Shown piece after piece: positions 1 through 64,000 of a stretch of 64,000 nt of DNA. Numbering within the stretch: the first letter of the stretch is position 1; every line of letters starts with the position of its first letter. The translations under genes and the position numbers were made by a program. The stretch is from Pararhizobium sp. IMCC3301. GTDB lineage: Bacteria > Pseudomonadota > Alphaproteobacteria > Rhizobiales > GCA-2746425. Where the stretch lies: positions 1,178,001-1,242,000 of the forward strand of contig NZ_CP132336.1 in NCBI RefSeq assembly GCF_030758315.1, written 5' to 3'. A model generated the notes under the pieces. That model saw only the letters and a program-made list of their open reading frames with translations, was not told where the DNA came from and made no database searches.

Positions 1-77
1 TAATTGTACTCAATGAAAACAATGATTAATTTTCCGAAAAACACTTCAATGGCTAGATAAAAGTTTTGCGCGGCGTT

Positions 78-170
78 TCACAAGTGATCGAGATTAAGAC
101 ATAGAGCCGAACGCTCCGAACCAGCATAGTCAGTGGCTGGCAAATAGTTGGGCGCAAAGATCAGGATGTG
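78..170 (-). pseudogene. Glycosyltransferase N-terminal remnant
   Basis: About 30 codons ending in a stop at 78 read HILIFAPNYLPATDYAGSER and onward. This matches the start of the intact glycosyltransferase at 486-1649 (MRVLIFAPNYLPATRYGGPV), including the conserved APNYLPAT block. No start codon belongs to this segment and everything after the first 30 residues is missing. It lies directly after the truncated flippase, in another frame. The DNA differs clearly from the intact gene, so it is the remnant of a related gene and not a recent copy. Confidence 0.6.
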
Positions 171-240
171 ATTCTCCGTCTTGGGACTCGGCCCGGCCAC
201 AGTCAGTGGCACAGCCACAAAGCCATGCTGCGGCTCCTGC

Positions 241-489
241 CGAACGCTCCTTCCGTTCGGCAATTATGGCGTGCTGAAACTGGAGGCTGACCAGCACTCC
301 TAGGATCGCCGCTGGCGCCATGTATTGTGCGAGCGCGCCATAATCGGCTGGCACATAGAGCCGCCCAAGCAGCGGCGCCGCCAGGATCGGCACCGCCATC
401 ACCAACGCATTTCCGCTGCTAAGCGTCGCGACGGCGCGCAGGAAAGGCGAGCGTACGTAACCGTTCAGTATCATCCTAAGCCCAGTCAA
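241..489 (-). pseudogene. Truncated polysaccharide flippase (Wzx-like) N-terminus
   Basis: The first 83 or so codons resemble the N-terminus of MATE/Wzx-type oligosaccharide flippases. A hydrophobic stretch with SSGNALVMAVPILAAPLLGR is followed by LYVPADYGALAQYMA, the usual first two membrane helices with the PADYG turn. Flippases of this class have about 400-480 residues. After the AERKER segment the frame runs into unrelated sequence and then the glycosyltransferase remnant, so this is a broken gene. Its ATG overlaps the stop of the upstream glycosyltransferase by 4 bases, so it was once the next gene of the operon. The locus therefore lacks an intact flippase inside this window. Confidence 0.65.
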
Positions 490-1649
490 TCCGCCGTCGT
501 CTGGTTGGCATAAAGTGCCGCCATCTTTGTCGCGATGCCTTTCCAGGACAAAGCAGTCTTTGCAAGTTCGCGAGCCGCCAGCCCGATCCGAGTGCGGCGG
601 TTGCCATCAGCCAGCAGCGCCGTCAGCGCGGCGTCAAGCGCCTTCTGGTCGCGCGGCACCACCAAGGACGGATCAAGCCGGCGCAACAGACCGGCCGCGC
701 CCACGCCCTCGGTGGCGATGACCGGGACACCCACGGCCAAAGCCTCGGCTACGGACATGCCAAAGCTTTCGCGCACCGAAGGTACGAGCAACACATCCGC
801 CCCAGCCAGAAAAGCCCATTTAGCCTCGCCGTCGAGCGGCCCCAGGAAGGCACCACAGGAACTGCCGTCGTCGCGGATAAGTTGCGGCTCTAGCTGGGCT
901 CGCAGTCCGATCTGGTCGTGCCCGGCGATGCGGATCACTGCATCAGGATGCGCGCGCGCGGCGGAGATCGCCATCTCAACCCCCTTTGTCCAGTCCAGTC
1001 GCGCCAGGAAGGCAACCCGTCGCCCCGGCGCTACGTCGCCCCAGACCGCGTCGATCGCGGCCTGCGTCGGGGCCAAGCCGGGCCCGTCCACGCCGTTGCC
1101 GATCACCGCTAACGGTGCAAGGTCCAGCCCCATAGCGCGCAGCCCCGCGGCCTCGCTCTCAGAGGTTACGTGTATCGCCTGTGCGGCGGCCAGGTTCGCG
1201 CGTTCTAGCAAGCGGATCCAGCCGGTTTTGGCTAGTCGCGACTTTCCCGCTACCATCTCGGGCATAAGCATCCCTCGTGGCGAAATTACGAGAGGCACGT
1301 CGGCACGCAGTGCCGCGCGTGAGATGAGCGGGCCAGGCCAAAGGAACATGCCGTTAACATGTACCGCATCCACTTTCGGCACCAGCCGATGGGCCAGCCG
1401 CGCCATAGCCGGGCTGAAATAGAGTCGCCGCGGCGTTGTGATCGGGCAGTAATGCACCTCTACCCCGTCCATCTCGACCGGCCGATCCAACGGCACGTCA
1501 AGCCGATCTGGACCGTCTACATCTGTGGTGAGAACCTCGACTTCGCAACCCAACGCCGCAAGCGCTCGCGCCAGCCCGTGAGTGGAACGGACCGGCCCAC
1601 CATAGCGCGTGGCAGGCAGATAATTGGGAGCGAAAATGAGAACACGCAT
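486..1649 (-). CDS. Family 4-like glycosyltransferase (GT-B fold)
   Basis: This 387-residue cytoplasmic or membrane-associated enzyme should transfer a sugar from a nucleotide donor to the growing repeat unit. The N-terminal GT-B domain begins MRVLIFAPNYLPATRYGGPV, and the Gly-rich loop before helix 1 is typical of family 4. The C-terminal donor-binding domain shows VAFLARLDWTKG and the E-x7-E motif region VPSVRESFGMSVAEALAVG, characteristic of GT4 retaining enzymes. The start codon overlaps the stop of the FkbM gene by one base (TGATG). It is the last intact gene of the operon. Donor and acceptor cannot be read from sequence. Confidence 0.88.
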   Translation of the reverse strand: MRVLIFAPNYLPATRYGGPVRSTHGLARALAALGCEVEVLTTDVDGPDRLDVPLDRPVEMDGVEVHYCPITTPRRLYFSPAMARLAHRLVPKVDAVHVNGMFLWPGPLISRAALRADVPLVISPRGMLMPEMVAGKSRLAKTGWIRLLERANLAAAQAIHVTSESEAAGLRAMGLDLAPLAVIGNGVDGPGLAPTQAAIDAVWGDVAPGRRVAFLARLDWTKGVEMAISAARAHPDAVIRIAGHDQIGLRAQLEPQLIRDDGSSCGAFLGPLDGEAKWAFLAGADVLLVPSVRESFGMSVAEALAVGVPVIATEGVGAAGLLRRLDPSLVVPRDQKALDAALTALLADGNRRTRIGLAARELAKTALSWKGIATKMAALYANQTTAD

Positions 1650-2485
1650 CAGATAATAACGTAGTCCCCAGTAGTTACGGGCATGCCGTCGATCTTGCGG
1701 AGCTCGATGCGACGGAGAACCGAACCTCTGACGAGAAACTGGTACAGATTGCGCCCCTGCAAAAGGAACTGCATTAACTGCTGATCTTTCGGCGTATTGT
1801 GCAGCGCCTCGGCGAACTCCATCCAGATGATCGGCCTGTTACGCTCCACAATGTCAGCCAAGCCACGCATGACTTCCAGTTCGAAGCCCTGCACATCGAT
1901 CTTGATCACATCGACCTTGCCGATGCCCTGTTCCGCCAAGACCTCCGTTCCGATGCGTACCGGTACATCATGGGCCTTCTTCAAGGGACGGTCATACTGT
2001 TCATCCTGAACCAGTGTGCCTAGGCCCAAGTTGAAGTTATCCACCAAGAAGAATGGCAGTTCACCATTCTCCGATCCCAGCGCGCATTTTACGAGCGCCA
2101 GGTTGTCCGCCTCGTTGTCCGCACGCATACGTACGAAATCCGCCCAAAGGGTCGGATTGGGTTCGAACGCGATCACCCTGTCAAAATGTCGGGAAAAAGC
2201 TATGCTATGGACACCGATATTGGCGCCGATGTCAAGAAGCACGCCGTGACGCTCCAGTGGAATATTGGAAAGAAAGGCATCGATCTCATCCTGCTCGTAT
2301 CCGCCAAACAAATAGAGTTGCCGCTGGATGTAATCAGACATACGGCCGGAATGGACTCCATGCCGGTTCTTCACTCGAAAGCTGCTATGTGGATCGCGTG
2401 GTGCCAGCTTCTGAGCTACTCTCCGCCATCCGCGGAGGTTGGAGAGGAAGCGTAAGTTGCGGGCGCATCTTGTGGCAAGATTCAT
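1649..2485 (-). CDS. FkbM family methyltransferase
   Basis: A 278-residue S-adenosylmethionine-dependent methyltransferase of the FkbM family, which commonly O-methylates sugars of O-antigens and capsules. The SAM-binding motif I is visible as VLLDIGANIGVHSIAFSRH, followed by an acidic residue in VIAFEPNP. The family block VDVIKIDVQGFELEVMRGL is present, as is the C-terminal IIWMEFAEA segment. About 70 N-terminal residues precede the Rossmann core. It is co-transcribed with the neighbouring glycosyltransferases, 27 bases after the preceding methyltransferase gene. The methylated position is unknown. Confidence 0.88.
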   Translation of the reverse strand: MNLATRCARNLRFLSNLRGWRRVAQKLAPRDPHSSFRVKNRHGVHSGRMSDYIQRQLYLFGGYEQDEIDAFLSNIPLERHGVLLDIGANIGVHSIAFSRHFDRVIAFEPNPTLWADFVRMRADNEADNLALVKCALGSENGELPFFLVDNFNLGLGTLVQDEQYDRPLKKAHDVPVRIGTEVLAEQGIGKVDVIKIDVQGFELEVMRGLADIVERNRPIIWMEFAEALHNTPKDQQLMQFLLQGRNLYQFLVRGSVLRRIELRKIDGMPVTTGDYVII

Positions 2486-2512
2486 CTGAGTTTCCCTCCT
2501 GTTGGAAGCGTA

Positions 2513-3343
2513 TTATGCGAAGACTGGGGGCCCTGTGAGCAATACCTGTCCCTTTGAATCGTGCCGCATGACGGACCTGCGACCCGCTGACGTTGGCAAA
2601 AAACATTCCGGAAGATCGGCCACCGTCCAGAGGCACATGGTCTTGCCGCTCTGTGAGTGTTCCGTTTCCAGGATCATCACCAACGGTTGAGGCAGACAGA
2701 AGGGGGCCTTCTCCAGATCGACGGGACGGAAGCCACCGAACTCGATGTCGATGTTCTGAGCCCAATCCGGGTAGGTAGTCGTCAGCAGATAGCGTGCACC
2801 GGAACGCCTTATGTTCTGCAAAGCCTGTATGACTGCCTTGTTGGGGAGATGGATCAGGCAGTCCCGCACCATCACTAGATCGCAGGTCGGCAACTCAGAG
2901 TTTACGAGATCCAGCACCTTGAACTGGCCAAAGTCACCCTTTTCCGCCCGGTTGCGCTCAATCAGTCCCGATACGATGTCGGCGCCCACATATTCAATGC
3001 CCGCTGGCAGTGCCTGGCTGATCCAGTAGGCATCGCCACAAGGGATGTCGAGAAAGCTGCGGATTTCATATTTCTCCAGCAAATCTGGTAGAGCGGCGCG
3101 CAGCAGCGAGGTGGCCTCCATCGTCGAACCTGGCCCCGATACGCTTTCGGTGCCGTCCCAGGTGTTGTTCCGGGCAATCTGGCGGAACACAGTTTGACAC
3201 GAGCGCTGGTTCAGAACCCAGCGCTTGGCGCTGCGCAGAAGTTCAGCCATAGGTTTTGGCAGTATCCGCAATACCTTGCGTGCAACGCTTCGGACCTCAG
3301 TCTTTGATCGTAGCATCTGATTACTCCTGTGAAATTCGTTCAA
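2513..3343 (-). CDS. Class I SAM-dependent methyltransferase
   Basis: The 276-residue protein has a class I Rossmann methyltransferase core: SFLDIPCGDAYWISQAL as the SAM-binding loop, YVGADIVSGLIERN as motif II, and CDLVMVRDCLIHLPN as the motif IV/V region. The N-terminal 60 residues carry no domain I recognise. Context (glycosyltransferases on both sides, 4-base overlap with the upstream one) suggests modification of a sugar or of the chain end of the polysaccharide. A polysaccharide-length terminating role like that of WbdD is possible, but nothing in the sequence demonstrates it. Confidence 0.8.
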   Translation of the reverse strand: MNEFHRSNQMLRSKTEVRSVARKVLRILPKPMAELLRSAKRWVLNQRSCQTVFRQIARNNTWDGTESVSGPGSTMEATSLLRAALPDLLEKYEIRSFLDIPCGDAYWISQALPAGIEYVGADIVSGLIERNRAEKGDFGQFKVLDLVNSELPTCDLVMVRDCLIHLPNKAVIQALQNIRRSGARYLLTTTYPDWAQNIDIEFGGFRPVDLEKAPFCLPQPLVMILETEHSQSGKTMCLWTVADLPECFLPTSAGRRSVMRHDSKGQVLLTGPPVFA

Positions 3344-4446
3344 AATAGAACTCCCGACAGAGCTGCCCTGTATTCATTGAGACCAAGCCTTCGTTCAGTC
3401 CAGGTGCGGCCTGCCGCGGACATGGCGCGGCGGTCGTCGTCGCTCATCTTCAACGCTGCATACAAGGTTCGAGCCAGCCCCTCGGCGCTCCAATCGTCAA
3501 ATATCAGCCCGCCTCCGGATTTGCGCACGATCTCGACCGCACCGCCGCTGGCGCCATAGACGATCGGAACCAGTCCGGCCTCCCAAGCTTCCATTACTAC
3601 CCGGCCCAACGACTCGTAGCGCGAAGTCGAGACCATAAACCGGTAGGCCGGCAAGCGCTGCGACACGTCACGGCGAAAGCCCATAAAACGGATGCGGTCT
3701 CCCAGTGGCTGCGCCTGCTGCTTCAGCTGAACTGCATAATCGTCTCCTTCAACTCCGGCGCCATAGAAATGCGCGCTCGAATCTATGAGCACGGCTTGCC
3801 CGAGCGCCTCGACCAACAAATGCATCCCCTTTCCATGCGACAGTCGCCCTACACTGGCAAAAGGGGCCTCTTCGGGCAGGGGTGCGGGCTGAGGTGCCAA
3901 TAGGTATACATCGTAAGCCTTGTGTCGGTGGGTATGGGCTGGAAGTGGCGCGTCTCCTGCGGCCTCCTCCATGGCGTCACTGATAAATATGAGATCCAGC
4001 GGAGCGCGGGCTGTACCGCGCAAGGCAGTGACGCGGGGCACATCCTCGAGAATGCGCACATGCAACGCCAATGGCACGCCCAGCAAACGCGCGACAGGCA
4101 GGAGCAGTCGGCCTAGGCCAGCCTGGTTCAGGTAGATCCGTCCAGGCCGCAACTTCCACGTCAACACGGCTAGCGCGAAGAGGGCGTGAATCTGCGCCGC
4201 GCGGCCACGCTTGTGCAGATTGCCTATGTGGGCGTGGACAATCTCGACCGGGCCGTAGGTGTCGGGGTCACCCCGTATCTCCCCGGCCAGTTCCGCCCCC
4301 CGTGGCACCACCAGCACTACCCTCGCCCATGACACAGTCAGCGCTTTCAATGTTGCCGCCAGCGCCCGTTCGGAGCCCCAGAGCCTGAGCCCTGGGTCGA
4401 CGATCATCAGAGTCTGTTTCGCGAATATTGGTTCCATCACCAACAC
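3340..4446 (-). CDS. Family 4-like glycosyltransferase
   Basis: This 368-residue GT-B glycosyltransferase starts with a short segment leading into LMIVDPGLRLWGSERALAATLKAL, the GSE-type loop common in GT4 proteins. The C-terminal half has ASVGRLSHGKGMHLLVEAL (donor domain start) and the E-x7-E region VSTSRYESLGRVVMEAWEAGLVPIV; long runs are split here only for description. Its stop overlaps the downstream methyltransferase start by 4 bases, and its start overlaps the stop of the next upstream glycosyltransferase by 10 bases, so translation is probably coupled. Substrates are unknown. Confidence 0.86.
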   Translation of the reverse strand: MLVMEPIFAKQTLMIVDPGLRLWGSERALAATLKALTVSWARVVLVVPRGAELAGEIRGDPDTYGPVEIVHAHIGNLHKRGRAAQIHALFALAVLTWKLRPGRIYLNQAGLGRLLLPVARLLGVPLALHVRILEDVPRVTALRGTARAPLDLIFISDAMEEAAGDAPLPAHTHRHKAYDVYLLAPQPAPLPEEAPFASVGRLSHGKGMHLLVEALGQAVLIDSSAHFYGAGVEGDDYAVQLKQQAQPLGDRIRFMGFRRDVSQRLPAYRFMVSTSRYESLGRVVMEAWEAGLVPIVYGASGGAVEIVRKSGGGLIFDDWSAEGLARTLYAALKMSDDDRRAMSAAGRTWTERRLGLNEYRAALSGVLF

Positions 4447-5552
4447 TCTATTTGTTTGAGAAGGCGCGCAAATACGCGCTCATAGTTGAACTGAGATTGG
4501 TGCAGAGCAAAGGCGCGCTTACCCTCTTCACAACACCGTTGATGATCGCCGGAATATGCGCACACCAACGCCGCGATTTCGGTGGGTTCGTCCATAGCGA
4601 CGCAACTCCCGATCTTGTTGCCCTCGATCAGTGCCACAATACCGGGATTGCCGTCGCCGATCTGCGGCAAGCCTGCCTTCATGTACTGAAAACGCTTGTT
4701 GCTGGCACCAAGTGCCGTGCTCAACTGTTCGATATCCGTCTCAAAAATCGCGATTCCGATATCTGCTTGCGCCAGTCGGCGCTCAGCCTCGGGCGTCTCC
4801 ATCCAGCCCAAAAATTGCACTCGATCCTGCAGCCCCAGGTCGACGACCAAGTTGCGCAGAAAAATCGCAGTGCGGGTCTCATCGTTGCCAATCAGGACCA
4901 GATTGGCATGGCCAGGCCAGTCAGGGATGCTCCGGATCACTGTGTCGAGTTTCTGTTGCAACCCCAGAGAGCCGCAATAAATAACCTCGAACCGGGAGCC
5001 CGGCTCTTTCGATGCCACCAGGGGTTTAGGTGCGCGCAGCGGGTAATTTTCAATCACCAGCGGCGACTGTGCCAGCCGCAGCATTCTTTGGGTATGCGCC
5101 GCACGATCGGTATCTGGGACGATCACAGCATCATAGGAATGGATGGCGTTCTGTAGCCGCTTTTCCAGGAAACTTTCAGGATATTGCAGTAACTCGTGCA
5201 GATGCGCCATGCGCCGACGCGGCCGCAGCGGAATGCGGTCACTGTAGAATAGGCCAATCGGGTCGTAGGCGATCTCGATTACGTTTTGGGGCGCCGCGCG
5301 GCGGGCTGCCAGAAGAGCCCAGCCGAATTGCCACATCCGCGAAAGGCGCCCGCCAAAGGCAGCGCGGCCGGAGATGCAGCGAATCGCGACGCCGGGATGG
5401 CAAAAGGCTGGCCTTGTCTGTTCCTGCCGCCGTGGAGTGGTGACCAGCGTGACCGAATGGCCTGCCTCAGCTAGGAGGCGGGCCTGGTACTGCACCGGGG
5501 GATAACCATCAACTGCACCCGGCGACACAAGGATAAATGTTGAAGGATTCAT
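4437..5552 (-). CDS. Glycosyltransferase (GT-B, family 4-like)
   Basis: A 371-residue GT-B protein. The N-terminus FILVSPGAVDGYPPVQYQAR resembles UDP-sugar family 4 enzymes that begin with a proline-rich loop. The donor domain has VIYCGSLGLQQKLDTVI and FLGWMETPEAERRLAQADIG. The end of the active-site region, GASNKRFQYMKAGLPQIGD, replaces the usual E-x7-E with a pattern seen in several polysaccharide glycosyltransferases. It overlaps the upstream polymerase by 4 bases and the downstream glycosyltransferase by 10. The specific linkage cannot be predicted. Confidence 0.84.
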   Translation of the reverse strand: MNPSTFILVSPGAVDGYPPVQYQARLLAEAGHSVTLVTTPRRQEQTRPAFCHPGVAIRCISGRAAFGGRLSRMWQFGWALLAARRAAPQNVIEIAYDPIGLFYSDRIPLRPRRRMAHLHELLQYPESFLEKRLQNAIHSYDAVIVPDTDRAAHTQRMLRLAQSPLVIENYPLRAPKPLVASKEPGSRFEVIYCGSLGLQQKLDTVIRSIPDWPGHANLVLIGNDETRTAIFLRNLVVDLGLQDRVQFLGWMETPEAERRLAQADIGIAIFETDIEQLSTALGASNKRFQYMKAGLPQIGDGNPGIVALIEGNKIGSCVAMDEPTEIAALVCAYSGDHQRCCEEGKRAFALHQSQFNYERVFARLLKQIECW

Positions 5553-6979
5553 CGCGACTTACCAGGTGAGCGCTGCCGAGGAACGGAATCGCTTATCTCG
5601 TTTCGGCTTTTGTATTTTACGCGCCTGAACCTTCCGCTCATCGCAAGTCCCACAATGGTCATGAAAATCCAGGCAAAGACGGCCCCATTTACAATGAAAA
5701 AAGGCCGCAACAGAGGATCAATTGCGACAATTCCAACGAGGAACAACCGAGCGAATTTGAAATAATCTCCTTGTACCAAATAGCGGGCAGCCATCCGGTC
5801 GATCCGCCGGATGATCCAGCCCAACACCACGAAGCCCAAGAAAACCCCGATATAGCCAAAATTTAAATAGAATTCCATAACGCTGCCGGTACCGAATGTA
5901 GTGGAGTCGGAAAGCATCATTCCGGTTTGCTCTTCCATGAAATCACTGCCGCCACGAACGGGCTTTCCAGACCAGATAAAGCGTGGCAACAGAACCAACG
6001 GCAGTATAATTAATGTTGCCCCATACTGTTGGAGTTCGGGATGAAGTGTGTGGCGCTCGATCATCTTTCCTATGAAAATAGGAAGATTAAGACGCGTGTT
6101 TACCTGATCGAGAGCCTGAAAATTCCAAGGTGAGAACAGCTCGGTATTCAAAATGGCGTCCTGCACAATTGAAAGCACCGATCCGCCGACATTCTCCCAT
6201 GCGGACAGTCTGATCTCGTCGCGGAAAGACATCCAGCCGACGAACATCGTCAAAAGAAGGTAGACCACCCCAACGCTCAGCAGCGCCATGCGAAAACGGC
6301 CCAACCCCACTCTCTTTTGCCGTATTTGAGCCATCCAAAAGGCGGCTAATATTGTACTAAATATGAACCCATAAGAAACGAATCCGAAAATAAGTAGGTA
6401 GTAAAGCGGTACGAGCACTGCAAGCGAGACCCATATTATGATCGACCTGCCGTCGCGCTTTGCCAGGTAAGCGCCAAGGCACAACGCTACCACCGCCACG
6501 TTGCGGCCGGCCTCGATTAGTGAGTCTGACATTGGGAAGCTGACCTGAAAAAAGTGCAGACCAAAACTCACCAAGCCAATGCTGCCCAGAAGGATCACCA
6601 TTTTCTGCTCATAGGCCCGAGGTGGCACCTGGTGTTGCCCTGTCACCATGGCTGCACGACGTTTTCGCGGCATAAGGACACCACAACCGATGGCGAAACC
6701 CAGAATGGCCAGCAGTGACGCAAATGTCCCTTGCATCACAAGCCATTCACTAAAATTGTACCCTTGCAAGTAGGAGGAACCACCGGCACGTAAATGGGTG
6801 TATCCTGGGACTGCGTAGACGAAGCTGCCGCCGTAGAGAAAACTCATGGCCATCAGCATCGCCGCTGGCAACCCGACACTCCCTCCGCCGACAGCGTGAA
6901 CATGGCGGATGGTTCGCACTACGAGCAAAACCCAAGCGATGCCGAGTAGCAGGAAATAGAAGGAAAGGTCAGTGCTCAT
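5549..6979 (-). CDS. wzy: O-antigen/oligosaccharide repeat-unit polymerase (Wzy-like)
   Basis: A 476-residue integral membrane protein with about ten to twelve hydrophobic segments spread over its length and a large loop (about residues 285-345) between later helices, the layout of Wzy polymerases. It begins with a membrane segment (FYFLLLGIAWVLLVV) and ends with a short basic cytoplasmic tail. Wzy proteins join lipid-linked repeat units in the periplasm. Low sequence conservation makes the call rest on topology and on its place among glycosyltransferases. It is embedded in the operon with 4-base overlaps on both sides. An O-antigen ligase-type protein is a possible alternative. Confidence 0.75.
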   Translation of the reverse strand: MSTDLSFYFLLLGIAWVLLVVRTIRHVHAVGGGSVGLPAAMLMAMSFLYGGSFVYAVPGYTHLRAGGSSYLQGYNFSEWLVMQGTFASLLAILGFAIGCGVLMPRKRRAAMVTGQHQVPPRAYEQKMVILLGSIGLVSFGLHFFQVSFPMSDSLIEAGRNVAVVALCLGAYLAKRDGRSIIIWVSLAVLVPLYYLLIFGFVSYGFIFSTILAAFWMAQIRQKRVGLGRFRMALLSVGVVYLLLTMFVGWMSFRDEIRLSAWENVGGSVLSIVQDAILNTELFSPWNFQALDQVNTRLNLPIFIGKMIERHTLHPELQQYGATLIILPLVLLPRFIWSGKPVRGGSDFMEEQTGMMLSDSTTFGTGSVMEFYLNFGYIGVFLGFVVLGWIIRRIDRMAARYLVQGDYFKFARLFLVGIVAIDPLLRPFFIVNGAVFAWIFMTIVGLAMSGRFRRVKYKSRNEISDSVPRQRSPGKSR

Positions 6980-7194
6980 GAGCGCGCTTCTGCTAGAATT
7001 GCCGTACCTTTGTCATTAGCCGAGAAAAATCGGTGGACGTAACGCAGCCCGGCCGCGAACAGTCGACCGCCAACCAACACGTCCTCCATAAACCGCTGTA
7101 GCTCCGCGCGGACTGCTGCGGCGTCGCGCTTCACAATCGCCCGGACCAGCGCGTCGCATTGCGATCGGACAGGCAAAGGTGCGTTCTGCGTCAT
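6976..7194 (-). CDS. Small conserved-position unknown protein (72 aa)
   Basis: I do not recognise this 72-residue protein. It is soluble-looking and predicted mostly helical, with an alternating charged pattern (SQCDALVRAIVKRDAAAVRAE) and an aromatic C-terminal third (LRYVHRFFSAND). No signal peptide or membrane segment is visible. Support for it as a real gene is positional: its ATG overlaps the stop of the CgeB-like gene by 4 bases, and its stop overlaps the start of the wzy-like gene by 4 bases. It fills the gap exactly, as a translationally coupled operon member would. An accessory role in polymerisation or glycosyl transfer is only a guess. Confidence 0.65.
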   Translation of the reverse strand: MTQNAPLPVRSQCDALVRAIVKRDAAAVRAELQRFMEDVLVGGRLFAAGLRYVHRFFSANDKGTAILAEARS

Positions 7195-8195
7195 TCGATC
7201 TCGACCTCCTTCAGGATATGCGTCAGACGATGCGCATAGGTATGCTCGGCATGAGCGCGACGTCGCCCTGCGTCACGGATGCCATTGGCCCAGTCGGGAT
7301 TGTTGCTCGCCTTATCCAGATAGCCAAGAATATCTTCAACCGAACTGTAAGTCAGCACCTCCGAACCGGGCTCGAAGCACTGCGCGATTGATGGCTTGTC
7401 CTCAATCAATTGCAGCCCGCCGGCTCCGCAGATCTCGAAGGCGCGGCAGTTTAGGGAATCATTTTCCGACATGGCCGTACAGTTGAGGCTAGCCAGAGCG
7501 CCTTCGAACGCGGCGCTCTTCTCTGCACGGGTCACATATCGGCCGTTATGAATTGCCTTGATGCGCGGATCGCCCCATCGCGGCGGGGAATATCCGTAAA
7601 GGCCAAGCTCGACCCCCGCATCCAGCAGGCGTTTGATCAGGAACTGCCGATAACCGTAATAGTTGCCAATAACCGCGAGCGTGCCGTCACGCGCGACGCC
7701 TTGCGGGGCGTGCCAATCTGGATTCATGGCCTCGTGCAGAAGCGCGGCGTTCAGTCCCACCGCCTGCATCTTATGGACCGCCGCCGCATCTTTGATGAAT
7801 ATGGCGTCCCAGCCATCGGCCAACAGCCCCATGCCGCGCATGTTGGCCGGGGAGTCCCCCCACCAGGCCACGCAGCGCGCCACGCCCAGACGGTGCAATT
7901 CGTCAAGGACCTCGCTGCGCAACGCCTGCGTCAGGCACAACACCATGTCAGGGTTAAAGCTGCGGGCTGTGGCCACCGTGTATGTTTCGTACTCTTCCCA
8001 GCGTTGGGGATAGATCGATGCGGCCAAGTCGGACACGATTCGCTGCACCTTTCCCCTGTTGCGCCTGAAGCGGTGGGGCGCCGTCATAACGTTGTGCCCC
8101 ATCTTCCGCAGAGTGTAGGCGACATTATCCTGAAAAGTGTCCTCCCCCGCAAAATACGGGATCAGCACGCGCAGCGATCGACCTGGGGCCTTCAT
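7191..8195 (-). CDS. CgeB-like glycosyltransferase family protein
   Basis: A 334-residue protein of the CgeB/spore maturation type, a GT-B-like family found in polysaccharide clusters. It has the N-terminal RVLIPYFAGEDTFQDNVAY, then MVLCLTQALRSEVLDELHRLG and the family block RCVAWWGDSPANMRGMGLL. The C-terminal region has NCRAFEICGAGGLQLIEDKP and SEVLTYSSVEDILGYLD, the conserved FEICGAGG stretch that contacts the donor. It starts 114 bases downstream of the gmd-like gene, the largest gap inside the operon, so an internal promoter is possible there. Substrate unknown. Confidence 0.8.
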   Translation of the reverse strand: MKAPGRSLRVLIPYFAGEDTFQDNVAYTLRKMGHNVMTAPHRFRRNRGKVQRIVSDLAASIYPQRWEEYETYTVATARSFNPDMVLCLTQALRSEVLDELHRLGVARCVAWWGDSPANMRGMGLLADGWDAIFIKDAAAVHKMQAVGLNAALLHEAMNPDWHAPQGVARDGTLAVIGNYYGYRQFLIKRLLDAGVELGLYGYSPPRWGDPRIKAIHNGRYVTRAEKSAAFEGALASLNCTAMSENDSLNCRAFEICGAGGLQLIEDKPSIAQCFEPGSEVLTYSSVEDILGYLDKASNNPDWANGIRDAGRRRAHAEHTYAHRLTHILKEVEIE

Positions 8196-8309
8196 TCAAC
8201 AACCTCCGTCAAGGCGCCCGGAGGGTGCGACGGATCCCCAGCTTTGAGACCTGCAGGAAACACAAGGCTGGACAACGCGGCGAAATGGTTCGTTAGGTGT
8301 GCTAGAGAG

Positions 8310-9278
8310 CTAGGCAATACTCAAATCCCATTCCGCTTTAATCATCGCCTCGACCACCTGTGCCAAACGGTAGCTGGGCGTCCACCCCAGATAGCGTGCA
8401 GCTTTAGATGGATTGCCGAGGCTAAAGGAAATGTCCGAAGGGCGCTCAAAGGCTTTCGAGGAGTGGACGTGGTCCTGGGCCTTCAGGTTCACCGCTGCGA
8501 AGGCCAAATCGCAGAACTCGCGTAGCGTGTGGCTCTCTCCCGTGGCGATGACAAAATCGTCAACGGTCTCCTGCTGTAGCATGCGCCACATGGCATCGAC
8601 ATATTCCGGTGCCCAGCCCCAGTCGCGGCTGATGTCTCGATTGCCGAGCTCCAGTTCGCCACTCTTCGCGCGCGCTATTGCGACGGCGCTTGAAATAATC
8701 TTCTGCGTCACGAACCGGCGCGGGCGTAGCGGTGACTCATGATTGAACAGGATCCCGGTACAGGCTTTCAGGCCATAGGCTTCACGATAGTTCGACACGC
8801 TCCAAAACGCCGCCGCCTTGGCCGTCGCATAGGGGCTTTTGGAGTGGATCGGCGTCTTTTCATCGGCCCCCTGCCCATTTGTGTCACCGAAACACTCGCT
8901 CGAGCCTGCGTTGTAGAACCGGGCTGGCAATTCGAGAAACCGCATTGCCTCGAGCATATTGATGACTCCGATCGCGATGCTTTCCATCGTTTCGAGCGGT
9001 TGCTGAAAGGACAGGCCGACCGAACTCTGACCGGACAAGTTGTAAATCTCGTCAGGTTTCACGCTGCTGAGCGTTTGTACCACGCTGCGGAAATCGGTTT
9101 GCACCATCGACAGCGTTTCGAACTGGCCCGCAATTCCCAGCCGGACAAGATTGTCGAAGCGTTGGGTAGTAGCGTCCCGTGAGGTGCCTACAACCGAATA
9201 GCCTTTCGATAGCAATAGCTTAGCCAGGTAAGCCCCGTCCTGCCCAGAAACACCACAAATGAGCGCGGTATTGGTCAC
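8310..9278 (-). CDS. gmd: GDP-mannose 4,6-dehydratase-like SDR enzyme
   Basis: A 322-residue extended short-chain dehydrogenase/reductase. The N-terminal ALICGVSGQDGAYLAKLLLS loop and GTSRD are typical of GDP-mannose 4,6-dehydratase, which makes GDP-4-keto-6-deoxymannose. The active-site region shows GSSECFGDT and the SPYATAKAAAFW block with the catalytic Tyr and Lys. Further family blocks are FNHESPLRPRRFVTQKI and SRDWGWAPEYVDAMW. No partner reductase or epimerase (Rmd or Fcl type) lies in the window, so the final sugar (D-rhamnose, L-fucose, 6-deoxytalose or perosamine) is open. It overlaps the upstream glycosyltransferase by 4 bases. Confidence 0.87.
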   Translation of the reverse strand: MTNTALICGVSGQDGAYLAKLLLSKGYSVVGTSRDATTQRFDNLVRLGIAGQFETLSMVQTDFRSVVQTLSSVKPDEIYNLSGQSSVGLSFQQPLETMESIAIGVINMLEAMRFLELPARFYNAGSSECFGDTNGQGADEKTPIHSKSPYATAKAAAFWSVSNYREAYGLKACTGILFNHESPLRPRRFVTQKIISSAVAIARAKSGELELGNRDISRDWGWAPEYVDAMWRMLQQETVDDFVIATGESHTLREFCDLAFAAVNLKAQDHVHSSKAFERPSDISFSLGNPSKAARYLGWTPSYRLAQVVEAMIKAEWDLSIA

Positions 9279-10363
9279 TGTTTCACCACTCTATCTACGA
9301 TATCATGAACGCGCTGCACGAACTTCGGAAAGCTGAAGTAGGCAAGTCCCTCCGGTACGGTCTTTGGCGCGTCGAGACCCGCGATAATCGCAGATTCTAG
9401 GGCCCCAGGATCATCGGGATCAACCATTGCACCCAGTAGACCATCGCGCACCGCATCCCGGCTGCCGTCCACCGTACTGGCGACCACCGGCACACCGCAA
9501 GCCATCGCCTCGAGAAAAACGAAGCCGAAGCCCTCGCCACGGCTGGGCATGACGTAGAGGTCGGCCAGACCATAAAGCGCGGACTTTTCCGCCTCATCCA
9601 CGAAGCCGGTGAACACCACATGGTCCTGCAAGCCGGCAACCGCGACCCGCTCTTCCAGCCGGTGACGGTCGGGGCCGTCGCCAGCGATGATGTATTTGAT
9701 ATCGGGATGTATCAGCAGCAGCGCAGGCAAGACGTCTAGCACCTCGTCGAAGCCCTTGGCACGTTCGCGCGAGACCAGTCGACCGAAGGTCAACAGCACC
9801 CTGCAATTCGTGACGCTGTAGCGCGCGGCCAGCTCGGCAGATCCTTCAGCTGGTGCGTACTGGTCCAGATGGATCGCATTTGGCAACATCGAAATCCGGT
9901 CCTTGGTCACCCCGGACCAGTCCAAGAACCGATCCCGCGTGTAGGCGCTGATCGAATAGTAGTGATCAAGCGTCGCAGCAGCACTGCTGCGCCGCGAATT
10001 GGTGCTGGGGGTCCATGCCTCGATCCCGTAAAGCGCTCCTAGGACGGGAATGTTGAAGACCCTGCCAAACGCCTTGACGAGGGGTGCTAAATTCAGATGA
10101 CCGCAATACAGTAGATCGCTACGGGCGATCCCAGGCAGGTCTTTCAAGAGGGCTGCCCCATAGGCGAATGCACTGTTTGCAGCCTGGGCGCGATAGACCA
10201 GCTTATCCGGCAGCGGTCCCAGTTCCCGGCTAACGACGCGGGGCAGCGCGATGACCCGATCTACCTTCGGATGTAGCGTGAAAGCCGTAAGGATATCCCG
10301 GCTGAAGACCGCGATCCCGCCGTGACCGCCGAAGGCGTCGGAGACAAACGCATAGATCTGCAT
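9275..10363 (-). CDS. Family 4 glycosyltransferase
   Basis: A 362-residue GT4-type enzyme with a GGHGGIAVFSRD loop near the N-terminus, LLTFGRLVSRERAKGFDEVL opening the donor domain, and the strong family signature PSRGEGFGFVFLEAMACGVP (E-x7-E) followed by VASTVDGSRDAV. This C-terminal half is among the clearest GT4 signatures in the window. It overlaps gmd by 4 bases downstream and follows the aminotransferase gene by 12 bases. Related enzymes use GDP-mannose or GDP-rhamnose, which would fit with gmd next door, but this is inference from position. Confidence 0.9.
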   Translation of the reverse strand: MQIYAFVSDAFGGHGGIAVFSRDILTAFTLHPKVDRVIALPRVVSRELGPLPDKLVYRAQAANSAFAYGAALLKDLPGIARSDLLYCGHLNLAPLVKAFGRVFNIPVLGALYGIEAWTPSTNSRRSSAAATLDHYYSISAYTRDRFLDWSGVTKDRISMLPNAIHLDQYAPAEGSAELAARYSVTNCRVLLTFGRLVSRERAKGFDEVLDVLPALLLIHPDIKYIIAGDGPDRHRLEERVAVAGLQDHVVFTGFVDEAEKSALYGLADLYVMPSRGEGFGFVFLEAMACGVPVVASTVDGSRDAVRDGLLGAMVDPDDPGALESAIIAGLDAPKTVPEGLAYFSFPKFVQRVHDIVDRVVKQ

Positions 10364-10375
10364 GTTGCGGTATCC

Positions 10376-11481
10376 TCAGGTTTCGAAGAGGTGTTGCGGC
10401 GCTACTGCTTTGGCCAGAGAAGTCACGACTCTCTCCTGTGTGGCTGCGTCCAAATAGGGATGCATCGGCAAGCTTAAAACCTCGGCCGCTGCCGCCTCGC
10501 CGACTGGTAGATCGGCCGCCGGATCAGCCACCGCCGGCTGGCGGTTGAGCGTTACGGGATAATGCACTGCGGTGGGCACACCGGCCTCCTTCATGCGGGC
10601 CTGCACCGCGTCGCGGTCGCGTACCCGCACGGTATATTGCGCCCAGACGCTGGTTGCACCTGCGGCCACAACCGGAGCGGCGATGCCGGCCGGCGCAAGC
10701 AAATCGGCGTAACGCGCAGCGGCGGCATCACGTGCAGCGATCTCGTCGTCAAAAACGTCGAGTTTGGCCAATAGAACCGCCGCCTGCAGCGTATCCAAAC
10801 GGCTATTCACACCTAAGCGGACATGATGGTAGCGCCGGTCCTGTCCATGCCGCGCGATTTGGCGCATGCGCAATGCCAGATCGTCGTCAGAGGTGAAGAT
10901 CGCGCCTCCGTCACCGTAGCAGCCCAGTGGCTTGGATGGAAAGAAACTGGTGCACCCTACTGTCGACAGGTTGCCCGAGCGATTACCTCCCAGCGTAGCG
11001 CCAAAGCTCTGCGCGCCGTCCTCGATTACCGGCAGGCCGTGTCCGGCGGCGATGGTATTGATAGCAGCAATATCCGCCGGCTGGCCGTAGAGCGAGACGG
11101 GGATGATAGCGCGGGTCGCGGGTCCGATCGCAGCCTCGATTAGAGCTGGTGCCACATTGTAGGTAATTGGATCGATATCTACATATACGGGCCGCGCGCC
11201 GAGCACCGCCACTGCCTCTGCCGTTGCGATGTAAGAAAAGCCCGGCATAATCACCTCGTCGCCTGGGCCGATGTTGAGCCCCATCAGTGCGATCTGAAGG
11301 GCGTCAGTGCCGTTGGCGCAGGTGATGCAGTGTGCAGCCTCTGTATAGATGACCAATCGCTCTTCGAGCTCGGAGACTTCAGGGCCGAGGACGTACGAAC
11401 CATGGGCCAGCACACGGGCTATCCCGACATCAATACGGTCGCGGATTCGGGCCTGCTGGGCCGCAAGGTCGACGAAAGGAA

Positions 11482-11485
<4 letters not shown>
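10376..11485 (-). CDS. wbpE: PLP-dependent sugar aminotransferase (DegT/WbpE type)
   Basis: A 369-residue DegT/DnrJ/EryC1/StrS aminotransferase. It begins [19 protein letters not shown], has the nucleotide-sugar loop [15 protein letters not shown] and the PLP-lysine motif [15 protein letters not shown], with His-Gly-Gln after it. In the WbpA-B-E-D (WlbABC) pathway this enzyme aminates UDP-2-acetamido-3-oxo-glucuronate to give the 3-amino sugar. The genes for the other three steps (dehydrogenase, oxidoreductase, acyltransferase) lie immediately upstream in the same operon, which makes this assignment much firmer than sequence alone. It overlaps the acyltransferase gene by 4 bases. Confidence 0.88.
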
Positions 11486-14341
<2,856 letters not shown>

Positions 14342-14756
14342 TTTATCTTTCTTTCCAGATAGCGTTATTGCTCAAAAACGGAATTCACAATTTGATTGTT
14401 GTCCGCCTGTTTCAACTGCGCGGTACTCTGCGCAGAGGAGTTCAGTCATGCTCGGAGAAACCGTCGCCGAGAAGGGACTTGGCAACAAGACCGCCGTGCT
14501 CGCAACCAAGGCGCGTTTCATGCCCTCTGCGCGACTTCCCGCGGATACTGCAGGTTTTCCAAGATTGAGTACAAGTGCCTCTTTGGAACGGACTGCTCAA
14601 CACCAACTTGCAGTTGGTGAAGGTTCGCAGACCAGCGCGCGCAGCGATTGACCGATTTAGCAAACCACAGTTGCCAAACGCCCGATAACGTAAAAGGTTG
14701 ACTTGCGCCGAGTTGCATAATCGCGCCCTGGCGACGCAGAGGTCCAATAAGACAAG
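14342..14756. other. Non-coding stretch upstream of the polysaccharide operon
   Basis: About 415 bases without a gene I can support. Open frames exist on both strands, but none resembles a known protein and none has a convincing ribosome-binding site. An operon promoter reading leftward is expected here. I see no strong pair of -35 and -10 boxes; a weak candidate (TTGTGA, then TAACGC 17 bases on) sits at roughly 14,360-14,390 on the minus strand. Confidence 0.4.
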
Positions 14757-15026
14757 CTATCGACTGAGCACTGGCGAGGGCGACAGGCCCTTCTCAAGCT
14801 CCACTTCGTGTTGGCGTTCATCGATTTCGGCTGTCAAAGCCTCGTACTTTTCCATTTTCCGCACTAGAAACCGCTGAGTGATAGCCACCTTTTCCTAAAT
14901 ACCCTTTGGCGTCAGGACGAAGGCATACCGCCGCTTGTCTTCGGCGGCGGTGAAGTTGCCGAGCTTGACGAAACCTTTCTCAATCAATGCGTTCAACACG
15001 TAGTGCGCCCCACCGCCGCTGATCCC
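14757..15026 (-). pseudogene. Degenerate EPS-type MarR regulator fragment
   Basis: Read leftward from 15026, the frame gives GISGGGAHYVLNALIEKG, then FVKLGNFTAAEDKRRYAFVL. This matches residues of the intact EPS-associated MarR regulator at 16606-16986 (GISLGSMHYCLNALVDKG and LVKLGNFTAAQDKRRYAYIL) almost position by position. The N-terminal third is missing, replaced by the truncated dehydrogenase. A TAG at 14895-14897 sits where the intact gene has a serine (PKGI-stop-EK against PKGISEK). After it the frame stays open to a stop at 14757-14759. It is thus the dead remnant of a second copy of this regulator family. Confidence 0.85.
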
Positions 15027-15027
15027 G

Positions 15028-15513
15028 AATGCGTTCCGGGCTGTAACCGCAGAAGAAATCCTCATTGAAGCGAAGGCCCGAAACCCGTTCCAGCACCGGA
15101 ACGCAATCTTCCTCGGTCGCGCCGTGATAAACGGTGGATTCGTAGATCACCAAATTGCCGCGCTGCAATACCCGCCCTACGGTTTCCGAGGCCTTCAGCA
15201 ATGGCGTCAAATCCGGTCGCTTGTGCCCGTCAATCGGGGTTGGCACCGTCACGATATAGATCGAAGCTGCAGCCAGATCGGCAGGATCAGCGGTGAAGCT
15301 CAGGTGTTGAGCAAGCTTCAGTTCAGCCGGTTCAACCTCGCCCGTGTGGTCCAGCCCTTGCCGCAGGTCGGCAATCCGCTCCGGCTTGATATCAAAGCCG
15401 ATCACCGGGCGGTGCTTGCCAAACTCCACGGCCAGCGGAAGCCCGACATAGCCAAGGCCGATCACCGCAATGGTGCCGCCTTCATCGTGAAGCGTTGTGC
15501 GCTGAGCGGTCAT
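15028..15513 (-). pseudogene. Truncated nucleotide-sugar dehydrogenase (TviB/VipA type)
   Basis: The first 162 residues match the N-terminus of UDP-N-acetyl-sugar dehydrogenases of the TviB type: IAVIGLGYVGLPLAVEFGKH (NAD loop), FDIKPERIADLRQG, IVTVPTPIDGHKRPDLTPL and VIYESTVYHGATEEDCVPVL. It stops abruptly after FFCGYSPERI, where family members continue with NPGD and some 260 further residues. The frame then enters the degenerate marR fragment and meets a stop at 14980. The ATG overlaps the stop of the epimerase gene by 4 bases, so it was once the third gene of a marR-epimerase-dehydrogenase operon. The catalytic domain is lost. Confidence 0.88.
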
Positions 15514-16514
15514 TTCTGGTAATAGTCTCTATACCATCCGACAAACTGCGCGATGCCGTCGCGAAAGCCGGTCTGCGGTTTGTAGCCGGTCAGGCGCTGC
15601 AACAGGTCCGCATTGGCCCAGGTGGCGGGTACGTCGCCGGTCTGCATCGGCATATAGTTGCGCACAGCTTTTTTGCCCAGCTCGTCCTCAATAGCCTCGA
15701 TGAAATCCATCAGCCGCACCTTTTCGGAATTGCCTATATTGACCACCCGGAAGGGTGCCGCCAGCGACAGATTATCGCCGTCGACAGCTGTGCCAGGCGC
15801 GCCGGGAACGGCATCGATCAGGCCGCAAATGCCGCGCACCAGATCCGTGACATAGGTGAAGTCACGCCACATATCGCCATGATTGTAGATGTCGATCGGC
15901 GTGCCCTCCAAAATCCCCTTGGTGAATTTGAAAAGCGCCATGTCGGGGCGGCCCCAGGGTCCGTAGACGGTGAAGAAACGGAACATTGTGGTCGGCAGGC
16001 CGTAGATATGGGCATAGGAATGGCCCATCGATTCGCCTGCTTTCTTGGTTGCGGCATAGATCGTCAGAGGCGTGTCGGCCTTTTGCCGCTCGTCAAAGGG
16101 CATCCGGGTGTTGGCGCCGTAGACGGAACTGGTCGAGGCCATCAGCAGGTGTTTAACCTGTGCGATGCGCGCGCATTCCATGACATTGAACGTGCCGACG
16201 ATATTGGCCTCGACATAGGCACGGGGGTTTTCAAGGCTGTAGCGCACACCGGCCTGAGCGGCGAGATGAATGATCACGTCGGGGGCAAAATTCGCCACTG
16301 CCCGGTCCAGTGCCTCTGTGTCTTCAAGCATCGCCTCGGTAGCTGAAAAATCAGAATGCTGGCGCAACATCTGGTGACGGCGTTGCTTCAGGCTGACATC
16401 GTAGTAATCAGTCATCCCGTCAAATCCAGCGACCTGCCAGCCCGCCTGCAGCAGCATCTCAGCCAGATGAAAGCCGATAAATCCGGCAGTGCCGGTAATG
16501 AAGGCACGCTTCAT
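15510..16514 (-). CDS. UDP-glucuronate 4-epimerase-like NAD-dependent epimerase
   Basis: A 334-residue extended SDR enzyme. [20 protein letters not shown] holds the NAD-binding TGxxGFIG loop, [20 protein letters not shown] is the sugar-epimerase signature, and Tyr-x3-Lys occurs in [13 protein letters not shown] after [29 protein letters not shown] is typical of UDP-glucuronate 4-epimerases (LspL/Gae), which make UDP-galacturonate; UDP-GlcNAc 4-epimerase is less likely. I start it at the ATG just before KRAFITG because the 19 residues encoded upstream do not belong to the family. Its stop overlaps the truncated dehydrogenase start. Confidence 0.86.
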
Positions 16515-16605
16515 GGGAATAAGTTTCTCATTTGAGTTTTGTTGCGCGATGGCAGTCCTCCAAGCGCTCAAACCGGCACACTATGATCAAAGCGTATCGC
16601 GCCAC

Positions 16606-16986
16606 TCAGGGTTTGCCCGCATGGTCCGGCCGGGTTTCATCCCCGCTACCAGACTGCATTTCCTGCTGCAAGGACTCAATCTCGGTCTTCAGCGATTCAT
16701 ATTCCGCCATCTTGCGTCCCAGAAAGCGCCGCGTCAGGGCGGCCTTTTCGGAAATTCCCTTTGGTGTCAAAATGTAGGCATAGCGCCGCTTGTCCTGAGC
16801 CGCTGTGAAGTTTCCAAGCTTCACCAGCCCCTTGTCAACCAGCGCATTGAGACAGTAATGCATGGAGCCAAGGCTGATTCCGACACTGTCTGCAAGGTCA
16901 CGCTGCGACATTTCAGGATTTTCCTTCAGAAGGCGCAGCACTCGAAACCGCACATCCTCCTGCAACTCGCTACGGCGTCCGGCCAT
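16606..16986 (-). CDS. EPS-associated MarR family transcriptional regulator
   Basis: A 126-residue winged-helix regulator of the MarR_EPS type found beside exopolysaccharide and O-antigen genes in proteobacteria. The helix-turn-helix is MSQRDLADSVGISLGSMHYC, the wing LVKLGNFTAAQDKRRYAYIL, and the C-terminus forms a predicted coiled coil (KMAEYESLKTEIESLQQEM) for dimerisation. I start at the second possible Met (16986), which begins the conserved MAGRRSELQEDVRFRVL. It is divergent from the NusG-like gene and lies 91 bases before the epimerase. A perfect inverted repeat at 17099-17114 could be its own operator. Confidence 0.88.
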   Translation of the reverse strand: MAGRRSELQEDVRFRVLRLLKENPEMSQRDLADSVGISLGSMHYCLNALVDKGLVKLGNFTAAQDKRRYAYILTPKGISEKAALTRRFLGRKMAEYESLKTEIESLQQEMQSGSGDETRPDHAGKP

Positions 16987-17046
16987 CAGTTCGCCCGTTG
17001 GTCCGGAGCGTAAAATTTGCAGGCTACCGCACCAGAAGCGACACAA

Positions 17047-17361
17047 TGTCGTTCCGGAGGTCTCAGGAGATAGGACTGTTGCAGTCGAAAATCACATTCG
17101 TTCACATTTGAACGTTATCACACAGAGATTCTATGGGAAACCCACAAAAGTGCCGCTCGCCGGTTTTTGGGTCACCGCATGGGCATTTGCATGGGCGGGC
17201 AATGGGCGCGCTCTGACTGCCCGGCGCGCGCCACCGGTAAGATGACCCGCAAACTTTCATCCAACCGTCAAACTTCTGCTGTTATTAACGCTGACTTTGC
17301 CTTAAGGCTTTAATTTTATCTGGTTGCAAGGATGCAGCTTAACCCGCTGTAATAGATCGCG
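17047..17361. other. Divergent regulatory region between marR and nusG-like gene
   Basis: This roughly 315-base interval contains no gene. It should hold the promoters for the leftward marR-epimerase unit and the rightward NusG-like gene. The clear element is the inverted repeat listed separately. For the rightward gene a possible promoter is TTGCAA at 17324-17329 with TGTAAT at 17348-17353 (18-base spacer), a weak match. I see no recognisable ops/JUMPstart element. Confidence 0.4.
17099..17114. promoter_or_regulatory. Inverted repeat, candidate MarR operator
   Basis: CGTTCA-CATT-TGAACG is a perfect 6-base inverted repeat with a 4-base spacer. It lies 113-128 bases upstream of the MarR start and about 250 bases upstream of the NusG-like start. 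MarR dimers bind such short dyads, and divergent autoregulation is common in the family, but binding here is inferred from position only. Confidence 0.4.
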
Positions 17362-17871
17362 GTGCAAAATGATAGTGGAATAATCTGGCTGCTGGCACAA
17401 ATCAGGCCGAATAGCTATCGTATCGCCGAACGCAATTTGCGCCGGCAGGAATTCGCTATATTCCTTCCCATGCAGGAAGAAACACGGCGTGTGCGCGGAA
17501 AATTTTTGACCAAATTGCGTCCGTTATTCCCCGGTTATCTGTTCGTTGCCATTGATAGTGTGAAGGGCGGCTGGCGTGCAGTAAACTCCACACTCGGTGT
17601 CACGCGGCTTGTCAGCGTTGGTGAAACGCCGGTCATAGTGCCGGCACGTCTGGTTTCTGATCTTATGCTGCGCTGTGACCCGGATGGTAAATTGCTGCCG
17701 GCCCGTACCCTGCAGCCGGGTGACCGGGTGACGGTGATCAATGGCCCATTCGCCGACTTTGCGGCATCAATCGAACGGCTTGCACCTGATCAACGGGTCT
17801 GGTTGTTGCTGGATTTGATGGGGCGCAAAACCCGTGTTGCCGTCGATCCGGAACAATTGCGCGCTGTTTGA
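17362..17871 (+). CDS. NusG/RfaH-like transcription antitermination protein
   Basis: A 169-residue NusG-family protein starting at GTG. The N-terminal NGN domain has WLLAQIRPNSYRIAERNLRR, FAIFLPMQEETRR and LFPGYLFVAIDSVKGGWRAV, the core that docks on RNA polymerase. The C-terminal KOW domain has LQPGDRVTVINGPFADF and the final strands (RVWLLLDLMGRKTRVAVD). Housekeeping NusG lies elsewhere as a rule, next to secE. Specialised paralogs such as RfaH or LoaP sit in long polysaccharide operons and help RNA polymerase read through them, which fits the 14-kb operon here. The gene is transcribed away from the operon. Confidence 0.85.
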   Translation: MQNDSGIIWLLAQIRPNSYRIAERNLRRQEFAIFLPMQEETRRVRGKFLTKLRPLFPGYLFVAIDSVKGGWRAVNSTLGVTRLVSVGETPVIVPARLVSDLMLRCDPDGKLLPARTLQPGDRVTVINGPFADFAASIERLAPDQRVWLLLDLMGRKTRVAVDPEQLRAV

Positions 17872-17922
17872 TTATGCCGCTGAATAGGGGGCACTCCACA
17901 TGATCAAGGTTCCGGTAAAGAC

Positions 17923-19037
17923 TCAATTTCCTGCTGTCACTTGGGCCAGAGCATCACGATAGGCAGCGATGACAATTGCCTCGCCGAATTCCCGTTCCAT
18001 CTTTGCGCGTCCCGCCAGCCCCATCGCAATTTGCGTGTCCCGTGAAAGGTCCCGGAAACGCAAACACGCGCTTGCCAGAGCGTCGGCATCACGGACCTTG
18101 CACAAAAACCCAGTCACGCCATCATCGATGATGGACCGGCAGCCCGGCACATCTGTCGCAATCAACGGTCGCGCCATGGCGGCTGCCTCAATCAAGGTGC
18201 GCGGTGCGCCTTCGCGGTAGGAGGGCAGCACGACACAATCTGCTGCCGCAATGAACGGGCGCACATCCAATGTGGCGCCGAGATACTCGATGACACCTTC
18301 GTCGCTCCATGTTTTTACGGTCCTGGCATCAATGGCTGTGCGGCTCTCAGACCCGGTGGCACCCAGAAGCTGAACCGCGCTCCGGGAATCTGCGCCTTTA
18401 CCTTCCGTGCAGCTTCAACGAATTCCAGCACGCCCTTGTCGCGCAGAAGCCGCGCGATCATCAGGAAAACAGGTTGGTCCGGCAGGGGTGAAAATTCTGC
18501 TGTTTCAAAACGTTTCAGGTCGATCCCCGATCCGGGCAACAGGCGCGCCTGAGCTGAGTGCACAATGCGGCGGTTCAAAAAGAGTTGAAGATCATCGGAA
18601 TTCTGGAAAAAGATTACCTTCAGTGGCCGGAAGGAATGGCGGTAAAGCAACACCGCCAAAGCCTGAAGCGGGCCGCCGGACAGGAACGCGGTCCCAAGTC
18701 CGGTGACATTGGGGAGGAACGGAATCCTCAGGGGCCGCGCCGCTATTGCTCCAAAAATGTTGTTCTTGACCGTGTAACTCAGGATTACGTCGGGACGCAG
18801 AGCGGTGAAGTGTTGCCTAAAGCGCAGCATCAATCTGAGGTTTTGAAGCGGACCCAGCCCCTTCGCATTCATGTCGAGATCCACAAACTGGCATCCCAAT
18901 CTCTCCAGGTCGGGAACACTGGCGTCAGCAGGAGCCAGGATGGTGACACGGTGGCCATCTGTAAGGAGCGTTGCAACAAGCCGTTGGCGGAAATTCCAAA
19001 TGTTCCATGCCGCGTTCACCGTTATCAGCATGTGCAT
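17923..19037 (-). pseudogene. Frameshifted family 4 glycosyltransferase
   Basis: Two frames together make one GT4 enzyme. From 19037 the first reads MHMLITVNAAWNIWNFRQRL, then the VTGLGTAFLSGGPLQALAVL block and FLMIARLLRDKGVLEFVEAA (donor domain). It goes out of frame after the ARF of IPGARF and stops at 18315. The other frame continues with LLGATGSESRTAID, then VLPSYREGAPRTLIEAAAMA (E-x7-E motif) to a stop at 17923. One missing base near 18,374 (TTCAG where TTCCAG is expected) explains the break. Intact relatives of about 370-380 residues (PglA/WbpH-like) add sugars to lipid-linked intermediates. A sequencing error cannot be excluded. Confidence 0.82.
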
Positions 19038-19107
19038 GTGGGTGTCTCGCAGGGCTGGAAAAATCATTCTTCCTCTATCGATTAATGTTTTTTGTCCGCA
19101 AATGGAA

Positions 19108-19215
19108 CCTGCGAAGGTTCAGTTTCATAAACCATCCCTTCAGTCCCGCGCAGACGTCTTTGACTATATCGAACACTTCTACAATACGACACGCCGTCAC
19201 TCGACCAACGGATAG
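19108..19215 (+). mobile_element. IS3-family transposase C-terminal remnant
   Basis: A short frame ending at a TAG at 19213-19215 reads SRADVFDYIEHFYNTTRRHS followed by TNG. The DVFDYIExFYN-x-RRHS block is the conserved C-terminal end of IS3-family OrfB integrases, downstream of the DDE catalytic core. The catalytic part is gone and the final GYLSP is cut off where the next remnant begins. It is a fossil and cannot be active. Confidence 0.7.
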
Positions 19216-19217
19216 CT

Positions 19218-19385
19218 AACCTGTCACCTCACTGGGCCGATCAGAGGCTGGGCATCAAGGAGGTGGACGATGGAATCTGGTTAATCAGCTTCATGCACTA
19301 TGATCTGGGATATATCGACCTGGAGCAAAAAACATTGCAAACTATCGACAACCCGTTCGGCACGAAAATGTCACCCATGTCTTAG
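19218..19385 (+). mobile_element. IS481-like transposase C-terminal remnant
   Basis: An open frame to a TAG at 19383-19385 reads LGIKEVDDGIWLISFMHYDL, then GYIDLEQKTLQTIDNPFG and a short tail. The GIKEVxDxIWLxSFMxYDLG and DNPFG blocks are what I recall for the C-terminal domain of IS481-like integrase-core transposases. The catalytic domain is missing, so this is a remnant joined directly to the IS3-like fragment. The IS701-like element begins at its last codon. Confidence 0.6.
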
Positions 19386-19408
19386 CTCGACTTTGTACGT
19401 TTTTGTGG

Positions 19409-19708
19409 TCAGGTCCAGAGCCAGAAGATGCCCTCGTTCGCTATGAACTCGAGCGCCTCGTCGAGGGGTATGACGACGCCGCCGATGTCATCGACATCCT
19501 CCCATTTGCGCCGGTGTGACCAGTATCCGAGCCGGACTTCGTTGCCGTTGCCGGTCGGCTTCAGCCGGGCAATCGGCGCCTCCGTCTCCAGCAGGTAGAG
19601 ATGGTAGGCACCCTTGTCTTTGTAAAAACCGACGCCACCACCATTGGCGTCGTCGAAGGCTTCGATGCGAACGGCGATTTCGTCATGCTGCATGTGCCGA
19701 TCATACAT
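19409..19708 (-). CDS. Unknown 99-aa protein inside the IS701-like element
   Basis: I do not recognise this protein. Its 99 residues are acidic and soluble-looking, with APIARLKPTGNGNEVRLGYW, KWEDVDDIGGVVIPLDEALE and a tryptophan-rich end, FIANEGIFWLWT. The pattern (beta strands with charged turns, then a helix) suggests a small folded domain and not random sequence. It lies between the left inverted repeat and the divergent transposase. The stop codon is only about ten bases from the repeat, so it belongs to the mobile unit. Possible roles are a passenger gene or an accessory transposition protein; I have no evidence for either. Confidence 0.55.
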   Translation of the reverse strand: MYDRHMQHDEIAVRIEAFDDANGGGVGFYKDKGAYHLYLLETEAPIARLKPTGNGNEVRLGYWSHRRKWEDVDDIGGVVIPLDEALEFIANEGIFWLWT

Positions 19709-19790
19709 AGGAACACCTCAGGGCACGTGATTCACTTTGCCGCAGGTTTGCCTGCTTGCATGGTCAGCGACAAGGGATTCGAAACATGGG

Positions 19791-21176
19791 ATGAAACATC
19801 ATGCCCCCTTCTTGCCGCCGTCTCCGGGCGATCCCGTTCCCCAGATCCTGCGCGATTGGCTGCAGGCGCTGCGCCCGTGCTTCACGGCGCCCAGTTGGGA
19901 GCACATGCTCGTCCTGGTCATGGGGGCCGTGCTGGCCCCGGGCAAGCGCACCGTCAGCGCCTGCCTGCGGATGACCGGGCGCGCCGAGGCGAAAAACTTT
20001 TCGAGCTACCATCAGCTCCTTAACCGCGCCCGCTGGGAGTCTCGCGATATGTCTCGGCGCCTGCTGGCCATGATCATCGACCGCCTCGTGCCGGAGGGTC
20101 CCGTGGTCATCGGGATGGACGATACAATCGAGCGCCGATGGGGGCGCAAAATCACTGCGCGCGGCATCTATCGCGATCCTGTCCGCTCCAGCCATGGCCA
20201 CTTCGTCAAAGCCAGCGGGCTGCGCTGGTTGAGCTTCATGGTGCTGACGCCGGTCCCTTGGGCAGGTGTTGTGAAGGCCCTCCCGGTGCTCACCCTGTTG
20301 GCCCCCTCGGAGCGCTCCGACCACCAGCGCGGACGCAGGCACAAGCTGCTGACCGACTGGGCCCGCCAAGGGGCGCTCCAGCTCTGTCGCTGGATGCCAG
20401 AGCGCGACATCGTCTTCGTGGGCGATAGCGGCTTCGCTGTCCATGAACTGGCGTACGCCATCGGCGGCCGAGCAACCCTCATCAGCCGACTGCGGCTCGA
20501 CGCCAATCTCTACGCGGCCCCTCCAAAACGTGACGGCCACACCCTCGGACGCCCGGCGCAGAAGGGGCCACCCTTGCCCAAGCTGAAAACGCTGCTTTCA
20601 AACCCGACCACGCCCTGGAAAAGGATCACCGCGTCCTCCTGGTATGGGCGCAAGCACCATAAGGCACTCGAAATTACCTCGAGCACCGCATTGTGGTACC
20701 GACCTGGTACGCCGCCCAAGCCAATTCGCTGGGTCCTCGTCAGGGATCCTGACGGCCGGCGCGCTCCGCAAGCTTTCTTCAGCACCGATACAACGCTCGA
20801 TCCTGCCGACATCATCGCCCTGTTCGTCCGCCGCTGGCAGGTCGAGGTCACCTTCGCCGAAACCCGCGCCCATCTTGGCGTCGAAACCCAACGGCAATGG
20901 TCCGACAAAGCTATCGCCCGCACCACGCCGGCGCTGCTTGGTCTCTACAGCCTTATCTCTTTGTGGGCGTGCGATCTGTTGTCCAAGTCGAGCATTCCTT
21001 ATGCCGCAGCCTGGTATCGTAAGACCCATCTCACCTTCACCGATGCCATCGGCGCCGTAAGGCTCGCCTTATGGGTCGGAGACATTTATCAACACTCCCC
21101 GCCGCACCGGGAAAGACACAAAATCCCTCCCGACCGTCTCGTGCGTATGGCAGAGGCTCTCTGCTTCGCCGCATAA
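19791..21176 (+). CDS. IS701-family DDE transposase
   Basis: A 461-residue DDE-type transposase. Recognisable blocks are FLPPSPGDPVPQILRDWLQA at the N-terminus, VVIGMDDTIERRWG holding the first catalytic aspartate, IVFVGDSGFAVHELAYA with the second, and VRRWQVEVTFAETRAHLGVE with the catalytic glutamate region. I start at the ATG giving MKHHAPFLPP; the upstream in-frame ATG at 19737 would add 18 residues. All catalytic segments are present and the frame is intact, so the enzyme may be functional. Confidence 0.87.
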   Translation: MKHHAPFLPPSPGDPVPQILRDWLQALRPCFTAPSWEHMLVLVMGAVLAPGKRTVSACLRMTGRAEAKNFSSYHQLLNRARWESRDMSRRLLAMIIDRLVPEGPVVIGMDDTIERRWGRKITARGIYRDPVRSSHGHFVKASGLRWLSFMVLTPVPWAGVVKALPVLTLLAPSERSDHQRGRRHKLLTDWARQGALQLCRWMPERDIVFVGDSGFAVHELAYAIGGRATLISRLRLDANLYAAPPKRDGHTLGRPAQKGPPLPKLKTLLSNPTTPWKRITASSWYGRKHHKALEITSSTALWYRPGTPPKPIRWVLVRDPDGRRAPQAFFSTDTTLDPADIIALFVRRWQVEVTFAETRAHLGVETQRQWSDKAIARTTPALLGLYSLISLWACDLLSKSSIPYAAAWYRKTHLTFTDAIGAVRLALWVGDIYQHSPPHRERHKIPPDRLVRMAEALCFAA

Positions 21177-21194
21177 TGTACAAAGTCGAGCTGA

Positions 21195-22128
21195 GAGCCT
21201 GACTCATAATTAATACCTCACATATTCAAGCCCGGGCGATTGAACGCGCCATTCGGCGGATTGATGCAATGAACAGCCAAGCTTCGGATGAGGCGATTGA
21301 AGCTTCCCAGTCCTTGGCAAGACGGCGGCAGCGGCAAAGCCATGCAAAAGTCCGCTCCACAATCCAGCGTTTGGGCAAGACTACAAACCCCTTGGCCTGA
21401 TCGGAACGCTTGACGATTTCAACAACCAGGCCCTCAATGTGAGCGAGAGCCGTTTCCAGCTTCTCACCTGCGTATCCGCCATCGGCAAACAGCCTTGTCA
21501 GCGTGGGATGCCCTTCTGCGACGATTTCGATGAGGCCGGGAGCACCGTCGCGGTCCTGAATACTGGCTTCATGCACGATCCCTTCCAGCATGTTGCCTGC
21601 AGTATCGGTTATGATGTGGCGCTTGCGTCCCTTGATCTTCTTGCCCGCATCATAGCCACGAGGGCCACCGCTTTCGGTCGTCTTCACTGACTGGCTGTCA
21701 ATGATGGCGGCCGTCGGTTCCGCTTCTCGGCCCGCAATGAGGCGGCTTGCCACGACCAGCGCCTCGTTGATCAGGGTAAACAGCCCACCGTCGCGCCAGC
21801 GGTAGAAATGGTATTGCACCGTCGTGAAGGGCGGAAAATCCTTGGGTAAAAGCCGCCACTGACAGCCCGCCGCCGCAACATACTGAATTGCATTCCATAT
21901 TTCGCGCAAATCGTGCACGCTTGGCCGCCCCACCTTGCCGGAACGCTCCACAAAGGGCGCTATGACCTCCCATTCGCCACCGCTGCAGTCGCTTGCATAA
22001 CGCAGTTCGCGCCTGTCATAATGGCGCCGAGTGATTTCAGTCCAGGACATCCGATCCTCCGTAGTCTTCGCAAACCACAGAGAATCACAATCCACTGAAA
22101 TCACTCAATTTAATTTTCGGTCAGGCTC
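21195..22128 (-). mobile_element. IS5-family insertion sequence
   Basis: The ends show inverted repeats: GAGCCTGAC at 21195-21203 and GTCAGGCTC at 22120-22128, with further partial matches inward (ATTAAT against ATTAAA after a 5-base gap). The length of about 0.93 kb fits the small single-ORF members of the family. It begins two or three bases after the right end of the IS701-like element. No exact target duplication is visible; TGA on the left and TTA on the right both fit a TNA target pattern, which may be chance. Confidence 0.78.
21226..22050 (-). CDS. IS5-family transposase
   Basis: A 274-residue transposase. The N-terminal MSWTEITRRHYDRRELRYAS and WEVIAPFVERSGKVGRPSVH lead to the DDE core: AAIIDSQSVKTTESGGPRGY (first Asp), LTRLFADGGYAGEKLETAL (second Asp) and LPKRWIVERTFAWLCRCRRL (Glu, with the family Y/W-R-W-VER-F-W block). 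I start at the ATG of MSWTEI because the 18 codons upstream are not conserved. The frame is intact, so activity is possible. Confidence 0.9.
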   Translation of the reverse strand: MSWTEITRRHYDRRELRYASDCSGGEWEVIAPFVERSGKVGRPSVHDLREIWNAIQYVAAAGCQWRLLPKDFPPFTTVQYHFYRWRDGGLFTLINEALVVASRLIAGREAEPTAAIIDSQSVKTTESGGPRGYDAGKKIKGRKRHIITDTAGNMLEGIVHEASIQDRDGAPGLIEIVAEGHPTLTRLFADGGYAGEKLETALAHIEGLVVEIVKRSDQAKGFVVLPKRWIVERTFAWLCRCRRLAKDWEASIASSEAWLFIASIRRMARSIARA

Positions 22129-22175
22129 TTAGGTACAAACTGTTACCTATGTCTCCGGGTCGGACAAAGAGTGAC

Positions 22176-22252
22176 TGGTAGGCCTGGAGGGACTCGAACC
22201 CCCAACCAAGCGGTTATGAGCCGCTGGCTCTAACCAATTGAGCTACAGGCCT
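22176..22252 (-). tRNA. tRNA with CAT anticodon, probably tRNA-Ile2
   Basis: A full cloverleaf reads on the minus strand: acceptor stem AGGCCTG/CAGGCCT, D arm with AATTGGTTAGAG, anticodon stem AGCGG/CCGCT around loop CTCATAA (anticodon CAT), T arm with GGTTCGAGTCC, discriminator A and an encoded CCA. An A1-U72 pair with A73 and the anticodon-arm context resemble isoleucine tRNAs, so I favour tRNA-Ile2 (lysidine-modified CAU) over elongator tRNA-Met. Its 3' end faces the IS-rich region and the polysaccharide locus. Confidence 0.93.
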
Positions 22253-22447
22253 ACAGGGCACGCCGCAAAATGGCGATGCGCCGTCACGCTGCTTGGCTAT
22301 CGCATCTTGGCGCATTGGGCAAGTTGGTTTTGAGCCATCTTTCTGACTTTGGCGTGCCGGCAGAGCGCTTTCCACGAGCATCGGCCAAATGCCACCACAA
22401 TTGCCGATTAGCCATTTGGCAGATCATGAAAAAAATGGAGACTGTCC

Positions 22448-23176
22448 ATGCGTCCTGTTCCGGTTTTCGCCTCCCTCACACTTGTTGCCATATTGGCCTT
22501 TGCACCCCTCACCGCCAGGGCGGATGAGATCAAACCACCAACCCTGTCGCTCAGCGGCACCGGCACGGTTTCCGGCAATCCGGATATGGCGGTCATCACC
22601 ATTGGTACGGTCAGCGAAGCGGAGGATGCTGTCACCGCGCTGGAGAAGAATACCGCCAGCACAACAGGCTTTATCAACGCGCTCAAGAGTGCCGGCATTG
22701 CCGCGCAGGATTTGCAGACCAGCAATTTCTCGGTTGAGCCGAAATTTGTCTATCCAACCAGCAAATCCGGCTCTCAGCCGAATACCCCCAACATTGTCGG
22801 GTATACAGTGCGCAATATGGTCACTGTCCGCGTGCGTGATCTGAAACTGATCGGCAGCGTTTTGAACGAGGCTGTCACCCTGGGCGCAAATTCCATCAGC
22901 GGGCCGCAATTTTCCGTTGATGATCCCTCGGCCCTTGAAGCCGAGGCCCGGCGCATGGCGATGGCAGATGCCATTGCCAAGGCAGAGGATTATGCCGGCG
23001 CGGCAGGAATCAGTCTCGGTGCCATCCGTCAGATCACCGAACAGGGCAGCTTCCAGCCGCGGCCGGAAGCCATCATGATGAGCCGCAAATCAGCTGACAG
23101 TGCAATGGTGCCGGTGGAAGCTGGTGAGGTCAGCTACAGCGCGACCGTAGCGGTGGAATGGGCGCTGCAGCAATAG
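22448..23176 (+). CDS. SIMPL domain (DUF541) periplasmic protein
   Basis: A 242-residue protein with a clear Sec signal peptide (VFASLTLVAILAFAPLTARA, cleaved near residue 25) and a SIMPL domain. Family marks are LSLSGTGTVSGNPDMAVITI at the mature N-terminus, then LQTSNFSVEPKF, YTVRNMVTVRVRDL and the C-terminal VPVEAGEVSYSATVAVEWAL. The family is related to the outer-membrane/periplasmic BP26 antigen of Brucella; its molecular function is poorly known. It stands alone, with the tRNA upstream. A 7-base inverted repeat (AGCGCCG/CGGCGCT) follows the stop but has no T run. Confidence 0.87.
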   Translation: MRPVPVFASLTLVAILAFAPLTARADEIKPPTLSLSGTGTVSGNPDMAVITIGTVSEAEDAVTALEKNTASTTGFINALKSAGIAAQDLQTSNFSVEPKFVYPTSKSGSQPNTPNIVGYTVRNMVTVRVRDLKLIGSVLNEAVTLGANSISGPQFSVDDPSALEAEARRMAMADAIAKAEDYAGAAGISLGAIRQITEQGSFQPRPEAIMMSRKSADSAMVPVEAGEVSYSATVAVEWALQQ

Positions 23177-23391
23177 GATTGGTCAGCGCCGTCAAAGGCG
23201 CATCCCGGCGCTACAGATGAATCGATAACTCAAATTCCCGGTTGAAGCCGCTGCCGCGATTGGCTTTTTCTCAATCGCGTTCTAACGGACCCAAGAGTGC
23301 GGAGGAATCACTTTCCGAACCAGCCAATGCAAACACCTGTAAACCATGGATATTCAGTCTATATCACGGTCACATCGGCTTGGTCGGATAC

Positions 23392-23793
23392 TCAGCCTGC
23401 CGCACTTATATCCGGTACTGGACGCGGCTTGCCGTCTTCATCGATGGCGACAAAGGTAAAGGTCGCATCCGTCACCTTGTGACGCTCGCCGGTGAGGAAG
23501 CGTTTGGCAAAAGCCTCGACGTGAATTTTCATCGAGCTGCGCCCGACCTGCTCAATCTCGCAATAGACGCACAACACGTCCCCCACCCTGACCGGCTGAA
23601 TGAAGGTCATGCTTTCCACCGCTACGGTCACCACCCGGCCCATTGCGCGTTCCACACCGGCAATGCCGCCAGCCTGATCCATTCGCGACATCACCCAGCC
23701 GCCAAAAATATCGCCATTGGCATTGGTATCGGCTGGCATTGCCATGGTGCGCACGGTCAGCGTGCCGCGCGGCTCGGCGGAAATCTCGGTCAT
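23392..23793 (-). CDS. Acyl-CoA thioesterase, YciA-type hotdog protein
   Basis: A 133-residue hotdog-fold thioesterase. ANGDIFGGWVMSRMDQAGGI contains the N/D-x2-G-x2-FGG motif and the aspartate of the active site on the central helix. VTVAVESMTFIQPVRVGDVL is the strand block typical of the acyl-CoA hydrolase (YciA/BFIT) family. These cytoplasmic hexamers hydrolyse acyl-CoA esters. It lies 27 bases downstream of the YjbQ-like gene on the same strand, so the two probably share a transcript. Confidence 0.88.
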   Translation of the reverse strand: MTEISAEPRGTLTVRTMAMPADTNANGDIFGGWVMSRMDQAGGIAGVERAMGRVVTVAVESMTFIQPVRVGDVLCVYCEIEQVGRSSMKIHVEAFAKRFLTGERHKVTDATFTFVAIDEDGKPRPVPDISAAG

Positions 23794-23820
23794 GCAGCGC
23801 CTTTCAGGCTCGAAGTGACA

Positions 23821-24255
23821 TCAGCTCAGATGCAGCACCACCCGTCTTTGATGCGGACGGGTACGGTGTTCAAACAGATAGATGCCCTGCCATGTACCCA
23901 ATGCCAAGCGGCTTTTCATCACCGGCACACTCAGATGCGTCTGCGTCAATGCGGTTTTGATATGCGCCGGCATGTCATCTGGTCCCTCGGCAGTGTGGAT
24001 CATCCAGCGCATTGAGGCGGCATCCCCGTCCGGGACCAGCCGGGCGAAGAAGTTCTGCAGATCAACTTGAACATCCGGATCGGCATTTTCCTGAACCGTC
24101 AGCGAGCACGATGTGTGCTGGCAGAACAATGTTAACAGGCCGCTCGCAACGCCAGCTTCCCGCACAAAAGCCTCCGCAGCAGCAGTAAACTCATAAAGGC
24201 CGGGCCCGTCGGTCGGCAGGATCAGAATGGTCTGGGTCAGAATAGTCTGGGTCAT
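23821..24255 (-). CDS. YjbQ family (UPF0047) protein
   Basis: A 144-residue protein of the YjbQ/UPF0047 family, sometimes annotated as secondary thiamine-phosphate synthase. Conserved blocks are GLLTLFCQHTSCSLTVQENA, then DPDVQVDLQNFFARLVPDGD, AEGPDDMPAHIKTALTQTHL with the conserved His, and LALGTWQGIYLFEHRTRPH near the end. Its biological role is not settled. The N-terminal MTQTILTQTILIL carries a short repeat, so the start could be one of two nearby methionines. It is probably co-transcribed with the thioesterase gene. Confidence 0.87.
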   Translation of the reverse strand: MTQTILTQTILILPTDGPGLYEFTAAAEAFVREAGVASGLLTLFCQHTSCSLTVQENADPDVQVDLQNFFARLVPDGDAASMRWMIHTAEGPDDMPAHIKTALTQTHLSVPVMKSRLALGTWQGIYLFEHRTRPHQRRVVLHLS

Positions 24256-24567
24256 ATGATCGCCGGTTGTGATTTTACATCACCATAGCCGGGCTTCTCG
24301 GACGTGAAAACAAAACACAACCAAATGGCCTTCAGCCGTACCACTTCCCGGACCCTGCCACCTGCTTTGCCGCCCCGACTTCTCTTGGGGTCCCCCTACC
24401 TCTCTTGAATCATTGAATCAGGTCCTCAGTATTCATCAGTAAACCTCTCTGCAGACTCACCATTTTGACCCATCGGCAAACCAGAGACCATCCTGGCAGA
24501 GGTAATTTGGCGGCACGCTTGCCCACCTGCCCCTTGCAACTTGGCTACGCGTGCTTATTCCTGTGGC
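24256..24567. other. Intergenic stretch between yjbQ-like and GST genes
   Basis: This 312-base interval separates two divergent genes and should contain promoters for both. I see no coding frame I can support, no repeat and no strong hairpin. TTGCAA at 24534-24539 could be a -35 box for the rightward gene, but no matching -10 box is convincing. Confidence 0.35.
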
Positions 24568-25266
24568 ATGGTATCTTCCGGTCATCCCATCCTCTATTCC
24601 TTCCGCCGCTGTCCCTATGCGATGCGGGCGCGGCTGGCGCTCGCCTCCGCAGGCTTCACCGTTGAACTGCGCGAGATTGTGCTGCGCGACAAGGCCGCAG
24701 ACTTTGTCACGGCCTCACCCAAGGCAACCGTGCCGGTGCTGGTACTGCCTGATGGCACGGTGATTGAGGAAAGTCTCGACATCATGCTGCATGTGCTGGG
24801 TCAGCACGACCCGGAACATTTGTTGCGACCCCCGCATGCCACGCAGGAGGATATGCTGGCGCTCATTGCCGAGTTTGACGGACCGTTCAAGACCGCGCTC
24901 GACCGCTACAAATATGCCAATCGGTATGACGATGCTGATCCGCTCAACCAGCGCGATAAGGCAGCAATGTTTCTGCACCGGCTGGATGATCTGCTGGCAC
25001 CACAGGTCGGGTTTTTCTATGGCAGCCGGCCATCGCTTGCGGATTTTGCCATCCTGCCATTCATCCGGCAATTTGCCAATGTCGACAGAGCCTGGTTCGA
25101 TGCCGGACCCTGGCTTCACCTGCTCAGCGCGTTGAACCAGTTTACCTCTTCTGCCCGGTTTGCCGCGATTATGGGGAAATACCAAAAATGGCAGCCCGCT
25201 GACCCGCCACTCTGGTTCGCAGTCCGTGCCGTCCCAAACGCCCATATCCAAGCCGAAAACGAATGA
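24568..25266 (+). CDS. Glutathione S-transferase family protein
   Basis: A 232-residue GST-fold protein. The N-terminal thioredoxin-like domain has ILYSFRRCPYAMRARLALAS with a Cys-Pro-Tyr-Ala motif (CPYA), more like monothiol redox GSTs of the omega or GrxB type than Ser/Tyr enzymes. ATVPVLVLPDGTVIEESLDI carries the cis-proline and the ES glutathione-binding pair. The C-terminal helical domain includes RPSLADFAILPFIRQFANVD. I start at the ATG of MVSSGHP; an in-frame ATG nine codons upstream is possible. A strong terminator hairpin follows directly. Confidence 0.86.
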   Translation: MVSSGHPILYSFRRCPYAMRARLALASAGFTVELREIVLRDKAADFVTASPKATVPVLVLPDGTVIEESLDIMLHVLGQHDPEHLLRPPHATQEDMLALIAEFDGPFKTALDRYKYANRYDDADPLNQRDKAAMFLHRLDDLLAPQVGFFYGSRPSLADFAILPFIRQFANVDRAWFDAGPWLHLLSALNQFTSSARFAAIMGKYQKWQPADPPLWFAVRAVPNAHIQAENE

Positions 25267-25309
25267 TGGCCGCAGACCGTCTTGGGAACCGGTCTGCGGC
25301 CATCGTTTT
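25265..25309 (+). terminator. Rho-independent terminator after GST gene
   Basis: A perfect 15-base inverted repeat (GATGGCCGCAGACCG at 25265-25279, complement at 25290-25304) with a 10-base loop, followed by GTTTTG. It starts inside the stop codon region of the GST gene and probably ends its transcript. Convergent transcription from the DUF992 gene may also be affected. Confidence 0.8.
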
Positions 25310-25373
25310 GTCAGTCAGCTACCGATCTTCCGGCTTGCGCCGCCGATCAGGGCTGCTCAGGTTTGCTTCGCGA

Positions 25374-25862
25374 TCAGTACAGTTCGATCTGTGCCAGTCC
25401 GACGGCAACATTTATGCCGGTTGAACCGGACACGCTGACCGGCTGCAGGGCAAATGACTCAGAGGAGCCACCCACCAGTACATTGGCGCCCAGACCCACG
25501 GCAAATGCCGCCGATGCGGTCGCACCGGTATAGGTTCCGGCAAGAGCGCGCGGCGCATATACGTCGTCTTCAGCCGCCACAACGGTCCACAGAATGACCG
25601 ATTCACCGGTAATGCCGATATCGATGCCGTATTTGTTGATGGTACCGGTATAGATTTCTTCCGGCAAACTATCATTGGCAGGATTGAATGTGCAGATCAG
25701 ATCTTTGGATGATCCGAAAATGAAGCCGACACCGCCTTCAACTTCACAGGTCAACTGACCCAGTTGAACGCCGTGTTCATCGGCCAGCGCGGAGGGAATA
25801 TAGCTTGATGCAGCCAACAGGGCGGCAGTGGTCGTCGAGAGGATCGCTTTTTTGAGTGTCAT
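25374..25862 (-). CDS. DUF992 family exported protein
   Basis: A 162-residue protein starting at MTLKKAILSTTTAALLAASS with a Sec signal peptide cleaved after SALA-D (about residue 26). The mature part has VQLGQLTCEVEGGVGFIFGS and KDLICTFNPAND, typical DUF992 blocks with two cysteines that may form a disulfide, then NKYGIDIGITGESVILWTVV and a glycine-rich C-terminus. DUF992 proteins occur almost only in alphaproteobacteria; function is unknown. The start at 25862 is supported by AAAGGA seven bases upstream; an open frame extends further but lacks these features. Confidence 0.88.
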   Translation of the reverse strand: MTLKKAILSTTTAALLAASSYIPSALADEHGVQLGQLTCEVEGGVGFIFGSSKDLICTFNPANDSLPEEIYTGTINKYGIDIGITGESVILWTVVAAEDDVYAPRALAGTYTGATASAAFAVGLGANVLVGGSSESFALQPVSVSGSTGINVAVGLAQIELY

Positions 25863-26303
25863 GATATGTCCTTTCAAGAGGGATTGGTCGCCGCAGTCAG
25901 GGAGTGAACGCTGCAGTGCGAAAAACGTTCCCGGCTGAGGGAGCATTGCGATCTTGGCTGGTGAGGCGTTTCTTGCGGCTCGCCACGGCACTTGGCATGC
26001 AGCAGCAAACATTGAATCAGACTATCAAGCAGGCCAGTCAAGTTAATGTAATAGTTGGATTTTTTTAAGATCAGGTCGTTACTGCGGCCTCTGATGACCC
26101 GTCCTGATTGCCGGTCTTGCGGGCCATCCATGATTTCGAACCAACAGGTTGTGCGCCGCACTGGGCAGCTTCTACACAATTCGTGAAGGCGATGGATTTG
26201 GTCAAAATATTGCAGCGCCAAGCAGCAATCCGGCCATCAAATCCGGGGAACGCCTTGTCCGGACGCCCCGTTTTTCACGGCTTCGCGGGAAAGAAGAACC
26301 GCT
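25863..26303. other. Intergenic stretch between DUF992 gene and rpoD
   Basis: About 440 bases without a supported gene. It should hold the promoter of the leftward DUF992 gene and the 3' end of the rpoD transcript. A TTTTTTT run lies near 26,060 on the plus strand. I see no clear terminator hairpin for rpoD and no coding frame with recognisable content. Confidence 0.35.
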
Positions 26304-28310
26304 CTAACTGTCCAGAAAACTGCGCAGTTTACGCGAGCGGCTTGGATGTTTCAGCTTGCGCAAAGCTTTTGCTTCGATCTGGCGGATACGTTCGCGGGTG
26401 ACGCTGAACTGCTGGCCGACTTCCTCCAGAGTGTGGTCAGTGTTCATACCGATACCGAAACGCATACGCAGCACACGTTCTTCACGCGGTGTCAGTGAGG
26501 CCAGCACACGTGTGGTGGTTTCCCGCAGATTGGACTGGATCGCCGCATCAATTGGCAGGATCGCGTTCTTGTCCTCGATGAAATCACCCAGATGGCTGTC
26601 TTCCTCATCACCGATCGGTGTTTCCAGAGAAATCGGCTCTTTGGCGATTTTCAGAACCTTGCGCACTTTTTCCAGCGGCATCTGCAGCTTGTCAGCCAAT
26701 TCTTCCGGGGTCGGCTCGCGGCCGATTTCGTGCAGCATCTGGCGTGATGTGCGGACAATCTTGTTGATCGTTTCGATCATATGTACCGGAATACGAATGG
26801 TGCGGGCCTGATCGGCAATCGACCGTGTAATCGCCTGTCGAATCCACCATGTCGCATAAGTCGAGAATTTATAACCGCGGCGGTATTCAAATTTATCCAC
26901 CGCCTTCATCAAGCCGATATTGCCTTCCTGAATAAGGTCGAGAAATTGCAGGCCGCGATTGGTGTATTTCTTGGCAATCGAAATCACCAGGCGCAGATTG
27001 GCTTCCACCATTTCCTTCTTGGCAAGAGCAGCTTCCCGCTCGCCCTTCTGCACACCGGATACGATGCGGCGATATTCCCCGATATCGAGGCCGGTAACCG
27101 TCGCCAATTCCTGAATTTCTTCGCGAAGGCGGCCGATGGTTTGCTCTTCCTTTTCGGCGAAGGCGTGCCAGTGCTTGCTCTTCAGGCCGGAAATATGCTC
27201 GACCCATTTCGGATCCAGTTCGCGGCCCTGATATTCAGACAGAAATTCATCGCGCTTCACCCGATAACTGACCGCCAGGCGCATCAGCCGGCCTTCCCGC
27301 GAAATCAACTGCTTGTTGATATCGTAGAGTTGTTCGACCAGGCTCTCGATCCGGTTATTGTTGAGTGCCAGCGATTTAACATCTTCAATCACCGAATGGG
27401 TCAGTTCACCATAGGCTTGCTCTTCCTTGTCGGAGAGTGCCTTGTTTTTCAGTTGCAGCTCCACCGATTTGTCGTGCAGCTTGCGCATTTCCTGATAGGT
27501 GGTGGCAATCTTGTCGAACATTTCGACAACTTGCGGCTTCAGTTCTGCTTCCATGGCAGCGAGTGACAGATTGCCCTCGTCTTCCTCGTCATCATCCTCT
27601 TCGGCGGCCCGGTCTTCTGCCTCTTTGGCTGCAGCGGCCTTGCGCTCTTCCTCAGCCTTGCGTTCTTCGGGAGTTTTGGCGCTGTGATCTTCCTGCAATT
27701 TCTTTGCATCCGGGCCCGCATAGGTGGCTTCCAGATCGATAATATCGCGCAGCAGAATATTGCCTTCGGCCAGTTCATCGCGCCAGATGATAATCGCCTG
27801 GAATGTCAACGGGCTTTCGCACAGGCCAGAAATCATCGCCTCGCGGCCGGCCTCAATGCGTTTGGCAATGGCAATTTCGCCCTCGCGGGACAACAGTTCG
27901 ACCGAACCCATTTCGCGCAGATACATGCGCACCGGATCATCGGTGCGGTCGGTCGGTTCTTTGGCGGTGGTGGCTTTGGCAACCGATTTATTGCTGTTTT
28001 CCACCTGAGCCAGATCGCCGCCTTCACTCTCTTCGGCTTCGTCGACCTCTTCCTGCTCAACCACATTGATGCCCATATCAGACAGCATCGACATAGTGTC
28101 TTCGATCTGCTCGGAAGTCACTTCGGCAGACGGCAGAACAGCGTTGAGCTCTTCATAGGTCACATAGCCGCGTTTCTTCGCCAGCTTGATCATCTTTTTG
28201 ACGGCGGCGTCGTTCAGATCCAGCAATGGACCATCGCTGCCTTCACCGCCCGCTGGCGGCGGTGTGGTTTTTTTAGGCGCGGTTTCTGCTGTTTTTCCTG
28301 CCAAGGACAT
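26304..28310 (-). CDS. rpoD: RNA polymerase primary sigma factor RpoD (sigma-70)
   Basis: A 668-residue primary sigma factor, the length typical of alphaproteobacteria. Order of regions: 1.1 near residues 30-90, 1.2 [20 protein letters not shown], a long acidic non-conserved region (about residues 205-250, rich in E, D, K and A), region 2 with [39 protein letters not shown] and [14 protein letters not shown] (-10 recognition), region 3, then region 4.2 [20 protein letters not shown] (-35 recognition). In most alphaproteobacteria dnaG lies immediately upstream. Here 8.7 kb intervene. A GC-rich hairpin sits in the leader. Confidence 0.97.
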
Positions 28311-28888
28311 GCAAACTCTCCAAACGAAACGCCGGGTCGGCTGAGGCCCGGACCCGGCTGCTCGGTTATATATTGAATGAAGCGGATCAATTATGAGCCA
28401 CAGCAGCGAAAAAAACGCGCGCCTGCGACAAGCTTATGATGACACCACTTCGAAAATCATTAACTCACGTATTACCGGTCCTGGCACTTCGAAACCTTTC
28501 AGCAGACTTCGTCATCCCGTTGCGGCCGGAAATTCCCCTATTCTACAATTGAAAGACGGGAGCTTGGCCAACCGGTGGCCAATTCCGCCTTCATATCCCA
28601 GTCATAGATTTTGGATATTAATCGCCGATTAACCCTAAAATCCTTTGTCGGCTTTACCGACATGTTTGAGACACTTCTGCAGCGTCCTAACAAGATAGGC
28701 ACAAAGCCAGCATTTTGAAGCCTTGCACAACAAATATGTCGCGTTTCGTGGCCCGGCTCCGCATTTTTCAGCCATTATGTCGCGGGTCAGACGGTAACTG
28801 CAGCGAATCACGTCAGGATTCAAGGAGAATCATTATTTTGCGATTCGCATCAAATCTCAGGTGATTCGGTCAAATTAAGCCCTTTATG
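28311..28888. other. Intergenic region upstream of rpoD
   Basis: About 580 bases between the rpoD start and the 3' end of the DUF2254 gene. Short open frames exist on both strands, but none has conserved content or a good ribosome-binding site. The rpoD promoter should lie here; an AT-rich patch (TATATAAC on the minus strand near 28,370) could be a -10 region. Otherwise I see nothing apart from the leader hairpin. Confidence 0.4.
28331..28358 (-). promoter_or_regulatory. Hairpin in the rpoD leader
   Basis: GCCGGGTC at 28331-28338 and its complement GACCCGGC at 28351-28358 form a perfect 8-base stem about 20 bases upstream of the rpoD start codon. It could limit or tune translation initiation. 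No T run follows, so it is not an ordinary terminator. Function is inferred from position only. Confidence 0.35.
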
Positions 28889-30157
28889 TCATCGCTGCGC
28901 CGCTACCCTTGCCGCAATCGCCTCCACAACTTCAAAATCTGCATCAAGTGTCAGCGTCTGCTTTGCGCGCGCAAGTGCGGTTTTTGAGTGCGCCCGGGCG
29001 ATGTCGGTCAAGCTTCTGTTTTCCAGATGTGTCAGACCAACAAAAGCCTTTTGCAGCCGCACGCCGACTTCCACATTACCGGCCCCATCACGGGCGATGG
29101 ATGTAAAGGCATCGGTGAACAATTCTTCCAGCGCGAGCTCCGGCACATAGACATTGTCAAATTTGATTTCCGGGCGTTCCTCATCGCTCAAAGGTGATAT
29201 CCAGCCGGCGAACAGGCGCACAATTGTACCGATGATGGCGATTGCAGTACCCGGATCATTGACCCCGGGCGACAGCGCACGCGCGGCAATTTCCGACAGC
29301 ACGATCAGGCCAAACCTTGGATCCTCGTCGAATGAGCGCTGATCTGCAATCAGGAACGCATGGGATATCTTGTTACACACTTCTTCCGTCAGCTCATCGC
29401 TTTCGCCGTTCAGAAAGGCCACCGGTTTGCCAGGGCTGGTGAATGCGCCTGGCAGGCAGAAAACGGTGATTCTGGCGTCAACAGCTTCGGCAATTCCCTG
29501 CAATGATTCCATATCTATGTGCTGAACGTATCCGATATCGCTGGCATAAATCGGAGTTCCCTCTGTTCCCGGCTCATGCGCCGTGCGGCCGCCAAGCGTC
29601 GGGTTCAACCGCCGTCTCTGCAACGCCTCCCTTGCGGCAGTTTCAACCGTTTCAATCGTCGTTCCCATCCGGCCCAGCCGGGCAATGCTGTCGACCCATC
29701 GCACAAAGGTCAGGATGACGGCAGCAAATATCAGCAGGGTCAGCAGGAATAAGACGAAACGGCCGGATTTGCCGTAATAACCGGTGCGAAGCGCGATAGT
29801 GGCAACGATGCTGAAGATGAAAGCTCCGACAAAAACCGACAGAGCCACCTGCGACATGTCGTCTGCAACCACCAGGGTGAAGGCACGCGGTGTCGCCGAA
29901 CCGCTGGCGGAGGCATAGGCCGAAATCATCGACGCAACCGCGAAAGTGGCAACGGCCAGCATGGTGCTGGAAATGATCGACAGCAAGGTCGAGACCGTGT
30001 CCGTGGTAATTTCCGGAATATAGGACGCCATTTCGGTGAAATCAGCCGCATGGGCGACAAGAGCGCCCAGAACCGCCAGCAGGCAATAGCCCAGCGGCTT
30101 GACCCAGAGCCGTTCGCGCAGACGGCGGACCAGAAATTCAAGTCGGCTGCTTAACAA
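28889..30157 (-). CDS. DUF2254 family membrane protein
   Basis: A 422-residue membrane protein of the DUF2254 family. Four hydrophobic segments fill the first 170 residues (PLGYCLLAVLGALVAHAA, then STLLSIISSTMLAVATFAV, VALSVFVGAFIFSIVATIAL and FVLFLLTLLIFAAVILTF). A cytoplasmic region follows with YVQHIDMESLQGIAEAVDAR, RSFDEDPRFGLIVLSEIAAR and ALSPGVNDPGTAIAIIGTIV, the most conserved family block. Function is unknown; the membrane topology resembles channel-like proteins. It stands alone between rpoD and the rightward catabolic cassette. Confidence 0.88.
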   Translation of the reverse strand: MLSSRLEFLVRRLRERLWVKPLGYCLLAVLGALVAHAADFTEMASYIPEITTDTVSTLLSIISSTMLAVATFAVASMISAYASASGSATPRAFTLVVADDMSQVALSVFVGAFIFSIVATIALRTGYYGKSGRFVLFLLTLLIFAAVILTFVRWVDSIARLGRMGTTIETVETAAREALQRRRLNPTLGGRTAHEPGTEGTPIYASDIGYVQHIDMESLQGIAEAVDARITVFCLPGAFTSPGKPVAFLNGESDELTEEVCNKISHAFLIADQRSFDEDPRFGLIVLSEIAARALSPGVNDPGTAIAIIGTIVRLFAGWISPLSDEERPEIKFDNVYVPELALEELFTDAFTSIARDGAGNVEVGVRLQKAFVGLTHLENRSLTDIARAHSKTALARAKQTLTLDADFEVVEAIAARVAAQR

Positions 30158-30576
30158 TGAAATACTCCCGCACTGCAGTTCTGTTGCAAAACCTAGAGTA
30201 CATTCAATGAATGTCGAGTCGTTTGATACCGCAGATCAGCTCATCGGCAGGCGACCGACCCGGCACAACGCGGCACAATGGATATATCCGGATATCAGGA
30301 CCGGTCTGCATCTGGTACCGCCGGGCGGAATAGAGATACCTTAATACTGGCAGCTATGGACGGCGAGTTCTGGCTGACCACCACAGAGCTTGATACCGGA
30401 GCTACGGCCATCATCCCGGAACTTGAAATCCGGCCGGGCCAGTTTATCACCGCGAAAATGTAACCGGGACGCCGCATCTGCCGCCAGCCGCATCTGCCGC
30501 CAGCCGCATCTGCCACCAATTGACGCCTTCCCGGCTTCCATCGCATGGTCGTGGCACAACCAGTTGGAGCCGGTAA
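30158..30576. other. Intergenic region upstream of the racemase gene
   Basis: About 420 bases. It contains the promoter region of the leftward DUF2254 gene and that of the rightward racemase gene, plus the 16-base tandem repeat listed separately. A 61-codon open frame (30278-30463) ends DTGATAIIPELEIRPGQFIT and so on; it looks partly protein-like but matches nothing I know, and I do not call it a gene. Confidence 0.4.
30471..30518. repeat. Three-copy 16-base tandem repeat
   Basis: Three units of GCCGCATCTGCCGCCA lie head to tail at 30471-30486, 30487-30502 and 30503-30518, the last with one change (GCCACCA end). They end about 58 bases before the racemase start codon. Such short GC-rich tandem copies can vary in number between strains. 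Confidence 0.85.
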
Positions 30577-31605
30577 ATGCGCAGCACCAGAACCATTCAT
30601 ATTATCTCCTGCCATGCCGAAGGCGAAGTCGGCGACGTCATTGTCGGCGGTGTGGCTCCGCCGCCCGGCGAGACTTTATGGCAGCAGCGCAGCTTTCTGG
30701 AGCGCGATCAGTCCTTGCGCAATTTCGTCCTCAACGAGCCGCGCGGCGGCGTATTCCGCCATGTCAATCTGCTGGTGCCGCCCAAACACCCGGAAGCCGA
30801 TGCCGCTTTCATCATCATGGAACCGGAAGCTTCGCCGCCCATGTCCGGCTCCAATTCGATTTGCGTCGCCACGGTGCTGCTCGACAGCGGCATTCTGCCG
30901 ATGCGCGAGCCGGTCACACATCTCACGCTGGAAGCGCCCGGCGGGCTGGTGCGCGTTGAGGCCCATTGCAAAGACGGCAAGGCCGAGCGCATCTGCGTGC
31001 AGAATGTTCCCTCCTTCGCTCAGCTGCTGGATGCTGCGCTGCCGGTCGAGGGCCTCGGCACCCTCACCGTTGACACCGCCTATGGCGGCGACAGTTTCGT
31101 CATGGTCGATGCCGCTGCCCTCGGCTTTGAGATTGTCGCCGGTGAGGCCAGAGAAATTGCCCGCACCGGCATTCGCATACTGGATGCCGCCAACGCCCGG
31201 CTGACCTTCAGCCATCCGGAAAACCCCGACTGGACTTCGTTTTCCTTCTGCCTGTTTGCCGGCCCCTTGCGCCGCACGGATACCGGCTTTGCCGCCCGCT
31301 CCGCTGTCTCCATCGCCCCCGGCAAGATCGACCGCTCACCCACCGGCACCGCCGTGTCAGCGCGCATGGCGGTGCTGCATGCCCGTGGCGAGATGCAGCA
31401 GGGCCAGACTTTTGAGGCCCGCTCGATTCTCAACTCCCGCTTTGACGGGCGCATCGTCGGCCTCACCGAAATCGGCCCCCACGCCGCGATCATCCCGCAG
31501 ATCACCGGCCGCGCCTGGATCACCGGCACCCACCAGCACATGCTCGACCCGGACGACCCCTGGCCCCAGGGCTACCGGCTCAACGATACCTGGGGCGTGG
31601 GCTGA
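30577..31605 (+). CDS. Proline racemase-superfamily enzyme with Ser/Thr active site
   Basis: A 342-residue protein of the proline racemase / hydroxyproline epimerase / trans-3-hydroxyproline dehydratase superfamily. The N-terminal [20 protein letters not shown] and [20 protein letters not shown] are typical. The two catalytic positions, cysteines in racemases, are here Ser90 ([16 protein letters not shown]) and Thr256 ([17 protein letters not shown]). Known members have Cys/Cys, Ser/Cys or Cys/Thr pairs, so plain two-base racemisation is unlikely; a dehydratase or other lyase reaction is more plausible. GGAG lies at good spacing before the ATG. It heads a rightward set with a MarR regulator, TRAP transporter and sulfatase. 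Confidence 0.86.
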
Positions 31606-31762
31606 TCCGCCCGCGGAAAAAGTTGTGCTCTCCCGATGACTCCCCTCGCCCGGCGATCTGTCACAATGCCGCCAAGCGTTTCAGGCACGCCGTCGTAGTG
31701 CCACTCAATTTTCGAAACAATTCGCCTTTTCAAAAACCCCCATTGCATAAAAGTGCAAACTA

Positions 31763-31776
31763 TGTGAATATTCACA
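31763..31776. promoter_or_regulatory. Perfect 14-base palindrome before marR, candidate operator
   Basis: TGTGAATATTCACA is a perfect palindrome 22-30 bases upstream of the MarR gene. A second dyad, TTGCA-N6-TGCAA, lies just before it at 31743-31758. Two dyads beside a regulator gene suggest autoregulation by the MarR protein and possibly control of the following TRAP genes. This is inferred from position. Confidence 0.45.
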
Positions 31777-31806
31777 GACTATGACCCTTTAACAGTCTTG
31801 GCTGAT

Positions 31807-32286
31807 ATGCGCGGTGCCGATTTTCAGGTTTCAAAACTGCCGATGTTCCATCTCAATTTGCTGGAACGGCAACACCGGCTGAATTCTTCCCGCGTGCTGC
31901 GCCGTCATGGCATTGATCATCGCATCTGGCGCGTTCTGGTGATGCTTCAGGAACAGGGGCCGCAATCGGTCCATGATTTGGCCGCCTATGGCGGGTTTGA
32001 CCGCTCGACACTGAGCAAGATTGTTGACACAACCGAGGAACGCGGCTTTGTTGCCCGCAGGGTTGACCGGGCTGACCGCCGCCGCTCCGCCGTCAGCCTG
32101 ACACCCGCCGGCAGAGACATGATCGCGCTGGCGGCACCGGATATTATGAGCTTGTTTGACGCTTATTTTTCAGAGTTTTCGCCCAACGAAGTCGAGCAGC
32201 TGATGCAGATGATCGTCAAACTGAAAACGGCCGTGCAAACCCACGGTCTGGAACTGGAACGGGGCCAATTCAGGGAGAACGCGTAA
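31807..32286 (+). CDS. MarR family transcriptional regulator
   Basis: A 159-residue winged-helix regulator. The DNA-binding part reads GPQSVHDLAAYGGFDRSTLS, then VDTTEERGFVARRVDRADRR with the wing DRADRRRSAVSLTPAGRDMI, the standard MarR pattern. The C-terminal helix (FSPNEVEQLMQMIVKLKTAV) should dimerise. An in-frame TTG three codons earlier (31798) is an alternative start. It lies between the racemase-like gene and the TRAP transporter and probably senses a substrate of that cassette. A perfect palindrome just upstream is a candidate binding site. Confidence 0.87.
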   Translation: MRGADFQVSKLPMFHLNLLERQHRLNSSRVLRRHGIDHRIWRVLVMLQEQGPQSVHDLAAYGGFDRSTLSKIVDTTEERGFVARRVDRADRRRSAVSLTPAGRDMIALAAPDIMSLFDAYFSEFSPNEVEQLMQMIVKLKTAVQTHGLELERGQFRENA

Positions 32287-32331
32287 CGGCAGATGGCCCT
32301 AACCAGCCGGTTACGCATGTGGAGGAAACTT

Positions 32332-33354
32332 ATGCGTCTTACAATCAGAACACTGCTTCTGGCAGGCCTGCTCAGCAGCCTTGCCGGCGTTGCCAACGCC
32401 CAAACCCGGCTGCTGGTCAATTGCTTCTGGGCACCGCAACATTATGTCTGCCAGTCGGTCCTGCCCAAATGGATTGAAGAAGTCAAACAAGTCACCGAGG
32501 GCCGGGTCACCGGCATCATCCCGCCCAAATCGGTCGCCGCCCCGCCCGAACAGCTCAACTCTGTTGAAAAAGGCATTACCGATGTTGCGGTTCAGTTCAA
32601 CGGCCTCATTCAGGGCCGTGTCACTGGCCCGCTGGTGGCCATGAACCCGTTCATCGCCACAACGGATGCGCCCGCCATGTCGGAAGCCCTTTGGGAAACC
32701 CGCAACAAATTCTTCCCCGATGAAATGGACTCCGTGCATTTGCTGTCGCTCTGGGTCATCACCCCGGCGGAATTGTTCAGCCAGACCGATACGCCGCTGA
32801 ATTCCATGGAAGATCTGGTCTCGCGCAAGATCTGGGCCCTGCCCGGCGCACTGGCCGCTACCATGAAGAAAATCGGCGCCGGCGTTGTCTCCGGTCCGGC
32901 AGTGCAGGCCAATGAAATCATCTCCCGCGGTGTGGTCGATGCTCATATCGGCCTCAGCCCGACAGCGGTGCGCGATTTCCGCGTCATCCCCTATACCAAA
33001 TCCATGACCCGCTTCAAGGATTCCATTTATTCGACCAGCTTCTCGCTGATCATCAACAAGGATAAATGGAACGAGATTTCCGAAGCGGACCGCGAAGCCA
33101 TCACCAATATCAGCGGCGTCAAATTTGCCCGCATGGCAGCGCAGCACTGGGTCGATGCCGACAAGACGGCATTGGAAGAGTTCAAGGAAGCCGGCATTGA
33201 AACCGTCGATGCCGATCCGGCCTTTGAAGCGGCTTTGCACGAAGCTTCAGCCTTCGTCGCGGAAAACTGGATTGCCAAGGCCAATGAGGCCGGCATCGAT
33301 GGTCAGGGTGCCTATGACTATTATGTCAAACGGGTCAAGGAACTGTCTCAGTGA
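32332..33354 (+). CDS. dctP: TRAP transporter substrate-binding protein (DctP type)
   Basis: A 340-residue periplasmic solute receptor of a TRAP transporter. The signal peptide MRLTIRTLLLAGLLSSLAGV ends at ANA. The mature protein has WIEEVKQVTEGRVTGIIPPK, ITDVAVQFNGLIQGRVTG and DTPLNSMEDLVSRKIWALPG, all DctP-family features, and HIGLSPTAVRDFRVIPYTKS near the ligand-binding arginine region. GGAGGAAAC lies seven bases before the ATG, which decides this start over an upstream ATG. The ligand, probably an organic acid or a modified amino acid, cannot be read. Confidence 0.9.
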   Translation: MRLTIRTLLLAGLLSSLAGVANAQTRLLVNCFWAPQHYVCQSVLPKWIEEVKQVTEGRVTGIIPPKSVAAPPEQLNSVEKGITDVAVQFNGLIQGRVTGPLVAMNPFIATTDAPAMSEALWETRNKFFPDEMDSVHLLSLWVITPAELFSQTDTPLNSMEDLVSRKIWALPGALAATMKKIGAGVVSGPAVQANEIISRGVVDAHIGLSPTAVRDFRVIPYTKSMTRFKDSIYSTSFSLIINKDKWNEISEADREAITNISGVKFARMAAQHWVDADKTALEEFKEAGIETVDADPAFEAALHEASAFVAENWIAKANEAGIDGQGAYDYYVKRVKELSQ

Positions 33355-33884
33355 ACCAACAGCCGGTTTCCGGTGTGAAAAAACTGGCAGCAGGGGCGCT
33401 TGCGCTCCTGCTGCCGGCAATGAATTTCATCGCCGCCGCTCTGCTGTTCATCATGATGATGCTGACCTTCTTCGACGTGGTTGGCCGCTATGTGTTCAGC
33501 GCGCCCATTTTTGGCGCGGCGGAAATGATCCAATTTCTTCTGGCCATGTCGATCTTTGCCGGCCTGGGCCTTGTCAATGCCTATGATGAGCACATTTCCG
33601 TAGAACTGTTTGACGGTCCGCTGCAGGCTTGGCTGCCCAGATTTAGGCCTTTCATCATCCAGCTATTCTCGCTGATCGGCATGTCGGTGATCGCCTGGCA
33701 GCTGGCCGTATTCGCTGGCGAAGCGGCCCAGAACAACCGCATAACCGTCGTTCTGGAATGGCCGCTGGCCTATCTTGCCGCCATCATTGCCGGCCTGTCC
33801 GCCCTCAGTCTTATCGCCCAGGTTCTGGGTCTGATCGAGCGGCCCCGTCATGGGCCGGGCGAAGACATCGCAGGTGATCTATGA
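33351..33884 (+). CDS. dctQ: TRAP transporter small membrane subunit (DctQ type)
   Basis: A 177-residue membrane protein with four hydrophobic segments, as in DctQ subunits: MNFIAAALLFIMMMLTFFDV, then MIQFLLAMSIFAGLGLVNAY with the following EHISVELF typical of the family, IIQLFSLIGMSVIAWQLAVF and PLAYLAAIIAGLSALSLIAQ. VVGRYVFSAPIFGAAEM after helix 1 is a family block. It starts with GTG overlapping the dctP stop by 4 bases and overlaps dctM by 4, so the three are translationally coupled. Confidence 0.9.
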   Translation: MNQQPVSGVKKLAAGALALLLPAMNFIAAALLFIMMMLTFFDVVGRYVFSAPIFGAAEMIQFLLAMSIFAGLGLVNAYDEHISVELFDGPLQAWLPRFRPFIIQLFSLIGMSVIAWQLAVFAGEAAQNNRITVVLEWPLAYLAAIIAGLSALSLIAQVLGLIERPRHGPGEDIAGDL

Positions 33885-35176
33885 CAACAGCTCTGATCGG
33901 CTTTGCCATATTGCTGGCTTTGTGTTTCTTTGGCTTCCGCGTCGGCTATGCCACGCTGCTTGTCGGCCTGGTCGGCTTTGCCACACAACGCGGCTGGACC
34001 GCTGCCTTCGCCATGACCGGGCAACAGGTCATCGAAGACGCCATGAGCTACAATCTCAGCGTCATTCCCCTGTTCATTCTCATGGGTGTTTTCATCTACC
34101 GCGCTGAAATCAGCCGCGATCTGTATGATGCCGCCTATGCCGGACTTGGCCGCTTCCGCGGCGGCCTCGCGCTGTCGACAGTGGCCGCCTGCGCCGGCTT
34201 TTCCGCCGTCTGCGGCTCGTCTCTGGCGACCGCCGCCACCATGACAAAAGTCGCCATGCCGCCGATGCGCAAATATGGCTATTCCGATTCGCTGGCCTCC
34301 GGCACCATTGCCGCCGGCGGCACCCTTGGCATCATGATTCCGCCCTCCGTGCCGCTGGTGATTTACGCAGTGGTGGCCGAGCAGGATATCGGCGAATTGT
34401 TCATTGCCGGTGTTCTTCCGGGCATTCTGCTGGTCTCGCTGTTCATGGGTGCCGTTGCCATTACGGTGCGCTACAATCCCGACGCCGGGCCGGCAGGCGA
34501 GCCTCTGTCAGAACAGGACAAAAAGCGCGCCTTCAAGGCGGTCTGGCCGATTATCGGCCTGTTTGTGCTGGTGCTGGGTGGCATCTATGGGCGCATCTTC
34601 ACACCGACGGAAGCCTCCGGCATCGGTGCATTCGGTGCAGCGGTCATTGCTGTCATGCGCGGCCATCTGCGCACGCCGAGGGAATGGATCGACGTGCTCG
34701 GCGAGGCGGCCAAAACCACGGCCTCGCTGTTCATCGTCATTTTCGGCGCGCTTGTCTTTGCCCAATTCATCAATCTGTCGGGCATGCCTTATGATATCGT
34801 GTTTTTCGTCGAGGAACTGGACCTCTCGCCACTCGGTCTTGTGATCGCGGTCGCGATCATTGCCGTGTTCATGGGCATGGTGTTTGAGTCCATCGGTATT
34901 CTGCTGCTGCTGGTGCCGGTCTTTTTGCCCACTTTGGTGCAGTCCGGCGTCGATATGGTGTGGTTCGGCATTGTCGTGGTTCTGGTCACCGAGCTTGGCC
35001 TCATTACCCCGCCCATTGGCATGAATGTCTTTGTCGTCAAATCGGTGATGCCGGATATCCGCCTCGGCGATATCTTCCGCGGCGTCACTCCCTTCATTTT
35101 TGCCGATGTGCTGGCCCTTATACTGGTGCTGCTGATACCGGCAATTGCCACAATCCTGCCCAGTCTTATGCGATGA
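33881..35176 (+). CDS. dctM: TRAP transporter large permease (DctM type)
   Basis: A 431-residue membrane protein with about twelve hydrophobic segments, the size of DctM subunits. Family blocks include SVIPLFILMGVFIYRAEISR, STVAACAGFSAVCGSSLATA (substrate and sodium-binding region), GTIAAGGTLGIMIPPSVPLV and TELGLITPPIGMNVFVVKSV. Together with DctP and DctQ it forms a sodium-driven uptake system in the inner membrane. The sulfatase-like gene follows 60 bases later on the same strand. Confidence 0.93.
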   Translation: MTTALIGFAILLALCFFGFRVGYATLLVGLVGFATQRGWTAAFAMTGQQVIEDAMSYNLSVIPLFILMGVFIYRAEISRDLYDAAYAGLGRFRGGLALSTVAACAGFSAVCGSSLATAATMTKVAMPPMRKYGYSDSLASGTIAAGGTLGIMIPPSVPLVIYAVVAEQDIGELFIAGVLPGILLVSLFMGAVAITVRYNPDAGPAGEPLSEQDKKRAFKAVWPIIGLFVLVLGGIYGRIFTPTEASGIGAFGAAVIAVMRGHLRTPREWIDVLGEAAKTTASLFIVIFGALVFAQFINLSGMPYDIVFFVEELDLSPLGLVIAVAIIAVFMGMVFESIGILLLLVPVFLPTLVQSGVDMVWFGIVVVLVTELGLITPPIGMNVFVVKSVMPDIRLGDIFRGVTPFIFADVLALILVLLIPAIATILPSLMR

Positions 35177-35236
35177 TGGCTGATGCGTTAGCGGCTGATG
35201 CAATAAATCCGGGTCCAATGTTTCAGGTACAAAGTA

Positions 35237-36820
35237 ATGGCTAAAGTCAAAAACATCCTTTTCATCATGGCGGACCAGTTGCGCTGGGACTATCTGTCCT
35301 GCGCTGGCCATCCCAATTTGCACACCCCCAATATCGACCGCCTTGCCGCAAAAGGTGTGCGCTTCGACCGCGCCTATGTGCAATCGCCGGTCTGCGGCCC
35401 CTCGCGTGCCTCCACCTATACCGGCCGCACCACTTTCAGCCACGGCTCGACCTGGAACCGGGTACCGCTGCCGATCGGCGAATGGACCATGAGCGATTAT
35501 CTGTCACCGGCCGGCCTGCGCACTGCCGTTGTCGGCAAAACCCACATGACGCCGGACAAGGACGGAATGGAGCGCTTTGGCCTGACGCCCGACACCGAAC
35601 TCGGCATGATTGTCTCGGAACCCGGTTTTGAGCCTTATGAGCGCGATGACGGCCTGCATCCGGATGCCGGGCTGCGCGCGCGCGGCGGCAAGCTGGCCTA
35701 TAATGACTGGCTGCGTGAAAAGGGTTATGACGGTGAAAACCCCTGGCACACCTGGGCCAATTCCGCCGAGGGCCCGGACGGAGAAATTCTCAGCGGCTGG
35801 CATTTGCGCAATTCACATCTGCCCGCTCGCGTAGCCGAGCCGCATTCAGAAACCGCCTACATGACTGACCGGGCGATCGACTTCATCACCGAAACCGGCG
35901 ATCAGCCCTGGTGCCTGCATCTGTCCTACATCAAGCCGCATTGGCCCTATATCGCCCCAGCGCCCTATCATGCGATGTATGATCACAACCAGTTCCTGCC
36001 GGTGCACCGCTCGGAACGCGAGCGCGACAACGCCCATCCGGTACTGGATGCCTTCGTGAAGATGGATGTTTCGGAAACCTTCTCCAGGCGCGAGGTCCGC
36101 GAACGGGTAATGGCCGGTTATATGGGCCTCGTCAAACAGATCGATGATCATCTTGGCCGCCTCTTCGACCATCTTGAGGAAACCGGCCGCATGGACGACA
36201 CCATGATTGTCTTCACCTCCGACCACGGCGATTATCTTGGCGATCACTGGATGGGTGAAAAGGAATTGTTTCATGAAGCCAGCGTGCGCGTGCCGCTGAT
36301 CATTTACGACCCCAGTGAAGCGGCTGACAGCACCCGCGGCGAGGTTGAAACACGTCTCGTGGAGGCGATTGATCTGTTGCCCACCTTCATGGACACGTTG
36401 GGCATGAAGGTGGCGGATCACCGGCTTGAAGGCCGTTCGCTGCTACCGCTGCTGCATGGCGAAAACCCGGGCGATTGGCGCGAAGCCGTATTCAGCGAAA
36501 TTGATTATGCGTTCTACTCAGCACGGGAAACTCTGAACCTGCCGGCCAGCAAGGCAAGAGCCTACATGATGCGCACCGAGCGCTGGAAATACATTTATTA
36601 CAAAGGCTTCCCGCCGCAATTATTCGACCTTCAGACGGACCCGGATGAATTTGATGATCTTGGCACATCACCGGACCATGCCGAAATTCGGGCCACAATG
36701 CAGACCCTGCTGCTGGAACGCCTTACGGACCGCAAGAACCGGGTCACGATGACGGACGAACAGGTTTTGCAAACCCGCGCCGGCGAAGGCTCATCGGGTA
36801 TCATGATCGGGGTCTGGTAA
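35237..36820 (+). CDS. Type I sulfatase / phosphonate monoester hydrolase family enzyme
   Basis: A 527-residue alkaline-phosphatase-superfamily hydrolase. The metal-site start is ILFIMADQLRWDYLSCAGHP, and SPVCGPSRASTYTGR holds the C-x-P-S-R motif whose Cys53 is converted to formylglycine. A second metal site appears in FTSDHGDYLGDHWMGEKELF. The block LHLSYIKPHWPYIAPAPYHA and the long C-terminus resemble phosphonate monoester hydrolases and choline sulfatase-like enzymes more than classical arylsulfatases. No signal peptide is present, so it acts in the cytoplasm, presumably on a compound imported by the TRAP system. Confidence 0.88.
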   Translation: MAKVKNILFIMADQLRWDYLSCAGHPNLHTPNIDRLAAKGVRFDRAYVQSPVCGPSRASTYTGRTTFSHGSTWNRVPLPIGEWTMSDYLSPAGLRTAVVGKTHMTPDKDGMERFGLTPDTELGMIVSEPGFEPYERDDGLHPDAGLRARGGKLAYNDWLREKGYDGENPWHTWANSAEGPDGEILSGWHLRNSHLPARVAEPHSETAYMTDRAIDFITETGDQPWCLHLSYIKPHWPYIAPAPYHAMYDHNQFLPVHRSERERDNAHPVLDAFVKMDVSETFSRREVRERVMAGYMGLVKQIDDHLGRLFDHLEETGRMDDTMIVFTSDHGDYLGDHWMGEKELFHEASVRVPLIIYDPSEAADSTRGEVETRLVEAIDLLPTFMDTLGMKVADHRLEGRSLLPLLHGENPGDWREAVFSEIDYAFYSARETLNLPASKARAYMMRTERWKYIYYKGFPPQLFDLQTDPDEFDDLGTSPDHAEIRATMQTLLLERLTDRKNRVTMTDEQVLQTRAGEGSSGIMIGVW

Positions 36821-37001
36821 CACCTGCTGCTTGCAAATGGGGTTCTTGGCCAACGTGCGGGCGAGGCAGGCAATTCAGCGTTCCGTGCTCGGCGGCCATT
36901 CCGCGATCTCCTGGTCGATTCGACCGAACTGGCAGGAAATTCCGGCCTGATCGGCATTACAACCATGGTGTTTGATCAGCCAATGGAGGCGCGTTAGAGC
37001 C

Positions 37002-38927
37002 TTATTGCCCGGACAAGGCTCCAAACCCTTCAATCAGCGCATGAATATGCTCGTTGCTTTCAAGATCATGCTGAATTTCGACAAGTCTGGCAAAATTGGC
37101 TTCGGTCGCATCGTCATTGAGCGCCCGCTCTGCGGCGCGCAGCTCATCGCGCAGCACAGCCCCCTTTTCATGCAGCGCCAGTGCCTGCCTCCAGCCCTCC
37201 TCTGCATCCATCGGATCGGCCTGCTCACGGGTCTGCCACAGCCCGACAGAGGCCAGCGTATGTTCCAGACGCCGCACCAGCGTTTCATGGCCGCGCCGTA
37301 TCAGTGCATCCTTGATGGCGCTCGCAGTTTGCTCCGGATCCTCTGCCAGAATACCGATCAGCGCCTGATGCAGCCGGTTCAACTCGCCCTGGTTGAATTG
37401 CAGCGCCGAGAAGGCCTCATCGTGGCGGTCCAGCAGCACCGGATGGTTGATCATTGTCATCAGCAGCACCGCATTGCGTGGCGAGATCGCGGTGGCACCG
37501 CCGCCAGCGGCGAAACTGGAGACCAGCGGGCTCTGGGACAGGCTGCGACTGACGGAAAAAGCTGCATGACGGCCACCAGCCCGGCCTTTCCCGGCCTTGC
37601 CGGAAAAGCCGCCGGATCGCTTTGACGACGATTTTCCCCCGGACTGGCCGAAAAACGCCTGAAGCCGTTCGCGGAACTCTTGTTCATAATGGCGGCGAAT
37701 GGTGTCGTTGGTCATGATCCGCGTCAGGCTGCGCATCCGGTTTTCCAGTTCGGCCCGGCGCTCCGGCGTATCAAACACAGCGCCTTCAGTCTCACGCGAC
37801 CACACCATATCGCTCAGTGGCCTGGCGTTTCGGATGAACCGGTCCATCGCATCGCGTCCGGCGCTGCGCAACAGATCGTCCGGGTCCTGCCCGTCAGGCA
37901 GCAGCGCAAAGCGCACCGTCTTGCCGGGTTTCAGATGAGTCAACGCCAGATCTGCAGCACGGCCAGCTGCCTTGAAGCCGGCGCTGTCGCCGTCAAAGCA
38001 CAGCACAGGACTGTCATTCATCCGCCACAGCAGTTGCAATTGTTCTTCCGTCAGCGCCGTACCCATCGGAGCCACCGACCCGTCCAGCCCATGGGCCGCG
38101 CAGGCAATGACATCCATATAGCCTTCCACCACCAGTAACTGCGCACCATGATGCACCGGCTCCCGGGCGCGATGATGATTATACAGAAGGTAGCTTTTGG
38201 AAAACAGCGGGGTTTCCGGCGAGTTGAGGTATTTGGCCGGCACATCTGCCGAAAGCGCGCGTCCGCCAAAGGCAATGATACGCCCCCTGGCGTCGGCAAT
38301 GGGAAACATCACCCGGTTGCGAAACCGGTCATAGGAAACCGCGATATCCGGCCCGGCAATCAACAGCCCGGCCTCGACCATATCATCCTGGGAAACGCCT
38401 TTGGCCGTGAGATGTTGTTTCAGTGCGTTACGGCTGTCCGGCGCATGGCCGATGCCGAACTCCTGCTGGATGGCCAGCGACAGGCCCCGGTCACGCAAAT
38501 ACCGCCGCGCATCCGCGCCATCAGCGCTTTGCAATGCCTGCTGAAAAAATCCGCTGGCCAATTCCATGATCTCGTAAAGCGAACTGCGCCGTTCGGCGCG
38601 CTTTTCCGCTTCCGGATTGCGTTCCGGCAGTGCCAGCCCGGCTTCTCCAGCCAGCCGTTCCACAGCTTCAGGAAAGGAAACGCCTTCGGTTTCGCTCAAA
38701 AAGCGAAACACATCACCCGACTGGCCACATCCGAAACAATGATACCGGCCGCGGCGGTCATCGGCATGAAAGCTGGGAGATTTTTCGTTGTGAAACGGAC
38801 AGCAGGCCCAGTAATCGCCCTTGGATGGCTGCGATTTCTTGCGGTCCCACGTCACCCGCCTGCCCACCACATCTGAAATATTCAGGCGGGCGCGGATGTC
38901 ATCGAGAAATCTGTCATCAAAACGCAT
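37002..38927 (-). CDS. dnaG: DNA primase
   Basis: A 641-residue DnaG primase. The N-terminal zinc ribbon has Cys43, His46, Cys64 and Cys67 (CPFHNEKSPSF and YHCFGCGQSGDVFRF). The RNA polymerase core with TOPRIM fold follows, with GRIIAFGGRAL, LLVVEGYMDVIACAAHGLDG and VLCFDGDSAGFKAAGRAADL carrying the metal-binding acidic residues. The C-terminal 150 residues form the helicase-binding domain, preceded by a basic serine/glycine-rich linker. It makes RNA primers at the fork. Five 16-base tandem repeats precede the start codon. Confidence 0.97.
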   Translation of the reverse strand: MRFDDRFLDDIRARLNISDVVGRRVTWDRKKSQPSKGDYWACCPFHNEKSPSFHADDRRGRYHCFGCGQSGDVFRFLSETEGVSFPEAVERLAGEAGLALPERNPEAEKRAERRSSLYEIMELASGFFQQALQSADGADARRYLRDRGLSLAIQQEFGIGHAPDSRNALKQHLTAKGVSQDDMVEAGLLIAGPDIAVSYDRFRNRVMFPIADARGRIIAFGGRALSADVPAKYLNSPETPLFSKSYLLYNHHRAREPVHHGAQLLVVEGYMDVIACAAHGLDGSVAPMGTALTEEQLQLLWRMNDSPVLCFDGDSAGFKAAGRAADLALTHLKPGKTVRFALLPDGQDPDDLLRSAGRDAMDRFIRNARPLSDMVWSRETEGAVFDTPERRAELENRMRSLTRIMTNDTIRRHYEQEFRERLQAFFGQSGGKSSSKRSGGFSGKAGKGRAGGRHAAFSVSRSLSQSPLVSSFAAGGGATAISPRNAVLLMTMINHPVLLDRHDEAFSALQFNQGELNRLHQALIGILAEDPEQTASAIKDALIRRGHETLVRRLEHTLASVGLWQTREQADPMDAEEGWRQALALHEKGAVLRDELRAAERALNDDATEANFARLVEIQHDLESNEHIHALIEGFGALSGQ

Positions 38928-38948
38928 GAGCTCTGTTCAGGTTCAATA

Positions 38949-39028
38949 GGACATGGCTGCGGAAGAACACGGCTGCGGAAGAACACGGTTGCGGAAGGAC
39001 ATGTCTGCGGAAGAACACGGCTACCGAA
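38949..39028. repeat. Five-copy 16-base tandem repeat upstream of dnaG
   Basis: Five head-to-tail units of 16 bases with consensus GAACACGGCTGCGGAA (variants GGACATGGCTGCGGAA and GGACATGTCTGCGGAA) fill 38949-39028 exactly. The array ends 22 bases upstream of the dnaG start codon, so on the minus strand it lies in the leader or promoter. Copy number may vary between strains and could affect dnaG expression. Confidence 0.88.
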
Positions 39029-39059
39029 AAATATCAGGCAGCATAACCCGGCACTTGGC

Positions 39060-39109
39060 AAAAATCTCCATGGTCAGGACACAATTGAAAAATTGTGCTC
39101 AGACCATGG
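39060..39109 (-). terminator. Terminator after yqeY
   Basis: CCATGGTC and GACCATGG (39068-39075 and 39102-39109) form the outer stem; CACAATT and AATTGTG form an inner stem with a GAAA loop, with a 4-base bulge between. On the minus strand five T follow (39060-39064). It lies 35 bases beyond the yqeY stop, so it should end that transcript before dnaG. Confidence 0.75.
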
Positions 39110-39143
39110 CAACTGTCTGTGGAAAACCCGGCCGTGTTGCGGC

Positions 39144-39593
39144 TTACCGCAACAGCTCTTTCACTACGCCACTGGCTTGGCAGAAATCCATCTGTCCCGG
39201 ATAGCGCTTTTTCAGCGTATTGATACACTTGCCCATGTCGCGCAGGCTGTTGGCACCAATATCGGATACGACATCCTTGACCGCCTTGCGCACTTCGTCA
39301 TCCGGCAACTGGGCAGGCAGGAAGGTTCGGATGATTTCCATCTCCTTGCGCTCCTGCTCGGCCAGATCAAGCCGTCCGGCGTTCTCGTATTGACGCGAGG
39401 AATCCTCACGCTGCTTGATCATTTTACCCAGCAGATTCAGCACTTCTTCGTCGCTGACCTTGTCTTTACCAGTTCCGCGCAACGCAATGTCACGATCTTT
39501 AATGGCAGCGTTGATAAGCCGCAGGGTACACACCTGCTTTTTATCCTGCGCCTTCACAGCTTCATTCAAAGCTTCAGCAATTTGTTCGCGCAT
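39144..39593 (-). CDS. yqeY: GatB/YqeY domain-containing protein
   Basis: A 149-residue YqeY protein. MREQIAEALNEAVKAQDKKQ and VCTLRLINAAIKDRDIALRG form the N-terminal helical part, with DEEVLNLLGKMIKQREDSSR next. The C-terminal part LRDMGKCINTLKKRYPGQMD shows the GatB-tail-like fold with the G-K-x-M/I pattern. YqeY resembles the tRNA-binding tail of GatB and may assist tRNA-dependent amidation, but its role is not proven. yqeY, carA and dnaG together are a common alphaproteobacterial arrangement. A terminator separates it from dnaG. Confidence 0.92.
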   Translation of the reverse strand: MREQIAEALNEAVKAQDKKQVCTLRLINAAIKDRDIALRGTGKDKVSDEEVLNLLGKMIKQREDSSRQYENAGRLDLAEQERKEMEIIRTFLPAQLPDDEVRKAVKDVVSDIGANSLRDMGKCINTLKKRYPGQMDFCQASGVVKELLR

Positions 39594-39918
39594 GTAGATC
39601 TATGACCCTTTTTTGCACTCAATATCACAACGGCGCTGTCGGTCCTGCCAACTGATTCTTTGTTTCAAGAACCTGCCGGGACGACCTCTATACCAGTTTT
39701 TGCCAGAATTTGAAGCAACCCTGACGTTCATCATGTCCTTTATGTGTAGTTTTTGTGACGGTTTGACAAGGCTCAGCCTATGCGATCTGTGCAGGACAGG
39801 CTTGAAATTCCGCTAAAGACGTGCGATCCGGGCGTAATCATATGTAATTCTGTCGAGAAGCGGCCAACGACGATTTGCCGCATCCGCAGCGTCCCCGCTG
39901 ACATATCGGAGTGTTTTC
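39594..39918. other. Divergent intergenic region yqeY-carA
   Basis: This 325-base interval holds the promoters of the leftward yqeY and rightward carA. A perfect -35 hexamer, TTGACA at 39763-39768, points toward carA, but the best -10 at normal spacing (TCTGTG) is poor. I see no attenuator hairpin with a T run, so pyrimidine control by attenuation is not evident. No gene is supported. Confidence 0.4.
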
Positions 39919-41118
39919 ATGCAAACCATCAGCCAGACCGCAAACAGTGCGGACCTGCCGGCATGGCAGGAACCGGTCCCGACAGCCGCTCTTGTGCTGG
40001 CTGATGGCAAGGTTCTGTACGGCAAGGCTTGTGGCGCAACAGGCGAAGCAGCTGGCGAATTGTGCTTTAACACTTCTATGACCGGCTATCAGGAAATCCT
40101 GACCGATCCATCCTACTCCGGTCAGATCATAACTTTTACATTCCCTCATATCGGCAATGTCGGCAGCAATGATGAGGATATTGAAAGCCTTAATCTGGCC
40201 TCGGTCAACGGCGCGCGCGGCTGTGTTATGCGGGCGGAGATTACAGATCCGGCGAATTATCGCGCCGGACAGCATTTTGACCATTGGCTGAAGGCTCGGG
40301 GCATTGTCGGCATCTGCGGTATCGACACCCGCGCACTGACAACAAAAATCCGTGAGGGCGGCCTGATTAACGGCCTGATCGTGCACAATTCGACCGGCGA
40401 ATTTGACGAATCCGCGATGAAATCCATGGCCGCCGCCCTGCCCTCAATGGAAGGTGTCGACCTGGCGAAAGACGTAACCACTTTGCAGATGGTGCGCTGG
40501 GACGAGACACCCTGGACCTGGGAAAAGGGTTTTGGCCAGCAGATCAACCCCGATTTGCACGTCGTCGCGGTGGATTATGGCGTAAAACGCAACATTTTAC
40601 GGCTTCTCGCCGGTCTTGGCTGCAGGGTGACAGTGGTTCCTGGCACAGCCACTGCCGAGATCATTCTGGGCCATCAGCCCGACGGCATCTTCCTGTCGAA
40701 TGGTCCGGGAGATCCGGCCGCGACCGCTCACTATGCAGTTCCCGTCATTCAGGAGTTGATTGCCAGCGGCCTGCCGATTTTTGGCATTTGTCTGGGTCAC
40801 CAGATGCTGGCTCTGGCGCTTGGGGCGAAAACCAGCAAAATGCATCAGGGCCATCATGGCGCCAATCACCCGGTTCTGGATCACACCACCGACAAGGTGG
40901 AAATCACCAGTATGAATCACGGCTTTGCTGTCGATGGAGCCACCCTTCCCGAGGGCGTTGAGCCGACCCACACGTCGCTGTTTGATGGCTCAAACAGCGG
41001 CATTCAGGTCACTGGCAGACCGATTTTCTCGGTCCAGCATCATCCGGAAGCCTCTCCCGGGCCACAGGACAGCCATTATCTGTTCAAGCGCTTTGTCGAG
41101 TTGATGAAAGCGGCCTAG
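39919..41118 (+). CDS. carA: Carbamoyl-phosphate synthase small (glutaminase) subunit
   Basis: A 399-residue CarA. The N-terminal domain has ALVLADGKVLYGKACGATGE and LCFNTSMTGYQEILTDPSYS. The class I glutaminase domain has ILRLLAGLGCRVTVVPGTAT, then LPIFGICLGHQMLALALGAK with the catalytic cysteine, and FSVQHHPEASPGPQDSHYLF with the catalytic His and Glu. It hydrolyses glutamine and passes ammonia to CarB for arginine and pyrimidine synthesis. carB is 6.1 kb away with five leftward genes between. Its 3' end overlaps the convergent metallo-hydrolase gene by 35 bases. Confidence 0.96.
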   Translation: MQTISQTANSADLPAWQEPVPTAALVLADGKVLYGKACGATGEAAGELCFNTSMTGYQEILTDPSYSGQIITFTFPHIGNVGSNDEDIESLNLASVNGARGCVMRAEITDPANYRAGQHFDHWLKARGIVGICGIDTRALTTKIREGGLINGLIVHNSTGEFDESAMKSMAAALPSMEGVDLAKDVTTLQMVRWDETPWTWEKGFGQQINPDLHVVAVDYGVKRNILRLLAGLGCRVTVVPGTATAEIILGHQPDGIFLSNGPGDPAATAHYAVPVIQELIASGLPIFGICLGHQMLALALGAKTSKMHQGHHGANHPVLDHTTDKVEITSMNHGFAVDGATLPEGVEPTHTSLFDGSNSGIQVTGRPIFSVQHHPEASPGPQDSHYLFKRFVELMKAA

Positions 41119-42202
41119 AAGGCGTTTTATCGCTCCAGGCCTCGCCGGGGCGCAGGATTATGAAGGCATGTTCCGCAACATTGTTGGCAGAGCGCGCTTT
41201 GGCGAGCCGCTCAACCGGTTCTTGCAGCGGTTCATTGGTCAGCTGAAACGTGCCCCAATGGTGGGCAATCGACACCTTCGCCCGGCACAATAGATGCCCC
41301 TTCACCGCTTCTTCCGGGTTCTGGTGTTGTGCTTCCATGAACCAGCTCGGATCATAAGCTCCAATCGGTAGAATTGCGGCGTCGAACCCCCCATGTTTTT
41401 GCGCGGCAGCGCGATAATTGATGCCCTCGTGAAATCCGGTATCGCCGACCACATAGATCTTGCCTGCACGCGCCTCGATCACAAACCCCGCCCACAACGC
41501 CATACGCCGGTCGCGCGTGCCGCGCGCCGACCAGTGATGCACCGGCTCAAAATGCACACTCGTAGTGGCATTGACTGCAACAATATCGTCCCAGTTGCCG
41601 GTTTCCAAATGTGCATCGGGAATCGCTTTACGGACAATCGTATCATTGCCGTGCGGTGTTATGATCAGCGGATCATGCGCGTCGACCAGCGCCCGCAGCG
41701 AGGCAAGATCAAGATGGTCATAGTGATTGTGTGACAACAAAACAAAATCAATCGGCGGCAGGTCCTGCAAGGCCACACCCGGCTTTGTAATCCGCTTTGG
41801 CCCGGCAAACGACAGCGGGCTGGCCCGGTCTGAAAACACCGGGTCTGTCAGAAAATTGAGCCCCGACACCTGAATCAGAAGTGTAGCGTGACCGATCATC
41901 GTGATCGTCAGCTGTTCCTGCCTGTGCTCCGGTTTAGTGCCTTCAAACGGACTTGGAAAAGTCTCGGGCCATCGCGCCCTGCGCTCAAACAACTGCCATT
42001 TCAGAAAGTCGGCAAAAGCGCGCGGTGCTTGCCCGTCCGGATTGAAGAACAAAGTTCCGTCGAAATTACGCTCTGGCGGACCGGAATAATACGGGTTTGC
42101 AGATTTGCCCGAAGCCAACCGCGCAGCACCGTTCCAGAACGCGGCAACACCGGATAGAGACAGATATTTGGGAAATTTGCGTCGCATCATGGCACCCAAC
42201 AT
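41084..42202 (-). CDS. MBL-fold metallo-hydrolase (NAPE-PLD-like)
   Basis: A 372-residue metallo-beta-lactamase-fold hydrolase. After a 90-residue N-terminus, TITMIGHATLLIQVSGLNFL and TDPVFSDRASPLSFAGPKRI lead to the metal motif LLSHNHYDHLDLASLRAL (H-x-H-x-D-H). Further ligands are in YVVGDTGFHEG and IAHHWGTFQLTNEPLQEP. The layout resembles N-acyl-phosphatidylethanolamine phospholipase D-like and RomA-like proteins. A substrate is not predictable. The start could also be the second Met (MMRRKFPKYL). Its 3' end overlaps carA convergently by 35 bases. Confidence 0.87.
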   Translation of the reverse strand: MLGAMMRRKFPKYLSLSGVAAFWNGAARLASGKSANPYYSGPPERNFDGTLFFNPDGQAPRAFADFLKWQLFERRARWPETFPSPFEGTKPEHRQEQLTITMIGHATLLIQVSGLNFLTDPVFSDRASPLSFAGPKRITKPGVALQDLPPIDFVLLSHNHYDHLDLASLRALVDAHDPLIITPHGNDTIVRKAIPDAHLETGNWDDIVAVNATTSVHFEPVHHWSARGTRDRRMALWAGFVIEARAGKIYVVGDTGFHEGINYRAAAQKHGGFDAAILPIGAYDPSWFMEAQHQNPEEAVKGHLLCRAKVSIAHHWGTFQLTNEPLQEPVERLAKARSANNVAEHAFIILRPGEAWSDKTPSRPLSSTRQSA

Positions 42203-42236
42203 AAGGTTGATTTACAGCAGCGAACGAACGGCCGGT

Positions 42237-43178
42237 TTACGATGCGGAAATCTTGCCTGCCAACCGTCGCCGGGCACGGGCCGCCTTGCTGTCCCGGTGC
42301 ACTGTATAAATTCCTGTTGCGACAATGATCGCCGTGCCGACCCATGTCCAGCCATCCGGCAATTGTCCGAACACCAGATAGCCATACATGGTTCCCCAGA
42401 TCAGCAGCGTATATTGCACCGGAGCCACGACCACGGCCTGCGCCACTTCCAGCGCCTTGATCACCAGTAACTCGGCAAACGCCGCCATGATCGCAATACT
42501 GACGAGCAGCGTGATTTCCAGCCCTCCCGTCGGCCATTGCCAGACAAATGGCAGCGGCACAGTGAGAACAAGACTGCCGACCAGCGCCGTATAAGCGACG
42601 GTCGTCTCAGTACGATCAGACCGGCTCAGCGCCCGCGACATTACCTGGCGCAGGGCAAAGCAGACCGCCGCAACCAGTACCAGCAACACCGCCGGGTGGA
42701 CGACGCCCAGGCCCGGGCGGATAACAATCAGCGTACCGGCAAACCCGATAATAACCGCACTCCAGCGGCGGATGCCGACCGGCTCCTTCAGAACCAGCGC
42801 CCCCAGAATTGTCACAATGAAGGGCGCCACAAAACTTACCGCCACGGCATCCGCCAGCGGCACATAGCTGACAGCGACCACGAACAAGGTCGCCGAGACC
42901 GCCGCCACTGCACCGCGCGCTATCTGCAGGCGCGGATGCGTTGTGTGCAGAACCTTCAGACCGCGGATTGCCAGCAGCACAAACACCCCGAGCAGCAGGC
43001 CGAATTGACGCGACCAGACGATCTGGATCGGATGCAACGTTTCGGTCAGAAATTTGGCCTGCGTATCAACCGCAGAAAACAGGAACATACCGCCGGCCAT
43101 ATAGGCAAGACCAAGCGCGCTGTCGCCCTCTCTTACATCCGGCGTCGGCACGCCAGTTGCAATCGGGTCATTAGACAT
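42237..43178 (-). CDS. DMT superfamily (EamA) transporter
   Basis: A 313-residue inner-membrane protein with ten hydrophobic segments in two EamA repeats of five. Repeat one starts at GLAYMAGGMFLFSAVDTQAK and repeat two near PAVLLVLVAAVCFALRQVMS. Conserved family points are the positive loops after helix 3 and EPVGIRRWSAVIIGFAGTLI between repeats. The C-terminal tail is strongly basic (KAARARRRLAGK). Such proteins export or exchange small metabolites. It lies 34 bases upstream of the metallo-hydrolase on the same strand and may be co-transcribed. Confidence 0.88.
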   Translation of the reverse strand: MSNDPIATGVPTPDVREGDSALGLAYMAGGMFLFSAVDTQAKFLTETLHPIQIVWSRQFGLLLGVFVLLAIRGLKVLHTTHPRLQIARGAVAAVSATLFVVAVSYVPLADAVAVSFVAPFIVTILGALVLKEPVGIRRWSAVIIGFAGTLIVIRPGLGVVHPAVLLVLVAAVCFALRQVMSRALSRSDRTETTVAYTALVGSLVLTVPLPFVWQWPTGGLEITLLVSIAIMAAFAELLVIKALEVAQAVVVAPVQYTLLIWGTMYGYLVFGQLPDGWTWVGTAIIVATGIYTVHRDSKAARARRRLAGKISAS

Positions 43179-43425
43179 GACCGTGTCTCCTTGTCGGGGC
43201 TCATCCTGCCGGCACGTCCGGTGGTCAGGTCAGAGCATGATTTATTTAAGGTCGAGTCATTTGACCCGGCAATGATAAGATATGCTCTTGGTTGTTGTTG
43301 GCTGAAATCGCATCGCATCGGGAGCGTGAGTCTGCAGCGATATCAACTGCCTCAGTTTAAACCACGTTCCGGGAATGTCGAGCCCTTTGCCGGGAACAGC
43401 TTGGGCTTGCCGCCACGATGCAGCA

Positions 43426-44916
43426 TCACTCCACTTCAGCGGCATATTTCATTACGTGAAAAATAAAATTCTGTTCAATTGTGCCATCAAGCAAATGCGC
43501 CCATGGGCCTCTTGCATAAACCGCCACATCCGCACCGGAATGGGTTTCTGCTGACAGCGGAATCAGTGCCTGCTGCAGATAATCGGGATCGCTCGCCTGT
43601 TGCTGTGTCACGACCGGTCGCGAGCCGCTGAAATTCTCGTCTTTTGTCAGCACCGAGCTTTTGCCGTTCAGATATCCAGCCACCGTATAAGGCTTGCCGT
43701 CTTTTGCCCTTGCGGGCGTATCAAGATGCTTCACGCCGGTCTTGTTGATCTTGTAGCACAGGCCTGTAATTGGGCTGCCGCGCCCGCAATAGCCGTTAAA
43801 GGCCAATGCACTGCTGTGATCTGCGGTGACGATGATCAGCGTGTCCTGCGCACTGGTCAGCTCGACAGCTTTGCTGACTGCATCGGCAAATGCCACGCCG
43901 TCGGTCAGGGCCCGGTACAGATTGCCATCATGGTTGGCATGGTCGATACGGCCGGATTCCACCGACAGAAAGAAACCGTTTTCGTTGCCCTGCAGGCGTT
44001 TGATCGAGGCGCCCACCATTTCGGCCAATGAGGGCTCTGCCCTGCGGTCATATTCATATTTCATATGATCCGATTCAAACAGGCCGAGGACCGGCGCTGA
44101 ATCGCTCACGCTCAAAGCTGCAAATTCCACATCATCCCTCACGACCCTGGCACCTGCAGCCCGTGCCTCGTCCATCAAATTGCGACCATCCGTCCGTCGG
44201 CCGGCTTCGCCTTCAAAATCAGTGACCTCTTTCGGCAGGAAGTGCCGGCGGCCGCCACCCATCGCGATATCAACAGTACCCGCTTTTAGCGCGTCGAGCA
44301 GTTGATCGGCTATATCCTTGACGCCACACTTCTCCGGCAGTTTTGAATCATCTTCAAAGGTCCGGTTTGCAGAATGGGCATAGGCAGTGGCCGGCGTCGC
44401 GTCGGTCAGTCGGGCTGTCGAAATGACGCCCACAGATTTTCCCATTTCGTCCAGAATGGAAACGATCGATTTCACCTTGTTGGCTTCAACCTGGCTGCAA
44501 TCTCCCCGCCTCAATCCCTCGCCGACACCGACCACACCTAGCGACGTTTTGACGCCGGAATGCAGCGCCGTGCCCGAGCCTGCCGAACCGGCAGTCTGCG
44601 CGTTGACATTGTAGGTTTTGACCAAAGCGAGATAAGGAAACTTTTCCTGTGGCAGAACCGCTTCATCACCAAAGCCGCCATTCTTCTGCCCCAGAAAAAG
44701 CCGCGTCGCATAATTGGTGGCGATACCATTGCCGTCCGAGATCATCAGGATGATGTTTCTGGCTCTGCCGGTGTTCGGCTGCCGCGCCAGTTTCTCTGTC
44801 AGCGTATTCTGGCCATCCTGATACCAGCGGTCGCCAGTCTGCGGCGTCACCTCCTGGGCCAGTGAGACAGACGCGCTCAAGACCAGCGCAACACCAGCCA
44901 GAATGATTTTCGTCAT
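43426..44916 (-). CDS. Alkaline phosphatase (PhoA superfamily)
   Basis: A 496-residue periplasmic phosphatase with a signal peptide (MTKIILAGVALVLSASVSLA). NIILMISDGNGIATNYATRL is the metal-binding start. The nucleophile region reads AGSAGSGTALHSGVKTSLGV with Ser111; the aspartate that usually precedes this serine (DSA) is here glycine. FFLSVESGRIDHANHDGN and TLIIVTADHSSALAFNG carry other zinc ligands, and SETHSGADVAVYARGPWAHL is the C-terminal His block. It is probably exported through Sec. No Pho box was identified in the upstream region. Confidence 0.9.
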   Translation of the reverse strand: MTKIILAGVALVLSASVSLAQEVTPQTGDRWYQDGQNTLTEKLARQPNTGRARNIILMISDGNGIATNYATRLFLGQKNGGFGDEAVLPQEKFPYLALVKTYNVNAQTAGSAGSGTALHSGVKTSLGVVGVGEGLRRGDCSQVEANKVKSIVSILDEMGKSVGVISTARLTDATPATAYAHSANRTFEDDSKLPEKCGVKDIADQLLDALKAGTVDIAMGGGRRHFLPKEVTDFEGEAGRRTDGRNLMDEARAAGARVVRDDVEFAALSVSDSAPVLGLFESDHMKYEYDRRAEPSLAEMVGASIKRLQGNENGFFLSVESGRIDHANHDGNLYRALTDGVAFADAVSKAVELTSAQDTLIIVTADHSSALAFNGYCGRGSPITGLCYKINKTGVKHLDTPARAKDGKPYTVAGYLNGKSSVLTKDENFSGSRPVVTQQQASDPDYLQQALIPLSAETHSGADVAVYARGPWAHLLDGTIEQNFIFHVMKYAAEVE

Positions 44917-45016
44917 GAAATAATATCCGCGATATTCTGGCTTTTTTTAAAAGCCTGGGACAAAGTGCTGGCGTCATGCCGATTGGGGTCTATCCGTCGG
45001 GCTGACTGTCAGCGTA

Positions 45017-45682
45017 TTAAAGGTCGCGGTCAAGTTTGATGGTGAATTTGATTTTCTTGCGTGCCAGCAGGCGTTTGACGCGCCGCCGGTACAGCAGAGA
45101 AATCCAGTCAGCCGCAGAGAGAAAACGCCGATCTTCAAGGAATTTCATGTCGAAACAGACAAGTTGCGGAGCATCACCTGCGCGTTGCAGCACTGCAAGA
45201 TTTTCAATGCTGAGGCCAACACTGGGAAAGCCGGCCATGACGAAAAATTGCTGCAATTCGTCATATTGTTGCAAAATCCGCTCTCTTGGCAGCAATTGCA
45301 ATGCCAGTTTCTTATCCTCTAGGCGGCGCAACTCATAAATCTGATCCTGCGGACCTGATCCGAGTTTTTCAAACACCAGACCAGGGCCGAGATTGGTTTC
45401 GATGGTGCCGAAAAACGCTGGGAAAAATCGCGTATCATAGAGGCCGATACGCTTTAGCAACTCGATAGAACGCAATTCCCGTTGATTGCCGTCCATATTC
45501 AGCCGGCGACCCAGAGCCCAGAAACGCTTGCGGTCACGGGCGCGCATCTGGCCGTGCTCATGCACGATTTTGACCAGTTTCGAAGCATCCTGCGGATGCA
45601 GATATGAGTTTCTGTGTGCGCCTCTGCCCAATAAAAAACGAATATCAAGCACCGCGGTTTGCGCGATCATGTCTGTTGCCAC
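45017..45682 (-). CDS. yrbL: YrbL family (PhoP regulatory network) protein
   Basis: A 221-residue protein resembling the YrbL-PhoP_reg family. Features are FLLGRGAHRNSYLHPQDASK, then LVKIVHEHGQMRARDRKR, GPGLVFEKLGSGPQDQIYEL and LSIENLAVLQRAG followed by LVCFDMKFLEDRRFL. The pattern, a nucleotide-loop-like LGRGAHRNSY, a lysine in LVKI and a later D-x-K/E segment, recalls small protein-kinase-like folds. Function is not established; in enterobacteria yrbL responds to PhoP and BasR. The C-terminus is very basic. It stands alone. Confidence 0.75.
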   Translation of the reverse strand: MATDMIAQTAVLDIRFLLGRGAHRNSYLHPQDASKLVKIVHEHGQMRARDRKRFWALGRRLNMDGNQRELRSIELLKRIGLYDTRFFPAFFGTIETNLGPGLVFEKLGSGPQDQIYELRRLEDKKLALQLLPRERILQQYDELQQFFVMAGFPSVGLSIENLAVLQRAGDAPQLVCFDMKFLEDRRFLSAADWISLLYRRRVKRLLARKKIKFTIKLDRDL

Positions 45683-46082
45683 TCCAAACCAGGAAAACAG
45701 GCCACCGCATTGCCAGTGAACTATTTTTTACCGTCTGAAGTCTAACCGGGGAAATCGGTTTCAACAATTACCGCCATGTAAGGTTTCAGTAAGAATCCGC
45801 TACTGTTGCTGAAAAGCATCACCTTTCATCTGCTGGCGTCAGTAACGCTTTACTGGCAGGCGAATTCCAATTGAAGCGTGTGTTGAAATTTCGGCAGCAG
45901 CGACTGTGCAGACGGATATCACGTGAGGGTACAAAAAAGGCGGGCACAATGCCCGCCTTGGAAACCTGATGAAATGACGTTTAGTCGGTCTCATTACCAG
46001 CAGCTGCCCAGCGGCCAAGCCGGACGTATCCAGCGGGTTTGCAGCAAATTTCTCAATCAGTGCACTCCGCGCATCGCTGAGC
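45683..46082. other. Intergenic region between yrbL-like gene and ypfJ
   Basis: About 400 bases. The right part is the 3' region of the leftward metallopeptidase transcript, ending at the terminator listed at 45931-45959. The left part should carry the promoter of the yrbL-like gene. A 137-codon frame on the minus strand runs across (45839-46252), but it overlaps the peptidase end and looks random, so I do not call it. Confidence 0.45.
45931..45959 (-). terminator. Terminator downstream of ypfJ
   Basis: AAGGCGGGC at 45937-45945 and GCCCGCCTT at 45951-45959 form a perfect 9-base stem with a 5-base loop; on the minus strand the stem is followed by TTTTTTGT. It lies about 125 bases beyond the stop codon of the metallopeptidase gene. 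Confidence 0.82.
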
Positions 46083-47033
46083 TTAAATTCGCGTACTCTC
46101 AAACGTATTGCATTGCGACGTATCACCGGCTTCAAAGCCGCGGCGGAACCAGTATTTGCGCTGCTCCGATGTGCCGTGATTGAAACTTTCCGGGACGACA
46201 TAACCCTGGGTGCGTTTCTGGATGGCATCATCGCCGATCTGCCTGGCCGCATTCAGCGCCTCATCCAGATCGCCCTCTTCCAGAAGGTCCTGCTTCGCTG
46301 CATTGAACCCCCACACGCCGGCATAGCAATCGGCCTGCAGTTCCACTCTGACCGACATGGCATTGGCGTCTGCTTCGCTCATTGTGCGCCGTGCTTCATT
46401 GAACTGCGGCAATACGCCGAGAAGATTTTGCACATGGTGACCCACTTCATGAGCCAGAACATAGGCCTGGGCAAAATCGCCCGGCGCGTCGAAACGTTTG
46501 CGCAATTCATCATAAAACGACAGATCGATATAAATCTGCTTGTCGCCGGGACAGTAGAACGGGCCCGACGCTGCCGAGGCAAAGCCGCAGGCAGAGCGCA
46601 CCTGGCCGGTAAAAAGTTGCAGGCGCGGCTCTTCATAATCGCGGCCACTGGCTGCAAAAATGGCGTTCCAGGTATCTTCCGTTTCAGCCAGAACCGTGGA
46701 GATAAAGGCTGTCATTTCATCATTGCGCGCCGAACTTCCGGATGGTCCGGCAGGCGTAGTTTGTTCAAACGGCACTCCCCCGCCACTGCCCCCGCCGGTC
46801 AGACTTCCAAGAAGCTGCATCGGGTTGATGCCGAACACAAACCAGGCGATGCCGCCGATCACCACCAGTGTCAGAATGCCTTTCCCCGACCCGAGCAAGC
46901 CACGGCTGGACCTGCCGGAGGGAAACCGCAAGCGGGGTGATGAGGTCCGGCCTCTTGGGAAGCGGAAGCCGCCCCCGCCCGATCCGCGCCGGTCATCTAC
47001 ATTTGAACTTTTACGGCGGCCTTTCCAGCGCAT
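46083..47033 (-). CDS. ypfJ: Neutral zinc metallopeptidase (YpfJ family)
   Basis: A 316-residue membrane-anchored protease of the YpfJ/KPN_02809 family. MRWKGRRKSSNVDDRRGSGG is the glycine- and arginine-rich cytoplasmic N-terminus, ILTLVVIGGIAWFVFGINPM the single membrane helix, and AQAYVLAHEVGHHVQNLLG holds the HExxH zinc motif. RVELQADCYAGVWGF provides the third ligand region. FYCPGDKQIYIDLSFYDELR is also typical. I start at the Met before RWKGRR; upstream in-frame codons lack family similarity. Its substrates are not known. It is divergent from carB. Confidence 0.92.
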   Translation of the reverse strand: MRWKGRRKSSNVDDRRGSGGGGFRFPRGRTSSPRLRFPSGRSSRGLLGSGKGILTLVVIGGIAWFVFGINPMQLLGSLTGGGSGGGVPFEQTTPAGPSGSSARNDEMTAFISTVLAETEDTWNAIFAASGRDYEEPRLQLFTGQVRSACGFASAASGPFYCPGDKQIYIDLSFYDELRKRFDAPGDFAQAYVLAHEVGHHVQNLLGVLPQFNEARRTMSEADANAMSVRVELQADCYAGVWGFNAAKQDLLEEGDLDEALNAARQIGDDAIQKRTQGYVVPESFNHGTSEQRKYWFRRGFEAGDTSQCNTFESTRI

Positions 47034-47230
47034 GGGCAATCCTTGGTTCGTGTGACGCGCAGTTTGAAACGCAACATTGGCCCAAACATGGCGCTTCGAC
47101 AACCAAGAAATCTTGGGCGATGCCCTTCCACAGCACGGGCTAATCGCCTATAGCAGCGTCAAACATCCCGACAGCTTCAGCACAGGTCGCATCCGGCCAT
47201 CCGCAACCACAGACGTCCAGAAGATCAACC

Positions 47231-50200
47231 ATGCCAAAACGCACAGATATCCAGTCCATTCTCATCATCGGAGCCGGGCCCATCATCATCGGCCAGGCCT
47301 GCGAGTTTGACTATTCCGGAACCCAGGCCTGCAAGGCGTTGAAGGAAGAGGGTTACCGCGTCATTCTGGTGAATTCCAACCCGGCCACCATCATGACCGA
47401 CCCGGACCTGGCCGACGCCACCTATATCGAGCCGATCACGCCGGAGATTGTCGCCAAGATCATCGAGAAGGAGCGCCCCGATGCGCTGCTGCCCACGATG
47501 GGTGGCCAGACCGCGCTGAACTGTTCGCTGTCCTTGCGCAAAATGGGTGTGCTCGAAAAATTCGGTGTGGAAATGATCGGCGCAACGCCGGAGGCCATCG
47601 ACAAGGCGGAAGACCGCGATCTGTTTCGCAAGGCGATGGATAAGATTGGTCTGGAAAGCCCCCGCTCGCGGCTTGCCCATACGGTCGCCGAGGCGATCGA
47701 CGCGCTCGAGGCAATTGGTCTTCCGACCATCATTCGGCCCAGCTTTACAATGGGCGGCACCGGCGGCGGCATTGCCTATAACCGCGAAGAATTCCTGACC
47801 ATTGTGGAAAGCGGTCTGGATGCCTCGCCAACGTCGGAAATCCTCATCGAGGAATCCATTGTCGGCTGGAAAGAATATGAAATGGAAGTTGTCCGCGACA
47901 AGGATGACAATTGTATCATCATCTGCTCCATCGAGAATGTCGATCCAATGGGCGTGCACACCGGTGACAGCATCACCGTGGCCCCTGCCCTGACGCTGAG
48001 CGACAAGGAATACCAGATCATGCGCAACGCATCGATTGCGGTGTTGCGCGAAATCGGTGTTGAAACCGGCGGCTCCAATGTTCAGTTTGCTGTCAATCCC
48101 GATGATGGACGGCTGGTGGTCATTGAAATGAACCCGCGCGTCTCGCGCTCATCGGCCCTGGCGTCAAAAGCCACCGGTTTTCCGATTGCCAGGATCGCGG
48201 CAAAACTGGCTGTCGGTTATACTCTGGACGAGTTGGATAATGACATCACCGGTGGAGCCACACCGGCGGCATTTGAACCGACAATCGATTATGTCGTGAC
48301 CAAGATCCCACGTTTTGCCTTTGAAAAATTCGCCGGTGCTGAGCCGATTCTGGGCACGGCCATGAAATCAGTCGGCGAAGTCATGGCGATTGGCCGGACC
48401 TTCCAGGAATCCCTGCAGAAGGCTTTGCGTGGACTGGAAACCGGTCTCACCGGCCTCAATGAAGTCGACATTCCAGGCCTTGGACAGGATGATGACAAAA
48501 ATGCCATTCGGGCATCCCTTGGCACGCCGACTCCGGACCGTCTTTTGAAAGCAGCGCAGGCGATGCGGCTTGGTCTCAGCGACGAAGAGATTTTTGCCGC
48601 CTGTAAAATTGACCCCTGGTTTCTCGAGCAGTTGCGCGGCCTGATCAATCTGGAACAGCGTGTGCGCGCCCATGGCCTGCCGCAGACCCCCGGCGCATTG
48701 CGGGCGCTGAAAGCGTCCGGCTTTTCAGATAAACGGCTGGCCGAACTGACCGCTCTGGAAGAAGCTGATGTCTCGGCCCTGCGCCACCGGCTGAATGTGC
48801 GTCCGGTCTTCAAGAAGATCGACACCTGTGCCGCAGAATTCGCCTCGCCGACACCCTATATGTATTCCACTTACGAAGCGCCTTTCGGCAACGCGCCTGT
48901 CGATGAGGCAGAGCCGACAGATGCCAGGAAAATCATCATTCTGGGTGGCGGGCCCAACCGCATCGGTCAGGGCATCGAGTTCGATTATTGCTGCTGCCAT
49001 GCCGCCTTTGCCCTGCATGATGCGGGCTATGAAACCATCATGGTGAATTGCAACCCGGAAACTGTATCAACCGATTATGACACATCGGACCGGCTGTATT
49101 TTGAACCGCTGACGGCGGAAGATGTGCTGGAAATTGTCCATACCGAAACCTCCAACGGCACATTGCATGGTGTGATTGTTCAGTTCGGTGGTCAGACGCC
49201 ACTCAATCTGGCGCAGGCACTGGAAGATGCAGGCGTGCCGATTCTTGGCACTCCGCCTGATGCCATCGATCTGGCCGAAGACCGCGACCGCTTCAAGGCA
49301 TTGCTCGACAAGGTCAAACAGAAGCAACCGGAAAACGGCATTGCCCGCTCCGGCGAAGAAGCCCGCAAGATAGCCGAACGGATCGGTTATCCGGTGGTTA
49401 TCCGGCCCTCCTATGTGCTGGGTGGCCGGGCTATGGAAATCGTCCGTGATACCGCCCATCTGGAGCGTTATATCACCGAAGCAGTGGTCGTCTCCGGGTC
49501 CTCTCCCGTGCTCATCGACAGCTATCTGTCGGATGCCATTGAAGTCGATGTTGATGCCGTGTGCGACGGCACGGATGTGTTTGTCTGCGGCATCATGGAA
49601 CATATCGAGGAAGCCGGCATTCATTCCGGCGACAGTGCCTGTTCCCTGCCGCCATTCTCGCTCGGTCCTGATATCCTCGAGCGGCTGGAACAGCAGACCC
49701 GGGAAATGGCCCTGGCGATCGGCGTAGTCGGCCTGATGAACATGCAGTACGCCATCAAGGGCGATGCCATCTATGTGCTGGAAGTCAACCCGCGTGCCAG
49801 CCGCACCGTGCCGTTTGTCGCCAAGACCATCGGGTTGCCGGTCGCCAAGCTTGCGTCCCGGGTGATGGCCGGTGAAAGCCTTGCCTCAATGAAGCTGGAG
49901 AAACCGGTTTTCGATCACATCGCTGTCAAGGAAGCGGTGTTTCCCTTCGGCCGCTTCCCGGGCGTCGATACCGTCCTTGGACCGGAAATGCGGTCCACCG
50001 GCGAAGTTATGGGACTGGACACCAGCTTTCCTGTTGCCTTTGCCAAAAGTCAGCTTGGATCAGGAACCAGAATTCCCACCGGCGGCACCGTCTTCGTTTC
50101 GGTGCGTGACAAGGACAAGCCACGCATTCTCGACACGATTCGCAAGCTTGAGCATCTTGGGTTTTCAATCGTCGCAACTGGCGGTACGGCGCGTTTTCTG

Positions 50201-50476
50201 AATGAGCAAGGCGTGCCCAGCACCAAAATCAACAAAGTTCTGGAAGGCCGTCCGCACATTGTTGACGCCATCAAGAACCATGAAATTGCATTGGTTTTCA
50301 ACACCACGGAAGGCGCACAGGCCCTGACGGACAGCCGTTCTCTGCGCCAGGCGGCGCTGATTCACAAGGTTCCATATTACACCACTCTGGCTGGAGCGAT
50401 GGCTGCCACCAATGGAATTGAAGCCTTTACACGCGGGACGCTTGAAGTTCGTGCACTTCAGTCGTACTTTAGCTGA
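47231..50476 (+). CDS. carB: Carbamoyl-phosphate synthase large subunit
   Basis: A 1081-residue CarB, the usual length. Two homologous ATP-grasp halves are visible: the first from [20 protein letters not shown] through the [20 protein letters not shown] block, the second from [20 protein letters not shown] through [20 protein letters not shown]. The oligomerisation domain lies between (around residues 400-550). The C-terminal MGS-like allosteric domain has [20 protein letters not shown] and ends in a typical basic/hydrophobic tail. It makes carbamoyl phosphate with CarA. A strong terminator follows. Confidence 0.98.
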
Positions 50477-50493
50477 TGTAAGTATTTGAGCTG

Positions 50494-50537
50494 GACCGCC
50501 CATTCTTACCGGAATGGGCGGTCAGCTTTTCTTTTTG
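50494..50537 (+). terminator. Rho-independent terminator after carB
   Basis: GACCGCCCATTC at 50494-50505 and its exact complement at 50512-50523 enclose a 6-base loop and are followed by AGCTTTTCTTTTT. It starts 17 bases after the carB stop codon and should separate carB from greA. Confidence 0.92.
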
Positions 50538-50603
50538 TCCGGGCTCTTTGCACTGACGCCGATGGCACCAGCAGGAACCCAATTTTTGGAGAGAGGGACA
50601 TCG

Positions 50604-51077
50604 ATGGATAAGATCCCTATGACCGCCAGTGGCAACAATGCGCTGCAGGACGAATTCAGAAGACGAACTCAGGAACAGCGTCCACGCATTATTGCAGCCA
50701 TTTCCGAAGCCCGCGCCCATGGCGATCTGTCGGAAAATGCCGAATATCATGCCGCCAAAGAGGCCCAGAGCCACAATGAGGGCCGTATTGCGGAGTTGGA
50801 AGATCAACTCGCCCGTGCCGAAATCATCGACATTTCCAAATTGTCCGGCGATACGGTCAAGTTCGGGGCCACGGTGAAACTGGCAGATGAGGATACGGAC
50901 GAGGAAATCACCTATCAGGTTGTCGGCGACGCCGAGTCTGATGTGAAGGCAGGCAAGATTTCCATCTCCTCACCCATCTCCCGTGCGCTTATCGGCAAAT
51001 CAGTGGGCGACTCCATCGAAGTAGCAGCCCCTGGCGGAGCCCGCGGTTATGAAATTCTGGAAGTCAAATTCATTTAG
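50604..51077 (+). CDS. greA: Transcription elongation factor GreA
   Basis: A 157-residue GreA. The N-terminal coiled coil includes [20 protein letters not shown], whose [13 protein letters not shown] tip carries the acidic residues (Asp and Glu) that reach the RNA polymerase active site to stimulate cleavage of backtracked RNA. The C-terminal FKBP-like domain has [20 protein letters not shown] and [18 protein letters not shown]. The start at 50604 is supported by GGAGAGAGGGA upstream; an earlier in-frame ATG would add 30 unrelated residues. A DUF- or MOSC-coding gene follows 30 bases later. Confidence 0.96.
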
Positions 51078-51107
51078 GGGCGGCCCTCACAGACAGGTTG
51101 TTTCGCC

Positions 51108-51863
51108 GTGCGGCTGAGCGGTATTCTGCGTTATCCGGTAAAGGGGCTTGCGCCGGAATCACTCCCTTCTGCGGAGATGATACCGGACCGGCCGCTCGCC
51201 GGTGACCGGAAATTCGCCCTTGCTCACAGGGCTTCAAACTACGACCCTGCCAATCCCGTCTGGCTGAAGCGCAGCAATTTTGTCGTGGTTGCGCTCAGTC
51301 CGAAGCTGGCCACCATTGCATCCAGCTATGATGACACCAGCGGCATCGTCACGCTGCGCAATGAAGCCGGTACTGACCATCAGTTCGATCTGTCCAACCC
51401 TGCCGATGTCATCCGCTTTGCTGCCTTGGTCGAAGCCTGTGGCGGTGGCATGCAACCTGGCCCCTATGAACTGGCTCATATCCCTGGCGGCAACCTTGCC
51501 GACCGCAACACTCCTACTCTGTCACTGCACAGCAGGGCCTCCCACGACGCCGTATCAGCCAGCAGCGGACTTGACCTTTCGCCGCGGCGCTGGCGCAGCA
51601 ATCTGTGGTGCGACGGCGTTGCCCCCTGGGGAGAATTCTCCTGGATTGGCCGGGAAATCAGCATCGGCTCTGCACGCTTTGCGGTGACAGAACGCATAGA
51701 GCGCTGCGCCGCGCCGAGCGCCAATACATGCTCGGGCGTGCGCGACATCGACATGCCATCTCATTTGTTCAAGACTTACGGGCACCGTGATTTCGGAGTG
51801 TTGTGCAAGATCATCTCCGGCGGCCGCATCGAGGTGAACGATCCGATCCGCGTGTTAGACTGA
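51108..51863 (+). CDS. MOSC domain-containing protein
   Basis: A 251-residue protein starting at GTG. MRLSGILRYPVKGLAPESLP is the beta-barrel N-terminal block of MOSC_N proteins, and the C-terminal MOSC domain has GEFSWIGREISIGSARFAVT then ERIERCAAPSANTCSGVRDI, with the conserved cysteine (ERCAAPSAN). MOSC domains in molybdenum cofactor sulfurases and YiiM/YcbX proteins bind sulfur or molybdenum cofactor. The reaction here is unknown. It starts 30 bases after greA, so it may be a second gene of the same transcript. Confidence 0.88.
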   Translation: MRLSGILRYPVKGLAPESLPSAEMIPDRPLAGDRKFALAHRASNYDPANPVWLKRSNFVVVALSPKLATIASSYDDTSGIVTLRNEAGTDHQFDLSNPADVIRFAALVEACGGGMQPGPYELAHIPGGNLADRNTPTLSLHSRASHDAVSASSGLDLSPRRWRSNLWCDGVAPWGEFSWIGREISIGSARFAVTERIERCAAPSANTCSGVRDIDMPSHLFKTYGHRDFGVLCKIISGGRIEVNDPIRVLD

Positions 51864-52017
51864 AGGCCGCTATTTGTGATAATTTTCGTGAGAATTTCAT
51901 CGTGCAGCCCGATTCGTTTCATGGTTACATCGAAATCGACCGAGAGCTGGAAACCAACCAGGGCACGCCATGCGGATTGGCGCTACGATTTAAAAACAGG
52001 CAATCAGCTTCGACACC

Positions 52018-52980
52018 ATGAAAAAAAAGTTTGAAAATCGGCGCTGGATTGGCAAGATCGCTGTTCTGGCGGTCTATGGCGGGTTGGTTTTTCCCGCATT
52101 GTTCACTGCACTGGCATTCGGTGGCCGCTGGCTCCGCCCGCTGGACAGTTTTTCGCATTTTCTGCACTATTATGTTCTTGCTTTCATCATTGTGGCCATT
52201 GTTGCCGGATTTTTGAAGCTGCGGAAGACCGCTGCAATTGCTCTTGTCTCGCTGCTGTTTGCAGTCTGGCTGCTGGGTCCTGCCCGACCGTTTGCGCTTT
52301 CCGGTCAGACAGCTTTGCAGGCGGCACCCGGCAATGGGGTGAAAATCATCACCTTCAATCTCCTCTACCACAATGACCAGATCGACCGCATTGCGGACTA
52401 TGTCACCCGGCAGGATCCGGATATTTTGATGTTTCAGGAACTTTCCCCGATAAACAGACCCCTGCTCGATTTGCTGCCGCAATATCCCTATCGCCAGAGT
52501 TGCTCGCTGAACCAGACGATGGCCACTATGGTCCTGACAAAGACCAAACCTTCGGCACAAGGTTGCCTGCCGAGGAGTCAAGTGGCCTGGATCGATCTGA
52601 TTTTGAGTGGAAAACCTGTGCGCGTAGCATCAGTTCATCTGCACTGGCCATGGCCTTTGCTGCAGTGGCGGCAGATTGACAATATACGCAGCGAAGTGGC
52701 GGGCTTGGATTCAAAGCGCCCCATCATATTGGGCGGTGATTTCAATGCGGCGCCTTGGAGCAATGCGGTCAGAACCATGGAGGACATCACCGGCTCCAGG
52801 GTTGTACCAGGGTTTCGTTTCACCATTTTGGGATTTAAATCACCATTGAAACTTCCGGTGTTTCTACCCATTGACCAGATTCTGCTGCCTGAGGAGGCAA
52901 CGCTGCGCGATGTAACAACCGGTCCGGAACTTGGCTCAGACCATCGTCCGGTTGTTGTGACGCTGAACTGGACTAAATAA
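52018..52980 (+). CDS. Endonuclease/exonuclease/phosphatase family membrane protein
   Basis: A 320-residue protein with two or three N-terminal membrane helices (IAVLAVYGGLVFPALFTALA, then YVLAFIIVAIVAGFLKL and IALVSLLFAVWLLG), followed by an exo/endonuclease/phosphatase domain. Its blocks are KIITFNLLYHNDQIDRIADY, ILMFQELSP, IILGGDFNAAPWS and LGSDHRPVVVTLNW, which carry the metal and catalytic residues (Asn, Glu, Asp-x-Asn, Asp-His). The domain should face the periplasm. Substrates are unknown; lipids, phosphodiesters and nucleic acids are possible in this family. Confidence 0.87.
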   Translation: MKKKFENRRWIGKIAVLAVYGGLVFPALFTALAFGGRWLRPLDSFSHFLHYYVLAFIIVAIVAGFLKLRKTAAIALVSLLFAVWLLGPARPFALSGQTALQAAPGNGVKIITFNLLYHNDQIDRIADYVTRQDPDILMFQELSPINRPLLDLLPQYPYRQSCSLNQTMATMVLTKTKPSAQGCLPRSQVAWIDLILSGKPVRVASVHLHWPWPLLQWRQIDNIRSEVAGLDSKRPIILGGDFNAAPWSNAVRTMEDITGSRVVPGFRFTILGFKSPLKLPVFLPIDQILLPEEATLRDVTTGPELGSDHRPVVVTLNWTK

Positions 52981-53057
52981 CCCGGCGGCATTGATTGAGC
53001 GCCACCATTTCGTGCCCTGCCCGGTTCGGTGCGGAGCTGACAAGAAGGACAAGATGC

Positions 53058-53687
53058 ATGATCGATCTCTATACTTGGAGCACGCCAAACGGCAGAAAAG
53101 TCTCCATTGCGTTGGAAGAACTCGGCCTCGACTATACAGTTCATCCGATCAATATCGGAGAAGATGACCAGTTTCAGCCGCATTTTCTGAAAATTTCACC
53201 GAACAACAAAATACCGGCCATTGTCGATCAGGAAGCCGGCATCAGCATGATGGAATCCGGTGCCATTTTGCTGTATCTGGCTGAAAAAACCGGAAAATTG
53301 CTAAGCAAAAAGGATAATATCCGTTGGCAGACGATACAGTGGCTGATGTGGCAGATGGGCGGTTTCGGACCCATTCTCGGTCAGGCTCATCATTTTCTGC
53401 GGTACAATTCGGGCAAGGCGCCATACGCGGAAGAACGGTTCAGGAATGAAGCCAGGCGGCTCTACAGCGTTCTGGAAAAACAGCTTTCACAAGCAGATTA
53501 TCTGGTCGGAAATTACAGCATTGCCGATATCGCCATCTGGCCCTGGGCGGCGCGCTTCGAATGGCAGGAGGTGGATCTGAACAAATACCCGGCCGTCAAG
53601 GCGTGGTACCTGCGCCTTGCCGACCGCGAGGCAGTGCAAAAGGGGTACAACGTTCCCGGCAATCAGCCGGACATCCCAATGCCCTAG
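53058..53687 (+). CDS. yfcG: Glutathione S-transferase, YfcG/Ure2p-like
   Basis: A 209-residue GST of the nu class. MIDLYTWSTPNGRKVSIALE has the STPNG-K active-site start with Thr and Asn, as in YfcG, a disulfide-bond reductase. Next are LKISPNNKIPAIVDQEAG with the cis-Pro and MMESGAILLYLAEKTGK with the glutathione-binding ES pair. The C-terminal IQWLMWQMGGFGPILGQAHH is the family signature. I start at 53058, which has AGAAGGAC upstream. The gene is convergent with lrp, whose end is only 20 bases away. Confidence 0.92.
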   Translation: MIDLYTWSTPNGRKVSIALEELGLDYTVHPINIGEDDQFQPHFLKISPNNKIPAIVDQEAGISMMESGAILLYLAEKTGKLLSKKDNIRWQTIQWLMWQMGGFGPILGQAHHFLRYNSGKAPYAEERFRNEARRLYSVLEKQLSQADYLVGNYSIADIAIWPWAARFEWQEVDLNKYPAVKAWYLRLADREAVQKGYNVPGNQPDIPMP

Positions 53688-53707
53688 GTCACAGACCCAC
53701 TGCGCCG

Positions 53708-54199
53708 TCAGTTGGCGGCGACGCCCGCCTGCGGGTCGAGGGGCACGGTGGGGTCATTCTTCACCTTGCCGATTGTCAGCGAGGTCCGCACGCTTTCCAC
53801 ATGCGGTGCCGCAGTGAGATCATTGACAATGAAGCTCTGGAACGCATCCAGATCGACGGCAACGCATTTCAGGATGAAATCCACGTCTCCCGACAGCATG
53901 TAGCATTCGCGGACAATATCCCAGTTTCCGACAGCCCGCTGAAAAGCCTGTAATTCGGCCTCGCCCTGTGCGGACAGGCCAACCAGAGCAAAGGCGGTCA
54001 GCTGATAGCCAAGGCTGCGCTCATTGAGCAGGGTTCTATAACCTTCGATAATGCCACTATCTTCCAACGCACGCACCCGGCGCAGGCATGGCGGCGCTGA
54101 AATACCGACGCGTTTCGCCAGTTCAACATTCGTCATCCGGCCGTCGCGCTGCAACTCCGCCAGAATTTTCCAGTCAATAACGTCCAGCCGGTCTTTCAT
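53708..54199 (-). CDS. lrp: Lrp/AsnC family transcriptional regulator
   Basis: A 163-residue Lrp/AsnC-type regulator. The helix-turn-helix part reads DVIDWKILAELQRDGRMTNV and ELAKRVGISAPPCLRRVRAL. The C-terminal ligand-binding (RAM) domain has GYQLTAFALVGLSAQGEAEL, ECYMLSGDVDFILKCVAVDL and VESVRTSLTIGKVKNDPTVP. The start at MKDRLDVIDWK is the conserved one. It is divergent from the ELM1-like gene across 150 bases and could regulate that gene and trxB; this ordering is common in Hyphomicrobiales. Confidence 0.93.
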   Translation of the reverse strand: MKDRLDVIDWKILAELQRDGRMTNVELAKRVGISAPPCLRRVRALEDSGIIEGYRTLLNERSLGYQLTAFALVGLSAQGEAELQAFQRAVGNWDIVRECYMLSGDVDFILKCVAVDLDAFQSFIVNDLTAAPHVESVRTSLTIGKVKNDPTVPLDPQAGVAAN

Positions 54200-54352
54200 G
54201 CACACCGTTTCATAGCTACAAACAGGACTGTTCGGCCTTCCATCGGTCGGCACGCACCTGAGTTATGATCTGACAGTTCACTGCCCTGATTGGAAAGATT
54301 CGACAAGGGGCAGACAGCAAATCAGTCCTGCCGGACAACAAAAAGGTTCATT

Positions 54353-55360
54353 ATGCACATCTGGGTGCTCACCGATGGCAAAGCCGGCGATCTGCAATCC
54401 TGTCTGGGCGTGGCCGAACGGCTTGGTGCAATCTGGACCGCTGATGCCGGCTCTGTGACCATCGAACAGCGCGTTGTCGATCCCAAACCTCCGTGGCTGT
54501 GGCTGATGCCCCATGGCCCGGTCAGCCCATTTGCAAAGCGCGGCTCCCAGGATGATCCGCTGCGACCGCCTTTTCCTGATGTGGCGATTGCCTCCGGCCG
54601 GCGCGCAGTCGCCTATCTGCGAGCCTTGAAACACCGCGCGCCCGGCTGCCTGACCGTATTCCTGAAGGATCCGAAAACCAGCCGTCACGGTGCCGATCTT
54701 GTCTGGGTACCCGGCCACGACCGGCTGAGGGGTGACAATGTGCTGGTCTCGGCTCTGGCCCCTCACCGTATCAGCCCGCAATTACTGGCAGAACGGCGGG
54801 GCCACCCGCCAGCGCACATCTCAAATCTGCCAAAGCCGCGACTTACTGTTGTGCTGGGGGGCCCGGCGCGCAAGACCGTCTATTCGCAGAACGATCTGGC
54901 AGTCTTTGCCTCAGCCCTGTCTCAGCTCGCCGATCAGGCCGCAAGCCTGCTGGTGACCGGCTCCAGGCGCACGCCTGAGATCTGGATGGAGATCATCGAC
55001 AAAATCATGATCGGGCGGCCTGGCCTTGTCTGGACACCGCAAAAAGCAACACCCAATCCCTATCTCGACTTTCTCAGCCATGCCGATGCCCTTGTTGTCA
55101 CCGCCGACAGTCACAATATGGTCAGTGAAGCGCTGGCCACCGGTGTTCCCGTTCATGTTTTTGCCCCCGAAAAACTGTCGCCCAAGCTCGCAGCGTTTGT
55201 GACATCGGTTTTTGCAGATAATCTGGCGGTGCCGATGGGCAAAACGGCGCGGCACAGGCTTGAACTAACGCCGCAGAAGCCGATAGACTCCTCTGCAATC
55301 ATTGCAGAAGAGATTCGCAAACGCCTGAAAACACGCCAAGCCGCGCCAAATGCGCAATGA
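54353..55360 (+). CDS. ELM1 family protein (mitochondrial fission ELM1-like)
   Basis: A 335-residue protein of the ELM1/GTB-like family (DUF1022). MHIWVLTDGKAGDLQSCLGV opens the first Rossmann-like domain, VAIASGRRAVAYLRALKH and PRLTVVLGGPARKTVYSQND follow, and the second domain contains NPYLDFLSHADALVVTADSH and NMVSEALATGVPVHVFAPEK. The fold is glycosyltransferase-like (GT-B), but the bacterial function is unknown; a role in cell envelope has been suggested from context in other genomes. Its stop overlaps an in-frame trxB ATG, so the two are probably coupled. Confidence 0.88.
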   Translation: MHIWVLTDGKAGDLQSCLGVAERLGAIWTADAGSVTIEQRVVDPKPPWLWLMPHGPVSPFAKRGSQDDPLRPPFPDVAIASGRRAVAYLRALKHRAPGCLTVFLKDPKTSRHGADLVWVPGHDRLRGDNVLVSALAPHRISPQLLAERRGHPPAHISNLPKPRLTVVLGGPARKTVYSQNDLAVFASALSQLADQAASLLVTGSRRTPEIWMEIIDKIMIGRPGLVWTPQKATPNPYLDFLSHADALVVTADSHNMVSEALATGVPVHVFAPEKLSPKLAAFVTSVFADNLAVPMGKTARHRLELTPQKPIDSSAIIAEEIRKRLKTRQAAPNAQ

Positions 55361-55371
55361 ATGGAAACAGA

Positions 55372-56337
55372 ATGTCGACCCAGCACGCAAAACTGATCAT
55401 TATCGGCTCAGGTCCTGCAGGATACACTGCTGCCATTTATGCGGCCCGCGCCATGCTTGAGCCGATGCTCATTTCAGGTATCCAGCCCGGTGGACAGTTG
55501 ACCATAACAACAGATGTGGAAAACTACCCGGGGTTTGCCGACACCATTCAGGGGCCCTGGCTGATGGAACAGATGAAGGCGCAGGCAGAGCATGTCGGCA
55601 CCACTATCGTTTCCGATCACATCACATCGGTTGATCTGTCCAAACACCCCATTGAACTGACCGGCGACGGCGGCACGCTTTACACCTGCGACGCACTGGT
55701 TCTGGCGACAGGCGCACAGGCCAAATGGCTTGGACTGCCATCAGAAGAAAAATTTATGGGCTTCGGCGTTTCCGCCTGTGCCACCTGCGATGGATTTTTC
55801 TATCGTGACAAACATGTGCTGGTGGTCGGCGGTGGCAACACTGCCGTCGAAGAGGCGCTTTATCTGGCGAATATCGCAAAAAAAGTGACCGTGGTTCATC
55901 GCCGCGACCATTTCCGTGCGGAGCAGATTCTGCAAAAGCGGTTATTTGCCAAACCGAATATCGAAGTCATCTGGGACAGCTTTGTCGACGAGATTACCGG
56001 AAAGGACGGTTTTCCACCCTCCGCAGAGGGCGTTCGGCTGAAACATATGACAACCGGCGATGTGACGGATTTTCCGGTCGACGGCATATTTGTCGCCATT
56101 GGTCATGCGCCCGCCGCAGACCTCGTCAAGACACAGGTCAAGATGAAGAACAATGGCTATGTCTGGACTGAACCGGACAGCAGCAGAACCAGTATTCCCG
56201 GCGTCTTCGCCGCCGGTGACGTCACCGACGATATTTACCGTCAGGCCGTGACTGCCGCGGGAATGGGCTGCATGGCGGCTCTGGAAGCGGAAAAATACAT
56301 TGCTGAGCTTGCACTTGCCAGAGAAGCAGCCGAATAA
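55372..56337 (+). CDS. trxB: Thioredoxin-disulfide reductase
   Basis: A 321-residue TrxB. KLIIIGSGPAGYTAAIYAAR is the FAD-binding loop, GGQLTITTDVENYPGF a family block, and VSACATCDGFFYRDKHVLVV holds the redox pair (Cys136 and Cys139) before the NADPH loop VVGGGNTAVEEALYLA. GVFAAGDVTDDIYRQAVTAA closes the FAD domain. It keeps thioredoxin reduced using NADPH. I choose the ATG of MSTQHAK (GGAAACAG upstream); an ATG five codons earlier overlaps the ELM1 stop and is possible. The lsrB gene follows 37 bases later. Confidence 0.97.
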   Translation: MSTQHAKLIIIGSGPAGYTAAIYAARAMLEPMLISGIQPGGQLTITTDVENYPGFADTIQGPWLMEQMKAQAEHVGTTIVSDHITSVDLSKHPIELTGDGGTLYTCDALVLATGAQAKWLGLPSEEKFMGFGVSACATCDGFFYRDKHVLVVGGGNTAVEEALYLANIAKKVTVVHRRDHFRAEQILQKRLFAKPNIEVIWDSFVDEITGKDGFPPSAEGVRLKHMTTGDVTDFPVDGIFVAIGHAPAADLVKTQVKMKNNGYVWTEPDSSRTSIPGVFAAGDVTDDIYRQAVTAAGMGCMAALEAEKYIAELALAREAAE

Positions 56338-56374
56338 GACGCCACAAAAACACGGCAACATTTGAAAGCGGCTC

Positions 56375-57265
56375 ATGGATTGGGACAAACTCAGAGTATT
56401 TCACGCGGTCGCACAGGCCGGGTCCTTCACCCATGCCGGAGAAGTGTTGCATCTCAGCCAGTCGGCAGCCAGCCGCCAGATCAGCGCTCTTGAGCAGGAC
56501 CTCGGCATTTCATTGTTCCACCGCCATGCGCGTGGTCTGGTTCTGACCGAACAGGGTGAGTTGCTGTTTCGCACTGCGCATGATGTTCTGATGAAGCTTG
56601 AAGCGGTTCAGACCCGGCTGAAGGACAGCAAGGAAAAACCAAGCGGAACTCTGCGGGTCACAACCACGGTTGGCCTCGGCTCCACTTGGCTGGCCGCCCG
56701 CATACGCCGGTTTGTCGAACTCTACCCCGAAATTGAGTTACAGATCCGTCTTGAGGACAATGATTTGAACCTCACTATGCGTGAGGCCGACGTTGCGATC
56801 CGCCTGCATCGTCCCACCGAGCCGGATCTCATTCAGCGCAAACTGTTCACAGTTCATTTTCACGTCTATGCCTCGGCCAAATACCTCAAGACATACGGCC
56901 ATCCGAAGAATCTGGCCGATCTCGACAATCATCAAATCATCGTATTCGGCGAGCCGGTGCCGCATTTTCTGCGCGATATCAACTGGCTGCGAACCGCCGG
57001 GCGTCCTCCTAACGATCCCAGAAAGCCGACACTCACGGTCAACAGTGTGGTGGCCATCAAGGAAGCTGCGGAAAATGGCGCCGGTATCGCCATGGTGCCG
57101 GATTATCTGCTCGATGAGAACAACCAGTTGATCCAGCTGTTCCCCGAAGAGGATGTGCCCTCTCTGGACACCTATTTTGCCTATCCCGCAGAATTGCGCT
57201 CATCAGCACGGGTTCAGGCATTTCGCGATTTCCTGATAGATCAGGCGCAGCGCTGGCGGTTTTAA
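56375..57265 (+). CDS. lsrB: LysR family regulator LsrB/VtlR
   Basis: A 296-residue LysR-type regulator. The N-terminal helix-turn-helix is MDWDKLRVFHAVAQAGSFTH then LHLSQSAASRQISALEQDLG. The effector domain begins TLRVTTTVGLGSTWLAARIR and ends in a basic helix (IDQAQRWRF). Synteny trxB-lsrB and the closeness of an AbcR-like small RNA match LsrB of Agrobacterium and Sinorhizobium and VtlR of Brucella, which control abcR genes, envelope and oxidative-stress functions. It probably activates the small RNA just downstream (candidate site at 57308-57322). Confidence 0.92.
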   Translation: MDWDKLRVFHAVAQAGSFTHAGEVLHLSQSAASRQISALEQDLGISLFHRHARGLVLTEQGELLFRTAHDVLMKLEAVQTRLKDSKEKPSGTLRVTTTVGLGSTWLAARIRRFVELYPEIELQIRLEDNDLNLTMREADVAIRLHRPTEPDLIQRKLFTVHFHVYASAKYLKTYGHPKNLADLDNHQIIVFGEPVPHFLRDINWLRTAGRPPNDPRKPTLTVNSVVAIKEAAENGAGIAMVPDYLLDENNQLIQLFPEEDVPSLDTYFAYPAELRSSARVQAFRDFLIDQAQRWRF

Positions 57266-57307
57266 TCCGTTTCAGCACAGTCAGAATTCATTTGATGTTC
57301 CGGAGCT

Positions 57308-57322
57308 ATGCAGACTTTGCAT
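57308..57322 (+). promoter_or_regulatory. Candidate LysR-type (LsrB) binding dyad
   Basis: ATGCA-GACTT-TGCAT is a 5-base inverted repeat with a 5-base spacer, centred about 65 bases upstream of the predicted start of the small RNA. LysR regulators usually have their recognition site near position -65 with such a short dyad. Binding by LsrB is inferred from this spacing and the neighbour gene. Confidence 0.4.
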
Positions 57323-57344
57323 GGCAGCCACGCAAATGCAGCGC

Positions 57345-57372
57345 TTGAAGATTCACTGAAACGGCGTACATT
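57345..57372 (+). promoter_or_regulatory. Predicted promoter of the AbcR-like small RNA
   Basis: TTGAAG at 57345-57350 and TACATT at 57367-57372 are separated by 16 bases and match sigma-70 boxes moderately. A start at about 57380 would begin the RNA exactly at the first base of the first hairpin (AAGTTAC). Confidence 0.5.
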
Positions 57373-57379
57373 CACTGTG

Positions 57380-57519
57380 TAAGTTACGAAGCAATCGTTC
57401 TCCTCCCTCGATTGCTTCCCATGTAACTTCCTCAAAATTTCTGTTTCGATTCCTCCCCCAGAAACAGAATTTTAAAAACCGGGCTGTTGCTTTTGGCAAT
57501 GCCCGGTTTTATTTTTTTC
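57380..57519 (+). ncRNA. abcR: AbcR-family trans-acting small RNA (alpha-r15 type)
   Basis: Three hairpins follow in order. Hairpin 1: AAGTTAC pairs with GTAACTT (57381-57387 and 57423-57429), enclosing GAAGCAATCG paired with CGATTGCTTC (57388-57397 and 57409-57418); its loop is TTCTCCTCCCT. Hairpin 2: AAAATTTCTGTTTC against GAAACAGAATTTT (57434-57473), with loop GATTCCTCCCCCA. Hairpin 3: a terminator stem AAAACCGGGC/GCCCGGTTTT followed by ATTTTTTT. Unpaired CTCCTCCC-type loops complementary to ribosome-binding sites are the hallmark of AbcR RNAs, which with Hfq repress ABC transporter and other mRNAs. Location just after lsrB matches the known abcR loci. Only one copy is visible. Confidence 0.82.
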
Positions 57520-57604
57520 TGATGCCAGAATCGCTCATGTTCTGCGCGATGAGGTTCAGCAGTGTTTGCCTCTGAGCTGCCAGTTCAAGCCGCCACAATT
57601 CCGG

Positions 57605-58582
57605 CTAGAAATACAACTGCTCTTCCGGGACATCGCTGTAAAGATTCGCGACCTGTTCGCCATAGCCATTATAAAGCTGTGTGGGCACCCGTTCACCACC
57701 AGTGCCCAGAACTTCTTCTGTTGCCTGGCTCCAGCGTTTATGCGGCACCTTCGGATTCACATTTGCGTAAAATCCGTATTCTTTGCTGTTCACTTCTTCC
57801 CAGAACGAAACCGGCCGCTCTTCGGTAAAGCTGACACGGACAATCGATTTGATGGATTTGAAGCCGTATTTCCAGGGTGTGTGCAACCGCAATGGCGCGC
57901 CGAATTGTTTAGCCAGGGGCTTGCCATAGGCACCGGTTGCAATGAAAGCCAGATCATTGGTCGCCTCTGCCATCGTCAGGCCTTCAATATAGGGCCAAGG
58001 ATACCAGATCTGACGCTGACCTGAGGCCATTTTGGAATCGTTGAATGTCTCGAAGCGGACATATTTTGCCGAGGACAGCGGCTGGGCGTAGTCCACCAGT
58101 GCTTTAAGGGGAAAGCCGGACCAGGGAATCACCATCGACCAGGCTTCCACGCAACGATGACGGTAGACCCGGTCTTCCAGTGGCATGGCGCGCACCAGAG
58201 TATCAAAGTCCACCGTCATTTCCTTATCCACGAGACCATCAAACGTCACGGACCAGGGCCGGGTCTTGAGCTTTTGCGCCTCATTGAAAATCCGTTTATG
58301 GGAGCCGAACTCGTAGAAATTATTATATTTTGAATTTACATCTTCCGGGGTAATCGGCTTGCCGGCATCCGCATAGGCCGGGTTCACAGTCGCCGGATAC
58401 AGATCAGCAGTCGGGTCATTTTCGGCCGCCTGCATCGTTCCTGATGGCCACGACAATCCGGCCGCAACGCCAATGCCGCTGAAGCCTGCGGCCTTGATCA
58501 GGGTGCGGCGGTTGAGAAAGGTGGCTTCGCTTGAAGCCTTGTTTTCCGGGATTTCCCAACTTTTGGGGCGTTTAATGAACAT
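57605..58582 (-). CDS. msrP: Periplasmic methionine sulfoxide reductase catalytic subunit MsrP
   Basis: A 325-residue molybdoenzyme exported by Tat. The N-terminus has FLNRRTLIKAAGFSGIGVAA with the twin arginine and a hydrophobic stretch. The molybdopterin domain includes SVTFDGLVDKEMTVDFDTLV, VYRHRCVEAWSMVIPWSGFP with the Mo-ligating cysteine, and LRLHTPWKYGFKSIKSIVRV. It repairs oxidised methionine in periplasmic proteins, with electrons from the membrane subunit MsrQ, which I do not see adjacent on either side. It is divergent from the first PaaK-like gene. Confidence 0.95.
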   Translation of the reverse strand: MFIKRPKSWEIPENKASSEATFLNRRTLIKAAGFSGIGVAAGLSWPSGTMQAAENDPTADLYPATVNPAYADAGKPITPEDVNSKYNNFYEFGSHKRIFNEAQKLKTRPWSVTFDGLVDKEMTVDFDTLVRAMPLEDRVYRHRCVEAWSMVIPWSGFPLKALVDYAQPLSSAKYVRFETFNDSKMASGQRQIWYPWPYIEGLTMAEATNDLAFIATGAYGKPLAKQFGAPLRLHTPWKYGFKSIKSIVRVSFTEERPVSFWEEVNSKEYGFYANVNPKVPHKRWSQATEEVLGTGGERVPTQLYNGYGEQVANLYSDVPEEQLYF

Positions 58583-58709
58583 GGTGTTCCCTTTTTGCTG
58601 TCATTGCCGATACAATTGGAACAACTCACATGAAAATCAAATAAACTGTTGGTGAGGTGAGCGTGTTCTGTCAGTTCGCAAACCAGTTCAAATGAAGCCC
58701 GGAGCGTTA

Positions 58710-60014
58710 ATGTCAGTCTCACTCGAAGCGTCGCGGAAATTCGTGACGGTGCTTGAGAAAACCCAATATTATCCACCCGATCGGATGCAGGCCTATCAGC
58801 GCCGGCTGCTGCAGCCGCTGCTGCACCATGCCCGGCGCGAGGTGCCGTTCTATGCCACACGGCTGGACCCGCTATTCGCTCCAGACCAGTCAATCCGCTG
58901 GGAGGCCTGGAATGATATTCCAACGTTCACCCGAGCTGACGCACAACAGGCCGGAGATGCGCTGTTTGCAAAATCATATCCGGAGCAAATGGGACCTTTT
59001 TCCGAAGGCCAGACCTCCGGCTCGACAGGAACTCCGTTGAAATTCCGTACCACTGGCATGGCTCAGCTGATGGCCACAGCTGCATCGCAACGGATTTTCG
59101 ATTGGCACGCGGTGGATTGCTCCGCGAAAATGGCTATCATTGCCGATTCTCGCGGCCGATATCCCGCTCCCGACGGAGCGCCAGGCCGGCAATGGAACAT
59201 CACCAAGCCAGAAGCACCTGCCTGCCAGCTATCCGTCACCGAGACCATTGAAAACCAGTTGGAATGGATACTGAAAACCCGGCCGGGAGCAGTGACCAGT
59301 TATCCCTCGATTGCGGTTGCCCTGGGCGAGCTTGCCGAACAACGCGGCATTGCTCTGCCGTTTCACACTTTCGTCGGTCAGGGAGAAGTCTTCAGCGATG
59401 CGGCCAAGACCTATCTTGCCGGGACGCACGGTTTGAAACTCATTGACCGTTATGGCGCATCGGAACTGGGCGCCATTGCGGCGCAATGCCCGGCCGGCAG
59501 CCTGCACCATCAATTCTGTGAAGCGGGCCTGATGGAAGTGCTGGATTTCGACGATGGCAAATCCATCACTGATGGCCGCGGACGGCTGATTCTGACACCC
59601 TTCTACAATTACGCGATGCCCCTCATCCGCTATGAAAATCAGGATCAGGTTGAATTGACATCACAAGCCTGCATCTGTGGCCGCACACTGCCCTCTATCC
59701 AACAGATTCTCGGCCGCGAAAGAAACGTCTTTACCTATGCCGATGGCAGCCGGTCGTGGCCTTCCATGCTGGAAGGTGAATATCAACCATTTCTACCATC
59801 ACGACAGATTCAGGGCATTCAGAAAAGCCTGCGCGACGTCGAAATCCGTTTCGTGCGCGATGAGGCCAGCTCACAGCAGGTCGATCAGCCAGGACTGCAG
59901 ACATATCTGCGCACGCGCCTGCACCCGTCGATCACGATTGACATCTTCGAAACACCGGAAATCCCGCGCAGTGCATCAGGCAAATATGAACAATGGATCA
60001 CGCTTGTGCGGTGA
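58710..60014 (+). CDS. PaaK/CapK-like adenylate-forming enzyme, copy 1
   Basis: A 434-residue member of the phenylacetate-CoA ligase/CapK (F390 synthetase-like) family. The ATP loop reads GQTSGSTGTPLKFRTTGMAQ. Other blocks are RIFDWHAVDCSAKMAIIADS, LKLIDRYGASELGAIAAQCP (adenine-binding YGASE) and GRLILTPFYNYAMPLIRYEN. The C-terminal part ends with SASGKYEQWI, near the family Lys. Such enzymes activate a carboxylate with ATP; substrates here are unknown. GGAG lies seven bases before the ATG, which decides the start. It is the first of three paralogs alternating with outer-membrane protein genes. Confidence 0.86.
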   Translation: MSVSLEASRKFVTVLEKTQYYPPDRMQAYQRRLLQPLLHHARREVPFYATRLDPLFAPDQSIRWEAWNDIPTFTRADAQQAGDALFAKSYPEQMGPFSEGQTSGSTGTPLKFRTTGMAQLMATAASQRIFDWHAVDCSAKMAIIADSRGRYPAPDGAPGRQWNITKPEAPACQLSVTETIENQLEWILKTRPGAVTSYPSIAVALGELAEQRGIALPFHTFVGQGEVFSDAAKTYLAGTHGLKLIDRYGASELGAIAAQCPAGSLHHQFCEAGLMEVLDFDDGKSITDGRGRLILTPFYNYAMPLIRYENQDQVELTSQACICGRTLPSIQQILGRERNVFTYADGSRSWPSMLEGEYQPFLPSRQIQGIQKSLRDVEIRFVRDEASSQQVDQPGLQTYLRTRLHPSITIDIFETPEIPRSASGKYEQWITLVR

Positions 60015-60113
60015 TCCATTGTTCCGGTCTGTGATTGGCGGATGCTGGGCATAGTTCATGAACAGCAATCTTCATAACTCTGTCGCTGAAAAAAACAGAG
60101 TGATCGCGGATGA

Positions 60114-61040
60114 TCAGCTCGGCTCTTTTGAATCCTCTTCTGACCAGGAACCTAAAGGCTTCATAGTGCAAGTATTGAAGCCCTCAACTGGAAAATCAAA
60201 TGAATTATAATCGCCCTCTAATTTATCCTTGTCGGGAACACAGCCGCCTGAATTGCTGTTGAGGATACCGAACAGATTATCTTCCGACCAATCCGTCGGA
60301 TCATCTTCACGGTGACGGCGGATCAGGGATTTATTGTCGCCCAGATACATCCGCACACCGGCCCAGGCGCCTTTGTAATCATCCTCGCCAATGCGGCCTT
60401 CCGCATACAGCGCAACGCCGCTGGAGAAGACCTGCTGGTTGAGCTGATATTCAACGCCCAGCGCCAGCGCATGCTTCTCGCCGGTATAGCGGTGGCCGAC
60501 CGACAGTTCCAGATCATCCATCGCGTAATAGGACAGATCCGTGAAGGCGAAGAAATTGGTGTCGTCAAAATCTACCGGTGGATCAATATCGATAAACTCG
60601 GCACCAAGAACTGTTTTGACTGTGAACTGGTTCCAGTAATATTCACCCTCAACACCGATCCGCGAGATTTCGCCGTCGATATCTTCGATTGAGGTATAAG
60701 AGCCATAGATGCCCAGCAACGCATAAGCCGGATCACGCCAGAACAGATGGCCGCCAACGCCGCCGTAGAAATCATCGTCCAGCACGCCGACCGTACCATC
60801 CAGCTGCAGACCGAAGCGTTGCCCCAACGGCACGGACACAGAGCCTGTCACAGCGCCGAAACCTTCTGCATCAAAAGCGCCGCCTTCAATCGAAATCTTG
60901 CCATTGAGCGCAGAGACCGCTGGCAGAACAGTTGGATAAACCGGCTCGCCGACAACATAAAGATCGGCTGCAAACGAAGCGGTGGAAAGGGCAACGCAGC
61001 TGATCAGCGCGGTGGACGAAAGGCAGACAATACGAAACAT
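60114..61040 (-). CDS. Small outer-membrane beta-barrel protein, copy 1
   Basis: A 308-residue exported protein. The signal peptide (MFRIVCLSSTALISCVALST, cleaved after SFA-A) leads into ADLYVVGEPVYPTVLPAVSA. Alternating hydrophobic/polar strands with aromatic girdles follow (GHLFWRDPAYALLGIYGSYT, IGVEGEYYWNQFTVKTVLGA, LSVGHRYTGEKHALALGVEY), as in small barrels of about eight to ten strands. After the last strand a charged tail has YLGDNKSLIRRHREDDPTDW, then an extension with two cysteines. AGGAAA upstream supports the start. It faces the PaaK-like gene end to end. Function unknown. Confidence 0.78.
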   Translation of the reverse strand: MFRIVCLSSTALISCVALSTASFAADLYVVGEPVYPTVLPAVSALNGKISIEGGAFDAEGFGAVTGSVSVPLGQRFGLQLDGTVGVLDDDFYGGVGGHLFWRDPAYALLGIYGSYTSIEDIDGEISRIGVEGEYYWNQFTVKTVLGAEFIDIDPPVDFDDTNFFAFTDLSYYAMDDLELSVGHRYTGEKHALALGVEYQLNQQVFSSGVALYAEGRIGEDDYKGAWAGVRMYLGDNKSLIRRHREDDPTDWSEDNLFGILNSNSGGCVPDKDKLEGDYNSFDFPVEGFNTCTMKPLGSWSEEDSKEPS

Positions 61041-61379
61041 AAAAACTTTCCTGCTCAAGAAATCAGATGAACATCCACACTCTTCTGTCTGCCGGTAACT
61101 TGCAAGTTACCTGAGGTAGACTTGATTAATTTTACTCTGTTGTCACTTATCTGCAACTATGCGTCATATTGCCGCATTAAAACTTCGTCTGAGTCTTGCT
61201 GACAACGCCGGGACTGAGCTCCTGACGGCACTTTCTCGGTCACGGAACCTTTTCGTTTCAACATTGATGGCGTGCAGCATGTAGACTGGTAGGCAGCACA
61301 TATTGCACAAACACCCGTAATCGGGTTTTGCGCTCATACAATTCAGGAATTTGACGTCAATGCCAGGCTGGAACCTCCA
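61041..61379. other. Intergenic region between OMP copy 1 and PaaK-like copy 2
   Basis: About 340 bases between two divergent genes, expected to hold both promoters. It contains the 18-base perfect palindrome listed separately at 61094-61111. An AT-rich patch (CTTGATTAATTTTACT near 61,120) could be promoter sequence. No gene is supported. Confidence 0.45.
61094..61111. promoter_or_regulatory. Perfect 18-base palindrome between divergent genes
   Basis: GGTAACTTGCAAGTTACC is a perfect palindrome. It lies 54 bases upstream of the outer-membrane protein start and about 270 bases upstream of the second PaaK-like start. A site of this length and symmetry is typical for a dimeric repressor such as a TetR or LuxR-type protein. 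I do not see an identical copy upstream of the other two units. The regulator is unknown. Confidence 0.55.
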
Positions 61380-62678
61380 ATGAACGACGGCTACGACCGC
61401 TATGTGTCTTTGCTCAGTCAGAGCCAGCATTTTCCCGCCGCGCGTCTGAAAGCTCTCCAGATGCGCGGTCTGAACCGCTTTCTCCAGCACGCACGCGATC
61501 ATGTGCCCGCCTACCGCGAGCGATTGTCGCCACTGTTCGAAACCGGCGCTGACCCCGATTTTTCCCGATGGGAAGAGGTGCCTGTGCTGACCCGGGGGCA
61601 AGTGCAGCTTGAATCACGCGAATTGCGAGCTGCAAGCGTACCGCGACAGGCGGGTGCCGCGCAGACCAAACACACGTCTGGCTCCACCGGAACGCCACTC
61701 ATTCACCACCGTAGCCGCCTTCAGCATGCGGCCAATCAGGCGGTTCTGGACCGGCTTTACAACTAGCATGATATTGACGGCAATAAAGCTCTGGCGGTGC
61801 TCGCGACAGCGTACAACAACCCGGCCCCTTACCCGCAAGGGTCTGCCGCCAGCCAATGGCGGCACGGTTGCGAAGACGGCCAGTCGTTCCAATTGGACAT
61901 CATGACTGCGACCACAGACCAGCAGTTGGAATGGCTTTGCCGACAGGATGTGTCCTATCTCACCACCGCGCCCAACAATGCCCGCGCATTGATCGAAACA
62001 GCTGCAGAATCCGGAAAGGCATTGCCGCCTCTGGAGGCCATCATGCTGAGCGGCGAAGTGCTGGAAGCTGAAACCCGGGAGGTCATTGCGCAGGCGTTTG
62101 GCGGTGCAGTGATTAATTTGTATGGGGCCAGCGAATCCGGTCGACTGGCCGCAACCTGCCCGGAGCATGACGGGCTTCACCTTCATGAAGAGATCAGCTT
62201 TCTGGAAGTGGTTGACGAGCAGGGTCGCGCACTGCCGCCTGGGCAGACCGGCCGAATTCTGACCACATCGTTTTACAATTTCGCCATGCCTCTGATCCGC
62301 TACGCCCTCGGCGATTTTGGTGCGATTTCCGAAGCACCCTGTCTTTGCGGCCGCTCCAGCCGGACGCTCAAATTCGTTGCCGGTCGCCAGAGAAACCTGT
62401 TCCGGTTCATCGATGGCACAACGAAATGGCCGGATATGAAAATGAAGGATTTGCGATCAATCTACCCGTTCCGGCAGATGCAGGTGGTTCAGGACCGGAT
62501 CGATCATCTAACGGTTCACATGGTAGAAAGTGTTGCCGGCTGTGACATTGATCACGACGCCTTGCAGGCGGTATTCCGAAAATCCCTGCATCCGTCGCTG
62601 AGCATCACAATCCGGCGCTGCGAAGAAATCAGCCGCTCGTCGGGGGGAAAGTTCGAAGATTTCGTATCAAAAATTTAG
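61380..62678 (+). pseudogene. PaaK/CapK-like enzyme, copy 2, interrupted by one amber codon
   Basis: The frame runs 432 codons from MNDGYDRYVSLLSQSQHF to a stop at 62676 and matches copy 1 along its whole length: KHTSGSTGTPLIHHRS (ATP loop), VINLYGASESGRLAATCPEH and GRILTTSFYNFAMPLIRYAL. It is interrupted by TAG at 61764-61766 after RLYN. Copy 1 has Trp at the equivalent place (RIFDWHAVD against RLYN-stop-HDID), so a single TGG to TAG change explains it. Both halves stay in the same frame with no other damage. It may be a recent pseudogene, a sequencing error or, less likely, a readthrough site. Confidence 0.82.
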
Positions 62679-62706
62679 AGCCATACCAGAGGTTTCTGAT
62701 ACGGCT
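62669..62706 (-). terminator. Terminator hairpin between copy-2 enzyme and OMP copy 2
   Basis: AGCCATACCAGA at 62679-62690 pairs with TCTGATACGGCT at 62695-62706 in 10 of 12 positions around a GGTT loop. On the minus strand the stem is followed by CTAAATTTTT, and it lies 38 bases beyond the stop of the outer-membrane protein gene. It may also act for the plus-strand gene, but without a T run there. Confidence 0.6.
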
Positions 62707-62743
62707 CCGACTATTTGACGCAAAATTCGTTGATGCAAAAATT

Positions 62744-63568
62744 CTATTGGCAGAATTCGCAGCCGCCGTCGCCTTCGGCTTTCGCCTCCAGGTCAAACAA
62801 ATCCTCATCACCCCATTGGGTCGGATCGTCTTCGCGGTGCCTGCGCATCAGGCTTTTGTCATCGCCCAGATAGAACCGTACGCCGCCCCAGACAGCATTG
62901 TAATCATCTTCGCCGATGCGGCCTTCCGCAAACAGCGATACGCCACTGGAAAACACCGTCTGGCTCAATTGATATTCTGCGCCCAGTGCCAGCGCATTGC
63001 GCTCATTGGTGTAGCGGTGACCAACGGACAATTCCAGATTTTCGTCGATATAATAGGATATATCCGAGAAAGCGAAAAATCCGTCATCAGGCTCGACAAA
63101 TGCATTTCCGGCATCCAGGAATTCCGCGCCCGCAACAGAACGCACGGTCCAGTTATTCCAGTAATATTCGCCTTCCACGCCAACCCGGGCCACATCGCCA
63201 CCAATGTCTTCCCGCAAAGTGTAGGATCCATAGATGCCGAGCAGACCCAGGGATGGGTCGCGCCAGAACAGATGGCCGGCACCGCCGCCGACAAAATCTT
63301 CATCCCGCATGCCGGCCAGGCCGTCAGCCTGAAATCCGTACCGCGTGCCGATGGGAATCGACAGCGATCCGGTTACAATTCTGAACCCTTCATCTTCAAA
63401 TTCGCCGCCTTGAAAGGCAATCTTGCCGTTGATACCGGAAACAGCAGGCAGGACCGTCGGAAAGATCGGCTCACCTTCCACATACAAATCTGCAGCAAGT
63501 GCCACCGAAGAAAGTGCCATGCTGCTGACCAGGGCAGTTGTGATGAGGAAAGTGTTACGTTTATGCAT
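62744..63568 (-). CDS. Small outer-membrane beta-barrel protein, copy 2
   Basis: A 274-residue paralog of the protein at 60114-61040. The signal peptide (TTALVSSMALSSVALA) is cleaved before ADLYVEGEPIFPTVLPAVSG. Strand blocks are nearly superposable with copy 1: AGHLFWRDPSLGLLGIYGSY, VGVEGEYYWNNWTVRSVAGA and LSVGHRYTNERNALALGAEY. The charged motif YLGDDKSLMRRHREDDPTQW follows the last strand, then a short tail ending in CEFCQ. Copy 1 has a longer tail. Both are convergent with a PaaK-like gene. Function unknown; a porin-like or structural envelope role is plausible. Confidence 0.78.
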   Translation of the reverse strand: MHKRNTFLITTALVSSMALSSVALAADLYVEGEPIFPTVLPAVSGINGKIAFQGGEFEDEGFRIVTGSLSIPIGTRYGFQADGLAGMRDEDFVGGGAGHLFWRDPSLGLLGIYGSYTLREDIGGDVARVGVEGEYYWNNWTVRSVAGAEFLDAGNAFVEPDDGFFAFSDISYYIDENLELSVGHRYTNERNALALGAEYQLSQTVFSSGVSLFAEGRIGEDDYNAVWGGVRFYLGDDKSLMRRHREDDPTQWGDEDLFDLEAKAEGDGGCEFCQ

Positions 63569-63774
63569 AGAGGACTCGCGCGTTGGAAGGAATTTGTTTT
63601 AAAACAGTATCATACGGCTTTCCGCAAAAACAACCACATCTCGCCACATTTCCGCCGAAGAAAAAATCTGTCGCCGAAATACCACAGCGGCCGATTTGCG
63701 GCACACAATCTGGCCCAAGACAATCAGGCCCAAGACCATCAGACTGGCGGTTTGAGCAAAATGGAGACGCTTTC

Positions 63775-64000
63775 ATGGCACTGGACGATGCAACCTTGCG
63801 CAACGCTGTCCGCTTTGCGGAGATACTGCACAATACCGAAACCTATCCGGCGGCAAAAATGCAGGCCTACCAGCGTCGACTTCTGGAACGGCTGGTTCGT
63901 CACGCCAAAGCCGAAGTTCCATTTTACGCAACACGACTGGACCCGCTGTTTGGTGCCGATGACACAATTCGCTGGGAGGCATGGTCCGATATCCCCGCCT
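63775..64000 (+). CDS. PaaK/CapK-like enzyme, copy 3 (partial, runs off the window)
   Basis: The first 75 codons are present: MALDDATLRNAVRFAEILHN, then MQAYQRRLLERLVRHAKAEV and PFYATRLDPLFGADDTIRWE. They are very close to copy 1 (MQAYQRRLLQPLLHHARREV, PFYATRLDPLFAPDQSIRWE) and less like copy 2. GGAG lies eight bases before the ATG. The rest lies beyond the right edge, so intactness cannot be judged. By the pattern of the first two units, an outer-membrane protein gene on the minus strand would be expected next. Confidence 0.82.
   Translation, partial: MALDDATLRNAVRFAEILHNTETYPAAKMQAYQRRLLERLVRHAKAEVPFYATRLDPLFGADDTIRWEAWSDIPA

Follow-up and report, generated by a model that had tools for sequence, protein, structure and literature searches.

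The window (the whole 64-kb stretch of DNA analysed here) carries the genes trxB, lsrB and msrP in close succession. The 339-nt gap at 57266-57604, from the lsrB stop to the end of the convergent msrP, holds a predicted small RNA (sRNA) of approximately 140 nt. The features of this locus are as follows, with the basis of each in brackets.

55357-56337, + strand: trxB, thioredoxin reductase, a syntenic marker (ORF; TIGR01292, 406 bits)
56375-57265, + strand: lsrB/vtlR orthologue, LysR-type regulator (ORF; homology, synteny, literature)
57308-57331, + strand: putative LsrB-type box, ATGCA-N5-TGCAT (57308-57322) overlapping GCATGGCAGCCAC (57319-57331) (sequence; consensus reported in PMC8844928 and PMC7486931)
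57344-57372, + strand: candidate promoter, -35 CTTGAA (57344-57349) and -10 TACATT (57367-57372) (alignment with congeners and relatives)
57380-57520, + strand: small RNA of about 140 nt, start and end inferred (fold, conservation, covariation)
57381-57429, + strand: hairpin SL1 (sequence, fold, covariation)
57398-57408, + strand: SL1 loop UUCUCCUCCCU
57400-57407, + strand: first anti-Shine-Dalgarno motif (aSD1) CUCCUCCC in the SL1 loop
57430-57438, + strand: linker UUCCUCAAAA, which starts with UUCC (sequence set beside canonical AbcR)
57439-57469, + strand: hairpin SL2 (sequence, fold, covariation)
57448-57460, + strand: SL2 loop GAUUCCUCCCCCA
57451-57458, + strand: second aSD UCCUCCCC in the SL2 loop
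57475-57519, + strand: intrinsic terminator, bulged stem (57475-57510) and U-rich tail (fold, covariation)
57605-58582, - strand: msrP, convergent, downstream boundary of the interval (ORF; NF003767, 412 bits)

The name lsrB was assigned from homology, synteny and published work, as none of the NCBIfam models scored above its cut-off on 56375-57265. Of the 249 genomes of the order, 228 had an LsrB orthologue at E<=1e-80. No ORF of at least 80 codons with an ATG, GTG or TTG start lies over the sRNA, and Rfam at gathering threshold returned one tRNA and nothing else over the 64-kb window. On the far side of msrP, a 440-aa frame at 58692-60014 resembles a phenylacetate-CoA ligase but had no Pfam match at E<=0.001; a similar frame follows at 61380-62678.

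The computed fold of 57380-57520 consists of three hairpins with an energy of -51.9 kcal/mol. Dinucleotide shuffles of the same stretch (n = 200) gave a mean of -20.6 and a standard deviation of 3.1, which places the RNA at z -10.2, and none of the 200 was as good. The third hairpin is the terminator, followed by AUUUUUUU. Its loop holds no aSD, leaving the motif in two of the three loops. A simple terminator scan found none in the interval; the terminator stem has a one-base bulge.

The sRNA was found in all five genomes of the source genus, and the order lsrB-sRNA is kept in each. It was recovered by blastn in four of them, with three copies in the congener G002 and no second copy in the window's genome. 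The fifth, G001, carries a diverged copy at the same place that scored 41.6 bits with R1, a model of the sRNA of the source genus. All seven copies lie downstream of lsrB with their own promoter elements. In G002 (locus L017), the three copies stand in tandem after lsrB at oriented positions 2536, 2826 and 3152, and a separate GCAT box, CTTG and -10 precede each of them. In G004 (locus L015, approximately 2392-2670), the gap between lsrB and the sRNA is about 230 nt longer. This extra sequence is bounded by an inverted repeat, TAGAGCCTTTCTTGTTT.../...AACAAGAAAGGCTCTA, and looks like a small mobile or repeat element.

Among the seven copies, 14 of the 35 base pairs have changed on both sides. 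This count was reached in none of 500 shuffles, and slid partners gave 2-4. In the alignment, 95.8% of cells pair, a figure to be read with the fact that the alignment was fitted to the model and leans towards it, a bias bounded by the shuffled and slid controls. The stem of SL1 and the terminator account for most of the changes; SL2 hardly varies and is therefore less informative on covariation. When R1 was run over 397 genomes of the order, strong matches (138-166 bits) were obtained only in four genomes of the genus, under a stricter genome-wide filter that lost G001. Outside the genus, seven genomes gave 21-33 bits, with 8 candidates scored per genome. The best of these, in G083, was rejected as an ordinary ar14 RNA away from lsrB.

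Much of the initial annotation of this interval was borne out by these results. It had placed an sRNA directly downstream of lsrB in trxB/lsrB synteny, and the order trxB-lsrB-sRNA is present in the window. The three hairpins that it described agree with both the fold and the covariation, and its two aSD-type loops are UUCUCCUCCCU and GAUUCCUCCCCCA. The rho-independent terminator that it named is the third hairpin with its U-rich tail. The RNA of about 140 nt from 57380 matches the folded stretch in size, and the statement that the genome has a single copy agrees with blastn.

The upstream region suggests regulation by LsrB. The annotated promoter is supported in its elements, CTTG at 57344 and TACATT at 57367-57372, by comparison with relatives; a sigma-70 scan of the interval region did not find it and returned one unrelated site (57165-57194) at chance level. 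The GCATGGCAGCCAC part of the box fits five of the seven fixed letters of GCAT-N3-TG-N3-T, and the box of G001 fits all seven. GCAT stands at -61 in six of the seven sRNA copies and at -62 in G001, and its spacing to CTTG is 25 nt in all seven. At 16 canonical abcR loci, the spacing is likewise 25 nt in 13 (12 with CTTG and one with ATTGT), 23 nt in two (with CTATAG) and was not found in one. The paired MmgR loci of the genus do not show the GCAT-CTTG spacing. In S. meliloti, the LsrB site of the abcR1 promoter has been reported at -61 to -49 (PMC8844928). LsrB has also been reported to activate NfeR1 (ar14) in that species, from a motif at -72 to -60 (PMC10746234), and an ar14 copy of the relative G083 (locus L056) has an upstream sequence similar to the LsrB motif. 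The box thus marks an LsrB target and not AbcR as such, since LsrB activates NfeR1 too. With lsrB encoded directly upstream, LsrB would be the activator of the sRNA in 57266-57604.

AbcR RNAs act as a hub in the control of nutrient uptake in several Alphaproteobacteria. In A. tumefaciens, AbcR has been described as encoded downstream of trxB-lsrB (PMC7486931). The RNA has been reported to have three stem-loops and two aSD motifs (PMC7143759), of which aSD2 (UUCCCCUC) is part of an ultraconserved stretch, after SL1 and before SL2 (PMC8844928). The relatives examined here largely follow this pattern. Among the 25 best-scoring lsrB loci outside the genus, an AbcR core follows lsrB within 1.5 kb in 20 and is lacking there in five. 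Canonical AbcR in these relatives reads CAGCUG, a CUCCUCCC-type loop and CAGCUG-UUCCCCUCUGG, followed by SL2 and the terminator. The motif CAGCUGUUCCCCUCUG is identical in all 16 aligned AbcR sequences, which had been selected using part of it. Canonical AbcR is also present in L069, a MAG labelled Cohaesibacter. A stricter core pattern, run on the best 80 of 531 relatives, was unsuited to Mesorhizobium-type AbcR; it left 39 of 80 loci without a match to the start, and its tally was not used.

In a tree of LsrB and TrxB with 43 rows, the AbcR core is present in 34 of the 41 rows outside the genus (the search covered 1.5 kb past lsrB, or as much as 5.2 kb for named records). A group with support 99/97 takes in the genus, and L039, which bears the core, branches off first within it; the group without L039 is supported at 95/71, and the root serves for drawing only. 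The genus is nested among core-bearing lineages, which would make canonical AbcR the likely ancestral state at the lsrB locus. In family f28, the 1.5 kb downstream of lsrB holds no AbcR core in L022 and L024, and L021, L035 and L036 have the core or a variant. This may be another loss or move of AbcR.

The conserved UUCCCCUCUGG element is absent from the sRNA of the genus. In the window's genome, the core CAGCTGTTCCCCTCTGG has no site within two mismatches; at three mismatches there are 14 sites, compared with 8 for the reversed control. Three of the 14 were looked at. The sole site that keeps TTCCCCTCTGG (97089) was rejected, as it falls within open frames longer than 130 codons. The sRNA retains SL1 with its aSD1 and closing stem, and UUCC comes next, without the remainder of aSD2. 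The UUCC that opens the linker is possibly a remnant of AbcR aSD2, if its letters are homologous.

Covariance models were less decisive. A search with the Rfam AbcR/alpha-r15 model (ar15, RF02345) had been named beforehand as a test of the annotation. It went against the proposal, giving no match at E<=10 in the interval and none at E<=1 in the loci of four congeners, with a model that is itself insensitive. At its cut-off, ar15 matched three of 20 lsrB loci (five of the 20 being from the source genus) and missed clear AbcR genes; it matched five of ten related loci with an AbcR core at E<=0.1 (28-49 bits). The missing core therefore outweighs the missing ar15 match. On the same ten loci, ar14 had no match at E<=0.1, a threshold that at this search size hides matches below about 30 bits. 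The AbcR identity proposed in the initial annotation was thus upheld for the locus, the LsrB-type box, the three hairpins, the two aSD motifs, the terminator and the size, and not for the RNA body, which has neither the UUCCCCUCUGG core nor an ar15 match.

The best Rfam match of the sRNA is to ar14 (NfeR1, RF02344); the copy in the window scores 28.1 bits, and the cut-off is 58.8. The four congeners gave 27.2-32.4 bits with one copy each, and two of the three G002 copies were not among the matches listed. An ordinary ar14 of the relative G083 (L056) scored 67-71 bits. Two such RNAs stand there in tandem (914-1040 and 1509-1634), and the frame directly ahead of the first looks, judged only by eye, like a DUF1127 protein, such as is encoded beside CcsR RNAs. 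Whole-genome searches with ar15 and ar14 found nothing; these negatives are weak, since the ar14 search also missed the sRNA at 57380-57520. The remaining Rfam hits at E<=10 in this interval, to ylbH, L20 leader, Leu leader and two eukaryotic families, were far below cut-off and were taken as chance.

R2, a model of canonical AbcR, scored 12-21 bits on the genus copies and 7 on that of G001; the third G002 copy was not among the matches listed. On MmgR it scored 15-18 bits, overlapping the genus copies, and the sRNA body therefore has no specific AbcR homology by this measure. R2 finds many more AbcR genes than ar15, and it scores bare terminators as well. Its matches in 196 of 397 genomes are an inflated count, since the one in G001 is a terminator. 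With 150 candidates scored per genome, the sRNA itself was absent from those listed, and the 14 places viewed in the five genus genomes (L171 on the wrong strand) were rejected as terminator hairpins without the core. A paired-aSD pattern recovered MmgR and this sRNA in each genome of the genus, plus one further pair in G003 (C9:47878), and no ordinary ar14 elsewhere in the genus. MmgR itself (RF00519) is ordinary, at 66.0 bits in the window's genome and 56-69 bits across the three genomes scanned. In G003 (L149), two MmgR (suhB) genes stand in tandem at 1514-1590 and 1888-1964. Taken together, ar15 gives no match, the ar14 and R2 scores are weak or overlapping, and the models therefore do not settle descent.

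The predicted targets point to nutrient uptake. The genome has an hfq gene (110.8 bits). The pattern GGGAGGAG-N4-11-ATG occurs at 11 sites in the genome, compared with three for the reversed control. At four of the 11 sites a gene of 269-497 aa begins, and all four belong to loci of sugar uptake or sugar catabolism: they encode an SBP_bac_1 protein, an ABC ATPase, an FGGY kinase and a SorC-type sugar-binding regulator. The ABC ATPase is at C1:1306785 of the genome, the SBP at 746576 and the SorC-type regulator at 1887677. The ABC ATPase site matches all 11 nt of loop 1, and the SorC-type gene is divergent from an apparent ABC sugar transporter (operon neighbours read by eye). As for the other seven sites, one belongs to an FAA-hydrolase frame and probably lies inside the gene, one is on the opposite strand of MmgR, and five stay open for at most 17 codons.

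Pairing was also scored for 412 genes, called by a rough script in 20 stretches plus the window. Uptake transport (SBPs, permeases, TRAP/TTT parts) accounts for 10 of the 30 best-pairing genes. Among 90 of the other 382 genes, at least five are transport genes (four ABC_tran and one Peripla_BP_5, with 25 of 121 families listed). Fisher's test gives p = 0.0003 with five background transport genes and 0.018 if 12 are assumed. The signal is partly plain Shine-Dalgarno strength, because 12 of these 30 genes rank among the best 30 for the 16S tail as well. ABC-transporter mRNAs have been reported to make up 35-45% of the top predicted AbcR targets (PMC7143759). The sRNA probably represses uptake-transporter mRNAs.

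The regulator also differs from its A. tumefaciens counterpart. LsrB of A. tumefaciens has been described as a thiol switch, with C144 and C273 conserved in S. meliloti and B. abortus (PMC11975290). Judged from the offset, these residues probably correspond to positions 140 and 269 of the window's LsrB, which has no cysteine at all. The A. tumefaciens-type thiol switch is therefore not available to it. Cysteine-free LsrB was found in 24 of the 108 sequences examined, including all five of the source genus.

The explanation that we favour, with a probability of about 0.6, is that the locus encodes an LsrB-activated, trans-acting aSD RNA, which is the positional counterpart of abcR1, descended from AbcR with its 3' half rebuilt. 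For an LsrB-linked aSD RNA that acts on uptake genes, whatever its descent, our confidence is high. In the proposed mechanism, LsrB would bind the box at -61 and start transcription from about 57380. The resulting RNA would display two aSD loops, pairing, probably with Hfq, to G-rich ribosome-binding sites, and translation of the paired uptake-transporter and catabolic mRNAs would be blocked. The ancestor would have been a canonical AbcR whose aSD1 lay in the loop of SL1 and whose aSD2 (UUCCCCUCUGG) lay in the linker. The source genus would have lost this linker element, keeping at most UUCC behind SL1, and a second hairpin, which displays an aSD in its loop, may have taken over from it.

Could the RNA have come from elsewhere? 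An alpha-r14 (NfeR1)-type RNA may have displaced AbcR behind the LsrB-responsive promoter, acting in the same way and not descending from AbcR. We consider this unlikely, while taking it seriously: ar14 is the only Rfam family with consistent matches (27-32 bits, one copy in each of the five genomes), an aSD in hairpin loops with variable stems has been described as the alpha-r14 style, NfeR1 has an LsrB site as well (PMC10746234), and the paired-aSD pattern shows no ordinary ar14 elsewhere in the genus. However, every ar14 score is about half of the cut-off that the relative's ar14 exceeds, there is no third aSD in the terminator loop, loop 1 reads UCUCCUCCC and not CCUCCUCCC, and the sRNA sits at the abcR place. 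A bolder version seems to us slightly more doubtful still. It holds that AbcR was swapped wholesale for an alpha-r14-type aSD RNA behind an LsrB-type promoter. The uptake network of the genus would then be run by a hybrid of two RNA families, neither of them the canonical original, under a cysteine-free LsrB unable to use the Agrobacterium thiol switch.

An ordinary, if divergent, member of AbcR/alpha-r15 would account for the place, the promoter, the size and an SL1 with a CUCCUCCC loop. It is improbable given the lack of an ar15 match, the UUCCCCUCUGG core missing from the RNA, the lack of CAGCTGTTCCCCTCTGG within two mismatches in the genome and a second aSD placed in a hairpin loop. We give very little credence to the idea that there is no separate RNA and that the interval is the 3' end of the lsrB transcript, with a terminator and chance hairpins. 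The strand, the position 3' of lsrB, the terminator at the end and a generic promoter scan that missed the candidate promoter would all suit it. Against it stand the fold at z -10.2, covarying stems with kept loops, and three copies in G002 with promoter elements of their own.

With descent from AbcR as the preferred reading, a genus that keeps the place and promoter geometry and changes the RNA offers a natural test. Is it the LsrB input, the loop-displayed aSD or the linker aSD2 that counts? The three tandem copies of G002 provide a ready comparison of paralogues. The locus also illustrates that synteny and covariance models can disagree, and aSD RNAs at lsrB can therefore be missed or misnamed. 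The accessible portions of the literature on AbcR, NfeR1 and LsrB (including PMC3712013 and PMC3927594) do not describe a rebuilt RNA at the AbcR locus; a review of AbcR evolution (PMC5752129) lies outside that scope.

Several known RNAs share features with the sRNA. The CcsR1 or cuckoo RNAs (RF02791) also have CU-rich aSD loops, but they gave no match in the interval at E<=10, and a weak overlap was seen only on the ar14 of the relative. MmgR/suhB is likewise an aSD-bearing RNA of the same genomes, but it has a separate locus and an ordinary match. NfeR1 has been described with three hairpins and CCUCCUCCC in each loop (PMC10746234). The sRNA resembles it in its aSD-bearing hairpin loops, a weak full-length match (27-32 bits) and the activation of NfeR1 by LsrB in S. 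meliloti. It differs in having two aSD loops instead of three, a terminator loop without an aSD, scores at about half the cut-off and a place unlike that of the ar14 genes in G083. From AbcR1/AbcR2 the sRNA differs in lacking the CAGCUG-UUCCCCUCUGG linker element, in carrying its second aSD in the SL2 loop and in having no ar15 match. It shares with them the place after trxB-lsrB, three stem-loops, CUCCUCCC in the SL1 loop, two aSD motifs, an LsrB-type box at -61 with equal spacing to the -35 and, in all likelihood, uptake transporters as targets.
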